Origin: an archaeon
Lineage (GTDB): Archaea > Nanobdellota > Nanobdellia > Woesearchaeales > GW2011-AR4
Direction: 5' to 3'
Length of the DNA stretch: 59,130 nucleotides
Assembly: GCA_002688925.1 (NCBI GenBank)
Contig: NZEC01000018.1
Coordinates: 1-59,130 of the forward strand
The notes below the pieces were generated by a model. It did no database searches. It saw nothing but the letters and a program-made list of their open reading frames with translations, and was not told where the DNA came from. The position numbers and the translations under genes were made by a program. Positions 1 to 59,130 of this stretch are shown here, in pieces. Position 1 is the stretch's first letter; each line of letters begins with the position of its first letter.

Positions 1-1
1 A

Positions 2-838
2 TATATCAATTATGGGGCAAATATTCCTGGCTTAAGTTATTTTGTAATTGGCATGAAAAGCACCAAAATTAGAATAACACCTGGCAGCATAAAAGTAAAA
101 CTTGCATTGGGAGATGTAACAAAAGAAACATTAACAATAAAGAATACTGGAAATACAGAATCAGCTATTTCTTTAAGCGTGGAAGGGGTAAACAACTATT
201 TATCTTTATCTGAGACTAGTCTTGATTTAAAAGCTAATGAATTCGCAACAATTGAGCTAAATCTGATAGGAAAGGAAGTTGGAGGGTTCACAGGACAAAT
301 TATTGTAAAATCAAGCGGTATTAAAAAATCAATACCCATAATACTTGAAATATCTAAAAACGTTTTGTTTGATGTAAAAATAGATATTCCATCTGCTTAT
401 GCTGAAGTAAGTCCGGGAGATGAATTAAAAAGCCAGATAACATTGCTTAATATAGGGGCCCCGGAAAAAGTAGATATTTTTGTTACATATTTTATCAAAG
501 ATTTAAGGGGAGATATTGTTTATGAGGAGACAGAAACATTTGCTGTTGAAAAACAAACTTCTTTCTTAAAATCGTTTAAAATTCCTGATTATCTAGAACT
601 TGGAAATTATGTTATGTTTATGGAAGTTAGGTATGCAGATAGTTTTGCAATATCAAGCCAGCCTTTTAGAGTTACAAGAAAAACATCTGAAATACAAGCA
701 ATAACAAAAAATATTAAAATAATGTTAGCCCTGACTGCAGTACTAATGGGATTATTACTCTTATTGATCCGTAAGTTCGTTCCAATTAGGAAAAGGCCGC
801 ATAAAAACAAAAATAGAGACAAAATATACCCTTCGTAA
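2..838 (+). CDS. Membrane-anchored protein with extracytoplasmic beta domains (5'-partial)
   Basis: The frame is open to the left edge of the window: codons upstream of the ATG at 53 read YINYGANIPGLSYFVIG, so the gene probably starts outside and the Met at 53 is likely internal. The visible part has two beta-sandwich-like segments of the NEW3/CARDB kind, with the typical pattern TLTIKNTGN and a second repeat around SQITLLNIG. A single transmembrane helix follows (LALTAVLMGLLLLLI), then a short, very basic cytoplasmic tail. By analogy this is a cell-surface or S-layer-associated protein anchored by its C-terminus. The next gene encodes a protein with a similar domain (shared motif KNVLFD), so the two probably act together. 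No enzymatic motif is seen. Confidence 0.7.
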   Translation, partial: YINYGANIPGLSYFVIGMKSTKIRITPGSIKVKLALGDVTKETLTIKNTGNTESAISLSVEGVNNYLSLSETSLDLKANEFATIELNLIGKEVGGFTGQIIVKSSGIKKSIPIILEISKNVLFDVKIDIPSAYAEVSPGDELKSQITLLNIGAPEKVDIFVTYFIKDLRGDIVYEETETFAVEKQTSFLKSFKIPDYLELGNYVMFMEVRYADSFAISSQPFRVTRKTSEIQAITKNIKIMLALTAVLMGLLLLLIRKFVPIRKRPHKNKNRDKIYPS

Positions 839-848
839 CCGAAAGTTA

Positions 849-860
849 TTTATATATAAA
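849..860 (+). promoter_or_regulatory. TATA-like promoter for the coiled-coil membrane protein gene
   Basis: TTTATATATAAA follows a purine-rich stretch (CCGAAAG) that could serve as BRE. The expected start site, about 25 nt downstream, falls near 885. This leaves a leader of roughly 125 nt before the main gene, which contains a strong Shine-Dalgarno-like GAGGTGAT at 920-927. Confidence 0.5.
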
Positions 861-907
861 ATTAGTGTAAACAAGTTACACTACATTATATTGCAATATA
901 CGGATTT

Positions 908-1021
908 ATGTTAAAAAAAGAGGTGATAATTATCGGTCCATTTATTCTTGCCAATATAGATTCTAAACTAATTTTATGGGCTAGTAAAAATAATCCAATG
1001 GGTGGTATTATTGGCGTATAA
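908..1021 (+). other. Possible 37-codon leader ORF overlapping the next gene start
   Basis: ATG 908 opens a short frame that ends with TAA at 1019-1021, overlapping the beginning of the large downstream gene. An in-frame strong Shine-Dalgarno (GAGGTGAT, 920-927) lies inside it and would suit a start near 929-935 (ATT or ATC codons) rather than the ATG. The peptide is hydrophobic and not recognised. It may be a translated leader coupled to the downstream gene, or chance. Confidence 0.2.
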
Positions 1022-3842
1022 AAGATATGTCCATAAAAAAGGGAAAAGGCACGGCCCTTATTATTATAAGAACATTAGAGATGAAGGTGGCAGAGTAAAG
1101 AGTATTTATCTTGGAAAAGCGACACAACCCAGCAATAAACTGCTGAAAGCAACAATAATTTTATTAGCTGTACTCTTAATCATAGTTTCTTCATTATTTT
1201 TTCTTCAAAACAAGAGCATTATTTCAGACAGGATTGTTGCAGAAGAAAGTACAGTGCCCTTTGAGATTGACCAGATTTTAATAAGGGTATTGGTCAAGAA
1301 AGATGAGTTTCTCGAAAAAGAATTAAAGGTTATGAACTTAGGGAATAATGAGAAAGTATTTAGGGTTGAGGCAATAGGCCTTTCCGGAATAACTGATGTG
1401 CTTGATAATGAGTTTACAATAAAGCCTGGCCAAACAAAGATTGTAAGGCTTAATTTTTCAAGTTTTAACAAAGCAGAGAGAATTGAACATACTCCTGGAG
1501 TGTACATAGGAAAGATTTCTATAGTAACAGATTATTATGAAAAATCAGTCCCAACAATAGTTGAAATTGAAAGCAAGAACGTGCTTTTTGATATGAACTT
1601 AAATCCTATTTCAAGGGACATGAAGGCACTGAAAATATTGCAGGGCAGCAGCGAAACTATGGAAATAAGATTGTTTAATCTGCAAAGCATAGAATCGTTT
1701 AATGTTGATATGGAATATTTTGTTAAAGATATAATTGGCAACACAATAATAAGTGAGAAAGATAGTGTTGTTGTTAAAACCCAAGCCTCTTTTTTTAAGA
1801 CCATAAAAATACCCCAAAACATTAAACCAGGAAACTACATTTTTATTGCACAGGCATCTGTGAGAGATTCAATTGGAACAACAAGTTACTTTTTTGAGGT
1901 TGAAGAAACAGAAAAAGGAAGAAATATAGAAAAATTTGTAGGGTTCTGCAGGAATGATCCTTTATGCTGGGCATTGTCTATTATCATATTACTCCTTATA
2001 GGTGCATGTGCTTATTTCTTTATGGGAGTATATATCCGCAATAAATTATTCGGAAGAAGCATGTCAAAAGCCAAAAGGGTTGAAGAAACTATTGTTGGAA
2101 CTGGCCTGGATGATGAAAAAGACATAACAGAAAAACAGATTATTAAGGAAAAAAAGCAGAAAAGCAGCATCGTTAAATTCTTCAGAAATTGGAAAAAGAG
2201 AAGGCAGAGGGCTAAAGAAATAAAACAGAAAAGAAAGATAAGGCTTGAAAATGAGAGATTAAAGCTGAAAGAGAAAGAGGAAACGTTAAGGATTAAGCTG
2301 CAGAAAAAAGAGCAAAAGCTAAATGCAGCAAGGCTAAGGGAAAAGGCAAGGGAGCTGGAAGAAAAGAAAAGGAAAGAGTTGAGAAGAAAGCAGGAAGAAG
2401 AAGAGCAGAGGAAGAAAGCAAAAGAGCAAAAAGCAAAGGATCTGGAAGCAAAGAGGCAGGAAAAAGAAAATAGAAAGCAGGAAGAGCTGGAATTGAAGAG
2501 AAAAGAAGATGAGGAAAGGAAAAAAGAAGTGGAAATAAAAAGAAAAAATGCTGAAAAAATAAAGGAACAGAAAGAAAAGAATAGAAAACTAGATGAAATA
2601 AAAAGGCTTGGAAACAGCATTAGCGAAAAAGACAACAAAATAAGTGAACTTAATGAAAAAATTAATGTAGCCATTTCTCATAAAGAAAAAATAAGCAACA
2701 CAATATTACAAGAAGGAAAAAATATTGAAAGTTTCAAAAAGGAGAAGAATGTCTTATTCAGGATATATAATGAAAACCTAAAAAACAAAGATCAGATTGA
2801 AAGAAGTTATAACAGCAAGCTATCAAACTGGAAAAACAGGCATAATGCCAAAATAGAAGAAAGAAGCCAGATAAAAAAAGAAGTAAAAAAAGAGCATGAG
2901 AATGAGTTAAAAAAGCTTGAAAGCAAGCTTCAGCACTTAAGCGGCAAAGAAAGAAAGCAGCAGGAAAAGTGGAAAACGCTTGAGCTAAAGGCAAAATACA
3001 AGCTGGAAGAACAGGAAAGAAATAAGGCAATAACGAAAGAAATAAAAGAGCTTCTCAGGGAAAAAGAAGAGCTGAAAAAAGAATTTGACGAAAAGAATGT
3101 AAATGTAAGAAAGCTGGTACTTGGCAAAGATATCATACAAAAACAAAAGGAAATTGATAAGAAAATAAAGGAAAGTGAAAAAAGCACTGATGAAGCAAAC
3201 AAAAAAATAAGGAATAAGGAAAACACAATAGTAAATTTAAAGGCCAATATTGAAAAATTAAATGAAGAAAAAGAGAAGATAAAAGATAATTTAAGAGAAA
3301 GAAAGAAAGAATTAGGCGGTTTTAGCTACATTCAACCACTTTTTAGATTTGCAGGGGAAAAAAATGCAGGTAAAGGGGAAGAGAGGGGAAGAAAAGATGA
3401 AAATAGGGATGTAGGGGAAGAAAAGATAGAGATAGATAAACTAAAGCAGGAAGAAGAAAAAGAAAGCTCAGAAAAATTTGAAGAAAAAGAGCATGACCTG
3501 GAAAAAAGCTTAAAGGATCTTGCGCATGTTTTTGAGCAAAAAAAGAAGGAAAAGAAGCTAGGTATTATAAAAACAATTATACAGGAAAAAAAGCAGATTG
3601 ATCAGGAAAAGATAAAGACTAATAAAGAAATTGAGAAAAAGAGGAAAGGTAAAAGCGGGAAATTTACTAAATGTCATAAGTTGTTATTAAAAGCGGATAG
3701 CGCATTGCAAAATGATGATAAAATCAAAGCAAAGAAACTGTACATAAAAGCCGTAAACCTATATGGTAAATTAGAGTATATTGAGAAAAAAGAAATCTAC
3801 AGTGAACTGACAGAGCTTTACAATAAGATTTTAAATAGTTAA
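1011..3842 (+). CDS. Large two-TM surface/cytoskeletal-type protein with long coiled coil and MIT-like C-terminus
   Basis: Modular protein of about 943 aa. (1) Residues 1-40 carry a basic motif, YKRYVHKKGKRHGPYYY then GRVKSIYLGK, resembling the short 'GPYYY...YLG' modules common in DPANN proteins. (2) A TM helix at about 45-67. (3) An extracytoplasmic beta domain at about 75-325 resembling the upstream protein (motif KNVLFDMNL). (4) A second TM at about 338-360. (5) Around 480 residues of K/E-rich coiled coil in the cytoplasm. (6) A C-terminal three-helix MIT/TPR-like unit (LLKADSALQNDDKIKAKKLY). I prefer the TTG start at 1011, because GGTGG at 1001-1005 sits at Shine-Dalgarno distance and MAYKRY is the usual N-terminus of such modules. 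GTG at 1002 is the alternative. It may link the surface layer to an internal scaffold. Function inferred only. Confidence 0.75.
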   Translation: MAYKRYVHKKGKRHGPYYYKNIRDEGGRVKSIYLGKATQPSNKLLKATIILLAVLLIIVSSLFFLQNKSIISDRIVAEESTVPFEIDQILIRVLVKKDEFLEKELKVMNLGNNEKVFRVEAIGLSGITDVLDNEFTIKPGQTKIVRLNFSSFNKAERIEHTPGVYIGKISIVTDYYEKSVPTIVEIESKNVLFDMNLNPISRDMKALKILQGSSETMEIRLFNLQSIESFNVDMEYFVKDIIGNTIISEKDSVVVKTQASFFKTIKIPQNIKPGNYIFIAQASVRDSIGTTSYFFEVEETEKGRNIEKFVGFCRNDPLCWALSIIILLLIGACAYFFMGVYIRNKLFGRSMSKAKRVEETIVGTGLDDEKDITEKQIIKEKKQKSSIVKFFRNWKKRRQRAKEIKQKRKIRLENERLKLKEKEETLRIKLQKKEQKLNAARLREKARELEEKKRKELRRKQEEEEQRKKAKEQKAKDLEAKRQEKENRKQEELELKRKEDEERKKEVEIKRKNAEKIKEQKEKNRKLDEIKRLGNSISEKDNKISELNEKINVAISHKEKISNTILQEGKNIESFKKEKNVLFRIYNENLKNKDQIERSYNSKLSNWKNRHNAKIEERSQIKKEVKKEHENELKKLESKLQHLSGKERKQQEKWKTLELKAKYKLEEQERNKAITKEIKELLREKEELKKEFDEKNVNVRKLVLGKDIIQKQKEIDKKIKESEKSTDEANKKIRNKENTIVNLKANIEKLNEEKEKIKDNLRERKKELGGFSYIQPLFRFAGEKNAGKGEERGRKDENRDVGEEKIEIDKLKQEEEKESSEKFEEKEHDLEKSLKDLAHVFEQKKKEKKLGIIKTIIQEKKQIDQEKIKTNKEIEKKRKGKSGKFTKCHKLLLKADSALQNDDKIKAKKLYIKAVNLYGKLEYIEKKEIYSELTELYNKILNS

Positions 3843-3931
3843 AATTAAAAATCATGCATATATACTGGTTCTTTGGAGTTAATTCAATAAGTATTTTAAA
3901 ATGAGTTGGATTATTTGCTTATCAAACAAAA

Positions 3932-5056
3932 ATGGAAAAGCCAGACACTAAAATTGAGAAAAAAGACCCGACAAAAGAGAAGATCAGGGAATTAGAGGAG
4001 CTTATTTCCAAATCCAAGTACAACAAAAAGACCCAGCATGCCATTGGACTGTATAAAGCCCAATTAGCAAGGCTAAAAGAAAAGCAAAGGGCAAGGTCAT
4101 CATCAGGGAAAAAAGGAGAAGGTTATGCTGTAAGGAAAACCGGAGACGGCACTGTAGTGTTGCTAGGATTTCCATCTGTTGGAAAATCTACTTTGCTAAA
4201 TGCTCTTACCAATGCAAATTCTCCTGTAGGCGCTTATGCTTTTACAACTTTAACTGTTATCCCCGGAACCCTAAATCATAAGCATGCTAAAATCCAGATA
4301 TTGGATGTTCCGGGGATTGTGCATGGAGCTGCAGCAGGCACTGGAAGAGGAAAAGAAGTGCTTGCAGTAATCAGAAATGCTGATCTTGTACTGTTTCTTG
4401 TAGATGTTTTCCATCCGGAGCACTATGAAGCGATGCAAAATGAAGTATATGATGCTGATGTAAGGATAAATCAAACAGCTCCGGATGTTAAAATTGTAAA
4501 AACGGCACGCGGAGGCATAAACATAGGCACTACAGTAAAACTGACAAAAATAGACAAGAAAACCATTGAAAGCATGCTAAAAGAATTCAGAATAAACAAT
4601 GCAACCATAGTGATAAGGGAAGATATCAGTGCAGACCAATTAATAGATGTCGTTGAAGGAAATAAAGTATACATCAGGGGCCTTGTCGTACTAAATAAAA
4701 TGGATATGGTAAAAAAAGAAGAGCTGGATAAAGTCAAAGGTAAAATAAGCCCTGATGTCTGTATTTCAGCTGAAAAAAACATCAACATAGAAGAGCTAAT
4801 GGAATTAATTTACAAAAAACTAAGGATTATCAGGATTTATCTTAAAGAATACAATAAAAAAGCTGATTTAGTTGAGCCAATGATAATGTGGGAAAATTCA
4901 ACACTAAAAGACTTGTGCCTTAAGATGCATAAAGACTTTTCTGAGAAGTTCAAGTTTGCCAGGATTTGGGGTTCAAGTAAGTTTCCAGGCCAACACATTA
5001 CAAAATTAAATTACGAATTAAAAGATAAAGATATAGTGGAATTGCGGCTTAAGTAA
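3932..5056 (+). CDS. drg: DRG/Rbg-family GTP-binding protein
   Basis: A translational GTPase of the OBG class, archaeal/eukaryotic DRG branch, 374 aa (normal family length). Order: an N-terminal helical region, then the G domain with G1 GFPSVGKS (about 79-86), G3 DVPG (about 125-128) and G4 NKMD (about 254), with the DRG insertion inside the G domain. The C-terminal TGS domain ends in KDKDIVELRLK. DRG proteins bind ribosomes and are thought to help relieve stalled translation. The gene stands alone. The convergent PP-loop gene ends only 8 nt downstream on the other strand. Confidence 0.93.
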   Translation: MEKPDTKIEKKDPTKEKIRELEELISKSKYNKKTQHAIGLYKAQLARLKEKQRARSSSGKKGEGYAVRKTGDGTVVLLGFPSVGKSTLLNALTNANSPVGAYAFTTLTVIPGTLNHKHAKIQILDVPGIVHGAAAGTGRGKEVLAVIRNADLVLFLVDVFHPEHYEAMQNEVYDADVRINQTAPDVKIVKTARGGINIGTTVKLTKIDKKTIESMLKEFRINNATIVIREDISADQLIDVVEGNKVYIRGLVVLNKMDMVKKEELDKVKGKISPDVCISAEKNINIEELMELIYKKLRIIRIYLKEYNKKADLVEPMIMWENSTLKDLCLKMHKDFSEKFKFARIWGSSKFPGQHITKLNYELKDKDIVELRLK

Positions 5057-5064
5057 ATTGATGA

Positions 5065-5985
5065 TTAGCTTAATAGCCTCTGCAGATACTCCTTTTTTGT
5101 ATTAAAGCCATGCTTTTTAGCTAATTTATCAATTCCCTTCACAAAATTGCTCCCATACTGTGCTGCTTTTTTCTTCCTGTATGCAAATTCTTTATCCAAG
5201 CCCATATCTTCTGCAATTTCCCTCAGGATTATCTTCTTATCATTTTTATCTAACTTAAACATCGGATGTGCATTCATTGCTGTTTTTATCACATCAAGGT
5301 CTAAAAAAGGAGTTCTTATATCAATTCCCAGATGCTTTGTGATTTTATAGACTCTCAATAAATCACGATGCCACATATTCTTAAGCCCATTCCAGCATTC
5401 CTTATGCAAAGCTTCAAAATCAAAATTATCTGTTCCATTTTTCATAAGGGCTTCATCATGCCTCTGATAACCTGCAAATAATTCCTCGGTTCCAAGCCCG
5501 GTAAGCAAAGTTGTTACATTATTTTCTATTGCAAGTTTCAATACTGCATTTTCTACAGAGCCAACTGAAGCCCACACAATCTCTGAGCTTTTTAGTATTT
5601 TAACTGTATCTTTTAAGATATTTTCAAACTCATCCAATAATAATGTTTTATACTTTAGATCAAAATCATATATTTCAGCTATCTTTTTTGCATATTCAAT
5701 ATCCTGCGAATTTTCAATTCCAATAGTAAAACAAGTAAAATTCAAATTTAGTTTCTTGCACATATAAGCGATAAAAGTGCTGTCAACACCTCCTGAAAAC
5801 AATACCCCAAATTTTCCGGTATTTTCTGTCCTTTTTTTTATTGCTATTTCTATTGATTCTTTTAGTTTTCTTTTTGCCCTTTCCTTATTAGTCTCAAGAT
5901 TATCAAAACTCGTTTCAATAGAACCAATAAGATGTTCCCACTCTTCCTGTTTTATCAGCCCTTTATCTTTAATGAATATTTCCAT
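5065..5985 (-). CDS. Asparagine synthase-like PP-loop amidotransferase (synthetase domain only)
   Basis: Carries the PP-loop pyrophosphatase signature SGGVDS at residues 64-69, followed by the conserved LLTGLGTEELFAGYQRH region and the DIRTPFLDLDV motif of asparagine synthetase C-terminal domains. At 306 aa it lacks the N-terminal glutaminase (Ntn-hydrolase) domain of AsnB, so it must use free ammonia, use another nitrogen donor, or act on a different substrate. Such stand-alone proteins are common in DPANN archaea and their substrates are unknown. ATP-dependent adenylation of a carboxylate is the safe prediction. Confidence 0.8.
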   Translation of the reverse strand: MEIFIKDKGLIKQEEWEHLIGSIETSFDNLETNKERAKRKLKESIEIAIKKRTENTGKFGVLFSGGVDSTFIAYMCKKLNLNFTCFTIGIENSQDIEYAKKIAEIYDFDLKYKTLLLDEFENILKDTVKILKSSEIVWASVGSVENAVLKLAIENNVTTLLTGLGTEELFAGYQRHDEALMKNGTDNFDFEALHKECWNGLKNMWHRDLLRVYKITKHLGIDIRTPFLDLDVIKTAMNAHPMFKLDKNDKKIILREIAEDMGLDKEFAYRKKKAAQYGSNFVKGIDKLAKKHGFNTKKEYLQRLLS

Positions 5986-6127
5986 AGTTTAGTGGTATTT
6001 AGTATTGTTTTAAAAATATGATGGAAAGGACTGCATTAATTTAATCTCTTAAATTTTATGAAAGATTTAAAAAAAGAAATAGATTATTACCTACTATAAC
6101 TGCATTTATAACAATAATTATGAAATA

Positions 6128-6394
6128 ATGGAAATGATATCAATGGGAATATCTAATATTATTTGCATTTTAGAGAATATGATTGAAACAGCTGGAAAGA
6201 TTAAAAAAGGCATAAGTGACGAAACAATTGATTCTTTGGTGCCCTGTAATTTAGAATTGTATAAAGAAACATTATCTGAAATTAAAATTCCAAAATATAA
6301 AAATATTTTTTTAACATTATATAATGAAAATAAATTGGATGAATCTTTAGATATAATTGAAGAATACCTGCAATCTAAACCATCATCACAGTAA
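6128..6394 (+). CDS. Small hypothetical protein, 88 aa
   Basis: No family recognised. The protein is helical and acidic, with periodic hydrophobics (IICILENMIETAGKI; ESLDIIEEYLQ), suggesting a small helical bundle. A TATA-like CATTTATAAC ends about 16 nt before the ATG, so the message would be nearly leaderless. In-frame ATGs at 6134 and 6143 are alternatives. A hairpin followed by T-rich sequence lies about 40 nt past the stop, consistent with an independent unit. Confidence 0.55.
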   Translation: MEMISMGISNIICILENMIETAGKIKKGISDETIDSLVPCNLELYKETLSEIKIPKYKNIFLTLYNENKLDESLDIIEEYLQSKPSSQ

Positions 6395-6435
6395 ATACAA
6401 AATATTTATAAACCAGAACCTATTTCTTAACATAG

Positions 6436-6484
6436 TACTGAGCTTTCAGTATAGCTTTCTCTTTTCAATTTTTCTGCCTTAGTT
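6436..6484 (+). terminator. Hairpin plus T-rich tract after the small unknown gene
   Basis: TACTGA (6436-6441) pairs perfectly with TCAGTA (6446-6451) around the loop GCTT, and T-rich sequence follows (TTTCTCTTTTCAATTTTT). It would terminate the upstream transcript. A TATA-like ATTTATAAAC just before it (about 6403-6412) also allows a short independent RNA. Confidence 0.4.
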
Positions 6485-6513
6485 TTACCAATAATGTATA
6501 CTGCGAAACATAA

Positions 6514-6524
6514 GATTTATATAT
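6514..6524 (+). promoter_or_regulatory. TATA box of the pyr operon
   Basis: GATTTATATATG ends about 27 nt before the pyrB ATG at 6551. This is the archaeal TATA-to-start-site distance, so the pyrBIDK message is probably leaderless or has a very short leader. No Shine-Dalgarno is seen before pyrB, which fits. Confidence 0.6.
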
Positions 6525-6550
6525 GAGGAATATTCATTTATTTTTTTAAT

Positions 6551-7468
6551 ATGAACTTCAAAAACCACGATATAATCTCAATCTATGATTTCTCAAAAGA
6601 AGATATTCTTTATATCCTTAAAACAGCAAAAAAGATGGAAAAAAGGTCAAATCCAAGCCTTCTTAAGAATAATATCATGGCCACCTTGTTCTTTGAGCCC
6701 TCAACCAGGACAAGATTAAGCTTTATAGCTGCAATGGAGCAGCTCGGTGGAAAAGTAACTGGCTTTGCAAACTCTAAAATAACCTCTATAAAGAAAGGAG
6801 AGACTTTATGGGATACAGCCAAGATGGTAGAACAGTATGCTGATCTGATAGTTATAAGGCATCATCTGGAGGGCAGTGCAAGGCTTGCAGCAGAAGCTTC
6901 CTCAAAACCTGTAATCAATGGTGGAGATGGCTCTAACCAGCACCCAACACAAACACTGCTTGACCTCTATACTATACAAAAGTCAAAAGACACCCTAAAC
7001 AATCTGCATGTAGGCATTCTGGGTGACTTAAAATACGGAAGGACTGTGCATTCGCTTGCAATAGCACTATCACACTTCAACCCAATATTCTACTTCATAT
7101 CCCCCGATGCCCTGAAAATGCCAAGAAATTACATTACTGAGTTAAGGGAAAAAGGCATAAGGATATATGAAACTCCCAATCTTCTAAGTGTAAGCAAAAA
7201 ATTAGATATTCTCTATGTAACCAGAATACAGCAGGAAAGGTTTCCAGACCCATTGGAATATGAAAAATACAAGGGAGTTTACAGGCTGGATTCTTCCTTA
7301 ACTAAATATGTAAAAAAAGATCTTAAGATAATGCACCCTCTACCAAGAATCGATGAAATCGACAAAAGCCTGGATAATACTCCTCATGCATTATATTTTG
7401 AGCAGGCCGCAAATGGAATACCTGTAAGAAAGGCATTGATAAGCTTAGTATTGGGGAAAATAAGATGA
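6551..7468 (+). CDS. pyrB: Aspartate carbamoyltransferase catalytic subunit
   Basis: Condenses carbamoyl phosphate with aspartate, the first committed step of UMP synthesis. The carbamoyl-phosphate motif FEPSTRTR is at about 48-55, the GDGSNQHPTQTLLDLYT motif near 130-145, and the HPLPR loop near the C-terminus. At 305 aa it matches the family. It is the first gene of pyrB-pyrI-pyrD-pyrK and overlaps pyrI by 4 nt (ATGA), implying coupled translation and a regulated PyrB6-PyrI6 type holoenzyme. Confidence 0.97.
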   Translation: MNFKNHDIISIYDFSKEDILYILKTAKKMEKRSNPSLLKNNIMATLFFEPSTRTRLSFIAAMEQLGGKVTGFANSKITSIKKGETLWDTAKMVEQYADLIVIRHHLEGSARLAAEASSKPVINGGDGSNQHPTQTLLDLYTIQKSKDTLNNLHVGILGDLKYGRTVHSLAIALSHFNPIFYFISPDALKMPRNYITELREKGIRIYETPNLLSVSKKLDILYVTRIQQERFPDPLEYEKYKGVYRLDSSLTKYVKKDLKIMHPLPRIDEIDKSLDNTPHALYFEQAANGIPVRKALISLVLGKIR

Positions 7469-7938
7469 GCAAATCTAAAAGCATCAATAAGGAATTAAGC
7501 GTGGCAGCCATAAAAGAAGGCACTGTTATAGACCACATACCTGCAGACGCAAGCTTTAAGGTAGCAGCTATACTAAAATTAAGAAAAGATCCAAACATGG
7601 TTTCAATTGCAACAAACCTCAACAGCAAGAGCCTTGGAAAAAAAGGCATTGTCAAGGTAAGCAACAAAAACCTTACAGAAGAAGAAGTAAACAAAATAGC
7701 CGTAGTTGCCCCTAACGCAACTGTAAACATAATCAAAGACTATAAGGTAAAGGAAAAAATTAAGGTAAATTTACAAAAAGTAATAGAGAATGTAATCAGA
7801 TGCTCAAATCCAGTATGTATAACAAATCACGAGTCAATATCCACAATATTTAATGTTGAAAAGGAAAATCCACTGCAGGTAAGGTGCCATTATTGCGAAA
7901 GGGTCATGGGCAAAGAAGATATTAAATTAATTGGATGA
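7465..7938 (+). CDS. pyrI: Aspartate carbamoyltransferase regulatory subunit
   Basis: The allosteric nucleotide-binding chain that pairs with PyrB. The N-terminal nucleotide domain begins SVAAIKEGTVIDHIPA. The C-terminal zinc domain has all four ligands, C113, C118, C141 and C144 (CSNPVC ... CHYC). 157 aa is a normal length. The ATGA overlaps with pyrB and with the following frame indicate translational coupling. Confidence 0.97.
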   Translation: MSKSKSINKELSVAAIKEGTVIDHIPADASFKVAAILKLRKDPNMVSIATNLNSKSLGKKGIVKVSNKNLTEEEVNKIAVVAPNATVNIIKDYKVKEKIKVNLQKVIENVIRCSNPVCITNHESISTIFNVEKENPLQVRCHYCERVMGKEDIKLIG

Positions 7939-8897
7939 TTAATATTTTTCAAGGGGGTGTAGTTAAGTTCATTAATAATTATCAACTAAACAAAATGCTA
8001 AAAACAAATCTATGCGGCATCAAGCTGAAAAACCCTACAATTCTGGCTTCAGGCATTTTAGGAGTTACAAAAGACATTATTGGAAGGATAGGAAAAAATG
8101 GGGCAGGCGCAGTTACATTAAAATCATTATGCCACGAAGAAAGAAATGGCAATCCAAACCCAGCAATGATTGCATTTGAAGAAGGGTTTTTAAATTCTGT
8201 TGGCCTGTCTGGACAGGGCATAAATAATGCAGCTAAAGATTTTAAAAGATTGGATAATTTAAGTGTTCCAATTATTGGAAGTATTTTCGGCTATAAGATA
8301 GAGCATTTTGGAAAAGTAGCTAAAAAAATGGCATCATTAAAGCCTGCAATGATTGAAGTGAACATCTCATGCCCCAATCTGGATTATAAAAATCCGTTTT
8401 TTGCAGATACGGAATTGACAAAAAAAATAACTAGGATTGTAAAGAAAAATTCCAAAAAAATTCCAGTTAGTGTAAAGCTCAGCCCAAGTGTATACAATAT
8501 AGCTGAAATAGCAAAAGCAGCTGAAAAAGCAGGCGCAGATGCAATTACAGCAATCAACACTCCGACAGGGATGGTAATAGATATTAATGCCCGCAGGCCA
8601 ATCTTAAGCAAAAAAAAAGGCGGAATTTCAGGCCCTGCATTAAAGCCGATTGCAGTAAGATGCGTCTATGAAATTTATGAAGCAGTAAAAATACCGATAA
8701 TAGGCACAGGCGGAATTACCTATGGCAAAGACGCAATAGAGATGATAATGGCCGGAGCGACAGCAGTTGGAATTGGAACCGGAATCTATTACAGGGGCAT
8801 GGACGTTTTTTCAAAAGTATGCAAAGAAATGGAAGCATGGATGAAAAAGAACAAGGTAAAAAATCTGGATGAGATAAAAGGAATTGCGCATAGATAG
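7935..8897 (+). CDS. pyrD: Dihydroorotate dehydrogenase, class 1B catalytic subunit
   Basis: FMN-dependent oxidation of dihydroorotate to orotate. The catalytic Cys lies in EVNISCPNLD (C146 from ATG 7935), and the FMN-phosphate region is IIGTGGI. It pairs with PyrK, which marks it as the NAD-linked 1B type. The start is uncertain. ATG 7935 overlaps the pyrI stop and gives 320 aa. ATG 7995 (MLKTNLCGIKLKNP) matches the usual N-terminus and gives 300 aa. A strong Shine-Dalgarno (AAGGGGGTG, 7950-7958) lies between them and points to a start near 7962-7971, where only non-ATG codons occur. Confidence 0.93.
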   Translation: MINIFQGGVVKFINNYQLNKMLKTNLCGIKLKNPTILASGILGVTKDIIGRIGKNGAGAVTLKSLCHEERNGNPNPAMIAFEEGFLNSVGLSGQGINNAAKDFKRLDNLSVPIIGSIFGYKIEHFGKVAKKMASLKPAMIEVNISCPNLDYKNPFFADTELTKKITRIVKKNSKKIPVSVKLSPSVYNIAEIAKAAEKAGADAITAINTPTGMVIDINARRPILSKKKGGISGPALKPIAVRCVYEIYEAVKIPIIGTGGITYGKDAIEMIMAGATAVGIGTGIYYRGMDVFSKVCKEMEAWMKKNKVKNLDEIKGIAHR

Positions 8898-8912
8898 CTA
8901 TAATAATAAAAA

Positions 8913-9695
8913 ATGCCTCCAAAAAAAGAACTCCAAAAAACAGATCTTCCTGTAATGCTTACTATTTCAAAAGTAATCCCTGAGGCTAAAAACCACAAAA
9001 CACTTTTCTTTAATCACAAATTGGATGTAAAACCAGGGCAATTCATTAAACTATGGATTCCAGGAGTTGATTCAAAGCCATTCGCTGTCTCTTTCCATAA
9101 AAAAGGCAGTTTTGCAGTAACCTTCCAGATAATAGGAAAATTCACAAAAGCCCTAAGCAAGGTAAAAGCAGGGGACATAGTAGGCCTATTCGGCCCTTAT
9201 GGAAATTCTTTTTCAGCTAAAAAAAACGCAGTTGTAGTTGGTGGGGGATGCGGAATGGCATCACTCTCTAATTTAATTGACAGATTAAAAAACCCTGTAA
9301 TAATAAACGGAGCAAGAAGCAAAGACTACATTCTTTTCCGTAATCGATATAAAAGCGCAATTATCGCCACAGATGATGGAAGTTCTGGAAAAAAAGCCTT
9401 TACCACAGATATTCTAAAAGAGCTGCTGCAAAAAAGAAAATATAGCATAGTATATACTTGCGGCCCTGAAATAATGATGAAAAAAGTCCTTGACATATGC
9501 AACAAATATAAAGTCAATTGCGAGGCTTCTCTTGAAAGATATATGTCCTGCGGCTTTGGAATTTGCGGGAAATGCGCAATTAACGACAAATTAGTATGCC
9601 AGGATGGTCCTGTCTTTAACTCAAAACAATTAAGCAAAATGACAGAATTTGGCAACTTTCACAGGCTAAAAAGCGGAAGAAAAGTTAAATTCTGA
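8913..9695 (+). CDS. pyrK: Dihydroorotate dehydrogenase electron-transfer subunit
   Basis: Ferredoxin-reductase-like partner of PyrD that passes electrons from FMN through FAD and a [2Fe-2S] cluster to NAD. The cluster ligands are C213, C218, C221 and C229 (MSCGFGICGKC then VCQDGP). The FAD/NAD domain has GGGCGMASL at about 110-118 and the conserved YTCGPEIMM. 260 aa is normal. It is the last gene of the pyr operon, 15 nt after pyrD. Confidence 0.95.
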   Translation: MPPKKELQKTDLPVMLTISKVIPEAKNHKTLFFNHKLDVKPGQFIKLWIPGVDSKPFAVSFHKKGSFAVTFQIIGKFTKALSKVKAGDIVGLFGPYGNSFSAKKNAVVVGGGCGMASLSNLIDRLKNPVIINGARSKDYILFRNRYKSAIIATDDGSSGKKAFTTDILKELLQKRKYSIVYTCGPEIMMKKVLDICNKYKVNCEASLERYMSCGFGICGKCAINDKLVCQDGPVFNSKQLSKMTEFGNFHRLKSGRKVKF

Positions 9696-9729
9696 TGCTA
9701 AAGAACAATTTAGCTAAGCAAACACGAAA

Positions 9730-9743
9730 GCTTTTTAAATAAA
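9730..9743 (+). promoter_or_regulatory. TATA box of rpoN (Rpb10)
   Basis: GCTTTTTAAATAAAAC, with the expected start site near 9765. This leaves a short leader carrying the Shine-Dalgarno GGTGA (9775-9779) before the ATT start at 9786. Confidence 0.5.
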
Positions 9744-9785
9744 ACTATAGTTCTTTGTACTATAAATTATACAAGGTGAATAAAA

Positions 9786-9983
9786 ATTTTAATACCAATA
9801 AGATGCTGGTCTTGCGGAAAGCCAATCGGGCAAAACTGGGAATCATACTTAGAAAAGCTTGAAAAAGGCGAAGACAAAAAGAAAGCACTGGATGAATTAG
9901 GCCTGGAAAGATACTGCTGCAGGGCAATATTCCTGGGTCATGTTGACCTAATCGATACAGCAGCCCAGTTCAAGAAGTTCTAG
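9786..9983 (+). CDS. rpoN: RNA polymerase subunit N (Rpb10), apparent ATT start
   Basis: A 65-aa zinc-bundle subunit of archaeal RNA polymerase that bridges the Rpo3/Rpo11 platform and Rpo2. The sequence begins (M)LIPIRCWSCGKPIG and has the diagnostic CX2C (C7, C10) and the adjacent pair C44-C45 (ERYCCRAIFLGH). No ATG, GTG or TTG exists in frame between the upstream stop (TGA 9777-9779) and the conserved IPIRC. The only codons available are ATA 9780, AAA, ATT 9786, TTA and ATA. ATT 9786 lies 6 nt after a clean GGTGA and gives exactly the family N-terminus, so I take it as the start. Confidence 0.93.
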   Translation: MLIPIRCWSCGKPIGQNWESYLEKLEKGEDKKKALDELGLERYCCRAIFLGHVDLIDTAAQFKKF

Positions 9984-10127
9984 ATTATTTTTATCCCATT
10001 TTAATTGCCTATTCCTAAACCCTTATCTGTTATAATAATAAAAATATGGTTAAGCATAGATACCATAGTAAAAACCATTTAATTAAACAAAAAACTATAA
10101 AAAAGGCTGTTCTTTCTATATAGAATT

Positions 10128-12599
10128 ATGGGCTTTAACAAAATAGCAGAAAAATGGCAGAAAAAGTGGGACAAAGCTAATATATTCCGGACTAAAGAAG
10201 AGCAGAATAAAAAGAAGATGTATGTTCTGGAAATGTACCCATATCCAAGCAGTTATGGATTGCATATGGGACATGCCCGCAACTATTCTATAGGGGATGC
10301 TTATGCCCGCTTTAAGAGAATGCAAGGCTTCAATGTTCTTTACCCTATGGGCTATGATGCATTTGGGCTGCCGGCTGAAAATGCAGCAATTAAGGATAAA
10401 ATCAACCCTAAGGAATATACTGAAAAAGCCATTGAAAATATTATGAGGCAGCAGAAAGAGCTAGGATTAAGTTATGACTGGAACCGTTTGATTGCAAGCT
10501 GCGATGAGGATTATTACAAATGGAACCAGCTGTTTTTTCTGGAATTCCTGAAAAAAGAATTAGTGTATCAAAAAGAGGCCCCAGTTAACTTTTGCCCAAA
10601 GTGCGATACTGTTTTAGCCAATGAGCAGGTTGAGCAGGGAAAATGCTGGCGCTGTGAATCGCAGGTTGAAATAAAGCCATTAAAGCAGTGGTTCTTCAAA
10701 ATTACAAAATATGCTGACCGGCTGTTGAATGACTTAAAAAAAATAGAAGGCTGGCCTAATAAAATCAAAATAATGCAGGAAAACTGGATTGGAAAAAGCA
10801 AAGGCACAGAGGTAAATTTTAAGATTGAAGATACAAATGAAATAATCCCAATATTTACAACAAGACCTGACACTTTATACGGCGCAACATTCATGGTCTT
10901 TGCCCCTGAACACCCAATGATAATAGAGCTTGTAAAAGGAACATGGCATGAAACAAAAGCCATGAATTTTATCAAAAAAACCATTATGCAGGATAAATTT
11001 AAAAGAACTGCTAAAGACACAGAAAAAGAAGGTTTTTTCACAGGTAAATATGCAATAAATCCGCTTACTGATGAAAAAATTCCAATCTACATAGGAAATT
11101 TTGTTCTGTTGGAATATGGCTCTGGTGCCATAATGGCTGTGCCTGCCCACGACCAAAGGGATTTTGAATTCGCTAAAAAATATAAAATACAAATAAAAGT
11201 AGTGATACAGCCAGATGAATTTAATCTTGACCCTAAAAAAATATCAAGAGCTTACATTGGAGAAGGGACATTGGTTAATTCCGGAAAATTTGATGGCATA
11301 AAAAGTCAGATTGCAAGAGAAAAAATAACTGAATTTTTAGCAAAGAAAAAATTAGGAAAATCTACTTATCATTATAAATTAAGGGACTGGGGTTTTTCAA
11401 GGCAGAGATACTGGGGAACACCAATTCCGGTTATTTACTGTGATAAATGCGGCCTTGTCCCGGTTGATAAAAAAGACCTGCCTGTTAAATTGCCTTTAAA
11501 TGTCAAATTCACAAGTTCGGGAAACATATTATCTCAGACAAAATCATTTATTGAGGCTAAATGCCCTAAATGCAGCGGAAAAGCAAAGAGAGAATCTGAT
11601 ACTATGGATGGATTTGTAGACAGCTGCTGGTACTTCTTAAGGTTCACAAGCCCAAAAGAAAAAAATGCCCCATTTGACAAAAAGAAAGCAGAATATTGGC
11701 TGCCAGTTGACCAATACATAGGGGGCGCAGAGCATGCAGTAATGCATCTGCTATACGCAAGATTTTTCTGCAAGGTTTTGAAAGACCTTAACTACATCGG
11801 CTTTGACGAACCTTTTTCCAATTTATTCAACCAGGGAATTGTGTATAAAGATGGCGCTAAAATGTCAAAATCCAAAGGTAATATGGTAAGTCAGGAAGAG
11901 ATTTCCAAAAAATACGGGATTGATACTGCAAGGTTATTTCTTTTGTTTGTTGCAAGCCCTGACAAGGCAATGGAATGGGATGACAAGGGCATAGAGGGCT
12001 CTTACAGGTTTATTAACAAAGTCTGCAATATGTCCGATAGTTTAAGCAATGCAAAATCTGATGAAAAAATCCTGAATAAGATGAATCGCACAATAAAGGA
12101 TGTTACAGCAGATATAGCTGGATTTAGGTACAACAACGGCCTTGTTAAGATATGGGAGTATGCTGATTATTTAGCTAAACATGAAAAAATCCCCAAAGAA
12201 TCTTTTAAGAATCTTCTTTTACTTCTAGCCCCATTTATACCTCATGTTTGCGAGGAGCTATGGGAGAAAATAGGAAACAAGCCATTTATCTCGACACAAA
12301 AATGGCCCGAATATGACAAAACCAAAATAAGCGACAAAATAGAAAAAGAAGAAGCATTTATTCAAAACATCTTATCAGACATAAGAAATATCCTGAAGCT
12401 GGTTAAGATAAAGCCAAGTAAAGCTTATTTGTATGCTATACCCAATGAAAAAAGCCAATTATTGGTATTAAAAAATATGTTTGAAAAAGAAATCGGATTG
12501 GAATTTAATGTTTATGCTGTCAACGACAAGGAAAAATATGACCCTCAGGGCAAGGCCAAAAAAGCAAAACCAGGAAAGCCAGCTATCTTTTTAGAATGA
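10128..12599 (+). CDS. leuS: Leucyl-tRNA synthetase, bacterial type
   Basis: Charges tRNA-Leu. The class I motif HMGH is at 46-49 within MYPYPSSYGLHMGHARNYS, and DAFGLPAENAAI follows. Both are hallmarks of bacterial LeuRS rather than the longer archaeal/eukaryal form. A zinc knuckle is near 156-177 (CPKC ... CWRC), the CP1 editing domain lies in the middle (TTRPDTLYGAT), and KMSKS is near 578-582. 823 aa fits the bacterial family. The stop overlaps the next gene's start (ATGA). Probable ancient transfer from bacteria, as seen in other DPANN. Confidence 0.95.
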   Translation: MGFNKIAEKWQKKWDKANIFRTKEEQNKKKMYVLEMYPYPSSYGLHMGHARNYSIGDAYARFKRMQGFNVLYPMGYDAFGLPAENAAIKDKINPKEYTEKAIENIMRQQKELGLSYDWNRLIASCDEDYYKWNQLFFLEFLKKELVYQKEAPVNFCPKCDTVLANEQVEQGKCWRCESQVEIKPLKQWFFKITKYADRLLNDLKKIEGWPNKIKIMQENWIGKSKGTEVNFKIEDTNEIIPIFTTRPDTLYGATFMVFAPEHPMIIELVKGTWHETKAMNFIKKTIMQDKFKRTAKDTEKEGFFTGKYAINPLTDEKIPIYIGNFVLLEYGSGAIMAVPAHDQRDFEFAKKYKIQIKVVIQPDEFNLDPKKISRAYIGEGTLVNSGKFDGIKSQIAREKITEFLAKKKLGKSTYHYKLRDWGFSRQRYWGTPIPVIYCDKCGLVPVDKKDLPVKLPLNVKFTSSGNILSQTKSFIEAKCPKCSGKAKRESDTMDGFVDSCWYFLRFTSPKEKNAPFDKKKAEYWLPVDQYIGGAEHAVMHLLYARFFCKVLKDLNYIGFDEPFSNLFNQGIVYKDGAKMSKSKGNMVSQEEISKKYGIDTARLFLLFVASPDKAMEWDDKGIEGSYRFINKVCNMSDSLSNAKSDEKILNKMNRTIKDVTADIAGFRYNNGLVKIWEYADYLAKHEKIPKESFKNLLLLLAPFIPHVCEELWEKIGNKPFISTQKWPEYDKTKISDKIEKEEAFIQNILSDIRNILKLVKIKPSKAYLYAIPNEKSQLLVLKNMFEKEIGLEFNVYAVNDKEKYDPQGKAKKAKPGKPAIFLE

Positions 12600-13473
12600 A
12601 AATAATAATTCTCGGAGCAGGAGGCATTGGAAGCTTGGTTGGAGCCTTGTTAAGCAAAGACAATGATGTTCTTTTGGTTGGAAATAAAGCCCATACAGAT
12701 GAAATTAAAAAGAATGGTTTGCAGATTACCGGATGTATTGATAAAAGTTTCAAAATAAAGGCAGATACAAAAATAAATAAGATTGAAGATAATACTTTAA
12801 TAATTTTAACAACAAAAGCAGTAGACAATGAAAAATCAATCAATCAGATTAAAAATCTCATAAAAAAAATACATTAATCCTGTGTCTGCAGAATGGCCTC
12901 GGCAATGAAGATTTATTGAGAAAACAGGCAACTTGCAGAGTCATAAGGGGCATTACAACTGCTGGCACTACTTTTCTAGAGCCCGGTAAGGTAATATGCA
13001 GCAATATTGGGAATATCTATGTGGAAGATTCTGAAGCATCAGGAGATATAGTTAATATCTTGGATGAAGCAGGCCTAAAAGCTGAGATAAGCAAAGATAT
13101 TAAAGAAAGAATCTGGAAAAAGCTGATTGCAAACTGCATCATGAACACTTTGTCTGCAATTTTTAAAGTCAAAAACGGGCAATTATCAAAAAGCCCAAAA
13201 TTAATAAAATCAATAGTTAAAGAACTTGTTGAAGTTGCAGAAAAAGAGCATTTTAAATTTAAAGAAGAAGAAACTTTTGATATGGTTATGGAAATAATTA
13301 AACAATCCGCAGAAAATAAATCATCAATGCTTCAGGATATCTTAAAAGGCAAAAAGACAGAAATAGATTTCCTGAATGGGAAGATTGTGGAATTGGCAGA
13401 GAAGCACAAGGTTGATGTTCCTGTAAACAAGGCATTGGTTGATATGATTAAGTTTTTGGAAAGTAAAGATTAA
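12596..13473 (+). pseudogene. panE: Ketopantoate reductase-like (PanE/ApbA), frameshifted
   Basis: The N-terminal piece (12596-12877) has the NADP-binding GAGGIGSLVGALLS. The frame stops at TAA 12875-12877, but the homologous sequence continues in the -1 frame as TLILCLQNGLGNEDLLRK and then through the C-terminal catalytic domain to 13473. The shift falls in a run of eight A at 12862-12869. A ninth A restores one frame of about 292 aa, the normal family length. It could be an assembly or sequencing indel, a real inactivating deletion, or slippage on the A-run during expression. The family reduces ketopantoate to pantoate for CoA. PanD is also present in this window. Confidence 0.8.
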
Positions 13474-14576
13474 AAAGATCTATTCCAAAAAATATTTCCA
13501 ACATCTTTATTCACAATTTCATTTCTTAAAATTTCAGTTAGTTCCATACTTTTTTCAGCATCATATTCAGAAGACATTTTAATTACAAATGGCTCCTCCA
13601 TTTTTCTGGTTTCAAGTATTTCTAGAGATTGGTCATCCGCTAATGATTTAAATGATTCTAAAACCTTTTCACGTGGAGCAGTTATCAAAGTCTGGCATAA
13701 TGGAAATATTTTCTTGTTTCCTCTATGGTAAAATGTTGCAGGATTTCCTGCATCCCTTATGTTAACAAGGAAAAATTTATTGTCATTACTATTAACACGC
13801 TTGTATAATACAACTGAAGTTAAATTATCCCTAATACCTTCTTCATTTACCTTATGCTCTGTAAGGGCCCTTACTACAAGATTATCTGCATCAGAATTTT
13901 TAAAGAAAACCGCACCTGTATCTTGGTATGATATATTCCTCAGATATTTAGCTCCAAACTTAGATACTCCAAATTTAGAATTCATATCAAAGAAAGATAC
14001 AACTTTTTTGCTATGTGCCGCAACTGACATTTCCATTGAAGTTCCATATCCCCCATGAAGGCAAAAAAGAATATCAGTTAATTGGCCAACAAGGGCGCTT
14101 CTTAAAACTAAATTCATATCTGTATAAACAATTAAATCATATTGATCCAAGAATAAAGGAAGGTTTTTTGGATTTATTCCTTCTCCATTAAACTTAGGTG
14201 ATAAAGCCACTAAAAAAGCATTAGGATTATATTCTCTTATTTCCTGTGTTGCCCAATCTCCAATATTGGGGCATCCTCCAGTTGTAACTACACTATCTAT
14301 TGATTCAGTTTTTGAAAAATATTTTAAATTTTCAGCAAGTCTTTCACCAAAATACCTGCTTTTATTTTCAAATTGCCCAAGACTCTCTTTAATATTGCCT
14401 AAATCTCCAGCAGATGCAGCAATATTGACTTTTACACTTTTCCTTGGTATAGGCTTGTCAGTTTGTTTCAGAACAAAAGCATCTTTACCAAAATTTCCTG
14501 CATATTCATCAAAATCCTTTCCATATATTGCTCTTAAAGTTGGATAGGCATCTACAAAGCTAGTAACATTTTTCAT
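13470..14576 (-). CDS. SLOG/LOG-like Rossmann protein with extra domains
   Basis: 368 aa. The central part (about 85-215) is a LOG-type Rossmann fold with VTTGGCPNIGDWATQEI and the nucleotide-phosphate motif CLHGGYGTSMEM (GGxGTxxE). The N-terminal 80 residues and the C-terminal 150 residues do not match a family I know. SLOG proteins bind or hydrolyse nucleotide derivatives (cytokinin-riboside phosphates, NAD or cyclic-nucleotide signals). Which applies here cannot be told. It converges with and overlaps the panE end by 4 nt. Confidence 0.6.
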   Translation of the reverse strand: MKNVTSFVDAYPTLRAIYGKDFDEYAGNFGKDAFVLKQTDKPIPRKSVKVNIAASAGDLGNIKESLGQFENKSRYFGERLAENLKYFSKTESIDSVVTTGGCPNIGDWATQEIREYNPNAFLVALSPKFNGEGINPKNLPLFLDQYDLIVYTDMNLVLRSALVGQLTDILFCLHGGYGTSMEMSVAAHSKKVVSFFDMNSKFGVSKFGAKYLRNISYQDTGAVFFKNSDADNLVVRALTEHKVNEEGIRDNLTSVVLYKRVNSNDNKFFLVNIRDAGNPATFYHRGNKKIFPLCQTLITAPREKVLESFKSLADDQSLEILETRKMEEPFVIKMSSEYDAEKSMELTEILRNEIVNKDVGNIFWNRSF

Positions 14577-14684
14577 TTTTCAATGAGGATTATTCCAGTA
14601 ATATTTAAATTTAATGTATCTGCCCATTTTACACAAAAAATTAAAAACAAAAATTTAAATAGCTGGTTTATTTTTTGCTTTACT

Positions 14685-15488
14685 ATGAAATTATCAAATA
14701 TACTTGTAGTCTATACAGTGCCAAGAAGCAGGGAAGAGCTGTCAGCCCTGAAAGCAGTAAAAACTGCATTAAAAGAAAATAAGATAAATTATAGGCTTGC
14801 TGTCAGGGAAAAACTAAGCAAAAAGCTATTCTCAAATAAGGATTTAGTCATAGCAGTAGGCGGTGACGGAACTTTTTTGATTGCATCCCAGTATATTTCT
14901 GACAAAACTTTAGTATTTGGGGTAAATTCCGACCCCAAATGCAAGGAAGGGTTTTTCATGACAGCAAAAAAAAATGATTTCAAGGTAAAATTAAGGAACA
15001 TAATAAATAATAATTATAAAATAAGAAAACTGCACAGGATTGAAGCATATATTGGCAATAAAAAAATCCCAGAGCCTGCACTAAATGAGTTCTATGTCGC
15101 ATCTGAAAAGCCATACCATACAGCGCGGTATTATCTTACTGTAAGAAATAAAAGAGAAAGGCAAAAAAGCTCAGGAATTTTAATTTCAACAGCATCAGGC
15201 AGCTATGCCTGGATAAAAAGTGCCGGAGGAAAAAAACTGCCACTGCAATCAGACAAGTTTGAATATCTCATAAGAGAGCCATATTATGGAAGGACTGCTC
15301 CAAAATGCGATTTAGTCAAAGGGATTTTAAATAAAAATGAGAAATTGGGTATTGAATTTGAGCTTGGAAACGGAATTATTATTGCAGACTCAATAGGCAA
15401 GGAATATAAGTTCAAATCAAAGCAAAAAGTCACGATAAGATTATCTAATAAGCCAATACATTCAGTCTCATTTAACAGCAAGGCATAA
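14685..15488 (+). CDS. nadK: NAD kinase
   Basis: ATP-dependent phosphorylation of NAD to NADP. GGDGT is at 59-63 and the conserved NE of PALNEF follows. From ATG 14685 the protein is 267 aa and begins MKLSNILVVYTVPRS. A longer frame from 14583 exists, but its first 34 codons look non-coding and contain an AATTTAAATAG promoter-like sequence (about 14651-14661), which puts the start site just before 14685. No neighbour is in its pathway. Confidence 0.92.
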   Translation: MKLSNILVVYTVPRSREELSALKAVKTALKENKINYRLAVREKLSKKLFSNKDLVIAVGGDGTFLIASQYISDKTLVFGVNSDPKCKEGFFMTAKKNDFKVKLRNIINNNYKIRKLHRIEAYIGNKKIPEPALNEFYVASEKPYHTARYYLTVRNKRERQKSSGILISTASGSYAWIKSAGGKKLPLQSDKFEYLIREPYYGRTAPKCDLVKGILNKNEKLGIEFELGNGIIIADSIGKEYKFKSKQKVTIRLSNKPIHSVSFNSKA

Positions 15489-15513
15489 TCCATTAAAAAT
15501 CATTCTAAAGACA

Positions 15514-16482
15514 ATGGAAATATCCAAATTAGGGGAAACAGGGTTGATAAAAAAGATAATTAAAAAAACAAGATTATACTCTAAAGATATTGTTAAAGGC
15601 ATAGGTGATGATGCAGCAGTTATTAGGTATGACAAGAAGCATTTTTTACTGTTAACAACAGATACTTTAGTAGAAGATGATCATTTTAATCTATCCTGGT
15701 TTAAGCCTGAGCGGATTGGAATCAAGGCAGTTGAAAGCAATATCTCAGATATGGCTGCCATGGGCGGCTTCCCAAAACATATGCTTGTTTCTCTGACTGT
15801 ACCATCTAAAATAAATGTTAACTTTTTCGATAAACTGTTTGATGGAATCCACAAAGCTGCAAAAAAGCACAGGATAAGCATTATCGGAGGAAATTTAGCA
15901 TCAGGAAAAAAAGTATCTGTAACAATATCCATGGTTGGTCTTGTTGAGAAAAAAAATTTATGCCTTAGAAGCAATGCAAAAGTTGATGATTTAATCCTTG
16001 TTACCGGAAATATAGGAAATTCTAGAGCAGGCTTGGAATTATTAAGAAACAAAAAAAAGGGAAAATCTATTGATTATTATTTAAATCCAAAGTCAAGATT
16101 AGATTTATCAAGAAGATTAGCTAAATTAGGAATTAATGCAATGGAAGATGTCTCAGATGGACTGGCTTCTGAAGTCTTAAATATCTGCAATGAAAGCAAA
16201 AAAGGTGCAGTTATCTGCAAAGAAAAAATACCAGTAAGCAAAACTGCAATTAAAGATGCAAAAAGAGTCGGAAAAGATGCTCATGATTATGCACTACATG
16301 GGGGAGAAGATTATGAACTTGTTTTCACTATAAGCAAAAACAAATTAAAATCATTAAAAAAAATAAAAAGCAGCATTAAATTTACAGTAGTTGGAAAAAT
16401 CCTCCCAAAAAAAGATGGAATTTATCTTCTTGATAACAATAAAAAAAGAAAATTAAAGCAGGGGTATGAGCATTTTAGGTAA
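15514..16482 (+). CDS. thiL: Thiamine-monophosphate kinase
   Basis: Makes thiamine pyrophosphate from thiamine monophosphate. The AIR-synthase-like fold shows GIGDDAAVI near 29-37, TTDTLVEDDHF, GGNLASG, and the C-terminal EDVSDGLASE and LHGGEDYELVFT motifs. 322 aa is normal. It lies 25 nt after nadK, so the two may be co-transcribed. Confidence 0.95.
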   Translation: MEISKLGETGLIKKIIKKTRLYSKDIVKGIGDDAAVIRYDKKHFLLLTTDTLVEDDHFNLSWFKPERIGIKAVESNISDMAAMGGFPKHMLVSLTVPSKINVNFFDKLFDGIHKAAKKHRISIIGGNLASGKKVSVTISMVGLVEKKNLCLRSNAKVDDLILVTGNIGNSRAGLELLRNKKKGKSIDYYLNPKSRLDLSRRLAKLGINAMEDVSDGLASEVLNICNESKKGAVICKEKIPVSKTAIKDAKRVGKDAHDYALHGGEDYELVFTISKNKLKSLKKIKSSIKFTVVGKILPKKDGIYLLDNNKKRKLKQGYEHFR

Positions 16483-16542
16483 GAATAATTTATATTTTCC
16501 TTCAACTATCGTTTACAATTTAGATTTCTTTTAGAGTGAATA

Positions 16543-17559
16543 TTACTTATAAGCAGCTTGTAAGTTCTTAGTATAATCTTCTTTTTGTCCCTCGTATCTT
16601 GTAAATAGTATGTGAAGTTTTTTAAATATTTTTGAGATTTCCTTACTTAAAACCACCGCCATCCTATCCTTGGCTGAATGTTCCCATGATTCATTATATG
16701 ATGGTAATGTAGTTATATATCCATCAAGTTTAGGATTGGAGTGACGCTTGGTATATTTCCCTGCAGTACTGTTTTTGTCTTCTGATTCAGGTGCGAAAAA
16801 ATTAGTAGACCCACTATATAAGTCTGCTAACATTTGGTAATTCTCCCAGCTGTCAGGTTTTGAAACCATGTCAGCCAGCCCGCTTGCTTCTAAGTGTGAC
16901 AATATAAATATTGGTTTTCTGGATTCGGTCTGCTTAATAATCTCCATTGGTATTATCCTGTTCCAGTCATTGGAAAAACCTTCGACTGCATATAATCGTC
17001 CTTCTTTGTCTTTCAGTTGATACCATACATGTGCTTTTGCAATTCTAGTTCTTCTGTCGATTAACCATCCCCAGACAATCTCAGCATTATCCTGTTTCGG
17101 GAGGAGGTGTGAGTAGAAAAGAAAGACTGCATCTTCGCAATCACCTCTCTTAGACTTAGTAGTTTCAAAAGGTGTCTGCCAGAAATCAGTTTTAGCTTGT
17201 TCCAGAGTGTATTTAATATTGAAAGCAATATCCTTATATCCTTCATAAATATATTTGCCGTTATCGAATGTTTCTATACACCATTTCTTAAACTCAGAAT
17301 TATCTGGAACTCCTAATTTATTGCCTATATGTTTAGGACTATAATTAGGACCCCTCGAACCTCCAAAATATATATTGGAAGATTCAACTATTTTATCCAA
17401 ATCATTGTTTTGATTTGGTTGTGTTGCAACAGCTACAGTTGGATTTTTAGAATTAAATGCTCCTTTTACATAATCTGTATTTACATTAAAAATTGGATAG
17501 AGAATACTAGTCACCAAAACGGAAATATATCCTAGTTTAGTATTTAACCACTTTCTCAT
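16543..17559 (-). CDS. Secreted transglutaminase-like cysteine protease
   Basis: 338 aa with an N-terminal hydrophobic segment (LGYISVLVTSILYPIF), suggesting export or membrane anchoring. The middle has the transglutaminase-like pattern FWQTPFETTKSKRGDCEDAV, with the likely nucleophile C141. The histidine is H177 (AHVWYQ) and the acidic partner is probably E193 (YAVEGF). This order fits bacterial transglutaminase-like cysteine peptidases (COG3672 type). The C-terminal 130 residues are unassigned. Probable role: peptide-bond cleavage or cross-linking of surface proteins. Confidence 0.6.
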   Translation of the reverse strand: MRKWLNTKLGYISVLVTSILYPIFNVNTDYVKGAFNSKNPTVAVATQPNQNNDLDKIVESSNIYFGGSRGPNYSPKHIGNKLGVPDNSEFKKWCIETFDNGKYIYEGYKDIAFNIKYTLEQAKTDFWQTPFETTKSKRGDCEDAVFLFYSHLLPKQDNAEIVWGWLIDRRTRIAKAHVWYQLKDKEGRLYAVEGFSNDWNRIIPMEIIKQTESRKPIFILSHLEASGLADMVSKPDSWENYQMLADLYSGSTNFFAPESEDKNSTAGKYTKRHSNPKLDGYITTLPSYNESWEHSAKDRMAVVLSKEISKIFKKLHILFTRYEGQKEDYTKNLQAAYK

Positions 17560-17677
17560 TCTAATGAAAAAATGTTAACAATCGCCTCTTTTGCCATATT
17601 ATTTGATAAAGAAAATATAAACTTTGTTATTTTAAAGATTAAAATACTAAATCGCACTGCATTTTATATGAGAAATA

Positions 17678-17957
17678 AGTGGAAGGCGCATCAAAGAATC
17701 GATACAGGCAATAAATGCCAGCTAACCTTGAGCTTTCCTCAACTCCGCTACCCTAAGAGCACCAATGTTAAAACTTAAGGCTGCTTCATTCCTGACCTGA
17801 CCTATTTCGCAAAAACATCAGTCCCGAAGGACAGAGTCTCACTGTCCAGCACAAGACCAACACTCAAAGCAAATACCTTTTCTCTGACTTCGGCTCCGCC
17901 TAAAGCGCGTTTACGGTAACAGGAGAGCGCTAACCTCCCAGCCTAGCCTTCCAGCAG
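17678..17957 (-). ncRNA. ffs: Signal recognition particle RNA (7S)
   Basis: Read on the minus strand, the ends close as helix 1: TGGAAGGC (plus 17946-17953) pairs with GCCTTCCA (plus 17680-17687). The 5' Alu domain runs GGCTAGGCTGGGAGG then CTCTCCTGTTACC, as in archaeal SRP RNAs. Helix 6 is the perfect GGACAG/CTGTCC hairpin (plus 17829-17847). Helix 8, the SRP54-binding site, is GGTCAGGTC-AGGAAT-GAAGCAGCC (plus 17779-17802), nearly identical to the universal motif. The length of about 280 nt suits archaeal SRP RNA. End positions are uncertain by a few bases. Confidence 0.93.
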
Positions 17958-17974
17958 TAAAGAATGAAATTGCT

Positions 17975-17988
17975 CTTTTAAATGTTTC
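17975..17988 (-). promoter_or_regulatory. TATA box of the SRP RNA
   Basis: On the minus strand, AAACATTTAAAAGAG lies about 25 nt before the inferred 5' end of the SRP RNA near 17957. It is divergent from the promoter of the MBL-fold gene. Confidence 0.5.
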
Positions 17989-18041
17989 TCTTTAGAAAAA
18001 TTTATAATAGGGCTAGTATTTATCTTTTTTAGGGGGTAAAA

Positions 18042-18998
18042 ATTACATCAAACATCATATTTCTCGGAACAGGGGGGGACAGCTACGTTGTCGGCAGGCA
18101 GTTAAGGGCATCAGGAGGTATTATACTGCAGATAAACGACGACCAGTTCCACATTGATCCGGGCCCGGACTCGTTAGTTATGGCAAAAGAAACAGGCATT
18201 AATCTAAGGGCAAACACCGCTTTATTTGTAACTCACAATCACATCAACCATTGCAATGACATTAATGCTGTCATAGATGCAATGACTTATTCTGGTTTTG
18301 ACAAGAAAGGTGTCTTAGTTGCAAATAATACTGTAGTGAATGGAAGCATGCACTATACTCCATTTTTGCAAAAGTATTTTCGAGATTGTCTTGAAAGATT
18401 TATTGTTCTGGAAGAAGGCAAAAAAGTCGGGATAAATAATGTTGAGATTATAGCAATAAAGGCAAAACATTCCGATCCAAATGCAATAGGCTTCAAATTC
18501 ATCACTCCGGATTATACATTAACCTACACCGGAGATACTAAATACAGTGTAGAGACAATGGCTGAATATGAAAATTCCGACGTTCTTATTTTAAATGTGC
18601 CCTGCCTGAAAAATGATGAGAGCAGGGACAACTTATGCAAGGAAGATGCTATCAAGATAATAAAAAAAGTAGCTCCAAGATTAGCTATCATAACCCATTT
18701 TGGGATAAATTTCCTAAAAGCAGACCCATTATATGAAATAAGAGAAATACAAAAGCAAACAAATTGTCAAGTTATTGCGGCAACAGACGGCATGGTAGTC
18801 AACCCAATAAGCTATTCAGTCGAGCATGGCCAGAAAACTTTGTATAAATACGCAAAAGAAGAAGGAGTAAGGGTGCATGAATACAAAAAGCAGGAAGAAG
18901 AAAAAGCCCAGGAAATAAACAACATGATAGAAGAAAAGCAGACTAAATTAGAACAAGAAGATACTATCGACCAGGCTCAGGAAAATAAGGAAGAATAG
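18042..18998 (+). CDS. MBL-fold metallo-hydrolase, apparent ATT start
   Basis: Metallo-beta-lactamase fold. The first strand NIIFLGTGGDSYVVGR lies upstream of the first in-frame ATG (18180), so an ATG start would delete essential fold. After the in-frame TAG (18030-18032) the only plausible start is ATT 18042, 4 nt past GGGGGT (18032-18037), giving 318 aa. The metal motif is H65-N-H67-I-N-H70 (THNHINHCND). The second-metal Asp of HxHxDH is Asn here. Later motifs are TYTGDTKYS and ITHFG. The last 45 residues are an E/K/Q-rich coiled tail. Substrate unknown; RNA processing or phosphodiester hydrolysis is possible. Confidence 0.85.
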   Translation: MTSNIIFLGTGGDSYVVGRQLRASGGIILQINDDQFHIDPGPDSLVMAKETGINLRANTALFVTHNHINHCNDINAVIDAMTYSGFDKKGVLVANNTVVNGSMHYTPFLQKYFRDCLERFIVLEEGKKVGINNVEIIAIKAKHSDPNAIGFKFITPDYTLTYTGDTKYSVETMAEYENSDVLILNVPCLKNDESRDNLCKEDAIKIIKKVAPRLAIITHFGINFLKADPLYEIREIQKQTNCQVIAATDGMVVNPISYSVEHGQKTLYKYAKEEGVRVHEYKKQEEEKAQEINNMIEEKQTKLEQEDTIDQAQENKEE

Positions 18999-19006
18999 CT
19001 ATAATT

Positions 19007-19915
19007 CTAAAAAACCAACAAAACAGCTAAATACCCGATTACACAGCCAACTGTCAGATAAGGCATTGCAGGATAAAACTTGTCTTTCTTTCCTTTTAGC
19101 AGCAAATACAACAATGCTATGCTTGTAAATAGAGGAATTATCAATGTCTTAAGAAAGCCGATAAGTTCAGTATTTTCGAGCATCAGTCCTTTCATGACAA
19201 CCCCAGCAAATATTAAAGGAAAGCCTATATCTCCTCCCCCTAGAACCGCAATTGCCGAAGTGGATTTTTTTCCTTCACTTTTTTTATTTGCCGGAACACT
19301 CTCAATCTTTCCTTTTTTCCAGCTGTATGGAATCAAAAGCCCTGCAAATACCTTGCTTTTTGTCTGGAACTTCGCAAGCTTTACCATGTGCTTTGTGTGC
19401 CTTACTGCTATTATATCATAAATTGAAATCAACAGCAAAAGCATAAATGCCGCAAAAATATTAATCACAGGAACAAAAATAGCAGCTAAGCCGCCGTAAA
19501 TAAAAACTTCAGAAAGATTTTGAAGTATTGTCGTTGGCTTGTAAATTTTTGTTATTGCAAGTATTAAAGCCAAAACAACAGCAGCTATTTGGTTCATGAA
19601 AGCTGCAAAGGCAATAGCCATTGTAAAAAAAACAGCCAAAAAAAACCATAATTTCCATAAATTCATTTTTCTGTATTTTATCAATAGCAGCAGCAATAAT
19701 GTTCCTATAATTATAGCTCCTATTATCCAGACATAAGATGTTGATTCGTCTACCTGAGGTCTCTCCAGATTGTAAGGCAGGGCTTCAAAAACAACATCTC
19801 CTGTTTCTGCTGTTGTCTTATGGTCAATATACTCATTAGTTACTGCAAGCCCAACAACCTGTGCAATTATAAAAATCAAAGCCAATAATAATGTTATTTT
19901 TAGTGTGTGCTTCAT
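19007..19915 (-). CDS. Presenilin/signal-peptide-peptidase-like intramembrane aspartyl protease
   Basis: 302 aa with about nine hydrophobic helices. Catalytic aspartates: D167 in SIYDIIAV (the YD motif) and D229 in VLGGGDIGFPL (the GxGD motif). The third signature, PAL, appears as YPAMPYL near residue 281. This is the archaeal presenilin homologue family (A22-like), which cleaves membrane helices such as remnant signal peptides. The loop between the catalytic helices is lysine-rich. The neighbouring MBL gene ends only 8 nt away on the opposite strand. Confidence 0.88.
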   Translation of the reverse strand: MKHTLKITLLLALIFIIAQVVGLAVTNEYIDHKTTAETGDVVFEALPYNLERPQVDESTSYVWIIGAIIIGTLLLLLLIKYRKMNLWKLWFFLAVFFTMAIAFAAFMNQIAAVVLALILAITKIYKPTTILQNLSEVFIYGGLAAIFVPVINIFAAFMLLLLISIYDIIAVRHTKHMVKLAKFQTKSKVFAGLLIPYSWKKGKIESVPANKKSEGKKSTSAIAVLGGGDIGFPLIFAGVVMKGLMLENTELIGFLKTLIIPLFTSIALLYLLLKGKKDKFYPAMPYLTVGCVIGYLAVLLVF

Positions 19916-19961
19916 TTTTCCAACTAAAAACTAAAGCTTAATATAACTTTTGGTTGTTCAG

Positions 19962-20112
19962 AGGTTGATGCAAAAGCCGGCGCTTGCGCGTAAATTGCCA
20001 ATGGAGCAAGTTCAAAGGTTGTGCTAAACGACCTGAGCAACGCAAAGCGTTGCGAAGTTGAGAAGAGCGCTAAGGCTCCGCGCAAGCGCGAATTAGATTT
20101 TCGCACCAACCT
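19962..20112 (+). repeat. Dispersed ~150-nt structured element, copy 1
   Basis: Outer arms AGGTTG...CAACCT close the element. The basal stem is GCGCTTGCGCG/CGCGCAAGCGC, where other copies have GTGCTTATGCG/CGCATAAGCAC, so both strands changed together. The core has CGTAAATTGCCAAT, ACGACCTGAGCA, GCGAAGTTGAGAAG and TAAGGC. The internal hairpin is GCAACGC-AAA-GCGTTGC (7 bp). It lies between the divergent presenilin-like and OMP decarboxylase genes. A TATA-like TTAATATAAC is about 20 nt upstream. Confidence 0.85.
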
Positions 20113-20209
20113 AGGTCAGATATTGCCTCAATTTAGAAAAGCTTAAAATAAGCAAGTTTTATTAATACGTATTATTGAAAACTATATTAATCAGTAAATT
20201 CATTAAAAA

Positions 20210-20908
20210 ATGCAGAAAATAATAAAATTGGAAAAGAGCATCATTCCAAGCTGTGACGTATCTGATTTGGAAAAACTGAAGAGTTTAGTTAAGGAAACAT
20301 GTTCTGTTGGAGGCATTGGCGCATATAAAATCGGCCTTGAGCTTGCATTAAGATTTGGAATTTCAAGTATTGTTGATGCAATAAAAAAACATACAAATCT
20401 CCCAATAATCTATGACCATCAGAAAGCAGCCACTGACATTCCTGACTTAGGAGAGAAGTTCGCTAAAGCAGTTAAAGGCGTTGATGCAGTTATCCTATTC
20501 CCTGTAATGGGCCCTGAAACTGAAAAAGAATGGATTAAAGCATGCAAAAAAGAAAAATTGGGCATTATTGTTGGCGGAGAAATGACGCATAAGGCCTTTT
20601 TGAAAAGCGAAAACGGATTTATCAATGATACATCTCCTTTAAAAATTTATGAGATTGCAGCAAAGCATGGAATTAATGACTTTGTTGTTCCGGGAAACAA
20701 GCCTGAAAAAATAAAATATTACAAGTCATTCTTAGAAGCCCGCGGCCTAAAGCCGATATTCTACAGCCCTGGTTTAATTACTCAAGGCGGCAGCATAACT
20801 GAAAGCGCAAAAGCAGCAGAAAGGTGGCATGCTATTGTCGGAAGAGCATTATATAATGCCAAAGACATAAACAAAGCTGCAAAAGAAATGGTAAAGGCAC
20901 TTGATTAA
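20210..20908 (+). CDS. pyrF: Orotidine 5'-phosphate decarboxylase (OMPDC superfamily)
   Basis: The last step of UMP synthesis. A TIM-barrel protein of 232 aa. The active-site strand reads YDHQKAATDIPDLG (D69, K72, D76), a variant in which K and D are one residue further apart than in the usual DxKxxDI. The phosphate-binding end is SPGLITQGG and then HAIVGRALYNA, as in OMPDC. It complements the pyrBIDK operon elsewhere in the window. Another OMPDC-suprafamily activity cannot be excluded because of the spacing. Confidence 0.8.
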   Translation: MQKIIKLEKSIIPSCDVSDLEKLKSLVKETCSVGGIGAYKIGLELALRFGISSIVDAIKKHTNLPIIYDHQKAATDIPDLGEKFAKAVKGVDAVILFPVMGPETEKEWIKACKKEKLGIIVGGEMTHKAFLKSENGFINDTSPLKIYEIAAKHGINDFVVPGNKPEKIKYYKSFLEARGLKPIFYSPGLITQGGSITESAKAAERWHAIVGRALYNAKDINKAAKEMVKALD

Positions 20909-20987
20909 AACATTATTAGTACAATAAAAATAAAATTACTAATTTCCATAAAAACTATTATAAACAAGCAATATTCTTCCATTACTT

Positions 20988-21515
20988 ATGAAAATAGCAG
21001 TCTGTGGCTCTGGTGCAATATCTGATAAAGAAATTGCCAAAAAAGCATTTGAAATTGGCAAGGAAATTGCAAAAAATAATGCTTTGTTGTTAACCGGAGC
21101 CTGCAACGGCTATCCTTATGAAGCAGTAAAAGGCGCTTTTTCTCTTAATGGAAATGTTTTTGGAATCAGTCCTGCAAAAGATGAAAAAGAGCATAAAGAG
21201 AAATACTCATTTTCAACAGAAAACTTCACAGAAATAGAATATACAGGATTAGGAATTCCAGGAAGAAACTTTGCCTTAATCAAGGAAGCAGATGCAGTAA
21301 TTATAATCTCCGGTCAGACAGGAAGCTTAAACGAATTTACTATTGCGTTCCATTATGGAAAAGTGATGGGAATTTTAAAAAATTCTGGTGGCATAACAGA
21401 TATCATAGAAAACATTGTAGAAGTATGCAACAAAAACGATGAAAAAGAAAATGTGGTTTATTCTTCAGATGGTAAAGAAATAGTAAAACTAGTATTAAAC
21501 AAATTAAATCAATAA
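20988..21515 (+). CDS. TIGR00725-like SLOG family protein
   Basis: 175 aa Rossmann-like LOG/SLOG protein. It starts MKIAVCGSGAISD, then LLTGACNGYPYEAVKGAF, GIPGRNFALIKEADAVI and ISGQTGSLNEFTIA, the last corresponding to GGxGTxxE with GGxG changed to SGQTGS. Family members bind nucleotides or nucleosides; the precise role is unknown. This is the second SLOG-type protein in the window. Confidence 0.75.
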   Translation: MKIAVCGSGAISDKEIAKKAFEIGKEIAKNNALLLTGACNGYPYEAVKGAFSLNGNVFGISPAKDEKEHKEKYSFSTENFTEIEYTGLGIPGRNFALIKEADAVIIISGQTGSLNEFTIAFHYGKVMGILKNSGGITDIIENIVEVCNKNDEKENVVYSSDGKEIVKLVLNKLNQ

Positions 21516-21572
21516 GATTAAAAAACAATAAAAATAACTAATTCTTCAAGTACTTGTATTTTATCAAACAAA

Positions 21573-22781
21573 ATGTCAGACTGCAAATCTGTTTATGACC
21601 CAAAAGAAGACAGCACTCTATTAGAGCATTATGTTAGGCAATATGCTAAAGGCTCTGTCTTGGACATAGGAACAGGTTCTGGAATCCAGGCAATATCAGC
21701 AACACAAAGCAGCAAGGTAAACTCCGTTATAGCTATAGATGTTCAAAAACCAGTTATAGAGCATTGCAAAAAAAACATTAAGAATAAAAAAATAACATTC
21801 CTTGTCTCAGACCTATTCCATGAACTTAAAAAAAATAAAAATCTCAAAAATAAAAAATTCGACACCATAACATTCAATCCACCTTACCTTCCAAATGAGC
21901 TCAAAGTAAAAGACCTTACTCTAGAAGGAGGCAAAAAAGGATATGAAACGCTTGAGAAGTTCTTTAATGATGTTAATGATTTTTTAAAAACTGATGGGAT
22001 AACCCTAATTGTCTTTTCCTCTCTGACTAAAAAAGAAAAAGTTGACAAATTCATTTTTAATAACCTGCTTGAATTCAAGTTATTGGAAAAACAGCACTAT
22101 TTCTTTGAGGATTTGTATGTTTATTTGATTAAAAAATCTCAAATACTGAAAAAATTAGACAAACTCAACATAAAAAAAATAAAATATTTTGCAAAGGGAA
22201 AAAGAGGTGTTATTTTTACCGGAAATTACAAGAATAAAAAAGTCGCAATAAAAACAAAAAACCCAAATAGCAAAGCCATTGCAAGAGCTGAAAATGAAAT
22301 CAATTTTTTAAGAATATTAAATAAAAAAAACATCGGGCCAAAATTGCTTCTTGCAGATAAAGATTTCCTTGTCTATGAATTTGTTAAAGGAATTCCGATA
22401 TTGGATTTTTTTGAAAAAATAAGTACAGCTAAAAGTAATGGAAAAAACAAAAAAACAATATTAAAACTAATCAAAAACATTTTAGAGCAACTTTTTATAA
22501 TGGATAAATTAAAAATCAACAAAGAAGAGATGTCACACCCACAAAAGCACATTCTAATAGGCAAAAAAGTTGTCTTAATTGATTTTGAAAGAGCTCATTT
22601 TACAATAAAGCCCGGCAACGTAACCCAATTCTGTGATTTTTTAATGTCAAAAAAGTTATCAACATTACTAAAAACAAATAAAATAACAATCGACAAAAAA
22701 AATATAATTAAATTATCAAAAACATATAAAAAAAACATCAATAAAACTAATCTTAAAAAAATATTGGATGAAATTGAATAA
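21573..22781 (+). CDS. HemK/Mtq2-type methyltransferase fused to archaeal COG2112-type kinase
   Basis: 402 aa in two parts. Residues 1-190 are a SAM methyltransferase with VLDIGTGSGIQAI (about 29-41) and the glutamine/adenine-methylating motif NPPY at 102-105, closest to HemK2/Mtq2 release-factor methyltransferases. Residues 195-402 are a small protein-kinase-like domain: K in KKVAIKTKN, E in RAENEINFL, a catalytic-loop analogue HPQKHILI, and the metal motif LIDFERA in place of DFG. This matches the archaeal 'predicted Ser/Thr kinase' group near Bud32/RIO. The link is continuous with no stop. The two halves may act on translation termination or recycling. Confidence 0.8.
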   Translation: MSDCKSVYDPKEDSTLLEHYVRQYAKGSVLDIGTGSGIQAISATQSSKVNSVIAIDVQKPVIEHCKKNIKNKKITFLVSDLFHELKKNKNLKNKKFDTITFNPPYLPNELKVKDLTLEGGKKGYETLEKFFNDVNDFLKTDGITLIVFSSLTKKEKVDKFIFNNLLEFKLLEKQHYFFEDLYVYLIKKSQILKKLDKLNIKKIKYFAKGKRGVIFTGNYKNKKVAIKTKNPNSKAIARAENEINFLRILNKKNIGPKLLLADKDFLVYEFVKGIPILDFFEKISTAKSNGKNKKTILKLIKNILEQLFIMDKLKINKEEMSHPQKHILIGKKVVLIDFERAHFTIKPGNVTQFCDFLMSKKLSTLLKTNKITIDKKNIIKLSKTYKKNINKTNLKKILDEIE

Positions 22782-23091
22782 AAATAGAATGGCAATAGAA
22801 TTCCAGAAAAAAGTCTATGAATTGTGCAAGAGAGTGCCTAAAGGGCGTGTCACAACATACAAAGCAATAGGAGATAAATTAAGGACAAAGGCGTATAGGG
22901 CTATTGGAACTGCATTAAATAAGAATCCTTATGCTCCAAAGGTTCCATGTCATAGAGTTATCAATAGCAATAGAAGTGTAGGTGGTTTTGCCAAAGGTAT
23001 CAATGCTAAAAAAAAGCTACTAAGGGAAGAAGGTATATTCATCAATAAGCACAATAAAGTGGAAATTAAGTATTTATTTAGATTTAAATAA
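22768..23091 (+). CDS. ogt: Methylated-DNA--protein-cysteine methyltransferase (Ogt/MGMT)
   Basis: Repairs O6-alkylguanine by suicide transfer. The active-site PCHRV (C61 from ATG 22768) and upstream RVTTYKAIGDKL are intact, so this is an active enzyme rather than an alkyltransferase-like protein. At 100-107 aa only the DNA-binding/catalytic domain is present. ATG 22789 (MAIEFQKKV) is an alternative start. The gene overlaps the preceding fusion gene by 14 nt. Confidence 0.92.
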   Translation: MKLNKNRMAIEFQKKVYELCKRVPKGRVTTYKAIGDKLRTKAYRAIGTALNKNPYAPKVPCHRVINSNRSVGGFAKGINAKKKLLREEGIFINKHNKVEIKYLFRFK

Positions 23092-23211
23092 TTTATGTAT
23101 ATATTGTATATATAATCACCACTTTATCTTTTGATTATAAGTCTCATCATTTTCATAATATTCTTGAGAAGAAGCCCTGAAAATATCACCAGTAGTCTTT
23201 TGTATTCTTAA

Positions 23212-24141
23212 TCACTTCCTCTTCTTGCCTTTCTTCCTCTTCTTGATCTCTTTGTCCAGCTTTAGCTCATCTAAAAGCTCTTTATATCTGTTCCTGATAG
23301 TAACTTCAGTAACTCCTGCTACATCTGCAACTTCTCTTTGTGTTCTTTTTTCATTATGCAGTAATGCAGATACATACAAAGCAGCAGCAGCAATTCCAGT
23401 AGGCCCTCTTCCGGATGTAAGCTCTGCTTTTTGAGCCTGCTCAAGAATTTCAATTGCATTGCTCTGTGTTTCAGCACTTAACTTTAAAGAGGACGCAAAC
23501 CTTGCAATATAATCAGCAGGATTGCTTGGCAAAATTGTTATGCCTAGTTCTCTTGTAACAAACCTATATGTCCTTCCTATCTCCTTTTTCTCTATTCCGG
23601 AAACATCAGACAACTCATCAAGAGTCCTTGGAACGTCATGCCTTCTGCAGGCTGCATATAAAGCTCCTGCAACAACGCTTTCCATAGACCTGCCGCGAAC
23701 TAAACCACGTTGAACAGCTAAAGTATAAATCCTGGCACTCTCTTCTTCAACAGATTTTGGAAGCTTTAAGTATGAACTAACTCTCTTTAGCTCTGCTAAA
23801 GCAAGCTTAAGGTTCCTTTCTATTGCAGTGGATATTCTATACTGCCATTTCCTTAATCTAAAGAATTTATTCCTTTCTTTTCCACCAAGCTTGAATAAAT
23901 CAGCTTTCTGGCCAACCTCAGTCCCTAATCCATGGTCAAACTGAGTATAAGTCATTGGAGCTCCGGCCCTTCTCCTTCCCTCGCTCTGGTCACCGTCAAA
24001 CTCTCTCCATTCCTGCGTAAAATCAACCATCTTTTCTTCTATAACAAGACCGCAATCCCTGCATATAATCTCTCCTCTCTCCTTATTCCAATTAAGATTT
24101 ATACCGCCGCATTCAGGACATTTTTTAACCAATTCAGGCAT
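23212..24141 (-). CDS. tfb: Transcription initiation factor TFB
   Basis: Archaeal TFIIB homologue, 309 aa. The N-terminal zinc ribbon has C8, C11, C27 and C30. The B-reader/linker region is EWREFDGDQSEGRRRAGAP. Two cyclin repeats follow (about 110-205 and 210-300), with AALYAACRRHDVPRT and AAALYVSALLHNEKRTQREV. It recruits RNA polymerase to TATA-TBP. It ends in a lysine-rich tail. A single gene with a long upstream AT-rich gap. Confidence 0.97.
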   Translation of the reverse strand: MPELVKKCPECGGINLNWNKERGEIICRDCGLVIEEKMVDFTQEWREFDGDQSEGRRRAGAPMTYTQFDHGLGTEVGQKADLFKLGGKERNKFFRLRKWQYRISTAIERNLKLALAELKRVSSYLKLPKSVEEESARIYTLAVQRGLVRGRSMESVVAGALYAACRRHDVPRTLDELSDVSGIEKKEIGRTYRFVTRELGITILPSNPADYIARFASSLKLSAETQSNAIEILEQAQKAELTSGRGPTGIAAAALYVSALLHNEKRTQREVADVAGVTEVTIRNRYKELLDELKLDKEIKKRKKGKKRK

Positions 24142-24347
24142 TTTTGCTCACCCACAATTATTTTATAGATATTTTTATTTAGCTTAATCACAAATTAATA
24201 GTTTCCACCCCTTTTGAACAAAACCAAGTTTACAATATGATTATCAAAAAACAACAATGTTTATAAATAGAAATCATCTCTACTATATAAATATTTCGCT
24301 TATTATAATCTATAATTCACTATTTAGAAGCATAAAAAGGATAAAAA

Positions 24348-24509
24348 ATGGCTAAAAACCCAATTCCAAAGGATTTATTCGATATTTTAGCATGTCCAGT
24401 CTGCAAAGCCAATTTGCGCTATACTAAAGACAAAAAAGGCCTTGTTTGCGTGAAATGCAACAAAAAATACCCCATAAAAGCAAAAGTGCCAATATTATTG
24501 CCCGAATAA
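24348..24509 (+). CDS. Trm112-like zinc-ribbon protein, 53 aa
   Basis: Short protein starting MAKNPIPKDLFDILACPVCK, with zinc ligands C16, C19, C34 and C37 and ending KVPILLPE. This is the Trm112/UPF0434 fold, in which 'DLLACPxCK' and 'PI...G.P.LL' are standard. In archaea Trm112 activates several methyltransferases, including Mtq2-type enzymes, so it could partner the methyltransferase-kinase fusion 1.6 kb upstream (inference). A TATA-like ATGTTTATAAATAG lies at about 24257-24270. Confidence 0.88.
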   Translation: MAKNPIPKDLFDILACPVCKANLRYTKDKKGLVCVKCNKKYPIKAKVPILLPE

Positions 24510-24531
24510 CATCAAAAATTCCAAATATCAC

Positions 24532-25521
24532 TTATTCTGCAAGAACATAAGCAAAGATTAAAGGCGCTACAATTGTAGCATCAGACTCAATTACAAACTT
24601 AAGTGTATCTATTCCAAGTTTTCCCCAGGTTATCTTTTCATTTGGAACTGCACCGCTATAAGAGCCGTATGATGTAGTACTGTCACTTATCTGGCAGAAA
24701 TATCCCCATAATTTACATTCTTCAAAAAGATCCTGCTGTATTAATGGCACTACACAAATTGGAAAATCACCTGCAATTCCACCTCCGATCTGGAAAAAGC
24801 CTATGGAATTATCTTTTGAGTTCTCTTTATACCATTCAACAAGATGAGCCATCTGCTCAATCCCATTCTTTACAACATGAGGATTTGAAACAACTCCTTT
24901 TATTACCTGTGCAGCATAAACATTTCCCAAAGTGGAATCTTCATAACCAGGTGTAAATATGGGGATTTTTGCTTCACAGGCAGCTATAACCCATGAATCT
25001 TTTGGATCAATCTCATAATATTTTTCAAGAGTGCCTTCATCAATCAGCATATACATAAATTCATAGGGAAAATATCGTTTTTTATCCTTATCTGCCTTTT
25101 TCCATAAATCAATCAGATGGTTTTCAATGCGCCTCATGGCCTCTTCTTCAGGTATGCAGGTATCAGTTACCCTGTTAAGCTTATTTTTTAACAGCTGTTC
25201 TTCATCTTTAGGTGTTAAGTCCCTGTAATTGGGAACTTTCTTGTAAAAAGAATGTGCAACCAAATTAAACAAATCTTCCTCAAGATTAGCTGCAGTAGCG
25301 CATATCCCGTGAACTTTGCCTTTTCTTATCATCTCTGCAAGAGAAATGCCAAGCTCAGCAGTGCTCATAGCCCCTGCCAGTGTAATAAGCATCTTCCCTC
25401 CATTATCAATGTACTTTTTATATGCATCAGCAGCGCTAACAACAACAGAAGCATTAAAGTGCTTGAAATTCTTCCCGATAAAATCCTTCACAGCCTTGAA
25501 ATCCCCAACACTTTCAGCCAT
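24532..25521 (-). CDS. dys: Deoxyhypusine synthase family protein
   Basis: NAD-dependent transfer of aminobutyl from spermidine, normally onto aIF5A lysine. 329 aa with the catalytic lysine in ITWGKLG (K301) and the conserved TSYGSYSGAVPNE and GGGIAGDFPI regions. Some members of this superfamily make polyamines instead of modifying aIF5A. No aIF5A gene is in the window, so the target is not proven. Confidence 0.88.
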   Translation of the reverse strand: MAESVGDFKAVKDFIGKNFKHFNASVVVSAADAYKKYIDNGGKMLITLAGAMSTAELGISLAEMIRKGKVHGICATAANLEEDLFNLVAHSFYKKVPNYRDLTPKDEEQLLKNKLNRVTDTCIPEEEAMRRIENHLIDLWKKADKDKKRYFPYEFMYMLIDEGTLEKYYEIDPKDSWVIAACEAKIPIFTPGYEDSTLGNVYAAQVIKGVVSNPHVVKNGIEQMAHLVEWYKENSKDNSIGFFQIGGGIAGDFPICVVPLIQQDLFEECKLWGYFCQISDSTTSYGSYSGAVPNEKITWGKLGIDTLKFVIESDATIVAPLIFAYVLAE

Positions 25522-25577
25522 TTTAATTAGAAATTTTAAATCTGTTTTTATATTTTTTTGTTTATGGGTAAAAAATC

Positions 25578-25732
25578 AGAGGTTGGTGCGAAAGTCAGTG
25601 CTTATGCGTAAATTGCCAAAGCATTTAATTCCATAGGATTGGGCTAAACGACCTGAGCATACGTAGTATGCGAAGTTGAGAAGAGTGTTAAGGCCCCGAA
25701 CAAGCACGAACTGGATTTTCGCACCAACCTCT
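25578..25732 (+). repeat. Dispersed ~150-nt structured element, copy 2
   Basis: The outer arms are AGAGGTTGGTGCGAAA and its near-perfect complement TTTTCGCACCAACCTCT. The core matches the other copies. The internal hairpin is GCATAC-GTA-GTATGC (6 bp), a different sequence with the same position and shape. The block between GAGAAG and TAAGGC differs from the other copies (AGTGTT). It lies 47 nt before tRNA-Ser(TGA) and downstream of the divergent deoxyhypusine synthase promoter region. TTTTTATATTTT is about 27 nt upstream. Confidence 0.88.
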
Positions 25733-25778
25733 AAAATTCCGAAAACTATTTAATAATACTTAGTTTCGTTTCAATCAT

Positions 25779-25862
25779 GCCGCGGTCGCATAATCCGGCA
25801 TTGCGCTGGCCTTGAGAGCCAGTTTCCTTCGGGATATCCCGGTTCAAATCCGGGCCGCGGCG
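25779..25862 (+). tRNA. tRNA-Ser (anticodon TGA), no intron
   Basis: Acceptor GCCGCGG/CCGCGGC with discriminator G. The anticodon arm is CTGGC-CTTGAGA-GCCAG (anticodon TGA). It has a long class II variable arm, and the T-arm is CCCGG-TTCAAAT-CCGGG. It is the only tRNA of the seven in this window without an intron. It serves as a template for reading the interrupted tRNA-Ser(GGA), with which it shares the D-arm GCATAATC.GGCATTGC. Confidence 0.97.
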
Positions 25863-25870
25863 TTTTCATC

Positions 25871-27508
25871 CTAACTAACAACTTCACTTTTCCTTCTCTT
25901 AATCTTAATTATCAAGAAAATAAACAAAATAATTACTGCAATAATAGTAACTATCAAATATGAATTTAATTTCTTCTCCTCAGTATTCAATGTTGTTACA
26001 GGAATATTTTCACTTGGCTCCTCTTTTGCTATGCTGTCTTCTGTTGCATTTTCCAATTTTCCAGCATCTAATTGAGTTTCTTCTTTTTGTTCCTCACTTT
26101 GCTCTTCTTCCATTTCAATTTTTTCTTCAGGTTCAGTCTCTTCTTCATCAGAAACTTTTATGGCTATATTATCTTTTACAGTAAAGACCTGGTCGCCAGA
26201 TGATTTGTATAAAGATGTAATATTAAGATAGTATTCTTCACCTAACTCTGGAGCGATAATTGAAGAATCAAAAATATTGATGTTCTGTCCGGGATGTATA
26301 ATAGAATACACTTTAGAAAAATCCTGCAGATTAGGTACATTTGTAATATAGCTAACTCTTACATTGCTAAAACTATGAGCCTCAATCGGATTAAAAAGAT
26401 AGGCTTTAAGGCTTGTTTTTTGCTTTGGAGAATAAATTTCTTTTGAAAATTGATGCTCAATATAAGGGCACACGCAGGAAACTTCTACCTCGGAAATTTT
26501 TTTCGCTTCCCTGGGAAATGTATCTACCTTATAATTAACTTCTGTTGGAACAGAATAGTTTCCAGTTACACTGCTCTTAAACTCCAAAACAAAGCTTTTG
26601 TTTTCTCCAGGACTCAAAGAGCCTCTCCAGCTGATTATTCTTTCATTGCCCGAAGTATCTTTAGGAAATTTTAAGAGCAAAAGTTTTTCGGGAATCTTTA
26701 TAGTCAATGTTTGAACATCTAAATCATGCTCTTCATTTGTATTCTCAATATTAATAGTAAGGTTTATTTTCTCCAGAATATCAGATTTGCTTTTATCCAG
26801 TTTAGAGCTTATTTTCAATGAATAATTATATATCTTTCCGTTTATTGTATTTGAAGTTAAGCTTTTTTTTTCTATGCTGTCAAAATAAGTAAGGTTTGAA
26901 GTCAATTTAAAATCTCCTGGGTTCAATGCCTGCAGCTTGTATGTACATTTCCTTATCTGTCTTGGATGGACATTCCCCTCAAATAAAATGCCATCAGAAG
27001 TTTTTTTGCAGCCATCAACATCTTTAACTAAAAAGTATGAAGGAATTACAGTCAGTGCAGTTACGTCTTCTGCAACAATATCAGCAGTGTTTTCAATGGC
27101 CAGCTCAGCAGTAGTTTCCTCCCCTATTAGAAGATTATCCTGCTCAATTGTATTTGTTGCATCTAGATTTGATTTAATTTGATATACTTCCACAAGCGCT
27201 TTATAGACATCATACCATATTGTATAATTGCGGTAGGAAAAAGAGACATTCTTTATGCATATGTCAAAACCATCCTTGATTTGGCACTCTCCACTTTCCA
27301 CAATGGCTGCAGAAACATCAATTTCAATATATGCTCTATTGCTTCTTGAATCTATCTTGAATTCAAAAGTTTTGTTAGCTATTACAATCTCATCTCCATC
27401 CTCAACAGTTCCTGAATAAACAAGCAGTTCATAAATTGAAAATGCATTTGGAACTAAAGCAGCTAAAAAAAGTATGTAAATTAGAAAAAACACAGCTCTT
27501 TTTTTCAT
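25871..27508 (-). CDS. Secreted/membrane-anchored beta-rich surface protein
   Basis: 545 aa. An N-terminal signal segment (KKRAVFFLIYILFLAALVPNAFS) and a C-terminal TM helix (SYLIVTIIAVIILFIFLIIKI) frame an extracytoplasmic region of repeated CARDB/NEW3-like beta domains (for example INLTINIENTNEEHD, FNPIEAHSFSNVRVSY). An acidic Glu-rich stalk (about 455-500) precedes the membrane helix. A pair CVCPY near 345 may be disulfide-bonded. Likely a cell-envelope protein in the COG1361 style; the ligand is unknown. Confidence 0.65.
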   Translation of the reverse strand: MKKRAVFFLIYILFLAALVPNAFSIYELLVYSGTVEDGDEIVIANKTFEFKIDSRSNRAYIEIDVSAAIVESGECQIKDGFDICIKNVSFSYRNYTIWYDVYKALVEVYQIKSNLDATNTIEQDNLLIGEETTAELAIENTADIVAEDVTALTVIPSYFLVKDVDGCKKTSDGILFEGNVHPRQIRKCTYKLQALNPGDFKLTSNLTYFDSIEKKSLTSNTINGKIYNYSLKISSKLDKSKSDILEKINLTINIENTNEEHDLDVQTLTIKIPEKLLLLKFPKDTSGNERIISWRGSLSPGENKSFVLEFKSSVTGNYSVPTEVNYKVDTFPREAKKISEVEVSCVCPYIEHQFSKEIYSPKQKTSLKAYLFNPIEAHSFSNVRVSYITNVPNLQDFSKVYSIIHPGQNINIFDSSIIAPELGEEYYLNITSLYKSSGDQVFTVKDNIAIKVSDEEETEPEEKIEMEEEQSEEQKEETQLDAGKLENATEDSIAKEEPSENIPVTTLNTEEKKLNSYLIVTIIAVIILFIFLIIKIKRRKSEVVS

Positions 27509-27574
27509 TTTAATCAGAAATATCAGTTTTAATATATAAAGTTTCTTTATAACAATATTTAAAAAAAATAAGCT

Positions 27575-29059
27575 TCACTTAACAACAAACCCATTGCCGA
27601 TTTTCAAAGCTTCCTTTACAAAATTAATCTTGACCTTGCTTTCAGCATATATTGCAAACAGCTTTTCTCCCTTTTTTACCTTATTGTTAACGTGCTTGAA
27701 CAAATATATTCCAGCGCCTTTATTTGCCGGAGCTCCTGCAATTCTTGCTATTTTTGAGATTATGCTGTTGCTTATTTTTCTTACAATCCCATTCCGACTA
27801 GACCTGACATTATATTTAAAATTTCCAATCTTTATTTTGTCCGGATTAAAAACCTTCCCTTGCTGTGCTTTAATTATCTCCTTCATTTTATTGTATGCCC
27901 TGCCTGAATTTAATATTTCCAAAACTTTTTCCCTTGGGCTTTTGATATTAGCAAGTTTTAATGTCTCAGTAGCCAAAATAATGCATTTCTTTTCAAGGTC
28001 TAATGGCCTTCTCAAGTCTCTTCTTAACAGCCATAAGACATCTCTTGCCTCTAAAGCAGGTCCAATGCCATTGCCTATTGGCTGGCTCCCATCCGTAATT
28101 ATAACCTTAACATGCTTCCTAAGCTTTTTCCCTATCTCCTCAAAGTTTTTCTTCAGCCTCAGAGCTTCTGCCCTGCTGCTTACTTTGCTGTTGCTGCCAG
28201 CAGGAATGTCAATTATGATATGTGTGCTTGACACAGAATGCTTTTTTGCCATTATGGATGCTAAAAGCTGGCTTTCTGCATCTATCCCGAGTGTTCTCTC
28301 AACATTTATTATTTTGTCATCGGCAGGAGCCAGATTCAGGCTGCCCCCCCATACAATGCAGCCATTGTATTTCATAACAATCTGTTTCATCTTTTTTATT
28401 GGAAATGAAATTTTAGCCAGAACTTCCATTGTATCAGCTGTTCCTGCTGGGCTCGTTATTGACCTGCTAGATGTCTTAGGAATTGCCAGCCCTGCAGCAG
28501 CTATTATTGGGACTAAAACCATTGTTGTCCTGTTTCCGGGAATTCCTCCAATAGAATGCTTGTCAATCACAGGATGCCTGTCCAGCTTTAAGGTATCGCC
28601 ATGCCTGGCCATTGCTTTTGTAAGTATTATTGTTTCCCTTGCTGACATTATATTAGTATAGCATGCCGCAACAAAATAAGTGAGCTCTGAATTGCTCAGC
28701 TTGTTATGGGTAATGTCCCAGACAATCTGGTCAATTTCTCTTTTGTTTAATCTCCTTCCATCAAGCTTCTTTTTGATGAACTCTATAGAAAGCGGCTTTC
28801 TTGCAAGAATTATGCTGACTTTATCCTTAGGCTTTAACTTTAAGGATTTGAGGACTTCTTCATACATGCCTATGCTTCCCTTTGGAACTGTTCTGGCGCT
28901 GGTTGCAATAGCCGCCACAACAGTATCAATCTTTTTGCCCTTTTTTACCTTTACCCTGTCCATATGGTGTATATCAAACTTTATAGCGTCATCTTCGTTC
29001 AAAATGACAACTAAAGGGCCGCCTGTTGCAATGTCCATGTCCTTGACCTTAAGCTTCAT
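27575..29059 (-). CDS. deoA: AMP phosphorylase
   Basis: Phosphorolysis of AMP to adenine and ribose-1,5-bisphosphate in the archaeal nucleotide salvage route. Motifs are KHSIGGIPGNRTT, SRSITSPAGTADTMEVL and SNSKVSSRAEA. The archaeal N-terminal domain MKLKVKDMDIATGG precedes the pyrimidine-phosphorylase fold. About 494 aa from ATG 29059. An ATG at 29092 would add 11 lysine-rich residues and deepen the overlap with the upstream permease. Downstream partners (R15P isomerase, type III RuBisCO) are not in this window. Confidence 0.92.
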   Translation of the reverse strand: MKLKVKDMDIATGGPLVVILNEDDAIKFDIHHMDRVKVKKGKKIDTVVAAIATSARTVPKGSIGMYEEVLKSLKLKPKDKVSIILARKPLSIEFIKKKLDGRRLNKREIDQIVWDITHNKLSNSELTYFVAACYTNIMSARETIILTKAMARHGDTLKLDRHPVIDKHSIGGIPGNRTTMVLVPIIAAAGLAIPKTSSRSITSPAGTADTMEVLAKISFPIKKMKQIVMKYNGCIVWGGSLNLAPADDKIINVERTLGIDAESQLLASIMAKKHSVSSTHIIIDIPAGSNSKVSSRAEALRLKKNFEEIGKKLRKHVKVIITDGSQPIGNGIGPALEARDVLWLLRRDLRRPLDLEKKCIILATETLKLANIKSPREKVLEILNSGRAYNKMKEIIKAQQGKVFNPDKIKIGNFKYNVRSSRNGIVRKISNSIISKIARIAGAPANKGAGIYLFKHVNNKVKKGEKLFAIYAESKVKINFVKEALKIGNGFVVK

Positions 29060-30122
29060 TTTTGTCGCTTTTTTCCTCTTCATATATTTCAATAAATGTT
29101 ACCAGCATTGCAAGCAGAATAGGCCCTATTACCAATCCTATAACTCCAAGAAATTTTAATCCTCCTATAACCCCCAATAATACCAGCACCGGATGCAGGC
29201 CGCCTTTGCTTCCTATTATCTTCGGCTTCAATATGTTATCTATTGTGCCTACAATGAAAATTCCGTAAAGCGTTAAAATTACTCCTTTTATTATCAATGT
29301 GATTTCTGAATTAAGGTAGCCGTTAAAAATAAGCATCAATGCTGCCGGAAACCAAATAACAGATGAGCCTATAAAAGGTATCAAAGCTGCAAAAACCATA
29401 ACAATGCCCCACAATAAAGGTGATGGCAGTCCGAATATAAGAAATCCTATCCCTCCTAAAGTACCCTGTATCACTGCAATTATTATGCTTCCATAAATTA
29501 CTGCATAAGTCATGTCATTTAATTTTCTAAAAACATGCTCCCTGTGCTTCTCCTCCAAAGGGAGCATACACTCAATTTTGTCAACAAAAATTTTTCCATC
29601 CCTAAATAAAAAAAACATAACAAACAGCATGACAAAAAGGTCAAGCATAAACCTCGGAATTGAAAACAGTATGTTTGATATACTCCTGGTTATTTTTGTT
29701 GTAGCCCCTCTGATTGTCTCATCAAAATAATACTTTATCTTAGGGTCATCAACCTTGTCAGCAAGATAATTTGGGATTGCACATACAGCCTTATCAGCAG
29801 GCTGGCACTCAAAAAATTGCCCGCTTGTTGCCACTTGCCTTGACAGAAGATAAGTAGTGTATGCTTCCTTGGAAATTGTGTTTAGCACAAAAAATAAGGG
29901 CAATGTTATTATCAAAATGACTGCTGCTGCTGTAATTAAAGAAGAAAAATTCTTATTTGTAATTTTTTTGTTTATCCTTAGATAGGAAGGATAAAAGATA
30001 TATGAAAAAACTATTCCTGTAAGCACAGCAGTAAGAAATGGTTTTATGATTAAAAAGGATATTGCAATCAAAACTAAAAAAAGCAGGGTAAAAAAGGTTT
30101 TCTGGTATAATTTTGAATCCAT
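29049..30122 (-). CDS. AI-2E family transporter/permease
   Basis: 357 aa polytopic membrane protein of the PF01594 family: paired N-terminal helices, a central soluble region (about 115-190), then helices with SPLLWGIVMVFAALIPFIGSSVIW and LHPVLVLLGVIGGLKFLGVIGLVIGP. The family exports small solutes or exchanges cations for protons; the substrate here is unknown. Its end overlaps the AMP phosphorylase start by about 11 nt, suggesting one transcript. Confidence 0.88.
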   Translation of the reverse strand: MDSKLYQKTFFTLLFLVLIAISFLIIKPFLTAVLTGIVFSYIFYPSYLRINKKITNKNFSSLITAAAVILIITLPLFFVLNTISKEAYTTYLLSRQVATSGQFFECQPADKAVCAIPNYLADKVDDPKIKYYFDETIRGATTKITRSISNILFSIPRFMLDLFVMLFVMFFLFRDGKIFVDKIECMLPLEEKHREHVFRKLNDMTYAVIYGSIIIAVIQGTLGGIGFLIFGLPSPLLWGIVMVFAALIPFIGSSVIWFPAALMLIFNGYLNSEITLIIKGVILTLYGIFIVGTIDNILKPKIIGSKGGLHPVLVLLGVIGGLKFLGVIGLVIGPILLAMLVTFIEIYEEEKSDKNEA

Positions 30123-30132
30123 TTTAAATATA

Positions 30133-30231
30133 TGGGCCCGAAGGGAGTCGAACCCCTGACCTCCGCCGTTTCAATAAGATATTAAGTTACCTAATGTCGA
30201 GGCGACGTCATAGCCACTAGACCACAGGCCC
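30133..30231 (-). tRNA. tRNA-Val (anticodon GAC) with one 26-nt intron
   Basis: Acceptor GGGCCTG/CGGGCCC with discriminator A. The anticodon stem is TCGCC/GGCGG and the T-arm AGGGG-TTCGACT-CCCTT. The intron (plus 30169-30194) sits at 37/38. The bulge-helix-bulge has central helix TCGA/TTGA, bulges CAT and AAC cut after the second base, and inner helix TAGG/CTTA. The mature loop is TCGACAC, so position 33 is C instead of the almost universal U. Confidence 0.93.
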
Positions 30232-30273
30232 GATAAAATTAATTGATAATCATATGATATAAAAAGATTGCTA

Positions 30274-30753
30274 TTAGCCCCTAAACAAAGCGCTTCCCAG
30301 AGGGCTGAAGAAAAATAAAAAGAAAGCTGTCACCAATCCAAAGACCGCTAATATTATCTCCTGTACTATTTGGTGGAATCTTGTAAAATTCCTTGTTGCA
30401 TCTATGATATCTGTTTCTGTGATTATTCCTGCTAATTTATCATTTTCCACTACAGGAAATATTTTTATTTTCCCTTTTCTTGACTCCTTGGTTATGTCCC
30501 TGTAATTTGTTCCTGGATTTACTGTAAGAAAATTTTTATTCATGACATTTTTTACCTTAACTTTTCCTGGATTTTTGCTTAAGGCTCCTTTAATCAGGTC
30601 ATTTTCAGTGACAACTGCTATTGGCTTGCTGTTTTTTGTAACTAGCAGGCCGCTGACATGTTTACTTACTATTAATTTTGATGCATCTGCAACAGTTGAA
30701 TTTTCATTTATTGTTGCTACATTCTCCGTCATTATTGTTTTAGCCCTTATCAT
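30274..30753 (-). CDS. CBS-pair protein with C-terminal membrane helix
   Basis: 159 aa. Two CBS repeats (IMTENVATINENSTVADAS; VMNKNFLTVNPGTNYRDI) form one Bateman module. A hydrophobic helix follows (IILAVFGLVTAFFLFFF). CBS pairs sense adenosine nucleotides. The membrane tail suggests it regulates or anchors at a membrane partner. It is a tandem paralogue of the next gene. Confidence 0.8.
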   Translation of the reverse strand: MIRAKTIMTENVATINENSTVADASKLIVSKHVSGLLVTKNSKPIAVVTENDLIKGALSKNPGKVKVKNVMNKNFLTVNPGTNYRDITKESRKGKIKIFPVVENDKLAGIITETDIIDATRNFTRFHQIVQEIILAVFGLVTAFFLFFFSPLGSALFRG

Positions 30754-30757
30754 TTGC

Positions 30758-31243
30758 TCACCTTAAAAAACTGAAGTAATCCACTAAATACCGGTATAAA
30801 ATAAAAATAAAAAACTCAAATACTACAAAAAGTATTAGCACGGCATTCTGAAGATTCCTATGGAAAGTTATGTTATCATTTGTTGCATGCACAACATTGT
30901 TTTCAGCTGCCAGCCCAACTAATTTGTCATTCTCAACAACCGGATACTGCCCGAAATGTTTTGTATCTATTATTTTATTTGCCTTTTCTAATTTTGTATT
31001 GATATTTATGGCAGTAACCGGAGAACTCATTATTCCTGTAATTTTACCTTTAAAATTTACTTTTTTAGAAACTAAATTTTTTACAATATCGGATTTTGTA
31101 ACTATGCCGATTGGCTTTCCGCTTTCAACAACAACCACGCAATTGTGTGATTTATTGGCCATGAGCTTAGCTGCATCAGAAACCTTTGCCTCTTTTTTTA
31201 AAGTCGGCACATTGGTACTCATTATTCTGCTTATTTTAGTCAT
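30758..31243 (-). CDS. CBS-pair protein with C-terminal membrane helix (paralogue)
   Basis: About 161 aa from MTKISRIMSTN (ATG 31243); an in-frame start at 31255 would add four residues. Same architecture as its neighbour: two CBS repeats, a short linker with FH (ITFHRNLQNA; the paralogue has TRFHQIVQEI) and a TM helix (LILFVVFEFFIFILY). It ends 4 nt before the neighbour's start, so the two are co-transcribed and may form a heteromer. Confidence 0.8.
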   Translation of the reverse strand: MTKISRIMSTNVPTLKKEAKVSDAAKLMANKSHNCVVVVESGKPIGIVTKSDIVKNLVSKKVNFKGKITGIMSSPVTAININTKLEKANKIIDTKHFGQYPVVENDKLVGLAAENNVVHATNDNITFHRNLQNAVLILFVVFEFFIFILYRYLVDYFSFLR

Positions 31244-31369
31244 CAGTAAAATCAATGCAATTATTGTTTAAAAATCTTTCTATAGAAAAATATAAATTCA
31301 ATGTTTAACCATTAAAGAAAAAGGATTTATAATAACAATATCTAATCCTAAAAATGGCAAATAAATTAT

Positions 31370-31514
31370 TTATTGTTCTACCTGTGCTTATGCGTAAATT
31401 GCTAATTCAGAGATATTCAAAATATTGTATTATACGATCTGAGCATACGCAGTTTTGCGAAGTTGAGAAGCCCTCTAAGGCCCCGCATAAGCTCAAACTT
31501 GACTTTCTCAATAA
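31370..31514 (+). repeat. Dispersed ~150-nt structured element, copy 3 (degenerate)
   Basis: The basal stem GTGCTTATGCG/CGCATAAGC and the core motifs (CGTAAATTGC, GATCTGAGCA, GCGAAGTTGAGAAG, CCCTCTAAGGC) are kept. The apical hairpin is imperfect (GCATAC-GCA-GTTTTGC), looking like half of copy 2 joined to half of copy 5. The outer arm is reduced to TTATTG/CAATAA. A second small hairpin ATATT-CAA-AATAT is visible. The TATA box of the downstream OB-fold gene starts just after the element, so the element is outside that transcript. Confidence 0.8.
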
Positions 31515-31520
31515 CCCAAA

Positions 31521-31531
31521 ATTTTATATAT
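31521..31531 (+). promoter_or_regulatory. TATA box of the OB-fold gene
   Basis: ATTTTATATATG ends about 22 nt before ATG 31553, giving a probably leaderless message. It directly follows repeat copy 3. Confidence 0.55.
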
Positions 31532-31552
31532 GATTTCTGTTTCCTTTCAGAT

Positions 31553-31984
31553 ATGGCAATCAAAGACTTAAAAGCAAGGGAAGGCAAAGTGGACATTGTT
31601 GTTGATATTGTGGATGTAGGAGAATCTCGAGAATTTGAAAAGTTCGGAAAGACTGGAAGAGTTGCAAATGCAGTAGCTAAGGATGAGACCGGAGACATCA
31701 AGCTGACTTTGTGGAATGATGATATTGACAAGATAAAAGCAGGAGATAAAGTAAAAATTACTAATGGCTATGTTTCTGAGTGGCAAGGGGAGCTTCAGCT
31801 TGGAACCGGAAAATTCGGAAGTATGGAAGTTATAGGAGAAAATAAGGAAACCAAAGAAGAGATGACTGCCCCTCCAAACGAGGAAGAAGATAAAAAAATT
31901 TACCAGGAATCAGAGGAAAAATTAAAGCAGGTTGAGGAAAAGCTTGAAGAAAAGCCTGTAACTGATGAAGAAGATATCAAATAA
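31553..31984 (+). CDS. OB-fold nucleic-acid-binding protein (SSB/SOSS-B-like)
   Basis: 143 aa from ATG 31553. The OB fold occupies about residues 3-100: KDLKAREGKVDIVVDIVDVG, then RVANAVAKDETGDIKLTLWND, AGDKVKITNGYVSEWQGELQLG. This is the single-OB archaeal ssDNA-binding type. A strongly acidic tail (about 105-143) follows, as in many SSBs that recruit partners. The frame is open further upstream to 31463, but that part is repeat copy 3 and not coding. Confidence 0.85.
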   Translation: MAIKDLKAREGKVDIVVDIVDVGESREFEKFGKTGRVANAVAKDETGDIKLTLWNDDIDKIKAGDKVKITNGYVSEWQGELQLGTGKFGSMEVIGENKETKEEMTAPPNEEEDKKIYQESEEKLKQVEEKLEEKPVTDEEDIK

Positions 31985-32038
31985 TCTTATTTTTAAGCGA
32001 AAGTAATTTAAATAAAATCTTTTTCTAAAAAGCTTTAA

Positions 32039-32154
32039 GGGACCGTAGCTCAGACTGGGAGAGCACTACGCTGAAGTGTATTCTCAGTTACGTAGGTGAT
32101 TGGATAAGTCACTCTTTCCAACTTAAATCATGGGTTCAAATCCCATCGGTCCCA
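32039..32154 (+). tRNA. tRNA-Phe (anticodon GAA) with two introns
   Basis: Acceptor GGGACCG/CGGTCCC with discriminator A. The D-arm is GCTC/GAGC, the anticodon stem CTACG/CGTAG and the T-arm ATGGG-TTCAAAT-CCCAT. Intron 1 (32077-32089, 13 nt) is at 37/38 with central helix CTGA/TCAG and bulges AGT and TTA. Intron 2 (32099-32127, 29 nt) is in the variable loop, with central helix TAGG/CTTA, bulges TGA and AAT, and inner helix TTGGA/TCCAA. Removing both gives a normal 7-nt anticodon loop and a 5-nt variable loop GTGTC. A T-run follows the gene. Confidence 0.93.
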
Positions 32155-32162
32155 CTTTTTTC

Positions 32163-34319
32163 TCAACCCAAAGAAGATGTCAATATCTGCGATGCAATCA
32201 TATTAAACAATAGCATAACAACAAGAGATATTGTGCAGAAAAGCAAAGTGCCTCTAATCATATTATTTCCTAATTGGTATTTCTCACTCAGTTTATCAGA
32301 GCCGTTTTCAATTCCATTGACTAATATTGTTAATATGTAGGTTATCTGCACGACATACAATCCTACTATTATCTGGAAATAATATGTTGGGATTCCATCG
32401 CTAAACAATCCTGTTAATCCTGCCTGACCTCCTGTTGCTACATCCTGTAGTTGTGTCCCTAATTTGCCCAGTATGCTTGTCACCATTGATGTTATCCCTA
32501 TCACAATTCCTGCTATTGCCGGAGTTAAAAACTTTATCTGGGAGTTCATGGAAGAAATTATGTCTGCCATTAAATCCTTGAGCCTTTCATTAACGCTGTG
32601 TATCTCTTTGATATACCTTGACACATTTGTTAAGGCCTCAGCTGCAATCATAGGCCCTTTTTTTATAGACTGGATAAGGACTTTCATTGAGCTCTCAATA
32701 AGATTTGATGGAAAAGTAACCAATGCCCCATGAGTAGAATCAAATACTGCCTTCTTGACACTCATCCCCAATCTCCTGATATTTCTGCTCACAAGCTTAA
32801 AAAAGCTCCCGGATATAGTCCCCTCCATCACATCAGCAACTTTGCCAAATGCTATCTCTGCAGGAAGCCCATCACCTAATCTATTCCCTAATTGGAATAA
32901 TGCTGACGCAAACTCCAGCTCAAGCTTTTTTGATCTTTCCCTTATCTTGATTACATTCTTTGACCTCAGCCTGTAGAATATCCCGATACTAAGCCCAAAA
33001 GCCATTGTAATGCTCAAGCTTAGCACAGAAGCCCCAAGGCCATACGGCCCTATAACTTCTCCGGTTGTGGAGCTTTCCCTGTAACCCAGCATGCAGAATT
33101 TTCTTCCGCATTCGCTTGTTAAATCTTCTGCGCCAAAGCCAAAATCAGTAAGACCAATGCTGTACATAACAACCGGGCTTAACCCAATAATCAAAAATAA
33201 TACTCCAATAAAAATACTAAAGAATATGGGATTTATCAAAAACTCAAAATTTGCAAGCTTTAGTATGACATTTTTGTATTTTTTAAGCCCAGGATTTTCT
33301 TCTGAAATATCTGTCTGCCCGTATCCTGTTGGCCTTCGTGACAAAATGTTTTTCCCCAGGTAATATACAGAAACAGGCAGAGCAACATTATACAAAGCAG
33401 CTATATGGTACCACCTCACGCCTTCCATAAAGCTTACAACCATTGGCAGTATTACAAGACCTAATATAGGGAGGATTATGCCCAGCATATGGAGCATTGT
33501 GATTGGGCTTTGAAGATTATGCGCATAGTGAAGCATCTTCTCGTAAGTCTCGCTTAAAATGACATCCAAAGATTTGTCTAATGAATTAAGACGCCTGCTT
33601 TCGCTGCCCTCATACAAAGATGATTCAATCAGATGAAAAGATTCAATAAACTCAAAATTCCATTTTTTCCATGTCTGAAGATACATGTCTAAGCTCTCTT
33701 TTATGCTTTCATATTTTTCTGTCTCCACATCCCACAGCACTTTTTTAAGGTCCAGGCTTAATGGAGCTGAAAGATGGTCAGCAGCAAACTCCAAAGCATT
33801 TTCAATATTGCTTGTATGCCTCATGTATGTTACGACATAAAATATACACAGCACCATCTGGTTGCTTGCCTTTAATCTCCAGGAGTTTGCAATATAGCTT
33901 GGTAAATTTCCAAGGGGCTTTATCAGGGTAATTCCAATTATAAAGAAGAAGAAAATAAAAAAAGTAGACTGTAAAAGAACATAGGATAATAATGAGCCAA
34001 ATAAAATGATTGTTAATGGTGCAAGAAAGGAAAAGGAAACAGCTCCGGTTGGAGTTATATTCAAATGAGCTATATTAATATTTTCAATAATATCCTTCTC
34101 TTTCTTTTTATCCGGGCTTATTTTTAATATTTTCTCGCTAAGGTTGCAAAGCTGCTCATACAAGGTCATGTGCTTGGGCATATATGCCCTCTTAAATTCA
34201 TTATATTCCCTTGATGACACTTTTGAATGGCTGGTTTTTGCCCCAAGCTCCTTTTCTATCTGCCTCTTGTATGCTGCAACCAAATCCTTCATCCTGTCTT
34301 TCTCTGTCTGAGTCGGCAT
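32163..34319 (-). CDS. TadC/FlaJ-like membrane platform protein (two T2SSF domains)
   Basis: 718 aa polytopic protein with two type II secretion F domains (about 150-240 and 470-600), each followed by membrane helices. Characteristic stretches are FAADHLSAPLSLDL in the first copy and LEFASALFQLGNRLGDGLPAE in the second. It is the inner-membrane platform of archaeal type IV pilus/archaellum-like machines and works with the ATPase encoded just upstream on the same strand. No pilin or prepilin peptidase is visible nearby, so which appendage it builds is unknown. Confidence 0.88.
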   Translation of the reverse strand: MPTQTEKDRMKDLVAAYKRQIEKELGAKTSHSKVSSREYNEFKRAYMPKHMTLYEQLCNLSEKILKISPDKKKEKDIIENINIAHLNITPTGAVSFSFLAPLTIILFGSLLSYVLLQSTFFIFFFFIIGITLIKPLGNLPSYIANSWRLKASNQMVLCIFYVVTYMRHTSNIENALEFAADHLSAPLSLDLKKVLWDVETEKYESIKESLDMYLQTWKKWNFEFIESFHLIESSLYEGSESRRLNSLDKSLDVILSETYEKMLHYAHNLQSPITMLHMLGIILPILGLVILPMVVSFMEGVRWYHIAALYNVALPVSVYYLGKNILSRRPTGYGQTDISEENPGLKKYKNVILKLANFEFLINPIFFSIFIGVLFLIIGLSPVVMYSIGLTDFGFGAEDLTSECGRKFCMLGYRESSTTGEVIGPYGLGASVLSLSITMAFGLSIGIFYRLRSKNVIKIRERSKKLELEFASALFQLGNRLGDGLPAEIAFGKVADVMEGTISGSFFKLVSRNIRRLGMSVKKAVFDSTHGALVTFPSNLIESSMKVLIQSIKKGPMIAAEALTNVSRYIKEIHSVNERLKDLMADIISSMNSQIKFLTPAIAGIVIGITSMVTSILGKLGTQLQDVATGGQAGLTGLFSDGIPTYYFQIIVGLYVVQITYILTILVNGIENGSDKLSEKYQLGNNMIRGTLLFCTISLVVMLLFNMIASQILTSSLG

Positions 34320-34586
34320 ATTAAGAAAATTTCACCTCTTTTTTTTGAATTTTATTTGATAATAATTATTTATTTAGTTTAATGAATTTTATAAAAATAA
34401 CTAAATTATATTCTTGTTAATTGTTATTATGAAAAATTTTTAGTTGGGACTGATTTAACATTATATCATTTCTTACAAGCAACAAATTTACTCTTTCCCG
34501 CATTGGAAAGCTATTAATTCCGCTGAGGTTGCTTTTCGAATTTATTTTTTCATTGTTTTTTCGTTAATGTTTATTTTTTATTGCCT
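34320..34586 (-). other. 267-bp gap between secretion genes, no gene seen
   Basis: AT-rich. The minus strand has a Shine-Dalgarno-like GAGGTGA about 12 nt before the TadC/FlaJ start. I see no ORF with family features and no strong hairpin. Promoter-like AT stretches occur (TAATTATTTATTTAG), so the platform gene may have its own promoter. Confidence 0.4.
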
Positions 34587-36878
34587 TTATTTCATATTAA
34601 TCTTCTTAATGCTTCTTTTAAGCCATTCATTCCAGTCAAAAAAAATCCTCTTGCTGTCCATACTTCCTATTTCCTGCTTGATATTGTCAGAGATTTTATG
34701 AAATTGGTCATTTGCCCTTACTACAAACTCTGCTTCCAGCAGATTCGGGAGTTTACTTTTGTTTGCAACCTGCACAAGGGTTTCTTTTGTTTTTGCCCTC
34801 AACAGGATATTATCCCATACTGCATCCCAGCTTCCTGCCCATTCTTTTATATTTCCTGCTATGCCCTTTAAAACTTCACTTTCGCCATTAATCAAATCAT
34901 CGCTCGGCTCTAATTGGTCTGTTCTTGTGTCATATTTCATCAGGTCAGAAAATCCGTTTTCAAGCAAAGGGTCATTTTCCCAGTGCTTTTTTATTTCTGT
35001 GATTTGCGTCACTCTTCTCCATCTATGCATGCTGTCAGCGCTTCTTATCGGATTTGCCACTATAATGACATCTGTTGCCTTGAAGCTTGTTCTCGGCACC
35101 TGGAGGTCATTTACAACCCTGTCAAAAACACCATAAGGGCTGTCTCCATGAATTGTTCCTGCAACAACATTTGCCAAAGCGCCCACTCTCATAGCTTCAT
35201 ATAATGCCAGTGCTTCCTTGCTCCTTATTTCTCCAACAATCAAAGCAGAATCTCCTAATCTCAATGTAGTCCTAATCCCTTCATCTGCAGGCACCTCTGC
35301 TGAACTTTTTGATAACGCTGCTGCAACTTTCATCGGCTGTATATTGTAGCCAAGCTTTCTTAGCGCAACAGTTGGAAGCTCCAGAGTATCCTCAATTGTA
35401 AGAATCCTGTATTTTCTCATAACTTCAACAAGCACTGCTCCAAGCAGGGATGTTTTTCCTGCAGACCTTGTTCCTGCAATCAATAATGTCCTGTTTCCAT
35501 CGATCAAAAAGCTTATCATGCCTGCGGCTAATGAGCTTATCATCCGATTATGGATATATAAGGGCAGTGTCCACGGCCTATCCCTGTGCCTTCTGAAAGC
35601 ATAAGCAAGCCCGAATGGATTTAATGGCTGCCCGATGACAGCTACCCTTGCATTTGCTCCGGTAACGCTTATCTCTGTATCTAGGATTGGATTAGCTTCA
35701 TCTAATGGTCTTCCTGAAATCAGCCTTAATTTCGTTGCCCATGACTCTGCCTCAGTTCTTGTGGGAATTATATTAGTTTTGCAGTCTGAATAATCCTGGT
35801 GCACAATAAACATAGGAACATCCCCTATCTGCATATTTACTGTTATGTCCTGCACTTTCTCATCCTGCAGCAAAACCTCTATCAGCCCAAAACCGACTGT
35901 ATACCTCACAAGAATATTAGCGAGCTGCTCAATTTCTGAAGAGCTCATCTTTATATTCCTGTAATTTGTTAATTCATCAATTAAATCCACTCCAATATTA
36001 AAAAAGACCTTTCTCATCCTGTCCGGCTCTACAAACTCGCTTTTTTTAGGCTTATATTCTGCCATTATCTTTCTTGCCGTATCTAAGATTTCGTATTTTT
36101 CCTCGGTTAGCTTAAATTCCGGAGGAACAATATGGTAAAGGTTCTGTACATTATCAGGGAGGCTAAAAATAGTTACCTCTATATCCCTGCCAACAATATA
36201 ATTTGCAATTTCTTCAGCATCATGGGGAAAAGTTGCCATAAGTTTTGTAAACATAAAGTCAGGCCTTAGAATAGGAGTGAAGAATCTCCGGTATATCTCC
36301 CTGTCTCCGGCTTTATGCCCTGCAAGGCTGGGCTTTGCCATAGAAATCAGCCTTGTTTTTTCCAGCATTCCAATCAAAAAATCCATAACCTTAAGGTATT
36401 TCTCAGAACATTTTGTAAAAGTATCGTCTGTAGATTTCTCCAGCATCATTCTCTGGTCTCTTGAAATCCTTACTATCTCCACATAAGCGCTGATAGGGTC
36501 AGATCTCAGCAGATTAGATATAATGCTCTGCACAGCAGAATACCAATTATTGACCCACCTGCTGCAGGAAGTGTCAGAAAGCAATGCTGTATAGCTGAAA
36601 AGGTCCTTTCTTTTTGTCAGATGGGAATACATTTTTGCTATTTCCTTAAGCAGCGCAGTCTGGCTTGAGTCATATTCATAATTTCTTTTCTGCAAAAAAA
36701 CAATTTTGGTTGCATCCTTTACCTCAATCAGCATATCGCACATCTTTGACATTACAACAGGGTCATCTTCCAAGGAAGGAACGTGAGGATAATCCTCAAG
36801 ATTAACAGAAAGTATTACATCGTCCCCTTCCCTTATAATATCATAGGAAAAGGGTTTTTTATTGTCAAACAAAGCCAT
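34587..36878 (-). CDS. TadA/FlaI-type secretion ATPase
   Basis: 763 aa type II/IV secretion ATPase of the archaeal FlaI/GspE superfamily. A long N-terminal domain (about 1-330) is followed by the ATPase core: Walker A GTRSAGKTSLLG, Asp box TIEDTLELP, Walker B SALIVGEIRS, and the His box GTIHGDSPYGVFDRVV. It powers assembly of pili or export through the FlaJ-like platform encoded downstream. A C-terminal extension of about 150 residues after the core is larger than in FlaI. Confidence 0.92.
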   Translation of the reverse strand: MALFDNKKPFSYDIIREGDDVILSVNLEDYPHVPSLEDDPVVMSKMCDMLIEVKDATKIVFLQKRNYEYDSSQTALLKEIAKMYSHLTKRKDLFSYTALLSDTSCSRWVNNWYSAVQSIISNLLRSDPISAYVEIVRISRDQRMMLEKSTDDTFTKCSEKYLKVMDFLIGMLEKTRLISMAKPSLAGHKAGDREIYRRFFTPILRPDFMFTKLMATFPHDAEEIANYIVGRDIEVTIFSLPDNVQNLYHIVPPEFKLTEEKYEILDTARKIMAEYKPKKSEFVEPDRMRKVFFNIGVDLIDELTNYRNIKMSSSEIEQLANILVRYTVGFGLIEVLLQDEKVQDITVNMQIGDVPMFIVHQDYSDCKTNIIPTRTEAESWATKLRLISGRPLDEANPILDTEISVTGANARVAVIGQPLNPFGLAYAFRRHRDRPWTLPLYIHNRMISSLAAGMISFLIDGNRTLLIAGTRSAGKTSLLGAVLVEVMRKYRILTIEDTLELPTVALRKLGYNIQPMKVAAALSKSSAEVPADEGIRTTLRLGDSALIVGEIRSKEALALYEAMRVGALANVVAGTIHGDSPYGVFDRVVNDLQVPRTSFKATDVIIVANPIRSADSMHRWRRVTQITEIKKHWENDPLLENGFSDLMKYDTRTDQLEPSDDLINGESEVLKGIAGNIKEWAGSWDAVWDNILLRAKTKETLVQVANKSKLPNLLEAEFVVRANDQFHKISDNIKQEIGSMDSKRIFFDWNEWLKRSIKKINMK

Positions 36879-36890
36879 TTTTGATATATT

Positions 36891-37049
36891 TTACTGGTTT
36901 TTCTTTTTCTCCTCATTCTGGATTTTAAGCAATTCCAGAGCTATTTCAATAAGATGAGACTTGTTCCTGTACTTCTTCCTGTCCTGCAGCTCTTTGCCTA
37001 TCCATTTGATAAGTTCGCTGTCAATAGTTGCGCTTATTGGCTTTTTCAT
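36891..37049 (-). CDS. Ribbon-helix-helix (CopG-like) regulator, 52 aa
   Basis: Short protein MKKPISATIDSELIKWIGKE..., ending in KIQNEEKKKNQ. One beta strand (ISATID) then two helices (SELIKWIGKELQ; KSHLIEIALELLKIQ) match the RHH/CopG DNA-binding fold. It lies just before the secretion ATPase gene on the same strand (12 nt gap), so it may autoregulate the secretion operon. Its upstream region holds AT-rich sequence suited to a TATA box (about 37075-37115). Confidence 0.78.
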   Translation of the reverse strand: MKKPISATIDSELIKWIGKELQDRKKYRNKSHLIEIALELLKIQNEEKKKNQ

Positions 37050-37228
37050 TATATGATAAAATATATTTTATATTTACTAATAAATCTTATAATGTTTTAT
37101 ATATTTTATAATATACTATTTAAAACTTTCTAAAGTATAGGAGAATTTATGGGATTTTAGCATATTCGATGCCTAAAGTTTTATAAATAAAATACAAATA
37201 CATTTTAATGCCGGGGTATGGTTTTCAT

Positions 37229-37370
37229 GCCGGGATATTCATCCCGAACGCATAATCTGGCATTGCACAGATAGCTAAACGCTAGTGTAAGCCTGGAAAG
37301 CCTGGCCCTCACGGGCATCTGGGTTCAAAACAGCTGATATTTACAGTTGGTGAAAGTCCCAGTCCCGGCG
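37229..37370 (+). tRNA. tRNA-Ser (anticodon GGA) with three introns
   Basis: After removing three introns the tRNA is regular: acceptor GCCGGGA/TCCCGGC + G, D-arm as in tRNA-Ser(TGA), anticodon arm CAGGC-CTGGAAA-GCCTG, variable arm GCCC-TCAC-GGGC, T-arm CTGGG-TTCAAAT-CCCAG. Intron 1 (37237-37248, 12 nt) at 8/9: outer ATGC/GCAT, central CGGG/CCCG. Intron 2 (37271-37290, 20 nt) at 29/30: central GCAC/GTGT, inner TAGC/GCTA. Intron 3 (37330-37356, 27 nt) in the T-loop at 59/60: central TTCA/TGAA. All have 3-nt bulges cut after the second base. Confidence 0.95.
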
Positions 37371-37381
37371 TTTTTATTATT

Positions 37382-37556
37382 GCTCCCATAGTGTAGTCCG
37401 ATTCCTCAAAAAGGAAGACTAAGCCAATCATATTGCCCTCTCGCAACTGGATGCAGTTCGCTTATGCTCACAGCATGGAGAAAGGCAATGACTCGGGTTC
37501 AAATATCCCAGAGGGAGAACGCAAATCCCTCGGATTTGAGAGTCCCGATGGGAGCA
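37382..37556 (+). tRNA. tRNA-Glu (anticodon CTC) with three introns
   Basis: Acceptor GCTCCCA/TGGGAGC + A, anticodon arm TTGCC-CTCTCGA-GGCAA, T-arm TCGGG-TTCAAAT-CCCGA. Intron 1 (37401-37422, 22 nt) in the D-loop: central AGTC/GACT, inner TTCC/GGAA, bulges CGA and AAG. It restores the standard GTCCGGCCAATC. Intron 2 (37444-37482, 39 nt) at 37/38: central CTCT/GGAG, with two internal hairpins AACTG/CAGTT and ATGCT/AGCAT. Intron 3 (37504-37542, 39 nt) in the T-loop at 59/60: central TTCA/TGAG, inner ATCC/GGAT. Confidence 0.93.
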
Positions 37557-37671
37557 TTTTATACTTCTAAAATCATAGGGTAAAAAACACAGAAAGGGAT
37601 GATGACAAATTATTGGCTTATTTGGAAAAAATAGAAAATGCAAGAGATACAACTTTCTTTAGATAAAATAA

Positions 37672-37830
37672 TGCCGCTGGCGGTATTTGAAACCGCGACT
37701 TCTACGTAACCCAGTTAGACTTGAGTTAATCATCCCTTTCGGTCATCGCTCAAACATATGAGCCTCGCCAGTGAATCGCAAAAACTTGCTTTTCCACAGT
37801 AGCGCTCTAACCAGGCTGAGCTACAGCGGC
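37672..37830 (-). tRNA. tRNA-Met elongator (anticodon CAT) with two introns
   Basis: Acceptor GCCGCTG/CAGCGGC + A, D-arm GCTC/GAGC, T-arm GCGGT-TTCAAAT-ACCGC. Splicing rebuilds the anticodon arm CTACG-CTCATAA-CGTAG. Intron A (plus 37764-37798, 35 nt) is at 30/31 in the stem: central CGCT/GGCG, bulges ACT and AGG. Intron B (plus 37708-37756, 49 nt) is at 37/38: central CTCA/TGGG, bulges TAT and TTA, inner GTT/AAC then TTGAG/CTCAA. Elongator Met is preferred over Ile2 (CAT) from the acceptor and D-arm style. Confidence 0.9.
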
Positions 37831-37872
37831 GTAAGATTAAAAGAAAAAGTTTATGTTTTAAAAAGATTGCTG

Positions 37873-38283
37873 TTAAACAAACTTCTTTATCTTTTCCTGG
37901 AGTTTTTTCATCTCATTATCATGATATTTCTTGTGTGTCCATTTAATCCTTAACCTGTCTCCTTTAAACCGGGGTATTATGTGGATGTGCGCATGCGCTA
38001 CTAATTGCCCTGCAGTCCTGCCATTGTTCATGATAAGATTAAAGCTTCCATTGCCTAAGGATAATGATAATGCCTTTGCCACTTTTTTTGCTGCCTTAAC
38101 AAGGCTTTCTAAATCACTATCCGGAATATCAAGCAAAGTTTCGTAATGCTTTTTAGGAACTATCAAACAATGCCCTTTATTAGCAGGCAAAATATCCAAA
38201 AAGCTTATTGTATTACTATCCTCATAAACCTTGGCTGCAGGAATCTTGCCGTTGATTATCCTGCAAAAAATACATTCTTCCAT
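37873..38283 (-). CDS. HIT family nucleotide hydrolase
   Basis: 136 aa with the histidine triad HAHIHIIPRF near the C-terminus and the N-terminal zinc-type CIFCRIINGKIPA. It hydrolyses nucleotidyl conjugates such as AMP-NH2-lysine or dinucleoside polyphosphates. A strong Shine-Dalgarno (GGAGGTGG on the minus strand, plus 38287-38294) precedes the ATG. Lies between tRNA genes. Confidence 0.93.
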   Translation of the reverse strand: MEECIFCRIINGKIPAAKVYEDSNTISFLDILPANKGHCLIVPKKHYETLLDIPDSDLESLVKAAKKVAKALSLSLGNGSFNLIMNNGRTAGQLVAHAHIHIIPRFKGDRLRIKWTHKKYHDNEMKKLQEKIKKFV

Positions 38284-38321
38284 TCTACCACCTCCTGATT
38301 TTTCTAATCCATTTTAAAAAA

Positions 38322-38453
38322 TGGACCGGGCGGGACTTTCATCAGCTGGTTTATGCAGTTGTTTTGAACCCACATTCTTCCCCAAGCCAAGGGGACACGA
38401 TAGTCTCCAGCAGAAATACATAATTTTCTGCTTCCGGATTTCGCCACCGGCCC
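38322..38453 (-). tRNA. tRNA-Ala (anticodon GGC) with two introns
   Basis: Acceptor GGGCCGG/CCGGTCC + A, including the G3:U70 pair that defines tRNA-Ala. After splicing: D-arm GCGA/TCGT, anticodon arm TCCCC-TTGGCTT-GGGGA, T-arm GTGGG-TTCAAAT-CCCGC. Intron 1 (plus 38404-38432, 29 nt) in the D-loop: central TCCG/TGGA, bulges GAA and GAC, inner 7-bp GCAGAAA/TTTCTGC. Intron 2 (plus 38336-38362, 27 nt) in the T-loop at 59/60: central TTCA/TGAA. Unspliced, the anticodon arm looks like a class II variable arm, so it is easily misread. Confidence 0.93.
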
Positions 38454-38530
38454 ATATGAAAGATGGAAAACTATCTAATTTAAAAAGATTATCAATAAAG
38501 CTTATAAACAAAAAAACCTTCTCAGGATGA

Positions 38531-40405
38531 ATGGCAGCTCATATTCTAAAGGAAATCCTTTTCCCCCACGATAAAATCCGCAATACGCAGGATACAGTTA
38601 TTTCTGATGTCCACGATGCGATAAAAACCAAAAAAAACATAATTGTACATGCCCCTACAGGAATCGGAAAAACAGTCTCTGTCCTGGCTCCGGCTCTAAG
38701 TTACGCCTTAGGCAAAGATCTTACCATTTTTTTCCTTACATCAAGGCAGACCCAGCATAAAATTGCTGTAGACACATTAAAGCAGATAAGGAAAAAATAT
38801 GACAACGGATTTAATTCTGCTGACATCATAGGGAAAAAATGGATGTGCATGCAGGAAGCTGAAGCTTTAAGCTCAAATGATTTTAGCGATTACTGCAAAA
38901 AGCTGAAAGAAAGAAAAGAATGTGAATTTTATTTAAATGTAAAAGAAAGTATGGGAAAAATAACAGTTATTGCCCAAAATATTCTAAATGAATTAAAAGG
39001 CATTGGCCCGATGCATGTTGGTGAGTTGACAGAAAAGTGCAGAGATAAAAAATTGTGCTCTTATGAGATGGCTTCTTTATTGGCAAAAGACGCTAAAGTG
39101 ATAATCGCAGACTATAATTATGTGTTTAACCCTAATATAAGGGATAATTTGTTTTCAAGAGCAGGCAAGAAGCTTGAAAATTCAATTATTATTGTGGATG
39201 AAGCCCATAATCTGCCTGCAAGGGCCCGTGAGATGCTAACGGCAAAGCTATCTTCATTTATCATAGACCAGGCAATCAAGGAAGCAGGCAAGTTTGAGTT
39301 TTTTGATATACTGGCTAAATTAAAAAATCTAAAGGAAAGTTTTGAAGAAATGGGATCCAACCTAAATTTCAACACCGAAGAAAGGCTTGTAAGAAAATAC
39401 GAATTTATTGATATAATAAATGAAAATCAGAATTATGATGATTTTATCTCGGAATTGGCATTTGCAGGAGATGCAATAAGGGAAAAGCAAAAACAAAGTT
39501 ATGTTGGCAGCATAGGGAAATTTCTCGAATCTTGGTTAGGACAGGACAACGGATTTGCAAGAGTATTAACAAAAGACAATAATGAAGCATTAACCTTAAA
39601 TTATCGCTGCCTGGACCCTTCATTAATAACAAAAGAAGTAATTGAAAACAACTATGTAACGATAATCATGTCCGGAACTTTAACTCCTACTGCTATGTTC
39701 AAAGATATTCTGGGATTTCCAGGCAATTCTACTGAAAAAGTATATGAAAACCCCTTTCCGAAAAACAACAGGCTTTGCATGATAGTCCCTGAAACAACTA
39801 CAAAGTTTACAAGAAGGAATAAAGATGAATATAAGAAAATTGCAGAAGTATGCAACAAGATCATAAAGAAGATTCCGGGCAATGTTGCTTTATTTTTTCC
39901 CAGTTATGGATTAAGGGATAATATTTACAAGGACCTTTATGAATTATCCAATAAAAAAATGATAATAGAAAAGCCTAACTTAAATAAGGAAGAAAAAGAA
40001 AATATCCTGGAACAGTTCAAAAAACACAAGAATGAGGGTGCTGTTCTGCTTGCAGTTTCCTCAGGAAGTTTTGGAGAAGGAATTGATTTGCCCGGAGATT
40101 TCCTAAAAGGAGCGGTTATAATTGGACTTCCGCTGGTAAAACCGGATTTAGAAACAAAAGAGCTCATAGAATATTATGAAGAAAAGTTCGGAAAAGGCTT
40201 TGATTACGGCTATGTTTTTCCTGCAATAACAAAATGCCTGCAGAATGCAGGAAGATGCATAAGAAGTGAGACAGACAAAGGAGTCATAGTGCTGCTTGAC
40301 GAAAGGTTTGCATGGCAGAACTACTATAGGTGTTTGCCTAAAGACATGGATTTTAAGATAAGCAAGCTATATGAAGAAAGGATTGAGAAGTTTTTTGGAA
40401 GATAA
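38531..40405 (+). CDS. xpd: XPD/Rad3-type DNA helicase
   Basis: 5'-3' superfamily 2 helicase, 624 aa. Walker A APTGIGKT is at 41-48. The iron-sulfur domain has candidate ligands C106, C122, C131, C170 and C176. Walker B is IIVDEAHNL. The C-terminal motor has SGSFGEGIDLPG and the motif VI analogue QNAGRCIRSETDKG. Archaeal XPD acts in DNA repair. Five cysteines lie in the cluster region where four are needed, so the exact ligands are unclear. Confidence 0.92.
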   Translation: MAAHILKEILFPHDKIRNTQDTVISDVHDAIKTKKNIIVHAPTGIGKTVSVLAPALSYALGKDLTIFFLTSRQTQHKIAVDTLKQIRKKYDNGFNSADIIGKKWMCMQEAEALSSNDFSDYCKKLKERKECEFYLNVKESMGKITVIAQNILNELKGIGPMHVGELTEKCRDKKLCSYEMASLLAKDAKVIIADYNYVFNPNIRDNLFSRAGKKLENSIIIVDEAHNLPARAREMLTAKLSSFIIDQAIKEAGKFEFFDILAKLKNLKESFEEMGSNLNFNTEERLVRKYEFIDIINENQNYDDFISELAFAGDAIREKQKQSYVGSIGKFLESWLGQDNGFARVLTKDNNEALTLNYRCLDPSLITKEVIENNYVTIIMSGTLTPTAMFKDILGFPGNSTEKVYENPFPKNNRLCMIVPETTTKFTRRNKDEYKKIAEVCNKIIKKIPGNVALFFPSYGLRDNIYKDLYELSNKKMIIEKPNLNKEEKENILEQFKKHKNEGAVLLAVSSGSFGEGIDLPGDFLKGAVIIGLPLVKPDLETKELIEYYEEKFGKGFDYGYVFPAITKCLQNAGRCIRSETDKGVIVLLDERFAWQNYYRCLPKDMDFKISKLYEERIEKFFGR

Positions 40406-40529
40406 AGAATTTTAATTATATTAACTTATTCTATTTCAATTCTGTAGTATAATAATTATTTTATTGATTTTTTACTAAATTATTGGCATTTAAGTATAAC
40501 TTTTAGTATTCTAGTATACAAAAACGTAA

Positions 40530-40540
40530 CATTTATATAG
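40530..40540 (+). promoter_or_regulatory. TATA box giving a leaderless wHTH message
   Basis: CATTTATATAG is about 22-26 nt before ATG 40562. The start site would coincide with the start codon. Confidence 0.6.
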
Positions 40541-40561
40541 TTGCTCCACTTAATATACTCA

Positions 40562-40963
40562 ATGGTTATTTTATTTGACAGGTTTAACTTACCTGAGGAT
40601 ATATACGAGATACTTTTTGCGACAAAACAGCAGATTATAGTAGCTAAACTGCTGATAGAGATGATAAAAGAAAATAATGGAGAGATAAACAAAACAGAGA
40701 TGTCAGTATTTGCAACTAAGCTGCATGAAGGAAATTTAATCACAGAACTAATAGATGAGCCGCAGTACAAAGGTAAGAAAGTAAAATTAAGCTACAACAA
40801 ACGGCAGTTTTATGACCGCATATTAACACCGATGAAAAGCATGGGATTGATAGATTATGATTTATATAAAAAAACCTACAAGATTAGCGACAAATTCAAC
40901 AAAGAAATGATAAGAATAGGGCTGTTATGGCTCCAGGAGATGAGAAAACCATCAAAAACATGA
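40562..40963 (+). CDS. Putative winged-helix protein, 133 aa
   Basis: From ATG 40562 (MVILFDRFNLPEDIYEIL). A TTG at 40541 would add seven residues but lies upstream of the predicted start site. The middle region has the periodicity of a winged helix: ATKQQIIVAKLLIEMIKENN, then YDRILTPMKSMGLIDYDLYKKTYKIS. Possibly a transcription regulator. No specific family recognised. Confidence 0.6.
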   Translation: MVILFDRFNLPEDIYEILFATKQQIIVAKLLIEMIKENNGEINKTEMSVFATKLHEGNLITELIDEPQYKGKKVKLSYNKRQFYDRILTPMKSMGLIDYDLYKKTYKISDKFNKEMIRIGLLWLQEMRKPSKT

Positions 40964-40971
40964 TATTTTTT

Positions 40972-41030
40972 TGGCCCCCGAAATTAGAATTCTTTTCGAA
41001 CCACCCCCCCACGAATCGAAAAGGGGGCCA
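40972..41030. other. Long G/C-rich inverted repeat in an AT-rich gap
   Basis: TGGCCCCC (40972-40979) pairs with GGGGGCCA (41023-41030). Inside it TTTTCGA (40993-40999) pairs with TCGAAAA (41016-41022). The loop holds seven C, which could alternatively pair with the five G. It is preceded, not followed, by a T-run on the plus strand, so it is not a standard terminator for the upstream gene. Ends resemble a 7-bp acceptor plus A, but no T-arm or anticodon arm can be drawn. Confidence 0.6.
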
Positions 41031-41134
41031 CTTATTTTAAGCCAGGGAAAAAGAGGTGAAGCGAGTTTTAAAATTAGGCAGCCTTAATCTATATTACATA
41101 AAGTTTAAAAGCAGTTTGAACATAATAATTCAAC

Positions 41135-41779
41135 ATGATTGACTTAAATAAATTAAAAAAAGAGCAGCTAAAGCTGGCAAAAAAGATAACAACAAATCAG
41201 AACCTAAAAAAAATAATATCAGTAGCAGGCGCCAGCAGGGCTTATATTGGCAATAAAATTATTTCTTCAGTTGTTGTTTGTGATTATAAAAGCCTTAAAG
41301 TCATTGAGAAACAGCACTCAATATCAGAAGCAAAAATACCCTACACCAGCGGCTTATTGTTCTACAGGGAAGGCCCTTCCATAATAGAAACGTACAATAA
41401 ATTAGAAAAAAGGCCGGATGTGCTTATTGTAGAGGGAAATGGCATTTTGCATCCAAGAAAAATAGGCATGGCATCCCATCTTGGGATTTTGCTTGACATT
41501 CCAACTATAGGGGTTGCAAAAAGGCTGATGCTTGGCCAGATCAGGGAAAAAACAATATATTCTGATAAAGAGGCAATAGGATATGAACTAACGACAAAAG
41601 AGCATTCAAAGCCAATATACATAAGCCCGGGGCATAAAATATCCTTAAAATCAAGCTTAGAAGTAATAAAAGGCTGCTTAAGATTTCCACATAAACTTCC
41701 AGAGCCGCTGCATTTAGCGCATAAATATACAAATAAAGTAAAGAACGAATCCTCTATAATAGAAAACACGAAAAATTGA
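41135..41779 (+). CDS. nfi: Endonuclease V homologue with altered active site
   Basis: 214 aa deoxyinosine endonuclease fold. The strand normally reading GxDxxY is AGASRAYIG, with Ser34 in place of the metal-binding Asp. YTSGLLFYREG keeps the Glu. EGNGILHPRKIG has Glu instead of the usual Asp of DGxGxxHPR. GVAKRLMLG and ISPGHKISL are normal. Either catalysis is altered or lost, or the family in this lineage uses different ligands. The next gene, panD, starts 63 nt downstream. Confidence 0.88.
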   Translation: MIDLNKLKKEQLKLAKKITTNQNLKKIISVAGASRAYIGNKIISSVVVCDYKSLKVIEKQHSISEAKIPYTSGLLFYREGPSIIETYNKLEKRPDVLIVEGNGILHPRKIGMASHLGILLDIPTIGVAKRLMLGQIREKTIYSDKEAIGYELTTKEHSKPIYISPGHKISLKSSLEVIKGCLRFPHKLPEPLHLAHKYTNKVKNESSIIENTKN

Positions 41780-41842
41780 TTGATTATCTTGTCAACTTAG
41801 CTTACAAAAAGTTTAATAAAATACCAGCTATTAGCATATCAA

Positions 41843-42184
41843 ATGAGATTCGTATTAAGGTCAAAAATACATAAAGCAACTGTAACAGAAGCTGATTTAG
41901 ATTATATTGGCAGCATTACAATAGATGAAGATTTGATAGAAAAAGCAGGCCTCTGGCCAAATGAAAAAGTTCTAGTGGTCAGCAACACTTCCGGAGCAAG
42001 GCTGGAAACTTATGTAATTGTAGGGGAAAGAGGCTCTGGAATTATCTGCATGAATGGCGCTGCAGCGCACTTAATAAAGCAAAGTGAAGAAGTTATAATA
42101 ATGGGTTTTGAGCTTACAGACAAGCCAATCCGACCTAAAAATATATTAGTAGATAAGCAAAATAAATTTGTGAAATTCCTATAA
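41843..42184 (+). CDS. panD: Aspartate 1-decarboxylase, pyruvoyl type
   Basis: Makes beta-alanine for pantothenate/CoA. 113 aa with the self-cleavage site at YIGSITIDEDL (Gly23-Ser24) and NGAAAHLIKQSEEVIIM. The pyruvoyl PanD is the bacterial type; most Euryarchaeota use a PLP decarboxylase. This suggests transfer or an unusual CoA route, matching the bacterial-type PanE-like gene at 12.6 kb. Confidence 0.93.
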   Translation: MRFVLRSKIHKATVTEADLDYIGSITIDEDLIEKAGLWPNEKVLVVSNTSGARLETYVIVGERGSGIICMNGAAAHLIKQSEEVIIMGFELTDKPIRPKNILVDKQNKFVKFL

Positions 42185-42191
42185 GTAAAAT

Positions 42192-42276
42192 AAAATATTT
42201 AAATATAAATAATAAAATAGTTAACAATTAAAGAGGGTGATTGTTTTGGTAACAAAATTTGCAAGAAATAAATAAT
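42192..42276 (+). other. Promoter, Shine-Dalgarno and 9-codon ORF, possible gene remnant
   Basis: An AT-rich TATA-like ATATTTAAATATAAA (about 42194-42208) is followed by GAGGGTGATT and then TTG with nine codons (MVTKFARNK) before TAA. A T-rich stretch overlaps the ligase end. It has all signals of an expressed gene but almost no coding length. Could be a relic of a lost gene or a tiny RNA. Confidence 0.25.
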
Positions 42277-44034
42277 TTATTTCTTTTTTTGTTTATTATA
42301 AGCAGTCTCAATCATACTTAATGTTGTTATTTCTTCAGCACTTTTATCTTCCCTTAATTTTCCTACTCTGGGAAACCTTAAAGCATATCCCGAGCCATAA
42401 GTTGGGCTTTTTTGTATTTCCTCATAGCCCACTTCAATCACAATTTTAGGCTTCAAGATAACTTCTTTGCCTTCCTCTTTCTTGATTAATTTTTTTAAAA
42501 TAACTGTCATTTCGTCAAAGCTTAAGCCTTCTTCCCTTTTTTCTTTTAATCCTGTACTTGCCTTTCCTACTTCCAGAAATTTTCCTTCTTCATCTATACA
42601 GGCAAGCGTAAAGCTGCTCAGCCATTTTGACCTTTTGCCTTCCCCCCATTCTGCCTTGACTATGACTAAATCCAAAGGCTCTTGCTCCGATTTTAGTTTG
42701 CACATAAAGCCAACCCTGGCTCCGGGCTTATAAGGAGCATCAAGCTTCTTGACCATCAAGCCCTCATTTCCGGCATCAATAGCATCATTGTAGAACTTTT
42801 GCACTATTTTTTCATCATCAGTGGTTATGCTCTTTGCCAGCACAATACTTTTTTTATCCTCCTTGATTATTTTTTTCAGTATTTTTTTCCTATCCACAAA
42901 AGGCATATTTACAACACTTTTCCCCTTGTAATTTATTATATCAAAAACATTCAATTCCACTGGAAGCTCTGAAGCTAATTTATGAATATCATATTTCCTC
43001 TTAATTCTCTGGGAAATATTCTGGAAAGGAAGATATTTCCCTGTCTTTTTGCTGAATCCAACAGCCTCGGAATCCAAAACAACTTTTTTTTCACCAACAT
43101 GTTTTTTTACGCTTTCAACAACTTCCGGGAATTGTTCTGTAACGTTTTCCAATCTTCTTGTAAATATTTTTACTTTATTATCATCCTTGTGAATCTGCAT
43201 CCTCATGCCATCATACTTGAATTCAAATTCCGCTGGTTTTCCGCATCTTTTAAACCCTTCACTTATATCTTCCACTTTTAAAGCAAGCATAACCTTTATT
43301 GGAATTCCTATTTCCATTTCTATTTCTTCAAGCCCTTTCATGCCATGCTTTTTAGCTGCTTCTGCAACCGGAGCAAAGTCATTTGTAAGGTCATATGCTC
43401 TCTGTACAGCACCAACATACTTATTATACTTTTCTCTATCTTCAATCTCAATCTTATTTTCATCTTTATTGTACCTTACATCCATCTTACTGCCAAAAAA
43501 AGCCCATGCTATAGAATCCCTTATTGTTCCTTCTCCAACACCAATCCTCATATCATCAAGGATTGTCCGAACTATATATTTAGCTTCACTCGGCTTTGCT
43601 GATGTCAGCAGCTCAGCGACAAGCTGTATTTTTTTGTCAACAGAGCCCAGTCCTTCAATTGTAACCAATCCCCTTAAATTTTTAAGAACTTTTTTTATAG
43701 TAAGCTCTGATGATCCTAATGTGGCCTGCTTCTTCTTTTTAATCAAGTTATAGGAAACTGTTCCCAAATCTCCTGTCTTTTTCCATTCGGAATTTATCCT
43801 TTCCTTGCTTTCTCCGGATGCAACGCTTATTGCCTTAAGCATCATCTTTGATGCAATTCCAATTTCTCTCTGATCTCCTCTAGGGAATACTCTTCCTTCT
43901 ATCAAAAGAACCGTTGTTCCTAAATCCTCTGAACTAATTGTCTTAAGAAACTCTGAAATTATATGAGTCTGCGCAAGCCTTTTTGTTGTTGCTTCCAGCT
44001 TTTCATATACTTCCACAAGCCTTGAATAGTGCAT
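42277..44034 (-). CDS. lig: ATP-dependent DNA ligase
   Basis: Joins nicks in replication and repair. 585 aa from ATG 44034 (MHYSRLVEVYEKLEATTKR). Adenylation lysine K273 in FKYDGMRMQIH, DSEAVGF, EGLMVKKLDAPYKPG, and the OB-domain motif VGYEEIQKSPTYGSG. The frame extends upstream by 21 non-conserved residues (to 44097) that run through the promoter region, so 44034 is preferred. Typical archaeal ligase length. Confidence 0.95.
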   Translation of the reverse strand: MHYSRLVEVYEKLEATTKRLAQTHIISEFLKTISSEDLGTTVLLIEGRVFPRGDQREIGIASKMMLKAISVASGESKERINSEWKKTGDLGTVSYNLIKKKKQATLGSSELTIKKVLKNLRGLVTIEGLGSVDKKIQLVAELLTSAKPSEAKYIVRTILDDMRIGVGEGTIRDSIAWAFFGSKMDVRYNKDENKIEIEDREKYNKYVGAVQRAYDLTNDFAPVAEAAKKHGMKGLEEIEMEIGIPIKVMLALKVEDISEGFKRCGKPAEFEFKYDGMRMQIHKDDNKVKIFTRRLENVTEQFPEVVESVKKHVGEKKVVLDSEAVGFSKKTGKYLPFQNISQRIKRKYDIHKLASELPVELNVFDIINYKGKSVVNMPFVDRKKILKKIIKEDKKSIVLAKSITTDDEKIVQKFYNDAIDAGNEGLMVKKLDAPYKPGARVGFMCKLKSEQEPLDLVIVKAEWGEGKRSKWLSSFTLACIDEEGKFLEVGKASTGLKEKREEGLSFDEMTVILKKLIKKEEGKEVILKPKIVIEVGYEEIQKSPTYGSGYALRFPRVGKLREDKSAEEITTLSMIETAYNKQKKK

Positions 44035-44095
44035 ACTAAATCCTAATATTAAAAACTTTAAAAATATATCGGTAAAAAAATATTGAAAAATTGTC

Positions 44096-44229
44096 ACAAA
44101 AGTTAGTGCTTATGCGTAAATTGCCAATGCATATAGCTCCGCAGGATGTGTTATATGACCTGAGCAAATGAAATTTGCGAAGTTGAGAAGCCCTCTAAGG
44201 CATCGCATAAGCACTAACTTAACTTTTGT
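44096..44229 (+). repeat. Dispersed ~150-nt structured element, copy 4
   Basis: The arms are ACAAAAGTT/AACTTTTGT and then a perfect 16-bp stem AGTTAGTGCTTATGCG/CGCATAAGCACTAACT. The core is TAAATTGCCAAT, GCTCCGCAGGATGTGTTAT, GACCTGAGCA, GCGAAGTTGAGAAG and CCCTCTAAGGC. The apical hairpin is GCAAAT-GAA-ATTTGC (6 bp, its own sequence). It sits between the divergent ligase and nitroreductase genes. TTTAAAAATATATC is about 27 nt upstream. Confidence 0.87.
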
Positions 44230-44283
44230 ACCAGTCTAAAAAAAACAATAAATTTAATAAACAGCAAATAAAGAAAAGCATAT

Positions 44284-44946
44284 ATGGAAGTATTTGATGC
44301 TATAAGGACAAGAAGAAGCATTAGAAAGTACAAGGACAAGCAGGTTCCCTGGGACAATATTGTCAGTATAATGCAGGCCGGCAAATACGCTCCTTCTGCC
44401 GGTAATTTGCAGAACTGGAAATTTATTGTAGTAAAAAGCGATGCAAAAAGAAAGGCTATTGCCAAAGCCTGCATACAGCAGGACTGGATGGAAACAGCTC
44501 CAATCCACATAATTGTGGTTGCAGAGCCTGAAAAAGCTGAAAGATATTATGGCACAAGGGGAGCCAGATTATATACAATACAAGGCTGCGCAGCTGCAAT
44601 ACAAAACATGCTTATTAGCGCCCATAGTTTAGGTTTGGGAGCTTGCTGGATTGGCGCATTTGATGAGGATGAAATTTGGAGGATTTTAAACCTTCCTGAG
44701 GAAAAATCAGTGCAGGGCATTATTACTATTGGATATTCAGACGAGCATCCAGAAGTGCCTCCCAAATACAGGATTGAGCACATGGTTTTCTTTGAAAAAT
44801 GGTGGGGTCGCTTAGAGCCGGCAAAAACGCATTTAGGCTGGTGGAGTGTCTACAACAAAAGAATTGTTGATGAAAGCAAGAAATTAGCTAAAAAAACAGG
44901 GAATAAGATTAAAGAGCATGTTAAGAAGAAGTTGAAGAATAAGTAA
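44284..44946 (+). CDS. Nitroreductase family FMN oxidoreductase
   Basis: 220 aa starting MEVFDAIRTRRSIRKYKDKQ, with SAGNLQNWKFIVV and LGLGACWIGAF, the FMN-binding hallmarks of the nitroreductase family. NAD(P)H-dependent reduction of an unknown organic substrate. The C-terminus carries an extra lysine-rich tail (about 195-220). Confidence 0.9.
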   Translation: MEVFDAIRTRRSIRKYKDKQVPWDNIVSIMQAGKYAPSAGNLQNWKFIVVKSDAKRKAIAKACIQQDWMETAPIHIIVVAEPEKAERYYGTRGARLYTIQGCAAAIQNMLISAHSLGLGACWIGAFDEDEIWRILNLPEEKSVQGIITIGYSDEHPEVPPKYRIEHMVFFEKWWGRLEPAKTHLGWWSVYNKRIVDESKKLAKKTGNKIKEHVKKKLKNK

Positions 44947-44987
44947 TTAAGGAATTTTAAGAAACAATTTTCTTCTATAATCCAAAA

Positions 44988-46421
44988 TCATTTATTGAAA
45001 ACAACATCCAGCTCCCTGGCTGCCTTAACAGCATCAACCCTTTTAACAGGCATTTTCCACGGAGCATTTTTTACTTTATCCTGGTCTGTTTTTGATTCTT
45101 CTTTAATCTTAATCATCACATCACAAAACCTGTCGAGAGTCTCTTTGCTTTCTGTCTCTGTTGGCTCTATCATCATTGCTCCCTTGACAATCAACGGAAA
45201 ATAAACTGTAGGCGCATGGAATCCATAATCTAAAAGCCTTTTTGCTATATCGTTAGTAGTTACATTATTCTCCATCCTGCTATCATCAATCACAAACTCA
45301 TGCTGGCATATCCTATCGTAAGGAAGATTATAATGCTTTTTTAATTTGCTCATCATGTAATTTGCATTCAAAACAGCATTCTCAGCAGCGTTTTTTATGC
45401 CCTCTGCACCAAGGCCCATAATATAGGCATAAGCCTTAACCAAAACAGTAAAATTGCCGTAAAAAGCCTTTACTTTTCCAATAGAATTTTTACTATAATC
45501 TAATTTATATGATTCCCTTCCTCCATTTTTCTCTTCAATAATGGTTGGATTCGGCAAAAATTCTGCAAGATATTCCTTAACTCCTAATGGCCCTGAACCA
45601 GGCCCACCGCAGCCATGTGGTGTAGAAAATGTTTTATGTAAATTAAAATGAATCATGTCAAATCCCAAATCACCCACTCTCACGATTCCCATGTTTGCAT
45701 TTAAGTTTGCCCCGTCGCAATAAACTAAGCTTCCATTATCATGCACAATCTTGATTATCTCAAGAATGTTTTCATCAAATATTCCTAGAGTATTGGGGTT
45801 AGTAAGCATCAATCCAACAGTATCAGAATCTATCTTTGCTTTAAGATCATCTATATCAAGAGAGCCTTTGCTGCTACTCTTTACCTGCATACAAGTAAAG
45901 CCGCACATAGTTACAGTAGCAGGATTTGTGCCATGCGCAGAATCAGGAATCATAATCTTAGTTCTTTTTTCCTGCTTTTTTTCAAAATACACTTTCATAA
46001 TCATGATTCCGGTCAATTCGCCATGTGCACCTGCTGCCGGCTGCAATGAAACAGCATCCATTCCTGAAATTTCCTTAAGAAAAGAAGAAAGCCCATACAT
46101 CAATTTTAAAGAACCTTGAGAAAAACTCAAAGGGACATAAGGGTGCAATCCTGAAAATCCTTCAAAATTAGCTATCTCTTCGTTTATTTTCGGGCTGTAT
46201 TTCATGGTGCATGATCCTAAAGGATAGAAGCCAAGGTCAACTCCAAAATTACGCCTTGAAAGCTGTATATAATGTCTTATGACTTCAATCTCGCTTACTT
46301 CCGGAAGCTCTAAAAAATCCCTTTCCAACTCTTTTGGAATCCTACCAGTATCAGGAACATCAAGCTTAAGAATTTCTATTGCAGATACACCTCCTTTGCT
46401 TTTTTCGAAAATAGTTATCAC
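44988..46421 (-). CDS. gcvPB: Glycine dehydrogenase (decarboxylating) subunit 2
   Basis: PLP-carrying half of the split P-protein, 477 aa. The PLP lysine lies in HFNLHKTFSTPHGCGGPG, with PDSAHGTNPATV and DGANLNANMG upstream. It decarboxylates glycine and loads aminomethyl onto lipoyl-GcvH. It overlaps the gcvPA stop by 4 nt, and the tail lies about 42 nt from the convergent nitroreductase gene. Last gene of the operon gcvT-gcvH-gcvPA-gcvPB. Confidence 0.96.
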   Translation of the reverse strand: MITIFEKSKGGVSAIEILKLDVPDTGRIPKELERDFLELPEVSEIEVIRHYIQLSRRNFGVDLGFYPLGSCTMKYSPKINEEIANFEGFSGLHPYVPLSFSQGSLKLMYGLSSFLKEISGMDAVSLQPAAGAHGELTGIMIMKVYFEKKQEKRTKIMIPDSAHGTNPATVTMCGFTCMQVKSSSKGSLDIDDLKAKIDSDTVGLMLTNPNTLGIFDENILEIIKIVHDNGSLVYCDGANLNANMGIVRVGDLGFDMIHFNLHKTFSTPHGCGGPGSGPLGVKEYLAEFLPNPTIIEEKNGGRESYKLDYSKNSIGKVKAFYGNFTVLVKAYAYIMGLGAEGIKNAAENAVLNANYMMSKLKKHYNLPYDRICQHEFVIDDSRMENNVTTNDIAKRLLDYGFHAPTVYFPLIVKGAMMIEPTETESKETLDRFCDVMIKIKEESKTDQDKVKNAPWKMPVKRVDAVKAARELDVVFNK

Positions 46422-47764
46422 AATGAATCACCTATTGCAACAGAAAGTTCTTTTGCCAAATCATCTATATCTTCCTTTCTCGTTAATTCAGTAACGCAAA
46501 AAAGAATGCAATCTTTTAATTCAGGATAAAAATCCTCAAGCAAAAGACCAATTATAATATTTTTTTCTTCTAACTTCGATTTAATTTCTCTGGAATTTTT
46601 TACCTTTAACACAAACTCATTGAAAAACGGATTCTCAAAAACCTTCTCACACCCATCTACTTGTAAAAGAGTATCAAAAGCATAATGAGCTTTCTGCATA
46701 TTTTGATATGCTAAATCCTTTAATTTTTTCCCAACAGTGCTTAAATAAACAGAAGCTGCTATCGCGCATAATCCTTGATTTGTGCATATATTAGAACATG
46801 CCTTTTCCCTCCTGATATGCTGCTCCCTTGCCTGCAGCGTTAAAACATAAGCATCTTTTCCATCAGCATCAGAAGTTTTACCAACAATCCTTCCCGGCAT
46901 TTTTCTTACCAGTTCTTTTTTTACAGCAAAAAGCCCTAGATGAGGGCCTCCAAAACTTGGAGTAAGTCCAAAACTCTGCCCCTCTCCGATAAAAATATCA
47001 GCTCCTAGGCTTCCTGGACTTTTTAATATTCCAAGTGAAATTGATTCAGTAACGCATGAAACCATTAAAGCATTATTTTTATGTGCTATATCTGATATTT
47101 TTTCCTGGTCCTCTATAATCCCAAAAAAATTAGGGCTTTGGACAATAACAGCAGCAACATCTTCATTAACTCTATTTTTTAAATCATCCTTGTCTGTTAC
47201 ACCATCTTTAATCTCTATTTCTATAACATTAACATCCCTTGCTTTCATATAAGTCCTTACAACATCCCTGTATTCTGGATGCACACTCTTAGAAATTAAA
47301 ATGGTATTTTTTCCTTTGCTAAGGCAGGTAACACTTGCAGCTTCTGCTAAAGCACTTGCGCCGTCATACATAGATGCATTGGCAGCATCCATCCCTGAAA
47401 GAGAAGCAATCATGCTCTGGAATTCATACATTATCTGTAAAGACCCTTGTGAAATTTCAGGCTGGTAAGGAGTATATGCAGTTAAAAACTCACTTCTGCT
47501 AATCACTGAATTAACTGTGCTAGGAATAAAATGATTATAACAGCCAGCCCCTAAAAAAGATAATTTAGGAATAATATTTTTTTTGCAGATATCTTTCATA
47601 TTCTGCCTAAGCTCAATTTCAGAAACTCCTCTTGGTAAGTTTAAAGGATTGGTAAGAATTTTTTCTTTTGGGATATCTGTAAAAAGTTCATCTGTATTTT
47701 TAATCCCAATAGCATCCATCATCAGCTTTTTGTCTTTATCTGAATTTGGAATGTAGTTTGTCAT
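46418..47764 (-). CDS. gcvPA: Glycine dehydrogenase (decarboxylating) subunit 1
   Basis: 448 aa partner half of the P-protein: SFLGAGCYNHFIPS, TAYTPYQPEISQGSLQIMYE and GEGQSFGLTPSFGGPHLG are diagnostic. Forms the alpha2beta2 enzyme with GcvPB. Overlaps both neighbours by 4 nt, indicating translational coupling. Confidence 0.96.
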   Translation of the reverse strand: MTNYIPNSDKDKKLMMDAIGIKNTDELFTDIPKEKILTNPLNLPRGVSEIELRQNMKDICKKNIIPKLSFLGAGCYNHFIPSTVNSVISRSEFLTAYTPYQPEISQGSLQIMYEFQSMIASLSGMDAANASMYDGASALAEAASVTCLSKGKNTILISKSVHPEYRDVVRTYMKARDVNVIEIEIKDGVTDKDDLKNRVNEDVAAVIVQSPNFFGIIEDQEKISDIAHKNNALMVSCVTESISLGILKSPGSLGADIFIGEGQSFGLTPSFGGPHLGLFAVKKELVRKMPGRIVGKTSDADGKDAYVLTLQAREQHIRREKACSNICTNQGLCAIAASVYLSTVGKKLKDLAYQNMQKAHYAFDTLLQVDGCEKVFENPFFNEFVLKVKNSREIKSKLEEKNIIIGLLLEDFYPELKDCILFCVTELTRKEDIDDLAKELSVAIGDSL

Positions 47765-48153
47765 TTATTCTCTTCCTCTTTACAGAATTTTTCATATTCT
47801 TCAGCGCTCATAAGCTTATCAATCTCCTTAGCATCTTTAATCTTTACCTTAACAAGCCAGCCTCTGCCAAAAGGATCATCATTCACTAAGCCAGAATTAT
47901 CCTGTAAATCCTCATTTACCTTAGAAATTTTTCCGCTAACAGATGCATAGACATCAGAAACTGATTTTACAGACTCAATAACCATAAAAGGTTTGCCTTG
48001 CTCAATTTCCTTTCCCATCTCCGGCAGCTCAACAAAAACTATATCCGTCAATAAATGCTGGGCAAAATCAGTAACTCCAATAACTACATTATCCTCTTCA
48101 ACTTTTACCCATTCATGCTCTTTAGTGTACTTAAGTTCTTTTGGATTTTCCAT
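47761..48153 (-). CDS. gcvH: Glycine cleavage H protein
   Basis: 130 aa lipoyl carrier. The lipoylated lysine is K63 in IESVKSVSDVYASVSG. N-terminal KYTKEHEWVKV is typical. It shuttles the aminomethyl group between P and T proteins. The start overlaps the gcvT end by about 49 nt. No lipoate ligase or L-protein gene is in this window. Confidence 0.96.
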   Translation of the reverse strand: MENPKELKYTKEHEWVKVEEDNVVIGVTDFAQHLLTDIVFVELPEMGKEIEQGKPFMVIESVKSVSDVYASVSGKISKVNEDLQDNSGLVNDDPFGRGWLVKVKIKDAKEIDKLMSAEEYEKFCKEEENK

Positions 48154-49274
48154 TTCTGATCCTCCTTAATATCAATATGTTTTCCTTTGTAGGGATAAAA
48201 GGGCTTTTTTATTATTTTTGCTTTATGTGCCTTACCCCTAATTAAAATATCAATCTCAGTTCCTGGACTTGAAAATTCTTTTTGGATAAAAGCCAGGCCT
48301 ATTGATTTCTTAAAAGTAGGGGAGAATGTTCCGGAAGTTACAATGCCGATTTCCTGGTTATTTTTCTGCACTTCATAATGATCTCTGGCAATTGCCTTAT
48401 CAATCATTTCAAACGCTGCATTTATTTTCTTTGTCCCGTTTTTTTTCTGTTCTATTAGGATTTCTTTCCCAAAAAAATTAGTCTTATGCACTCTAACTGC
48501 CCACCCAGAAGATGCTTCTACAGGGCTTATTTTTTCATTAGTTTCATGCCCATGCAAATTATAGCATGCCTCTAATCTCAAAGTATCTCTTGCCCCCAAT
48601 CCTATAGGTTTTATTTTTTCTTCCTTTCCATTTTCTAAAATAAGGTTCCATATATTCACAGTATCATCCGAATCAGAATATATTTCAAAGCCATCTTCTC
48701 CAGTATACCCTGTCCTGGAAATTATAACTTTTTTTCCATCTACTGCCGCATCAACAAACCTAAACCTATTTAATGTTGAAATATTATGATTGCAAATGTT
48801 TTGAAGAATTTTTTCAGATAAAGGACCCTGTAAGTCTATCTTTCCGGTTTTACGGCTTAAATTTTCCAATTCAACTTCTTTAAACTTATGTTTTGTTAGC
48901 CATTCAAAATCTTTATCAGTAGTATCAGCATTAACAACCAACATATATTCTTCTTCATTAATCATATAAACAAAAAGGTCATCTATTATGCCGCCATTCT
49001 CATAACACATCATAGAGTATTGTGATTTTCCAGGAATAAGCATTTCAATATCATTAACCAGCATCATCTGAAGGAATTTCTTTGCATTTGCTCCCTTAAC
49101 ATTAAACTCTCCCATATGGCAAGTGTCAAAAAGTCCTGCTTTTGTCCTTACAGTATTATGCTCGTCCATTATATTGGTATACTGCACCGGCATATTCCAC
49201 CCGCTAAAAGGAACCATCTTAGCCTTTAATTTAAGATGCTCATCTGTTAAAGGAGTTTGTTTTAAATTATTCAA
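48105..49274 (-). CDS. gcvT: Aminomethyltransferase (T protein)
   Basis: 389 aa folate-dependent enzyme that releases ammonia and forms methylene-tetrahydrofolate. Motifs VPFSGWNMPVQY, GLFDTCHMGEF, SRTGYTGEDGFEIY and LGARDTLRLEACYNLHGHE. First gene of the glycine cleavage operon. Its presence implies a (tetrahydro)folate-type one-carbon pool in the cell (inference). Confidence 0.95.
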   Translation of the reverse strand: MNNLKQTPLTDEHLKLKAKMVPFSGWNMPVQYTNIMDEHNTVRTKAGLFDTCHMGEFNVKGANAKKFLQMMLVNDIEMLIPGKSQYSMMCYENGGIIDDLFVYMINEEEYMLVVNADTTDKDFEWLTKHKFKEVELENLSRKTGKIDLQGPLSEKILQNICNHNISTLNRFRFVDAAVDGKKVIISRTGYTGEDGFEIYSDSDDTVNIWNLILENGKEEKIKPIGLGARDTLRLEACYNLHGHETNEKISPVEASSGWAVRVHKTNFFGKEILIEQKKNGTKKINAAFEMIDKAIARDHYEVQKNNQEIGIVTSGTFSPTFKKSIGLAFIQKEFSSPGTEIDILIRGKAHKAKIIKKPFYPYKGKHIDIKEDQKWKIQKNLSTLKSMNG

Positions 49275-49346
49275 TAAAGATATAGTCTTAGTCAGTTTAC
49301 ATCACAAAAAAATTTAAAATTTATTGGGATTTATAAAAGTTAGGAT

Positions 49347-51107
49347 TTAAACTCCCCAAACTGGATTTTTCTCTCTCATTATGCCTGCAATTTCCTTCAG
49401 GATTTCAATTTCTTCTGGAGCAAGGTATTTTTTCAGTTCCTTTAATTTCTTAAAATCTTCCTCGGGAATTGCCGAGTATAAGATATCCCCCTCATTAATC
49501 TGCCTTCCGACCATTACTTTTGGCATTGATACAGCAACCTGCTTTCCTTTCTCAGCCTTTTCTATGTTTTCCTGCTCATGCTGTATGCTTTTTGCCTCAG
49601 TTATTGTAATTCCATTTTTTTTCATAAGGGGAGTATTGACTTTTAGGTTTCCTGCAAGTATATCCATTCCTGCAACAGCAGGATTGCTCTGCCTGAAAAT
49701 ATACCCTTTCATTATCTGCATCTTGCACGGTCTTACTAAAAATTCAATTTCCTTGCCTTCAATTTTCTTCCTTTCCTCTTCCTGCCATTTTTCAAAATCT
49801 TCAATCAGCTTATAAATTACATTGTTTGTAATCACCTTGACATTCAGTGCTTTAACATCACTCATCAAGCTAACATTAAATCCAAGAACTACACTGTGCA
49901 GATGGTCTTTTTCACGGCTTATTTGAGCTTCTGAAATGTCTTTTTTTGAGATATTGCCAATACTCCCTCTCTTCACATCAATATTCTTTTCCTTCAATAA
50001 TTTAATAAGTGCTTCCAAACTTCCTAATGAATCTGCTTTTACAACAATGCCCTGCTTGTCTGTTTCAATTATTACTTCTTCCACTTCTTTTTTAACCTCT
50101 TCTTTTACTTTTTGGGCTTCATTTGCCAAACATGACCTTAATGGCATTCCTGCAACTGCATTTTCCAATTCAGGAGCAAAAATCTTAACGCCTGCTGCTG
50201 CTGAAACTCCCTTAACATGCTGGAATTTTGTTTTTTTATCCCTTATATCAGCTAAAGGAGACGGCTCAAGCAATGCCTTTACTTTTGTTACTATCGGTTC
50301 TGATAATGTTCCGATAACTATTACATCGCTTTGATTTAGGCTTCCATCATAAACTATTACATCCAATGTTTTCCCTAAACCTTTCTCTTCTTTAATTTCA
50401 AGCACAGTTCCCTTTGCATTTCCTTTTGTATCTATTTTCAGGTTCTGCTCCATGAATTTTTGCGCTAAGCCTGTCAAGACCATAAGAAGCTCTGGCATTC
50501 CTTCTCCTGTAGCTGCAGAAGTCGGGACTATTGCAATCTGCTTTGTATGGTCCTCTACCCTGTCAAACCTTTCTGCATTGAACCCAAGCTCAGAAAGCTT
50601 CCCAACAATCTCATAGAGCTTTGTATCAAGTATTTGTTGTATGCTTTCTGCCTGCGAGCTTATGTTCTGTATTAGAAATGAGTCTTTTTTCTGCCATCCA
50701 GAAAGCAAATCTATTTTATTCAGGGCAATTATAAAAGGAGTCTTGTACTGGTTGAGTATCTCAACACATTCAAGTGTCTGGGGCATTATGCCCTCATTTA
50801 TGTCAACAACTAAGATTACAATATCCGCTAAGTTTCCCCCTCTTCTCCTAAGGTTGGTAAATGCAGCATGCCCCGGAGTGTCAATAAACAATAGTCCTGG
50901 TATAGTAAATTCCAGCTTCAGCGCATCAAGAAGCTTCCCGCATATTTTCTTTATTGTATCCAATGGAATATCACTTGAGCCAATATGCTGGGTTATAGAA
51001 CCCGCCTCTGCCTTTACAAGAGCGCTCTGCCTAATATAATCCTGCAGGCTTGTTTTCCCATGGTCAATATGCCCCATGAATGTTATTATAGGCTGTCTAA
51101 TTTCCAT
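49347..51107 (-). CDS. infB: Translation initiation factor aIF5B (IF-2 homologue)
   Basis: GTPase for ribosomal subunit joining, 586 aa. G1 GHIDHGKT at 12-19 (the usual V is I), G3 DTPGHAAF, G4 NKID. Domains II-IV follow with VLEIKEEKGLGKTLDVIVYDG. Archaeal/eukaryal short form without a bacterial N-terminal extension. Stands alone. Confidence 0.95.
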   Translation of the reverse strand: MEIRQPIITFMGHIDHGKTSLQDYIRQSALVKAEAGSITQHIGSSDIPLDTIKKICGKLLDALKLEFTIPGLLFIDTPGHAAFTNLRRRGGNLADIVILVVDINEGIMPQTLECVEILNQYKTPFIIALNKIDLLSGWQKKDSFLIQNISSQAESIQQILDTKLYEIVGKLSELGFNAERFDRVEDHTKQIAIVPTSAATGEGMPELLMVLTGLAQKFMEQNLKIDTKGNAKGTVLEIKEEKGLGKTLDVIVYDGSLNQSDVIVIGTLSEPIVTKVKALLEPSPLADIRDKKTKFQHVKGVSAAAGVKIFAPELENAVAGMPLRSCLANEAQKVKEEVKKEVEEVIIETDKQGIVVKADSLGSLEALIKLLKEKNIDVKRGSIGNISKKDISEAQISREKDHLHSVVLGFNVSLMSDVKALNVKVITNNVIYKLIEDFEKWQEEERKKIEGKEIEFLVRPCKMQIMKGYIFRQSNPAVAGMDILAGNLKVNTPLMKKNGITITEAKSIQHEQENIEKAEKGKQVAVSMPKVMVGRQINEGDILYSAIPEEDFKKLKELKKYLAPEEIEILKEIAGIMREKNPVWGV

Positions 51108-51186
51108 ATAAAACAGGAATAGAATTTGTTTTTTAAATGTTATTGAAAAAAGGGAGTTTTACTATTTATATCATCCATCACAGAAA

Positions 51187-51199
51187 TATTTATATATAA
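51187..51199 (+). promoter_or_regulatory. TATA box of the small surface-type protein gene
   Basis: ATATTTATATATAAG lies about 42 nt before ATG 51241. The leader carries the Shine-Dalgarno AAAGGTGTG (51228-51236). Confidence 0.6.
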
Positions 51200-51240
51200 G
51201 CTACCATTCTAAAATAGTATCAGTTAAAGGTGTGTTATAA

Positions 51241-51591
51241 ATGGGGACAAAAAGCTACCAAATCTTTCTTGCTGTATTTCTTGTATTTGGATTGATAGGG
51301 ATGATAAGGGATAACGGCCCTGCAGGCACTGATGAGATGTATTTTATGCACGTTAATGTCATTAATGACGGTGAAGATGACCTAGAAGACTTAAAAGTTA
51401 AGGTTTTGATTTATGATCTAGGCATTATGCTGCAAACAAATTCATTTGATTTGGATGATAACGAAAAGGACGGAAAGTTTATTTTCTGGGATGTCCCAGA
51501 AGGCACAAATCCAGGAACCTATTGGGCCAGGATAACTGTAAGCAATGATGATGAAATGGCTGTAAAGCACAGGCTTATCACAGTAGTTTAA
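51241..51591 (+). CDS. Small membrane-anchored beta-domain protein
   Basis: 116 aa. N-terminal hydrophobic segment SYQIFLAVFLVFGLIGM (signal or anchor), then one CARDB/NEW3-like domain: FMHVNVINDGEDDLEDLKVK and WDVPEGTNPGTYWARITVSND. The same fold type as in the first two genes and the 26-kb protein, here as a minimal, acidic single-domain form. Probably an envelope component, well expressed judging by its promoter and ribosome-binding site. Confidence 0.65.
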   Translation: MGTKSYQIFLAVFLVFGLIGMIRDNGPAGTDEMYFMHVNVINDGEDDLEDLKVKVLIYDLGIMLQTNSFDLDDNEKDGKFIFWDVPEGTNPGTYWARITVSNDDEMAVKHRLITVV

Positions 51592-51630
51592 ATCCAAACA
51601 TTTTTATTATTCTGTTTTTGCTCTGATTCT

Positions 51631-52794
51631 ATGAAGTTGATAACTGAAGGCCTGGCTAAAATAAGCATTAAAACATCAAATAAAGTTTCAAAAGATATGG
51701 ATGTGTTCTATAATCCTGTAATGAAGCTCAACAGGGACATTTCTGTCTTATTGTTAAATTCAATTAACAAAAAAAACATGCAAATTTCTCTTCCATTAGC
51801 AGGCTCAGGAATAAGAGGCATCAGGTTCTTAAAGGAATTAAATAAGGGAATAATAAAATCCATCAGTTTTAATGACTGCAGCAAAAAAGCAGTAAATTCA
51901 ATAAAAAACAGCCTATCATTAAACAAAATAAACAATTTCAAAGTTATTAAAAAAAATAATAATATATCAAATAAAAATAATCATGATAAAAAGATATCAA
52001 TCCATAATGAAGATGCAAACCTTTTCCTTTTAAATTCAACAGGATTTGATTATATTGATATTGATCCTTTTGGCTCATCAAACCCTTATCTTGAATCGGC
52101 CGTTAAAAGGCTTTCAAGAAACGGAATTTTGGCTGTAACTAACACAGACACAGCAGCATTATCGGGAACTTATCCGAATGCATGCATAAGAAATTACTGG
52201 GCTGTTCCAAAAAGAGATTATATGATGCATGAAACAGGATTAAGGATACTAGTCCGAAAAATACAATTAGTTGCTATGCAGCATGATAAGGCGTTGTTTC
52301 CGATATTCTCCTATTTCAAGGACCATTATTTCAGGATTTTCTTTCAATGCATCAAAGGGAAGAAAGAGACAGACAAAATACCAAAACAGCATGGCATGTT
52401 TAATAATGCCGGACCACTATGGACAGGAAACTTATGGGATGATAAATTAGTCAACAAAATGCATTCAGAATTATTAAAAAAATCCATTGAGAATAAAAAA
52501 ACAATAAAAAATAACAAAACAACAATTAATAAAAAAATTAATGATAATCAAAATCATAATGATATCCTAAAATTTTTAAAAACCATAAAAGAAGAGTCCA
52601 AAATAAATACAATTGGATTCTATGGTATCCATGATATCGCTAAAAAAAGAAAAATAAAGATAATTTCGAAAAAAGAAGATATTATTAAAAAAATAAGGAA
52701 AAAAGGCTACAAAGCCGCTTCTACACACTTTTCAGGCACTGGAATCAGGTCAGATATTGCTTATAATAAACTAATCTCATTATTAAAAGAGTAA
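51631..52794 (+). CDS. trm1: tRNA (guanine26-N2)-dimethyltransferase Trm1
   Basis: SAM enzyme dimethylating G26 of tRNAs. 387 aa with LPLAGSGIRGIRF, the active-site DIDPFGSSNPYLES and TNTDTAALSGTYPNACIRNYWAVP. An Asn/Lys-rich low-complexity stretch (about 105-128 and 288-305) interrupts otherwise conserved sequence. tRNA-Met and tRNA-Val in this window have G26 and could be substrates. Confidence 0.95.
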   Translation: MKLITEGLAKISIKTSNKVSKDMDVFYNPVMKLNRDISVLLLNSINKKNMQISLPLAGSGIRGIRFLKELNKGIIKSISFNDCSKKAVNSIKNSLSLNKINNFKVIKKNNNISNKNNHDKKISIHNEDANLFLLNSTGFDYIDIDPFGSSNPYLESAVKRLSRNGILAVTNTDTAALSGTYPNACIRNYWAVPKRDYMMHETGLRILVRKIQLVAMQHDKALFPIFSYFKDHYFRIFFQCIKGKKETDKIPKQHGMFNNAGPLWTGNLWDDKLVNKMHSELLKKSIENKKTIKNNKTTINKKINDNQNHNDILKFLKTIKEESKINTIGFYGIHDIAKKRKIKIISKKEDIIKKIRKKGYKAASTHFSGTGIRSDIAYNKLISLLKE

Positions 52795-52916
52795 ATTTTT
52801 ATATTGGGGATATTAAAGGTTGACTAATCAATAAAAAGAGGCAGGATGAAAAAAGGGACAATCCAATTCCATAGTATAGGTTCAGGATTCATTGATGTGG
52901 AAACATTTCCAAGCAA

Positions 52917-53195
52917 CTAACCAATAGCCCTTCTTACATCAACAACTTCTACAGAATTAACACCGGCAATATTTTTTATACTTTCTTCAAGAGCATCAGT
53001 TGAGCCTTTGTTTTCATCCATGACAAATATTATCTTTAATGCCTTCAGCCCAAAGGCAATTGGTTCTTCCTCCGTTTTCATTTCAGAATTCTGGGAAAAA
53101 TCCTGTATCTTGGCTTTAGTCTCTGTTTCTATATCACTAAGATTAATTTCAGGGCTTTCCGGCATTATTTTTATTGTCACAACTACCTTTGCCAT
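52917..53195 (-). CDS. ef1B: Elongation factor 1-beta (aEF-1beta)
   Basis: 92 aa nucleotide-exchange factor for EF-1alpha. Starts MAKVVVTIKIMPESPEINL and ends IAGVNSVEVVDVRRAIG, with EEPIAFGLKALKIIFVM in the middle, all diagnostic. ATG 53195 is 1 nt past the stop of the zinc-ribbon gene. A longer frame to 53243 overlaps that gene and is rejected. Confidence 0.95.
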   Translation of the reverse strand: MAKVVVTIKIMPESPEINLSDIETETKAKIQDFSQNSEMKTEEEPIAFGLKALKIIFVMDENKGSTDALEESIKNIAGVNSVEVVDVRRAIG

Positions 53196-53196
53196 T

Positions 53197-53373
53197 TTAA
53201 TTAGGACCTTCAAAATTACAAGAACTACATGTATACTTTGCAACTATCTCCCTGCAGTGCATGCATCTGGTGATATCAGATTTGCCGCAACTTGGGCATT
53301 TAAACCTTGCAGTACCTTCTGAATTTGAGACATCTTTCTTGCAGGATGAGCATATTAATTTTTCTTCTGACAT
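53197..53373 (-). CDS. Small zinc-ribbon protein paired with aEF-1beta, 58 aa
   Basis: Starts MSEEKLICSSCKKDV and has four CxxC pairs: C8/C11, C26/C29, C37/C40 and C49/C52. The small two-zinc finger proteins that precede ef1B in many archaea have this spacing. The next gene begins 1 nt after its stop, so they share a transcript. Likely RNA- or ribosome-associated; function unproven. Confidence 0.88.
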   Translation of the reverse strand: MSEEKLICSSCKKDVSNSEGTARFKCPSCGKSDITRCMHCREIVAKYTCSSCNFEGPN

Positions 53374-53421
53374 AAAACTTGGGATAAGATGTTGATTTAT
53401 AAATGTTTTTGTTCATTCAAA

Positions 53422-53570
53422 TTTGGTGCGAAAGTCAGTGCTTATGCGTAAATTGCCAATGGATTAAGCTCCGCAGGATGTGTTATACGACCTGAGCAAA
53501 ACGCAGTTTTGCGAAGTTGAGAAGCCCTCTAAGGCCTCGCATAAGCACGAATTAGATTTTTGCACCAAAC
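53422..53570 (+). repeat. Dispersed ~150-nt structured element, copy 5
   Basis: Outer arms TTTGGTGCGAAA/TTTTTGCACCAAA. Basal stem GTGCTTATGCG/CGCATAAGCAC perfect. Apical hairpin GCAAAAC-GCA-GTTTTGC (7 bp). The core is nearly identical to copy 4 (GCTCCGCAGGATGTGTTAT). It ends 2 nt before the stop of the minus-strand wHTH gene. GATTTATAAATG (about 53392-53404) is upstream at TATA distance; it is palindromic and could also serve the zinc-ribbon gene. Confidence 0.88.
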
Positions 53571-53572
53571 TC

Positions 53573-54025
53573 TCACAAAGAACCAAAATACTCCTTGACC
53601 CTGTCAACAATCGATTTAAGATAGAATTTCTCAATCTTTTCCTCAAAAATTACATTTAAATTTTCAAACTCAGCAATCCTGTAGTTATTTTTCACTTTTT
53701 CCACTAAAAACATGTCCCTCAGTCTTTTCAGCTGCCTTCTGATATTAGAAGATGCTATTCCGTGCATAGCCAGTTTTTGCCTCTTTCTCGCATTAATGAC
53801 TTCTTTCTCAATCTCCCCACTGCTCATCTCTTTCTTCTGCTTTTTTGCCTTTACAAGAACATGAAGGATATCAACAATAACGTCTCTTGAATCTCCTGGC
53901 TGTAACAGCCCAATAGATAAGCAGAGTTTCCTCGCTAACTCTCTCTCGGATAATTTAGAAGGCTTTTCATATCTCCTTAAGGTAATTTCTGCAAGGGGAA
54001 TATCCTTTGATATAGTTTTTGGCAT
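53573..54025 (-). CDS. Conserved archaeal winged-helix protein
   Basis: 150 aa: LAEITLRRYEKPSKLSERELARKL, LLQPGDSRDVIVDILHVL, then HGIASSNIRRQLKRLRDMFLVEKVKNNYRIAEF, a clear winged helix. I recognise this as a conserved archaeal family of unknown specific role, probably a transcription regulator. Downstream of ileS on the same strand (gap 59 nt). Confidence 0.75.
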   Translation of the reverse strand: MPKTISKDIPLAEITLRRYEKPSKLSERELARKLCLSIGLLQPGDSRDVIVDILHVLVKAKKQKKEMSSGEIEKEVINARKRQKLAMHGIASSNIRRQLKRLRDMFLVEKVKNNYRIAEFENLNVIFEEKIEKFYLKSIVDRVKEYFGSL

Positions 54026-54084
54026 TCTTTAATATGTTTGATTTTTTATTAGAAGTTATAATTTCTGTTTAAATAATTTTGGTT

Positions 54085-57000
54085 TTAAACCTTCTCCAAA
54101 AACAATTCAAATTTCTTGTCCCTGACTTGTTCTTTGCTTGAGTATTTGTGCTTCCTGCTGGGATTTAATTCAGAAATCTTCAGTATTTTAGCCCCAACCT
54201 TGTCCTTTATCATATCAAAGAAATTATCCAGCACAGGCTTAAGCTCATTGTCTGTCTTTATATACAGTAAAATCCTGTCACTTTTCTTAAATCCTGCTTT
54301 TTTCCTTAATTCCTGAACACGCCTCATCAATTCCCTTGTATATCCTTCAGCCTCAAGCTCTTCATCAACGTCCCTGTTCAGGTAAACAAATCCGTTTTTG
54401 ACATTTCCCTCAATATAAGGCTCAGGAACTTCTCTTGTAACAACTAAATGCTCCTTCACAATATTTATCTTTTCCTTATCCAGTTTCATCACAAACTTCC
54501 CTTCCTTTTCTATATGATTCAAAACAGTCTCGGGGCTTTCAGTTGAAAGTTTTGCGATTATTTTCGGGGCATTTTTCCCGAAATCCGGCCCTATCTGGCT
54601 GTAATCTGCTTTTACGCTCTGCTTTATCCCTGGCAGAGACTGCTGCACATCAAGCTCTTTAATGTTAGTCTGTTTTTTTATTATCACTTTTAGTTTCTCA
54701 ACTGCATTCACTATTTTCTCGTCCTTTGTAACAATTACTGCTTCCTGCAGCGGCCATCTCATCCCCATCTGTATCTTTTCCCTCAAGGAAAGGATTACCT
54801 GCACAACCTCGCTTATATTATCCATTTCAACTTCCAGTCCCTTATTGATAAGCTTTTCATCAAATTTCGGCCATTCATAATGGTGTATGCTTTCCTCTTT
54901 AAGGGAAAATTCTGTTTTAAGGTTCTGGTAAATCTTTTCTGTAATAAACGGCGCAACAGTTGAAAACATCTTCAAGGTTCCCATAAGCGCATGATAAACA
55001 GCATACAGCACAACCTTATTTTCCTTGCCAACTGCCTTGTCTCTTGTCAATTGGATATAAACTCTGCTTAATTTCAGAAAAAGGTCTTCTACCAGCAAAG
55101 GCACTTCATTTAATTTGTATTCGTCAAAAAGCCCTGTAGCCTTTCTTATTGTAGAATTCAATTTTGAAAAAATATATTTTTCTTCCAAAGAAAACTTCTC
55201 TTTCCCGATTTTAAGGTTTTTAGGATTAGCGCCTATATTCTTAGACAAGTCAATCAAAAAATTGTGCAGGTTCCACAATACTGTAAGGTTCCTGTACTTG
55301 ACTTTAACGTCAGCAAAATTATAATTTAAATCAAGTCCGGGATTTGTCCCTCCAATCATGTAATACCTCAAAGTATCTGCTCCGTATTTATCTATTACTT
55401 CATGCGGAAGTATGTAATTCCCCAAAGACTTTGACATCTTTCTTCCCTTGGCATCATTAATAAAGCCGTGCATATAAACTGACTTGAATGATAGATTATT
55501 CATTGCAACCATTGAAGCGACAAACAGCAGATTAAACCATCCTCTTATCTGGTCTATGCCCTCTAAAATAAAATCAGCCGGGTACAGCTTGTCAAACAGG
55601 TCTTTTCTTCTTGGAAAATCCAGGCAATTCCAGGATGCGCTTCCGGCATCTATCCACACATCAAGGACATCGGGGATTCTTTCTTTTTCTTCCCCGCATT
55701 TGCATTTTATCTTAACCTCATCAATCCACGGCTTGTGGAGGTCCTCTGGAATTTTCCCTGCAAGCTTCTTTAATTCTTCAATAGAGCCTATGACTATAAA
55801 ATCATCACATTTCTTGCATTTCCATATCGGCAAGGGAGTTCCCCAGTATCTTTGCCTTGTGATGCCATTATCCCTAAGATTAGCCAGCCAGTTGTCAAAA
55901 TTCCTTGAGCCTGCAAAGCCGGGAATCCATCCTATATTCTTGTTTAGCTTTCTCATCCTGTCCTTCAAGTCCTCAATCTTAAAGAACCACTGGGTTGTTG
56001 TCCTGTATATTATTGGGTTCTTGCACCTCCAGCAGTGAGCATAATCATGCTCTATTTTTGCTTCCTCAACTAACAGCCCTGTTTTGCTTATTTCCTCAAT
56101 TATTTTTTTGTCATCTTTCTTTGCAGCCATGCCATTTAAAAACTTCATCTCTTCAAAAATTCCATGCTCAGTTATAGTATTAAATGGGGGAATTCCATTC
56201 CTATGCCCTATTTCATAATCTTCAGGACCGCAGCCTGGAGCCATATGAACTAGTCCTGATCCTACACTTGTATCAACATACTCTTCGCTTAGAACAACAG
56301 TATGCACTTTTGGATTTTTTTCTAACTCTCTAAATTGATTTATCTTATCCTCAAATGGATGCGTATATTTTGTTCCAAGCAGCTTTTTTCCTTTAAACTC
56401 CTCTAAAACCGAGAATTGTTTTCCCAAATCATCTTTTATCAGCTTTTGCGATAATGCTTTTGCAACAATCCATATTTCATTGTTAACCTTTGCCTTGACA
56501 TAATCCAGTTTAGGGTTGGCCATAACCCCCAGATTAAATGGAATTGTCCATGGTGTTGTTGTCCACACAATCAAGTATTCGTTTTTCCTGCCTTTTACCG
56601 GGAATTTTACAAATATAGAAGGGTCTTTTACATTTTTATACTCTAATTCGTGCTTTGCAAGGGAAGTTGCGCACCTTGCACACCACTGCATTGTTTTTTC
56701 CCCTTCATACAGCCTTTTGTTCTCATGGGCTTTTTTTATCAGCCACCATTCCCCTTCCATGTATTCATTTTTCACAGACTGGTATGCGTTTTCAAAATCC
56801 ATCCACACACCCATCCTGATAAAATCATCGTTCATCAGCTTCATATTTCCAAGAGAAAAATCCCTGCATGCCTTTACAAACTTAGCAACCCCAAACTTTG
56901 GAACCTCGCTTTTATTTTTTATTCCCAGCTTCTTTTCAGTCCCGTGCTCAATAGGCATCCCATGCATGTCATAGCCTGCCCTGTCCCATACATCCATGCC

Positions 57001-57210
57001 TGTCATCCTTTTATACCTAAGCACCATATCCTTCAATGCCTTGTTCCACGCAGTCCCTAGGTGCACTTTCCCGGATGTATATGGCGGCCCATCCAGGAAA
57101 TAGAATTTCTTTTTTCCCTTATTCTTGTCCTTAGCCTTGCCATAAATTTTTTTATCCTGCCAAAACTTCAATATTTCCTTTTCCTGCTTCAATGACTCGT
57201 ATTTTTCCAT
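54085..57210 (-). CDS. ileS: Isoleucyl-tRNA synthetase
   Basis: 1041 aa class I synthetase. HIGH-like HLGT in GPPYTSGKVHLGTAWNKAL, the WTTTPWTIPFNL editing domain entry, LDVWIDAGSASWNCLDFP, and KMSKS in GRKMSKSLGNYILP. This is the archaeal/eukaryal (type 2) form. C-terminal anticodon-binding region present. A 278-bp AT-rich gap precedes it. Confidence 0.96.
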   Translation of the reverse strand: MEKYESLKQEKEILKFWQDKKIYGKAKDKNKGKKKFYFLDGPPYTSGKVHLGTAWNKALKDMVLRYKRMTGMDVWDRAGYDMHGMPIEHGTEKKLGIKNKSEVPKFGVAKFVKACRDFSLGNMKLMNDDFIRMGVWMDFENAYQSVKNEYMEGEWWLIKKAHENKRLYEGEKTMQWCARCATSLAKHELEYKNVKDPSIFVKFPVKGRKNEYLIVWTTTPWTIPFNLGVMANPKLDYVKAKVNNEIWIVAKALSQKLIKDDLGKQFSVLEEFKGKKLLGTKYTHPFEDKINQFRELEKNPKVHTVVLSEEYVDTSVGSGLVHMAPGCGPEDYEIGHRNGIPPFNTITEHGIFEEMKFLNGMAAKKDDKKIIEEISKTGLLVEEAKIEHDYAHCWRCKNPIIYRTTTQWFFKIEDLKDRMRKLNKNIGWIPGFAGSRNFDNWLANLRDNGITRQRYWGTPLPIWKCKKCDDFIVIGSIEELKKLAGKIPEDLHKPWIDEVKIKCKCGEEKERIPDVLDVWIDAGSASWNCLDFPRRKDLFDKLYPADFILEGIDQIRGWFNLLFVASMVAMNNLSFKSVYMHGFINDAKGRKMSKSLGNYILPHEVIDKYGADTLRYYMIGGTNPGLDLNYNFADVKVKYRNLTVLWNLHNFLIDLSKNIGANPKNLKIGKEKFSLEEKYIFSKLNSTIRKATGLFDEYKLNEVPLLVEDLFLKLSRVYIQLTRDKAVGKENKVVLYAVYHALMGTLKMFSTVAPFITEKIYQNLKTEFSLKEESIHHYEWPKFDEKLINKGLEVEMDNISEVVQVILSLREKIQMGMRWPLQEAVIVTKDEKIVNAVEKLKVIIKKQTNIKELDVQQSLPGIKQSVKADYSQIGPDFGKNAPKIIAKLSTESPETVLNHIEKEGKFVMKLDKEKINIVKEHLVVTREVPEPYIEGNVKNGFVYLNRDVDEELEAEGYTRELMRRVQELRKKAGFKKSDRILLYIKTDNELKPVLDNFFDMIKDKVGAKILKISELNPSRKHKYSSKEQVRDKKFELFLEKV

Positions 57211-57488
57211 TTTGTTTAAAGTATAGTTAATTTCAATATTTTTATTTTTTATTATTTTTATAATTTTAATATTACTTAATTCTATTAATTTTTATTATTG
57301 TTTCTTATTTTATTGATTTTATTTTTTATTGTTATGATTTATTTTATTATGAATCTTTTTTATTGGATTTGTTATCTTTTAGTTATTGTTTTTTAATATT
57401 ATACTTTTTTATTATTGGAATTTTTTAATTGGGTTTTTTATTTAATTAAGAATTGTTTTCCTTTTTAAATCTTTATATAGAAATATGC
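57211..57488. other. Very AT-rich intergenic gap
   Basis: Almost only A and T, with long T-rich runs on the plus strand and no ORF, RNA hairpin or repeat that I can recognise. It lies between the minus-strand aminotransferase and ileS. Promoter elements for ileS could be anywhere near 57220-57260 (for example GTTTAAAGTATAG). Confidence 0.5.
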
Positions 57489-58793
57489 TTAGTTGTCCAG
57501 ATATTCACTTAACAATTTTGAAAACACTTTTGGCACTAAATCCATTTCTTTCGGAGGAAGCACATAAGCTATCCTCATCCTTGTCTTGCCGGGATTTTTT
57601 TTGAGATTATGGTAAAAACCTTCCATTGGCGCTGCAAGAAACGTGTAATCTTTATTTCCAATGTTAACTTTCCCTTCCTTTGCGCAATGCATCACAAAGT
57701 CCCTTCCGTCAAAATCTTTTTTTATGTTCCTCAAGTCAACAACAGAATATATTGATGCTTCTGGCAGTGAAACTATGATGCCCGGCACAAGTCTTTTTAT
57801 TTCTTCTGTCATGTCAATAATCCTCTGTTTGTAATAATCCCTTTGCTTTGTAAACCATTCCTGCAGTGAATTTTTATCAAGTTCTCCAAGCACACTAAAA
57901 ATATGCTGCCCTATTACATTTGAGCAAAGATTTGCAGTATATTCGGCCACAGCCTTCTTCCAGAATTCCTTATTGTCTGTAACTATAGAGCCTGTTCTCA
58001 ATCCGCATGCATTCCACACTTTAGATGCGCTCTCGATGCTTACTCTTCTCCCTTCAATTCCAGGCACTTCTTTATTTGTCAAAGCCCAGATGCTTGATGG
58101 CTTATCATCAGTATAATACAGTTCCCTGTATGCCTCATCGCTAACCATCCACATATCATGCTTAACGCAAAGCTTTCCAATCTCAGCCATAATTTTATGG
58201 GGCACAAACTGCCCGGTTGGATTATCATAAGGAATAATTACTATTGCAGCTGGCTTTTCCTTCTCCATAAGCTTATCAAAATCTTCCATGGCTGGAAAAG
58301 TGTATTCCCCGTTTTCCTGCAGGTTTCTGTTTACTGATATAGTTTTTCTGCCAACCCTTTCTGCCATTGTATCGTAATTTGCATAAGCAGGATTGATCAG
58401 CATTAAAGGTTTTTTTCCGCTTCCTGCAGGCCCGCAAAAAGCCAGTATAACCAGTTCCATTGCCATTGAGCCGCCATCTGTAATTAATGAGTGCAGGTTT
58501 TTTGTCTCAAATCCGCTGGCTGCAATCACATTAAGAAAAGCATTTTGCGCATCTTTAATGCCGGCTGTGGGGGAATACTTGACAATCCCATCCTTGAAAA
58601 TATCTCCCTTAGAAAGATTATTCATCCTGTCAATCATTGCAGGATGCATTGGCAGAGAAACATTCCCAATTGCGGTGTTCAATTCAATTATCTCTGACTT
58701 ATCTTCTCTTTTGTCAAACTCTATTTGGGCCAGCCTGATATCAGACGGGATTCTTGCCTTAAAATAATCAGATAATTCTGGTTTATTTGCCAT
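57489..58793 (-). CDS. Class I/II PLP-dependent aminotransferase
   Basis: 434 aa. PLP lysine in ESASKVWNACGLRTG, SDEAYRELYY, and IPYDNPTGQFVPHK. The N-terminal KYSPTAGIKDAQNAFL is the typical substrate-loop region of aspartate/aromatic-type enzymes. Amino donor not determinable from sequence alone. Confidence 0.88.
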   Translation of the reverse strand: MANKPELSDYFKARIPSDIRLAQIEFDKREDKSEIIELNTAIGNVSLPMHPAMIDRMNNLSKGDIFKDGIVKYSPTAGIKDAQNAFLNVIAASGFETKNLHSLITDGGSMAMELVILAFCGPAGSGKKPLMLINPAYANYDTMAERVGRKTISVNRNLQENGEYTFPAMEDFDKLMEKEKPAAIVIIPYDNPTGQFVPHKIMAEIGKLCVKHDMWMVSDEAYRELYYTDDKPSSIWALTNKEVPGIEGRRVSIESASKVWNACGLRTGSIVTDNKEFWKKAVAEYTANLCSNVIGQHIFSVLGELDKNSLQEWFTKQRDYYKQRIIDMTEEIKRLVPGIIVSLPEASIYSVVDLRNIKKDFDGRDFVMHCAKEGKVNIGNKDYTFLAAPMEGFYHNLKKNPGKTRMRIAYVLPPKEMDLVPKVFSKLLSEYLDN

Positions 58794-58838
58794 TTTGCTC
58801 GTCTGAACTTTGTAGAAATCCTCTGTTTTTAATGTTTA

Positions 58839-59130
58839 TCAAAAAAAACCTTCCAGCTTTTTCTGCTCTTTGCTCTCTAATAAATCAAGCTTATGGTAGC
58901 CCAAGACATCAAAAATTCTCTCAACTGCAGGAACAACCTGGTGATTTATATAATAATCTGCGTCATATTCATTTTCCTTTACTTCTTCCGGCAATTTTGA
59001 CCTGTTCCTTATAATGTCGCTTCCCTGCACAACAACGAACCTTATCATTGTGCCCGGCCCCACATTAACACCCTTGTTTTTTAATCTTTGCGCAACTGCC
59101 ACGTGAGGCCCGCGAGCATCATAATCATTA
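58839..59130 (-). CDS. polB: DNA polymerase family B, C-terminus (partial)
   Basis: The frame continues past the right edge: codons before the GTG at 59102 read NDYDARGPH. The visible part is the thumb end of PolB: AVAQRLKNKGVNVGPG and YDADYYINHQVVPAVERI are diagnostic. It ends in QKKLEGFF, a canonical PCNA-binding (PIP) box right at the C-terminus, marking a replicative polymerase. Confidence 0.93.
   Translation of the reverse strand, partial: NDYDARGPHVAVAQRLKNKGVNVGPGTMIRFVVVQGSDIIRNRSKLPEEVKENEYDADYYINHQVVPAVERIFDVLGYHKLDLLESKEQKKLEGFF

Follow-up and report, generated by a model that had tools for sequence, protein, structure and literature searches.

The window analyzed here, a stretch of 59,130 nucleotides from a Woesearchaeales-type DPANN genome, contains a gene in which a methyltransferase runs directly into a small kinase. 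This locus raises the question whether both domains truly form one protein, to which families they belong and whether they serve a common process. The first-pass annotation had described an uninterrupted frame joining an NPPY methyltransferase of the release-factor type to a Bud32/RIO-like kinase, had assumed a shared pathway, perhaps translation termination, and had pointed to a Trm112-like gene downstream.

The fused gene and its reality

The frame as such was confirmed. Positions 21573-22781 of the forward strand represent a single ATG-to-stop frame of 402 aa comprising the NPPY methyltransferase and the small kinase, whose IDFERA motif is located at residues 336-341. The gene and its neighbors are as follows:

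20210..20908, + strand: OMP decarboxylase/HUMPS-family gene, upstream (profile match)
20988..21515, + strand: SLOG-family protein, upstream (PF18306)
21573..22781, + strand: fused gene, predicted HemK2/Mtq2-type methyltransferase plus ArkI-type RNA kinase, 402 aa
22768..23091, + strand: OGT/ATL-type protein with PCHR (PF01035, 99.7 bits)
23212..24141, - strand: transcription factor B (TFB), convergent, as beside the fusion in many relatives
24348..24509, + strand: Trm112-like zinc protein, 53 aa (PF03966, 41.6 bits)

The OGT/ATL-type frame overlaps the fusion by 14 nt; read from its second ATG (22789), it starts 7 nt past the fusion stop.

The window genome is fragmented (20 contigs), which would fit two genes joined by a fault of assembly or sequencing. 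Against this, the same frame is present in the chromosome record CP010425.1 of Archaeon GW2011_AR15 (locus L060), in the single-contig genome G044 and, as one stop-free frame over both domains, in at least 125 of 199 genomes of the same order, a lower bound since the matches listed reach approximately E 7e-70 and weaker fusions are missed. Among the relatives, near full-length or full-length single-frame matches were found in 35 of 59 genomes (window genome counted), and five further ones showed a partial match spanning the junction. Separate genes in all relatives, with a sequencing error creating the fusion in this genome, is thus not what was found; an artefact was rejected and has a virtually negligible probability. 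The methyltransferase-kinase fusion is real and conserved.

The N-terminal methyltransferase half

For residue comparisons, 68 distinct fused proteins that were near-complete and free of X were kept, 65 of which form alignment A3 (L016, L017 and L022 were left out). Two features were located in the N-terminal half:

21573..22130, + strand: methyltransferase domain, residues 1-186 (TIGR00537 hemK_rel_arch, fold match to human N6AMT1)
21876..21887, + strand: NPPY motif, residues 102-105 (sequence and column counts)

The archaeal HemK2/MTQ2 profile TIGR00537 matches residues 7-183 with 107.7 bits against a cut-off of 87, and the fused methyltransferase is the sole match above this cut-off in the window genome, the next one listed reaching 28.8 bits. 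Human N6AMT1 represents the closest solved fold (Z 22.9; 6kmr_B with rmsd 2.4 over 183 residues), followed by E. cuniculi Mtq2 and bacterial PrmC/HemK as other near folds. The NPPY columns are occupied by N in 64, P in 63, P in 65 and Y in 65 of the 65 fused proteins. Furthermore, the acidic pair that reads GGQ and the SAM ligands of human N6AMT1 were taken from the excerpted text of the N6AMT1-Trm112 paper (PMC6796863). Based on these positions, the GGQ-reading pair E12/D13 (N6AMT1 E27/D28) is kept, the first residue being E in 63 proteins and D in the other two, the second being D in all 65. The SAM ligand positions D31 (D or E) and D56 (D) are likewise conserved in 65/65, whereas only 50/65 retain D at the position matching the SAM-adenine ligand D103.

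As judged from these residues, the METHYLTRANSFERASE half of the fused protein looks competent. Its HemK2/Mtq2-type, i.e. release-factor-type, identity, which the first-pass annotation had suggested and which profile and fold match now support, predicts methylation of the GGQ motif. The resemblance to HemK2/Mtq2/N6AMT1 covers the profile score, NPPY, the SAM ligands, the acidic pair and the fold (Z about 23); unlike these enzymes, the fused protein carries an additional kinase at its C-terminus, and Trm112 is usually undetected in genomes encoding it.

The window genome encodes an aRF1 (L165) as a 370-aa frame with intact GGQ. Since the fused gene holds the sole above-cut-off TIGR00537 match and a GGQ-containing aRF1 is present, aRF1 methylation, if it occurs in the host, most likely needs this gene. 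The aRF1 of the window genome is free of an intein-like insert. Inserts of this kind directly after GGQ, where HemK2/Mtq2 acts, occur in several relatives, with approximately 500 aa in L166 (G012:C4:85500-89000) and approximately 145 aa in L167 (G025:C51:13400-15600), and long aRF1 frames also occur in G006, G010, G013, G020, G027, G040 and G052.

The C-terminal kinase half

Sequence matches in the PDB from about residue 190 onwards are headed by TkArkI (7vnx) and Geoglobus acetivorans Ark1 (8yv4/8yv5). ArkI (COG2112) converts U47 of tRNA into 2'-phosphouridine, as described in the consulted part of Ohira et al. 2022 (PMC9095486); for Nitrososphaera ArkI, that study used an E. coli strain devoid of trmB and tapT. 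Alignment to TkArkI located the following features:

22140..22778, + strand: ArkI-type kinase domain, residues 190-402 (sequence and fold matches)
22194..22208, + strand: P-loop region K208-G212 (TkArkI K32, G33; alignment to TkArkI)
22251..22253, + strand: ATP lysine K227 (TkArkI K51; K in 65/65)
22515..22550, + strand: catalytic loop 315-326 with K317-E318-E319 and K325 (TkArkI HGQ 130-132, K137; alignment)
22581..22589, + strand: DFE metal loop D337-E339 (TkArkI D149; D and E in 65/65)
22617..22625, + strand: N349 and T351 (TkArkI N160, T162; alignment)
22725..22730, + strand: Y385-K386, RNA-binding YK(R) motif (TkArkI Y200, K201; alignment, motif from the excerpt of PMC9095486)

The kinase half was modelled alone for fold comparison, because fold matches of the whole model are dominated by methyltransferases. 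The resulting model (pLDDT 91.9) is closest to TkArkI (Z 20.9, rmsd 2.6, 197 residues) and Geoglobus Ark1 (Z 20.4 and 20.3), after which values drop to Z 15.8 for A. fulgidus Rio1 and Z 15.2 for human PRPK (Bud32). The ArkI matches thus lie about 5 Z units above those to Bud32/PRPK and RIO kinases (Z 14-16).

The Bud32/RIO-like assignment of the first-pass annotation was not upheld, as sequence, catalytic residues and fold point to ArkI. Bud32/PRPK and RIO1/RIO2 share the same broad small-kinase fold, but genuine genes for both sit elsewhere in the window genome. The Bud32 profile TIGR03724 matches other genes (C4, C18:78206) and leaves the fusion locus unmatched, so that a Bud32 identity was rejected. 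A RIO identity was rejected as well: the fused protein gave no PF01163 match at E<=1, and a RIO gene is located at C18:78128-78667.

According to the available sections of the ArkI paper (PMC9095486), alanine mutants of TkArkI link the mapped positions to activity, the effect of Y200A being mild. Equivalents of G33, K51, E65, D149, N160 and Y200 are conserved in 65/65 fused proteins, that of T162 in 63/65 (S in two), of K137 in 63/65 (R in two) and of K201 in 62/65; K32 corresponds to K in 42/65 and R in 13/65. The R95 position is replaced (Y in 54/65) and the R202 position is variable. In the same sections, alanine mutants of H130 and Q132 are reported to have lost most of their activity; these residues are K and E (K317, E319) in 65/65 fused proteins, the HGQ triplet being absent from all 65 and K-E-E standing in its place. 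In the alignment, Geoglobus Ark1 shows the same K-E-E-M stretch. This protein, an RNA kinase by its PDB entry titles alone, one entry being with ATP, also carries KEE, so that HGQ is seemingly not family-defining.

The replaced triplet also counts in favor of the reading that the kinase has a protein target, be it aRF1, the methyltransferase partner or one of the ribosomal proteins, and regulates termination instead of modifying tRNA. The kinase-like fold and the weak RIO scores of domain relatives (PF01163, 32 bits in L170) would agree with such a role. However, sequence and fold group the domain with ArkI, the N160/T162 and YK positions, which matter for tRNA phosphorylation by TkArkI in the excerpted text, are kept, and a kinase with the same KEE loop was deposited as RNA kinase. 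A protein target is hence considered unlikely. The C-terminal half is an ArkI-type RNA kinase, as deduced from sequence, catalytic residues and modelled fold, with a predicted activity on tRNA U47. It shares with ArkI/Ark1 the best sequence and fold matches, the ATP lysine, the glutamate, DFE and the N/T and YK positions. It differs from TkArkI in being part of a larger protein and in having KEE, as in Geoglobus Ark1, instead of HGQ. Moreover, hosts of the fusion originate from groundwater, marine and sediment samples, as deduced from record titles, and not mainly from hot sites as for ArkI.

Domain arrangement and predicted function

A structure model of the whole protein was built from 65 fused sequences and reached a mean pLDDT of 93.2 and a pTM of 0.87. 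The two domains meet in a short segment:

22131..22184, + strand: junction, residues 187-204, where the final methyltransferase strand closes and helix 190-197 leads over to the kinase (model)

Its length varies by 0-2 residues among the 68 fused proteins, a value that describes length variation and not an absolute linker, as the half-profiles were cut at one column.

Based on sequence and modelling, the fused protein is probably a bifunctional enzyme of translation upkeep, combining aRF1 GGQ methylation with tRNA U47 phosphorylation, both activities being predicted. The N-terminal domain would catalyze SAM-dependent N5-methylation of the GGQ glutamine in aRF1, and the C-terminal domain would catalyze ATP-dependent phosphorylation of the U47 2'-OH in class I tRNAs, with both active sites held in a single chain in a predicted fixed arrangement. 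The fusion may thereby couple release-factor modification with tRNA modification, both substrates being similarly shaped A-site ligands. The shared pathway assumed at first reading is retained insofar as a link to translation is indicated; since the kinase is of the tRNA U47 type, the common theme would be translation generally, i.e., tRNA and release factor, and not termination alone.

Of the 18 tRNAs predicted in the window genome, 11 have U47, which is a weak check because U47 is common in tRNA genes. In Thermococcus, the U47 2'-phosphate stabilizes the tRNA core, as stated in the consulted part of PMC9095486. The eraser KptA was not detected in the 59 relatives by profile PF01885, an absence by profile only, as this profile matched 3 of 14 controls.

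A methyltransferase and a kinase in one chain are also known from WbdD of E. coli O9a (4azw/4azt), which has the same order of domains, N-terminal methyltransferase and C-terminal kinase. According to the excerpt of PMC3482155, WbdD phosphorylates an O-antigen sugar and then methylates that phosphate. By analogy, the kinase might add the U47 2'-phosphate and the methyltransferase might then methylate this phosphate or a nearby base of the same tRNA. If true, the tRNA of a lineage with no KptA eraser detected would bear a novel, permanent modification. Such a relay is very improbable, given the HemK2 active site. WbdD differs in its families and in its substrate, an O-antigen sugar, and the large rmsd of 8.4 over 349 aligned residues (Z 17.4) suggests a different two-domain arrangement.

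Relationship to Trm112

Human N6AMT1 is active as a complex with Trm112 (excerpted text of PMC6796863), and the Trm112-like gene noted at first reading at a distance of 1.6 kb is indeed present, beginning 1.57 kb past the fusion stop. It is separated from the fusion by the conserved TFB gene. A search for Trm112 covered 183 genomes of the order that had passed a completeness filter of 90%, the window genome being listed alongside in spite of its 84.9%. A Trm112 match at E<=1e-6 was obtained for 38 of these 183 genomes. Among the 101 fused genomes at least 90% complete, Trm112 was detected in 20 and not detected at E<=1e-6 in 81, which weakens Trm112 as an obligate partner. Archaeal groups devoid of Trm112 were already noted in a 2017 review (available part of PMC5372719). 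A Trm112 hit is present in 9 of 36 named loci, and the proximity of Trm112 looks mostly incidental.

The Trm112-facing positions, transferred from the excerpted N6AMT1 paper, differ from those of human N6AMT1, the sole reference, in being more polar, with a mean hydropathy of 1.0 vs 2.97 (one of 10 interface positions, mostly gaps, was omitted). Grouping the 28 of 65 rows of A3 with known genome status by Trm112 presence revealed no clear difference (1.17, sd 0.61, n = 19 vs 0.88, sd 0.41, n = 9). Close relatives of the window feature a hydrophobic residue at the central interface position, and a Trm112 gene lies nearby in several of them; binding and use of Trm112 may thus persist in the clade to which the window belongs.

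The frequent lack of a detected Trm112 and the polar interface would also suit a methyltransferase re-targeted to RNA, in which case both domains would act on tRNA and aRF1 would no longer be a substrate; NPPY-type enzymes do include RNA methyltransferases such as TrmM (7wm6), to which a fold match was obtained. This is quite improbable, as the domain is the sole above-cut-off HemK2-type protein of the window genome, the acidic pair reading the GGQ peptide is conserved, eRF1/RF1 methyltransferases are the closest folds and the interface polarity lacks a clear dependence on Trm112 presence. Release-factor methylation remains the favored prediction for this half.

Distribution and origin of the fusion

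The phylum sample comprised 371 genomes, namely the 199 of the same order and 172 others. Among the matches listed, five further genomes of the order contain a spanning frame with a stop, and no spanning match was found in the 172 genomes of other orders. Re-checking 80 of the latter, for the most part those whose best matches scored highest, again gave no spanning match (0/80). Among the matches listed for these 80, both genes occur in 46, the methyltransferase alone in 26 and the kinase alone in 8; the genes are always separate and, where they share a contig, no closer than 33 kb, the seven same-contig pairs being spaced by 34-214 kb.

Among the named loci, 66 of 80 are fused, a share biased by a scan query derived from fused proteins, 5 have a methyltransferase nearby and 9 do not (L064 and L109 start at a contig edge). 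The records carrying the locus are mostly named Candidatus Woesearchaeota. The fusion was also observed in records titled Methanosarcinales archaeon (L055) and Aminicenantes bacterium (L102), which are probably mislabelled or contaminated, since the kinase tree places L055 in a tight group with Woesearchaeota copies and L102 among order members.

Within the order, unfused members with adjacent genes, methyltransferase first and often overlapping, were identified (L068, L078, L093, L097, L169, L170), so the fusion is not required. In L174, a stretch of 4.2 kb containing other genes separates the two. As the genes are unlinked in other orders and adjacent or fused in this one, they appear to have met in this order and then merged; neighboring same-strand genes, methyltransferase then kinase, would have become one frame. 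The surroundings are partly shared: among the 36 named loci that span 10 kb or more, TFB-like hits were obtained in 18, OGT in 16, OMPD in 12 and SLOG in 11. Moreover, in L170:3646-4542 and L177:5369-6463, an ArkI-type kinase is joined to the OGT/MGMT DNA-binding domain (PF01035) and not to the methyltransferase, and this kinase-OGT fusion in two genomes supports an old operon.

In the kinase tree, 41 of 92 inner branches are open and fused and split states are interleaved, implying at least 12 changes, 3 of them forced by starred branches. Later splits and repeated fusions are indistinguishable on this tree, so that the fusion may have arisen once or more than once.

These data bear on whether the two activities are coupled. 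Compaction of adjacent housekeeping genes in a small genome would leave both activities in place and dispute their shared pathway only. The persistence of unfused adjacent pairs, the joining of the kinase to OGT instead in L170 and L177 and the interleaved states on a poorly resolved tree would be expected in this case. In contrast, the near-constant junction length, the confidently predicted domain arrangement and the fact that genes unlinked in other orders became linked and fused in this one argue for a coupled function. Taken by itself, compaction is given a little less than an even chance; coupling and compaction without coupling are about as likely as each other.

Further observations were made in relatives. 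G055 encodes a divergent asparagine-rich fused copy (L176:3092-4636) and a second, stand-alone HemK2-type methyltransferase (L176:17786-18442). In G036, G051 and G057 (87-95% complete), aRF1 is present and both the fusion and an above-cut-off HemK2 are absent, which suggests that joint loss of both activities is possible. L182 (G042:C36:1-20000) on a 73-kb contig of a relative harbors a giant minus-strand frame, reported as 17,312 aa; the 20-kb stretch given is free of N and shows an open frame over 6,666 codons.

Significance

ArkI was presented in 2022 as a stand-alone enzyme responsible for the first stable internal phosphorylation known for RNA, chiefly in thermophilic archaea (consulted part of PMC9095486). 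In that paper, the word 'fusion' is absent and 'fused' appears once, for a protein tag, and titles and abstract openings of the open-access literature yielded no description of a methyltransferase-ArkI architecture. Both families are known; their combination is, as far as known, undescribed.

In a large order of uncultured archaea, an ArkI-type domain joined to the sole release-factor methyltransferase is the common state. This raises the questions of how HemK2 copes without Trm112, whether the U47 phosphate is also widespread in non-thermophiles and where an eraser is lacking, and whether methylation of the release factor and the status of tRNA are linked. Provided that both halves are functional, a single protein would serve both ligands of the ribosomal A site, tRNA and its protein mimic.

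What the first reader, a model, noticed from the sequence alone, without database searches (positions are those of the whole stretch)
37229..37370. tRNA-Ser(GGA) split by three introns, including one after position 8
The 12-nt intron at 8/9 uses the acceptor strand itself (CGGG) as central helix with CCCG, and ATGC/GCAT as outer helix. Part of the outer helix is made from the 5' leader, so splicing here probably must precede 5' maturation or acceptor folding. The other introns are at 29/30 and in the T-loop. The spliced product matches tRNA-Ser(TGA) closely.
Basis: seen in the sequence. Interest (0 to 1): 0.7.

Follow-up and report, generated by a model that had tools for sequence, protein, structure and literature searches.

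The report
Archaeal pre-tRNA with surrogate leader strand
A serine tRNA gene of an uncultured archaeon is cut by three introns, one beside its acceptor stem, and its precursor carries a spare copy of the acceptor strand that seems to hold the far half of the tRNA while the real strand is busy being spliced; the same design recurs in eight relatives.

Summary
This is the only tRNA-Ser(GGA) gene in the assembly. It has a 12-nt intron at 8/9, a 20-nt intron at 29/30 and a 27-nt intron at 59/60. The spliced 83-mer is recognised as Ser(GGA); the unspliced gene is not.

The 5' leader holds a second copy of acceptor positions 1-6 (GCCGGG, 37210-37215), 19 nt upstream of the true 5' end and at the predicted transcription start. 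I found eight relatives with an 8/9 intron in this tRNA, in three families. All nine genes have the copy (8 exact, 1 pairing through a wobble). It changes with the acceptor stem (GCCGAG with CUCGGC).

In folding calculations the copy pairs with the 3' acceptor strand and frees the real 5' strand for the splicing motif. With the leader, the spliceable fold wins by 5-12 kcal/mol in 9/9 genes. Without it, the ordinary acceptor stem wins in 9/9.

Best reading: a leader-encoded surrogate strand that keeps the precursor spliceable, so intron removal precedes acceptor formation and RNase P cleavage. Nothing here is experimental. The introns are a known kind; the surrogate leader appears new in the papers I could search.

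The parts
37180..37187 (+). TATA box (TTTATAAA)
   Evidence: Sequence; TATAAA lies 28 nt before the leader copy; the same 28-29 nt in all six family members
37210..37215 (+). leader copy of acceptor positions 1-6 (surrogate acceptor strand, GCCGGG)
   Evidence: Found in all nine 8/9-intron genes, at the predicted transcription start; pairs with 37364-37369 in the minimum-energy fold
37220..37226 (+). leader segment GGTTTTC complementary to anticodon loop and 3' anticodon stem (37296-37302)
   Evidence: Minimum-energy fold; spacer shuffle test p=0.019 for this gene, combined p=3.8e-6 over five genes
37229..37236 (+). exon 1, tRNA positions 1-8
   Evidence: U8 and pairing with the 3' strand conserved in relatives
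37231..37234 (+). central helix of the 8/9 splicing motif, 5' strand CGGG (pairs with 37243-37246)
   Evidence: Two-sided G-C to A-U change in two of five genes
37227..37230 (+). outer helix of the 8/9 motif, 5' strand ATGC (leader -2,-1 plus G1,C2), pairs with 37250-37253
   Evidence: Sequence; three outer pairs never broken in five genes
37237..37248 (+). intron 1 at 8/9 (12 nt)
37249..37270 (+). exon 2, positions 9-29
37271..37290 (+). intron 2 at 29/30 (20 nt); central helix GCAC/GTGT, inner TAGC/GCTA
37291..37329 (+). exon 3, positions 30-59, anticodon GGA at 37295-37297
37330..37356 (+). intron 3 at 59/60 (27 nt); central helix TTCA/TGAA
37357..37370 (+). exon 4, positions 60-73; 3' acceptor strand CCCGGC at 37364-37369
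37371..37382 (+). T-rich trailer, probable transcription stop
   Evidence: Sequence only

Best explanation
The gene makes tRNA-Ser(GGA) from a precursor with three bulge-helix-bulge introns. The 8/9 intron borrows the 5' acceptor strand for its splicing motif, which competes with formation of the acceptor stem. The leader resolves the conflict. It starts with a surrogate copy of acceptor positions 1-6 that pairs with the 3' acceptor strand (67-72). In most members it continues with a stretch complementary to the anticodon loop and 3' anticodon stem. The leader thus stands in for the 5' half while the real 5' half sits in the two splicing hairpins (8/9 and 29/30). The splicing endonuclease cuts and a ligase joins. 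The repaired 5' half can then displace the surrogate, and RNase P removes the leader. Shown by sequence and comparison: exons, introns, leader copy, co-occurrence with the 8/9 intron, matching changes. Computed: the energetic switch. Inferred: order of steps, displacement and enzymes.
For: All nine genes with an 8/9 intron have the leader copy. Eight were found with patterns that ignore the leader and one, G025, with a model that included it. Only 3 of 67 Ser genes without the intron have one (Fisher p=7.6e-8). The copy sits 28-31 nt after a TATA-type box in eight of nine genes, and a little further, about 33 nt by eye, in the ninth (G554); intronless relatives have their true 5' end at 27-33 nt. 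Where acceptor pair 5-68 changes from G-C to A-U (G010, G020), the copy and the intron change too. Where anticodon position 40 is G instead of C (G034, G018), the leader base facing it is C instead of G; G025, with another anticodon stem, has a matching leader. Shuffling the leader raises the folding energy: combined p=1.7e-11 over nine genes, against 0.55 for 16 Ser genes without the copy and no effect in 17 other tRNAs of this genome. Constrained folds: spliceable state favoured by 5.0-12.2 kcal/mol with the leader; native acceptor favoured by 0.4-9.9 without it, 9/9. RNase P RNA is found in most relatives, including four member genomes G010, G018, G034 and G025.
Against: No RNA data. After all introns are removed the simple energy model still prefers the leader-paired form by 3.8 kcal/mol, so release must rely on tertiary contacts, modification, proteins or RNase P, none of which is modelled. 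Anticodon pairing is weak or absent in some members (G548 p=0.38, G512 p=0.05, G010 p=0.08). The unconstrained minimum fold of G554 pairs the copy with the 3' strand but does not form the 8/9 motif as drawn. Genes in other lineages carry an exact or near copy without an 8/9 intron (G282, G278, G094, G277), so the copy is not exclusive to this intron. Members are related, so the p-values overstate independence.
Confidence: 0.7

Rival explanations
1. The upstream copy is the true 5' exon (alternative splice donor): the tRNA starts at the transcription start and a 31-nt intron containing the second copy is removed.
For: In this window and in G020 the product would still be a plausible Ser tRNA; ARAGORN accepts it for the window. 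The copy lies at the predicted transcription start.
Against: Positions 7-8 after the upstream copy are CA, AC, TG, GC, CA, AG and TA in the other members, so U8 is lost in seven of nine; the downstream copy always has U8 and a pairing base 7. RNase P RNA exists in most relatives, so a leaderless start is not required.
Confidence: 0.06
2. The 8/9 intron is spliced as usual and the leader copy is a by-product of how the intron arose (duplication of the 5' end), with no present function.
For: Copies without an 8/9 intron exist in other lineages, and longer duplications of tRNA 5' ends occur upstream of Ser genes in other families.
Against: Spacers have diverged beyond recognition while the 6-nt copy is kept and follows compensatory changes; the folding switch is 9/9.
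Confidence: 0.14
3. The leader is a regulatory sequester: it keeps the tRNA misfolded, with anticodon and acceptor hidden, until some signal or protein releases it; the link with the intron is secondary.
For: Leader-paired form is still favoured after splicing in the energy model; the leader also pairs with the anticodon loop in several members; copy-only genes exist.
Against: Strong association with the 8/9 intron; no conserved sensor or protein site seen; the spacer is not conserved in sequence.
Confidence: 0.09
4. Chance similarity or an assembly artefact.
For: A 6-nt repeat alone is short.
Against: Recurs in nine separate genomes with similar spacing from the TATA box and with matching changes.
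Confidence: 0.01

Closest known systems
Multiple-intron tRNA genes of Thermoproteales (BHB introns at non-canonical sites)
   Same: Three introns in one tRNA gene; 29/30 and 59/60 are listed sites, and a 3/4 intron is known as an extreme case (PMC4090602)
   Different: 8/9 is not among the sites named in the reviews I could read; no surrogate acceptor strand in the leader is described there
Split (trans-spliced) tRNAs of Nanoarchaeum, Caldivirga and Desulfurococcales
   Same: Extra complementary sequence outside the mature tRNA holds halves together for splicing (PMC4090602; PMC3218864)
   Different: Here one transcript; the extra sequence copies the 5' half and pairs with the tRNA's own 3' half rather than forming an intron-like duplex at the cut
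Circularly permuted tRNAs (Thermofilum, red algae)
   Same: Unusually long promoter-to-tRNA spacing; splicing precedes end maturation (PMC3218864; PMC3978253)
   Different: Order of halves is normal; no 3' half upstream
Leader pairing with the 3' RCCA end of bacterial pre-tRNA
   Same: 5' leader pairs next to the acceptor stem and affects RNase P (PMC9433436 abstract)
   Different: There the leader extends the stem; here it replaces the 5' strand of the stem

Membership tests
Archaeal BHB tRNA intron | 4-bp central helix flanked by 3-nt bulges with both splice sites | tested here: met
   CGGG/CCCG with bulges ATA and AAC, outer ATGC/GCAT; pairs kept in relatives. Inner helix is minimal, so a relaxed form
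Archaeal BHB tRNA intron | Removal yields a canonical tRNA | tested here: met
   ARAGORN recognises only the fully spliced product as Ser(gga)
Archaeal BHB tRNA intron | Genome encodes a splicing endonuclease and a ligase | tested here: inconclusive
   Endonuclease found (PF01974 + PF02778); RtcB not found in the 85% complete assembly
Archaeal BHB tRNA intron | Cleavage and ligation in the cell | not testable with these tools
   No RNA data
Split tRNA | Halves transcribed from separate genes | tested here: not met
   All exons in order within 142 nt behind one TATA box
Permuted tRNA | 3' half upstream of 5' half | tested here: not met
   Exon order is normal
RNase P-less leaderless tRNA (Nanoarchaeum equitans type) | Mature 5' end equals the transcription start; no RNase P RNA | tested here: not met
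   True 5' end lies 19 nt beyond the predicted start; RNase P RNA found in 52 of 59 genomes searched, including four members. Own assembly lacks a hit, probably incomplete

The most novel reading that the evidence does not exclude
A cis-encoded RNA chaperone for tRNA splicing: a leader that imitates the 5' half of its own tRNA, binds the 3' half, and thereby switches the precursor between a spliceable and a mature fold, enforcing splicing before 5' processing.
Probability: 0.6. Interest if true: 0.8.

Novelty: new variant of a known kind. Interest (0 to 1): 0.7.

Why it matters
It shows how an intron can persist where its splicing motif must steal a strand of the acceptor stem, which bears on how archaea tolerate introns almost anywhere in tRNA. 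It predicts an order of processing and an RNA strand-exchange step inside tRNA maturation that can be tested directly in vitro with one endonuclease and short RNAs. It also warns that gene finders miss such tRNAs and may place 5' ends wrongly.

Tried and rejected
Upstream copy as 5' exon: rejected because U8 is missing in seven of nine members. Splicing between the two copies through the CCGG palindrome: rejected because G010 and G020 have GCCGAG, which is not self-complementary. Absence of RNase P as the reason for the design: rejected, RNase P RNA is found in most relatives. Gene synteny through the upstream ATPase gave no orthologous tRNA locus. De novo scan of this genome for other tRNAs with an acceptor copy plus 8/9 intron: only this gene fits. 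Rfam search for a function of the T-loop introns gave nothing.

Full report
WHAT IS THERE. The window is contig C18:1-59130 of an 864-kb, 85% complete assembly. Relatives in the same family are Candidatus Woesearchaeota: contig G011:C5 has the same length, 217,054 bases, as JACPBQ010000002.1. At 37229-37370 lies a tRNA-Ser(GGA) gene in four exons. The introns are 12 nt at 8/9, 20 nt at 29/30 and 27 nt at 59/60. The spliced 83-mer is called Ser(gga) by ARAGORN; the unspliced gene and versions keeping one intron are not called Ser. It aligns closely with Ser(TGA) at 25779-25862. ARAGORN and Rfam's tRNA model both miss the gene in the window. No other Ser(GGA) gene was found in the assembly.

THE 8/9 MOTIF. 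The inner helix is nearly absent, so this is a relaxed motif. In five family members its pairs are never broken, with a two-sided G-C to A-U change in the central helix of two genes; the 29/30 hairpin also shows two-sided changes.

THE LEADER COPY. A second GCCGGG lies at 37210-37215. It starts 28 nt after the start of TATAAA, where Ser genes without the intron have their true 5' end (27-33 nt). Pattern searches that did not use the leader found five genes with the 8/9 intron in 353 genomes of the order and three more in 378 genomes of the class. A model that did include the leader found one more, G025, and also the class members. The nine genes are G000, G034, G025, G010, G018 and G020 (family f1), G512 and G554 (f111) and G548 (f127). 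All nine have the copy 16-40 nt upstream of the true 5' end; in G512 it is GCTGGG, which pairs by U.G. Of 67 Ser genes without the intron, three have an exact copy, and two of those three came in through searches that could favour such copies. Where the acceptor is GCCGAG/CTCGGC, copy and intron carry the same change (G010, G020).

FOLDING. In the first five precursors the minimum-energy or near-minimum fold pairs the copy with the 3' acceptor strand and forms the 8/9 motif; G025, G512 and G548 do the same in outline. The free minimum-energy fold of G554 pairs the copy with the 3' strand too, but with another arrangement of the intron hairpin. The part between the copies pairs with the anticodon loop and 3' stem in most members: combined p=3.8e-6 for five, p=0.036 for G025, 0.052 for G512, 0.38 for G548; G554 was not tested for this. 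At position 40 the leader base changes with its partner (C40 with leader G; G40 with leader C). Constrained folds give the key result. With the leader, the splicing-motif state beats the native acceptor state by 5.0-12.2 kcal/mol in nine of nine. With the leader cut off, the native state wins by 0.4-9.9 in nine of nine. Removing the 8/9 intron alone lowers the leader's advantage in this gene from 12.2 to 4.6 kcal/mol, and removing all three leaves 3.8. Release is therefore easier after splicing but not spontaneous in this model, which leaves out tertiary contacts.

CONTROLS. Shuffling the leader matters in the nine genes (combined p=1.7e-11), not in 16 Ser genes without the copy (p=0.55), and not in 17 other tRNA genes of this genome (smallest p=0.20). 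The genes are related, so the combined values are optimistic.

MACHINERY. A splicing endonuclease with both Pfam domains is present, beside a gene with metallo-beta-lactamase and weaker tRNase Z matches. RNase P RNA was found in 52 of 59 genomes, including G010, G018, G034 and G025. The own assembly shows neither RNase P RNA nor RtcB, most simply because it is incomplete.

MECHANISM, WITH STATUS. Shown: gene anatomy, leader copy, association and matching changes. Computed: energetic switch. Inferred: transcription from near 37210, splicing by the endonuclease, strand exchange, then RNase P. The leader nucleotides -2 and -1 also pair with positions 13 and 12 in the outer helix, so early RNase P cleavage would damage the motif in two ways.

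COMPARED WITH WHAT IS KNOWN. Multiple and non-canonical BHB introns are known, including 29/30, 59/60 and, as an extreme, 3/4 (PMC4090602). [quoted passage not shown] In the papers I could search I found no description of an 8/9 intron in archaea or of a leader that imitates the 5' half. Key subscription papers, such as Sugahara 2008, are not in the library, so 8/9 itself may have been seen before. It is therefore best called a new variant of a known kind.

Noticed in passing
window 37382-37557: A second tRNA gene directly downstream looks like a Glu tRNA (GCTCCCATAGTGTAGTCCG...GGGAGCA) broken by several introns, including in the T loop; not called by ARAGORN or Rfam.
   Followed up: no
L249 (G282), L259 (G278), L258 (G277), L203 (G094): Ser genes with an acceptor-strand copy in the leader (one mismatch in G277) but no 8/9 intron; in G277, G278 and G282 it sits at the predicted transcription start. 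They could be forerunners, relics after intron loss, or a sign that the leader has a role of its own.
   Followed up: partly
L109, L298, L303, L304, L287: Upstream of Ser genes in other families, 8-14 nt of the tRNA 5' end are repeated 53-74 nt upstream; in L109 and L304 the repeat is the first strand of a hairpin.
   Followed up: partly
L249, L266, L270, L265: Copies of the tRNA 3' end recur downstream of the gene; in L270 as a near-perfect repeat of roughly 85 nt ending in the tRNA 3' terminus.
   Followed up: no
L127, L246, L273, L274, L284: T-loop introns of Ser genes share a motif close to GTTGCCTGACTTAACA; it may be an intron-encoded small RNA. No Rfam match in the loci tested.
   Followed up: partly
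L138 (G000:C9:18675-21935): The splicing endonuclease gene lies beside a metallo-beta-lactamase gene that resembles tRNase Z.
   Followed up: partly
G000:C2:1321-1481 and G000:C12:2540-2700: The same intron-containing tRNA scores identically on two contigs (46.4 bits each); a repeat or an assembly overlap.
   Followed up: no
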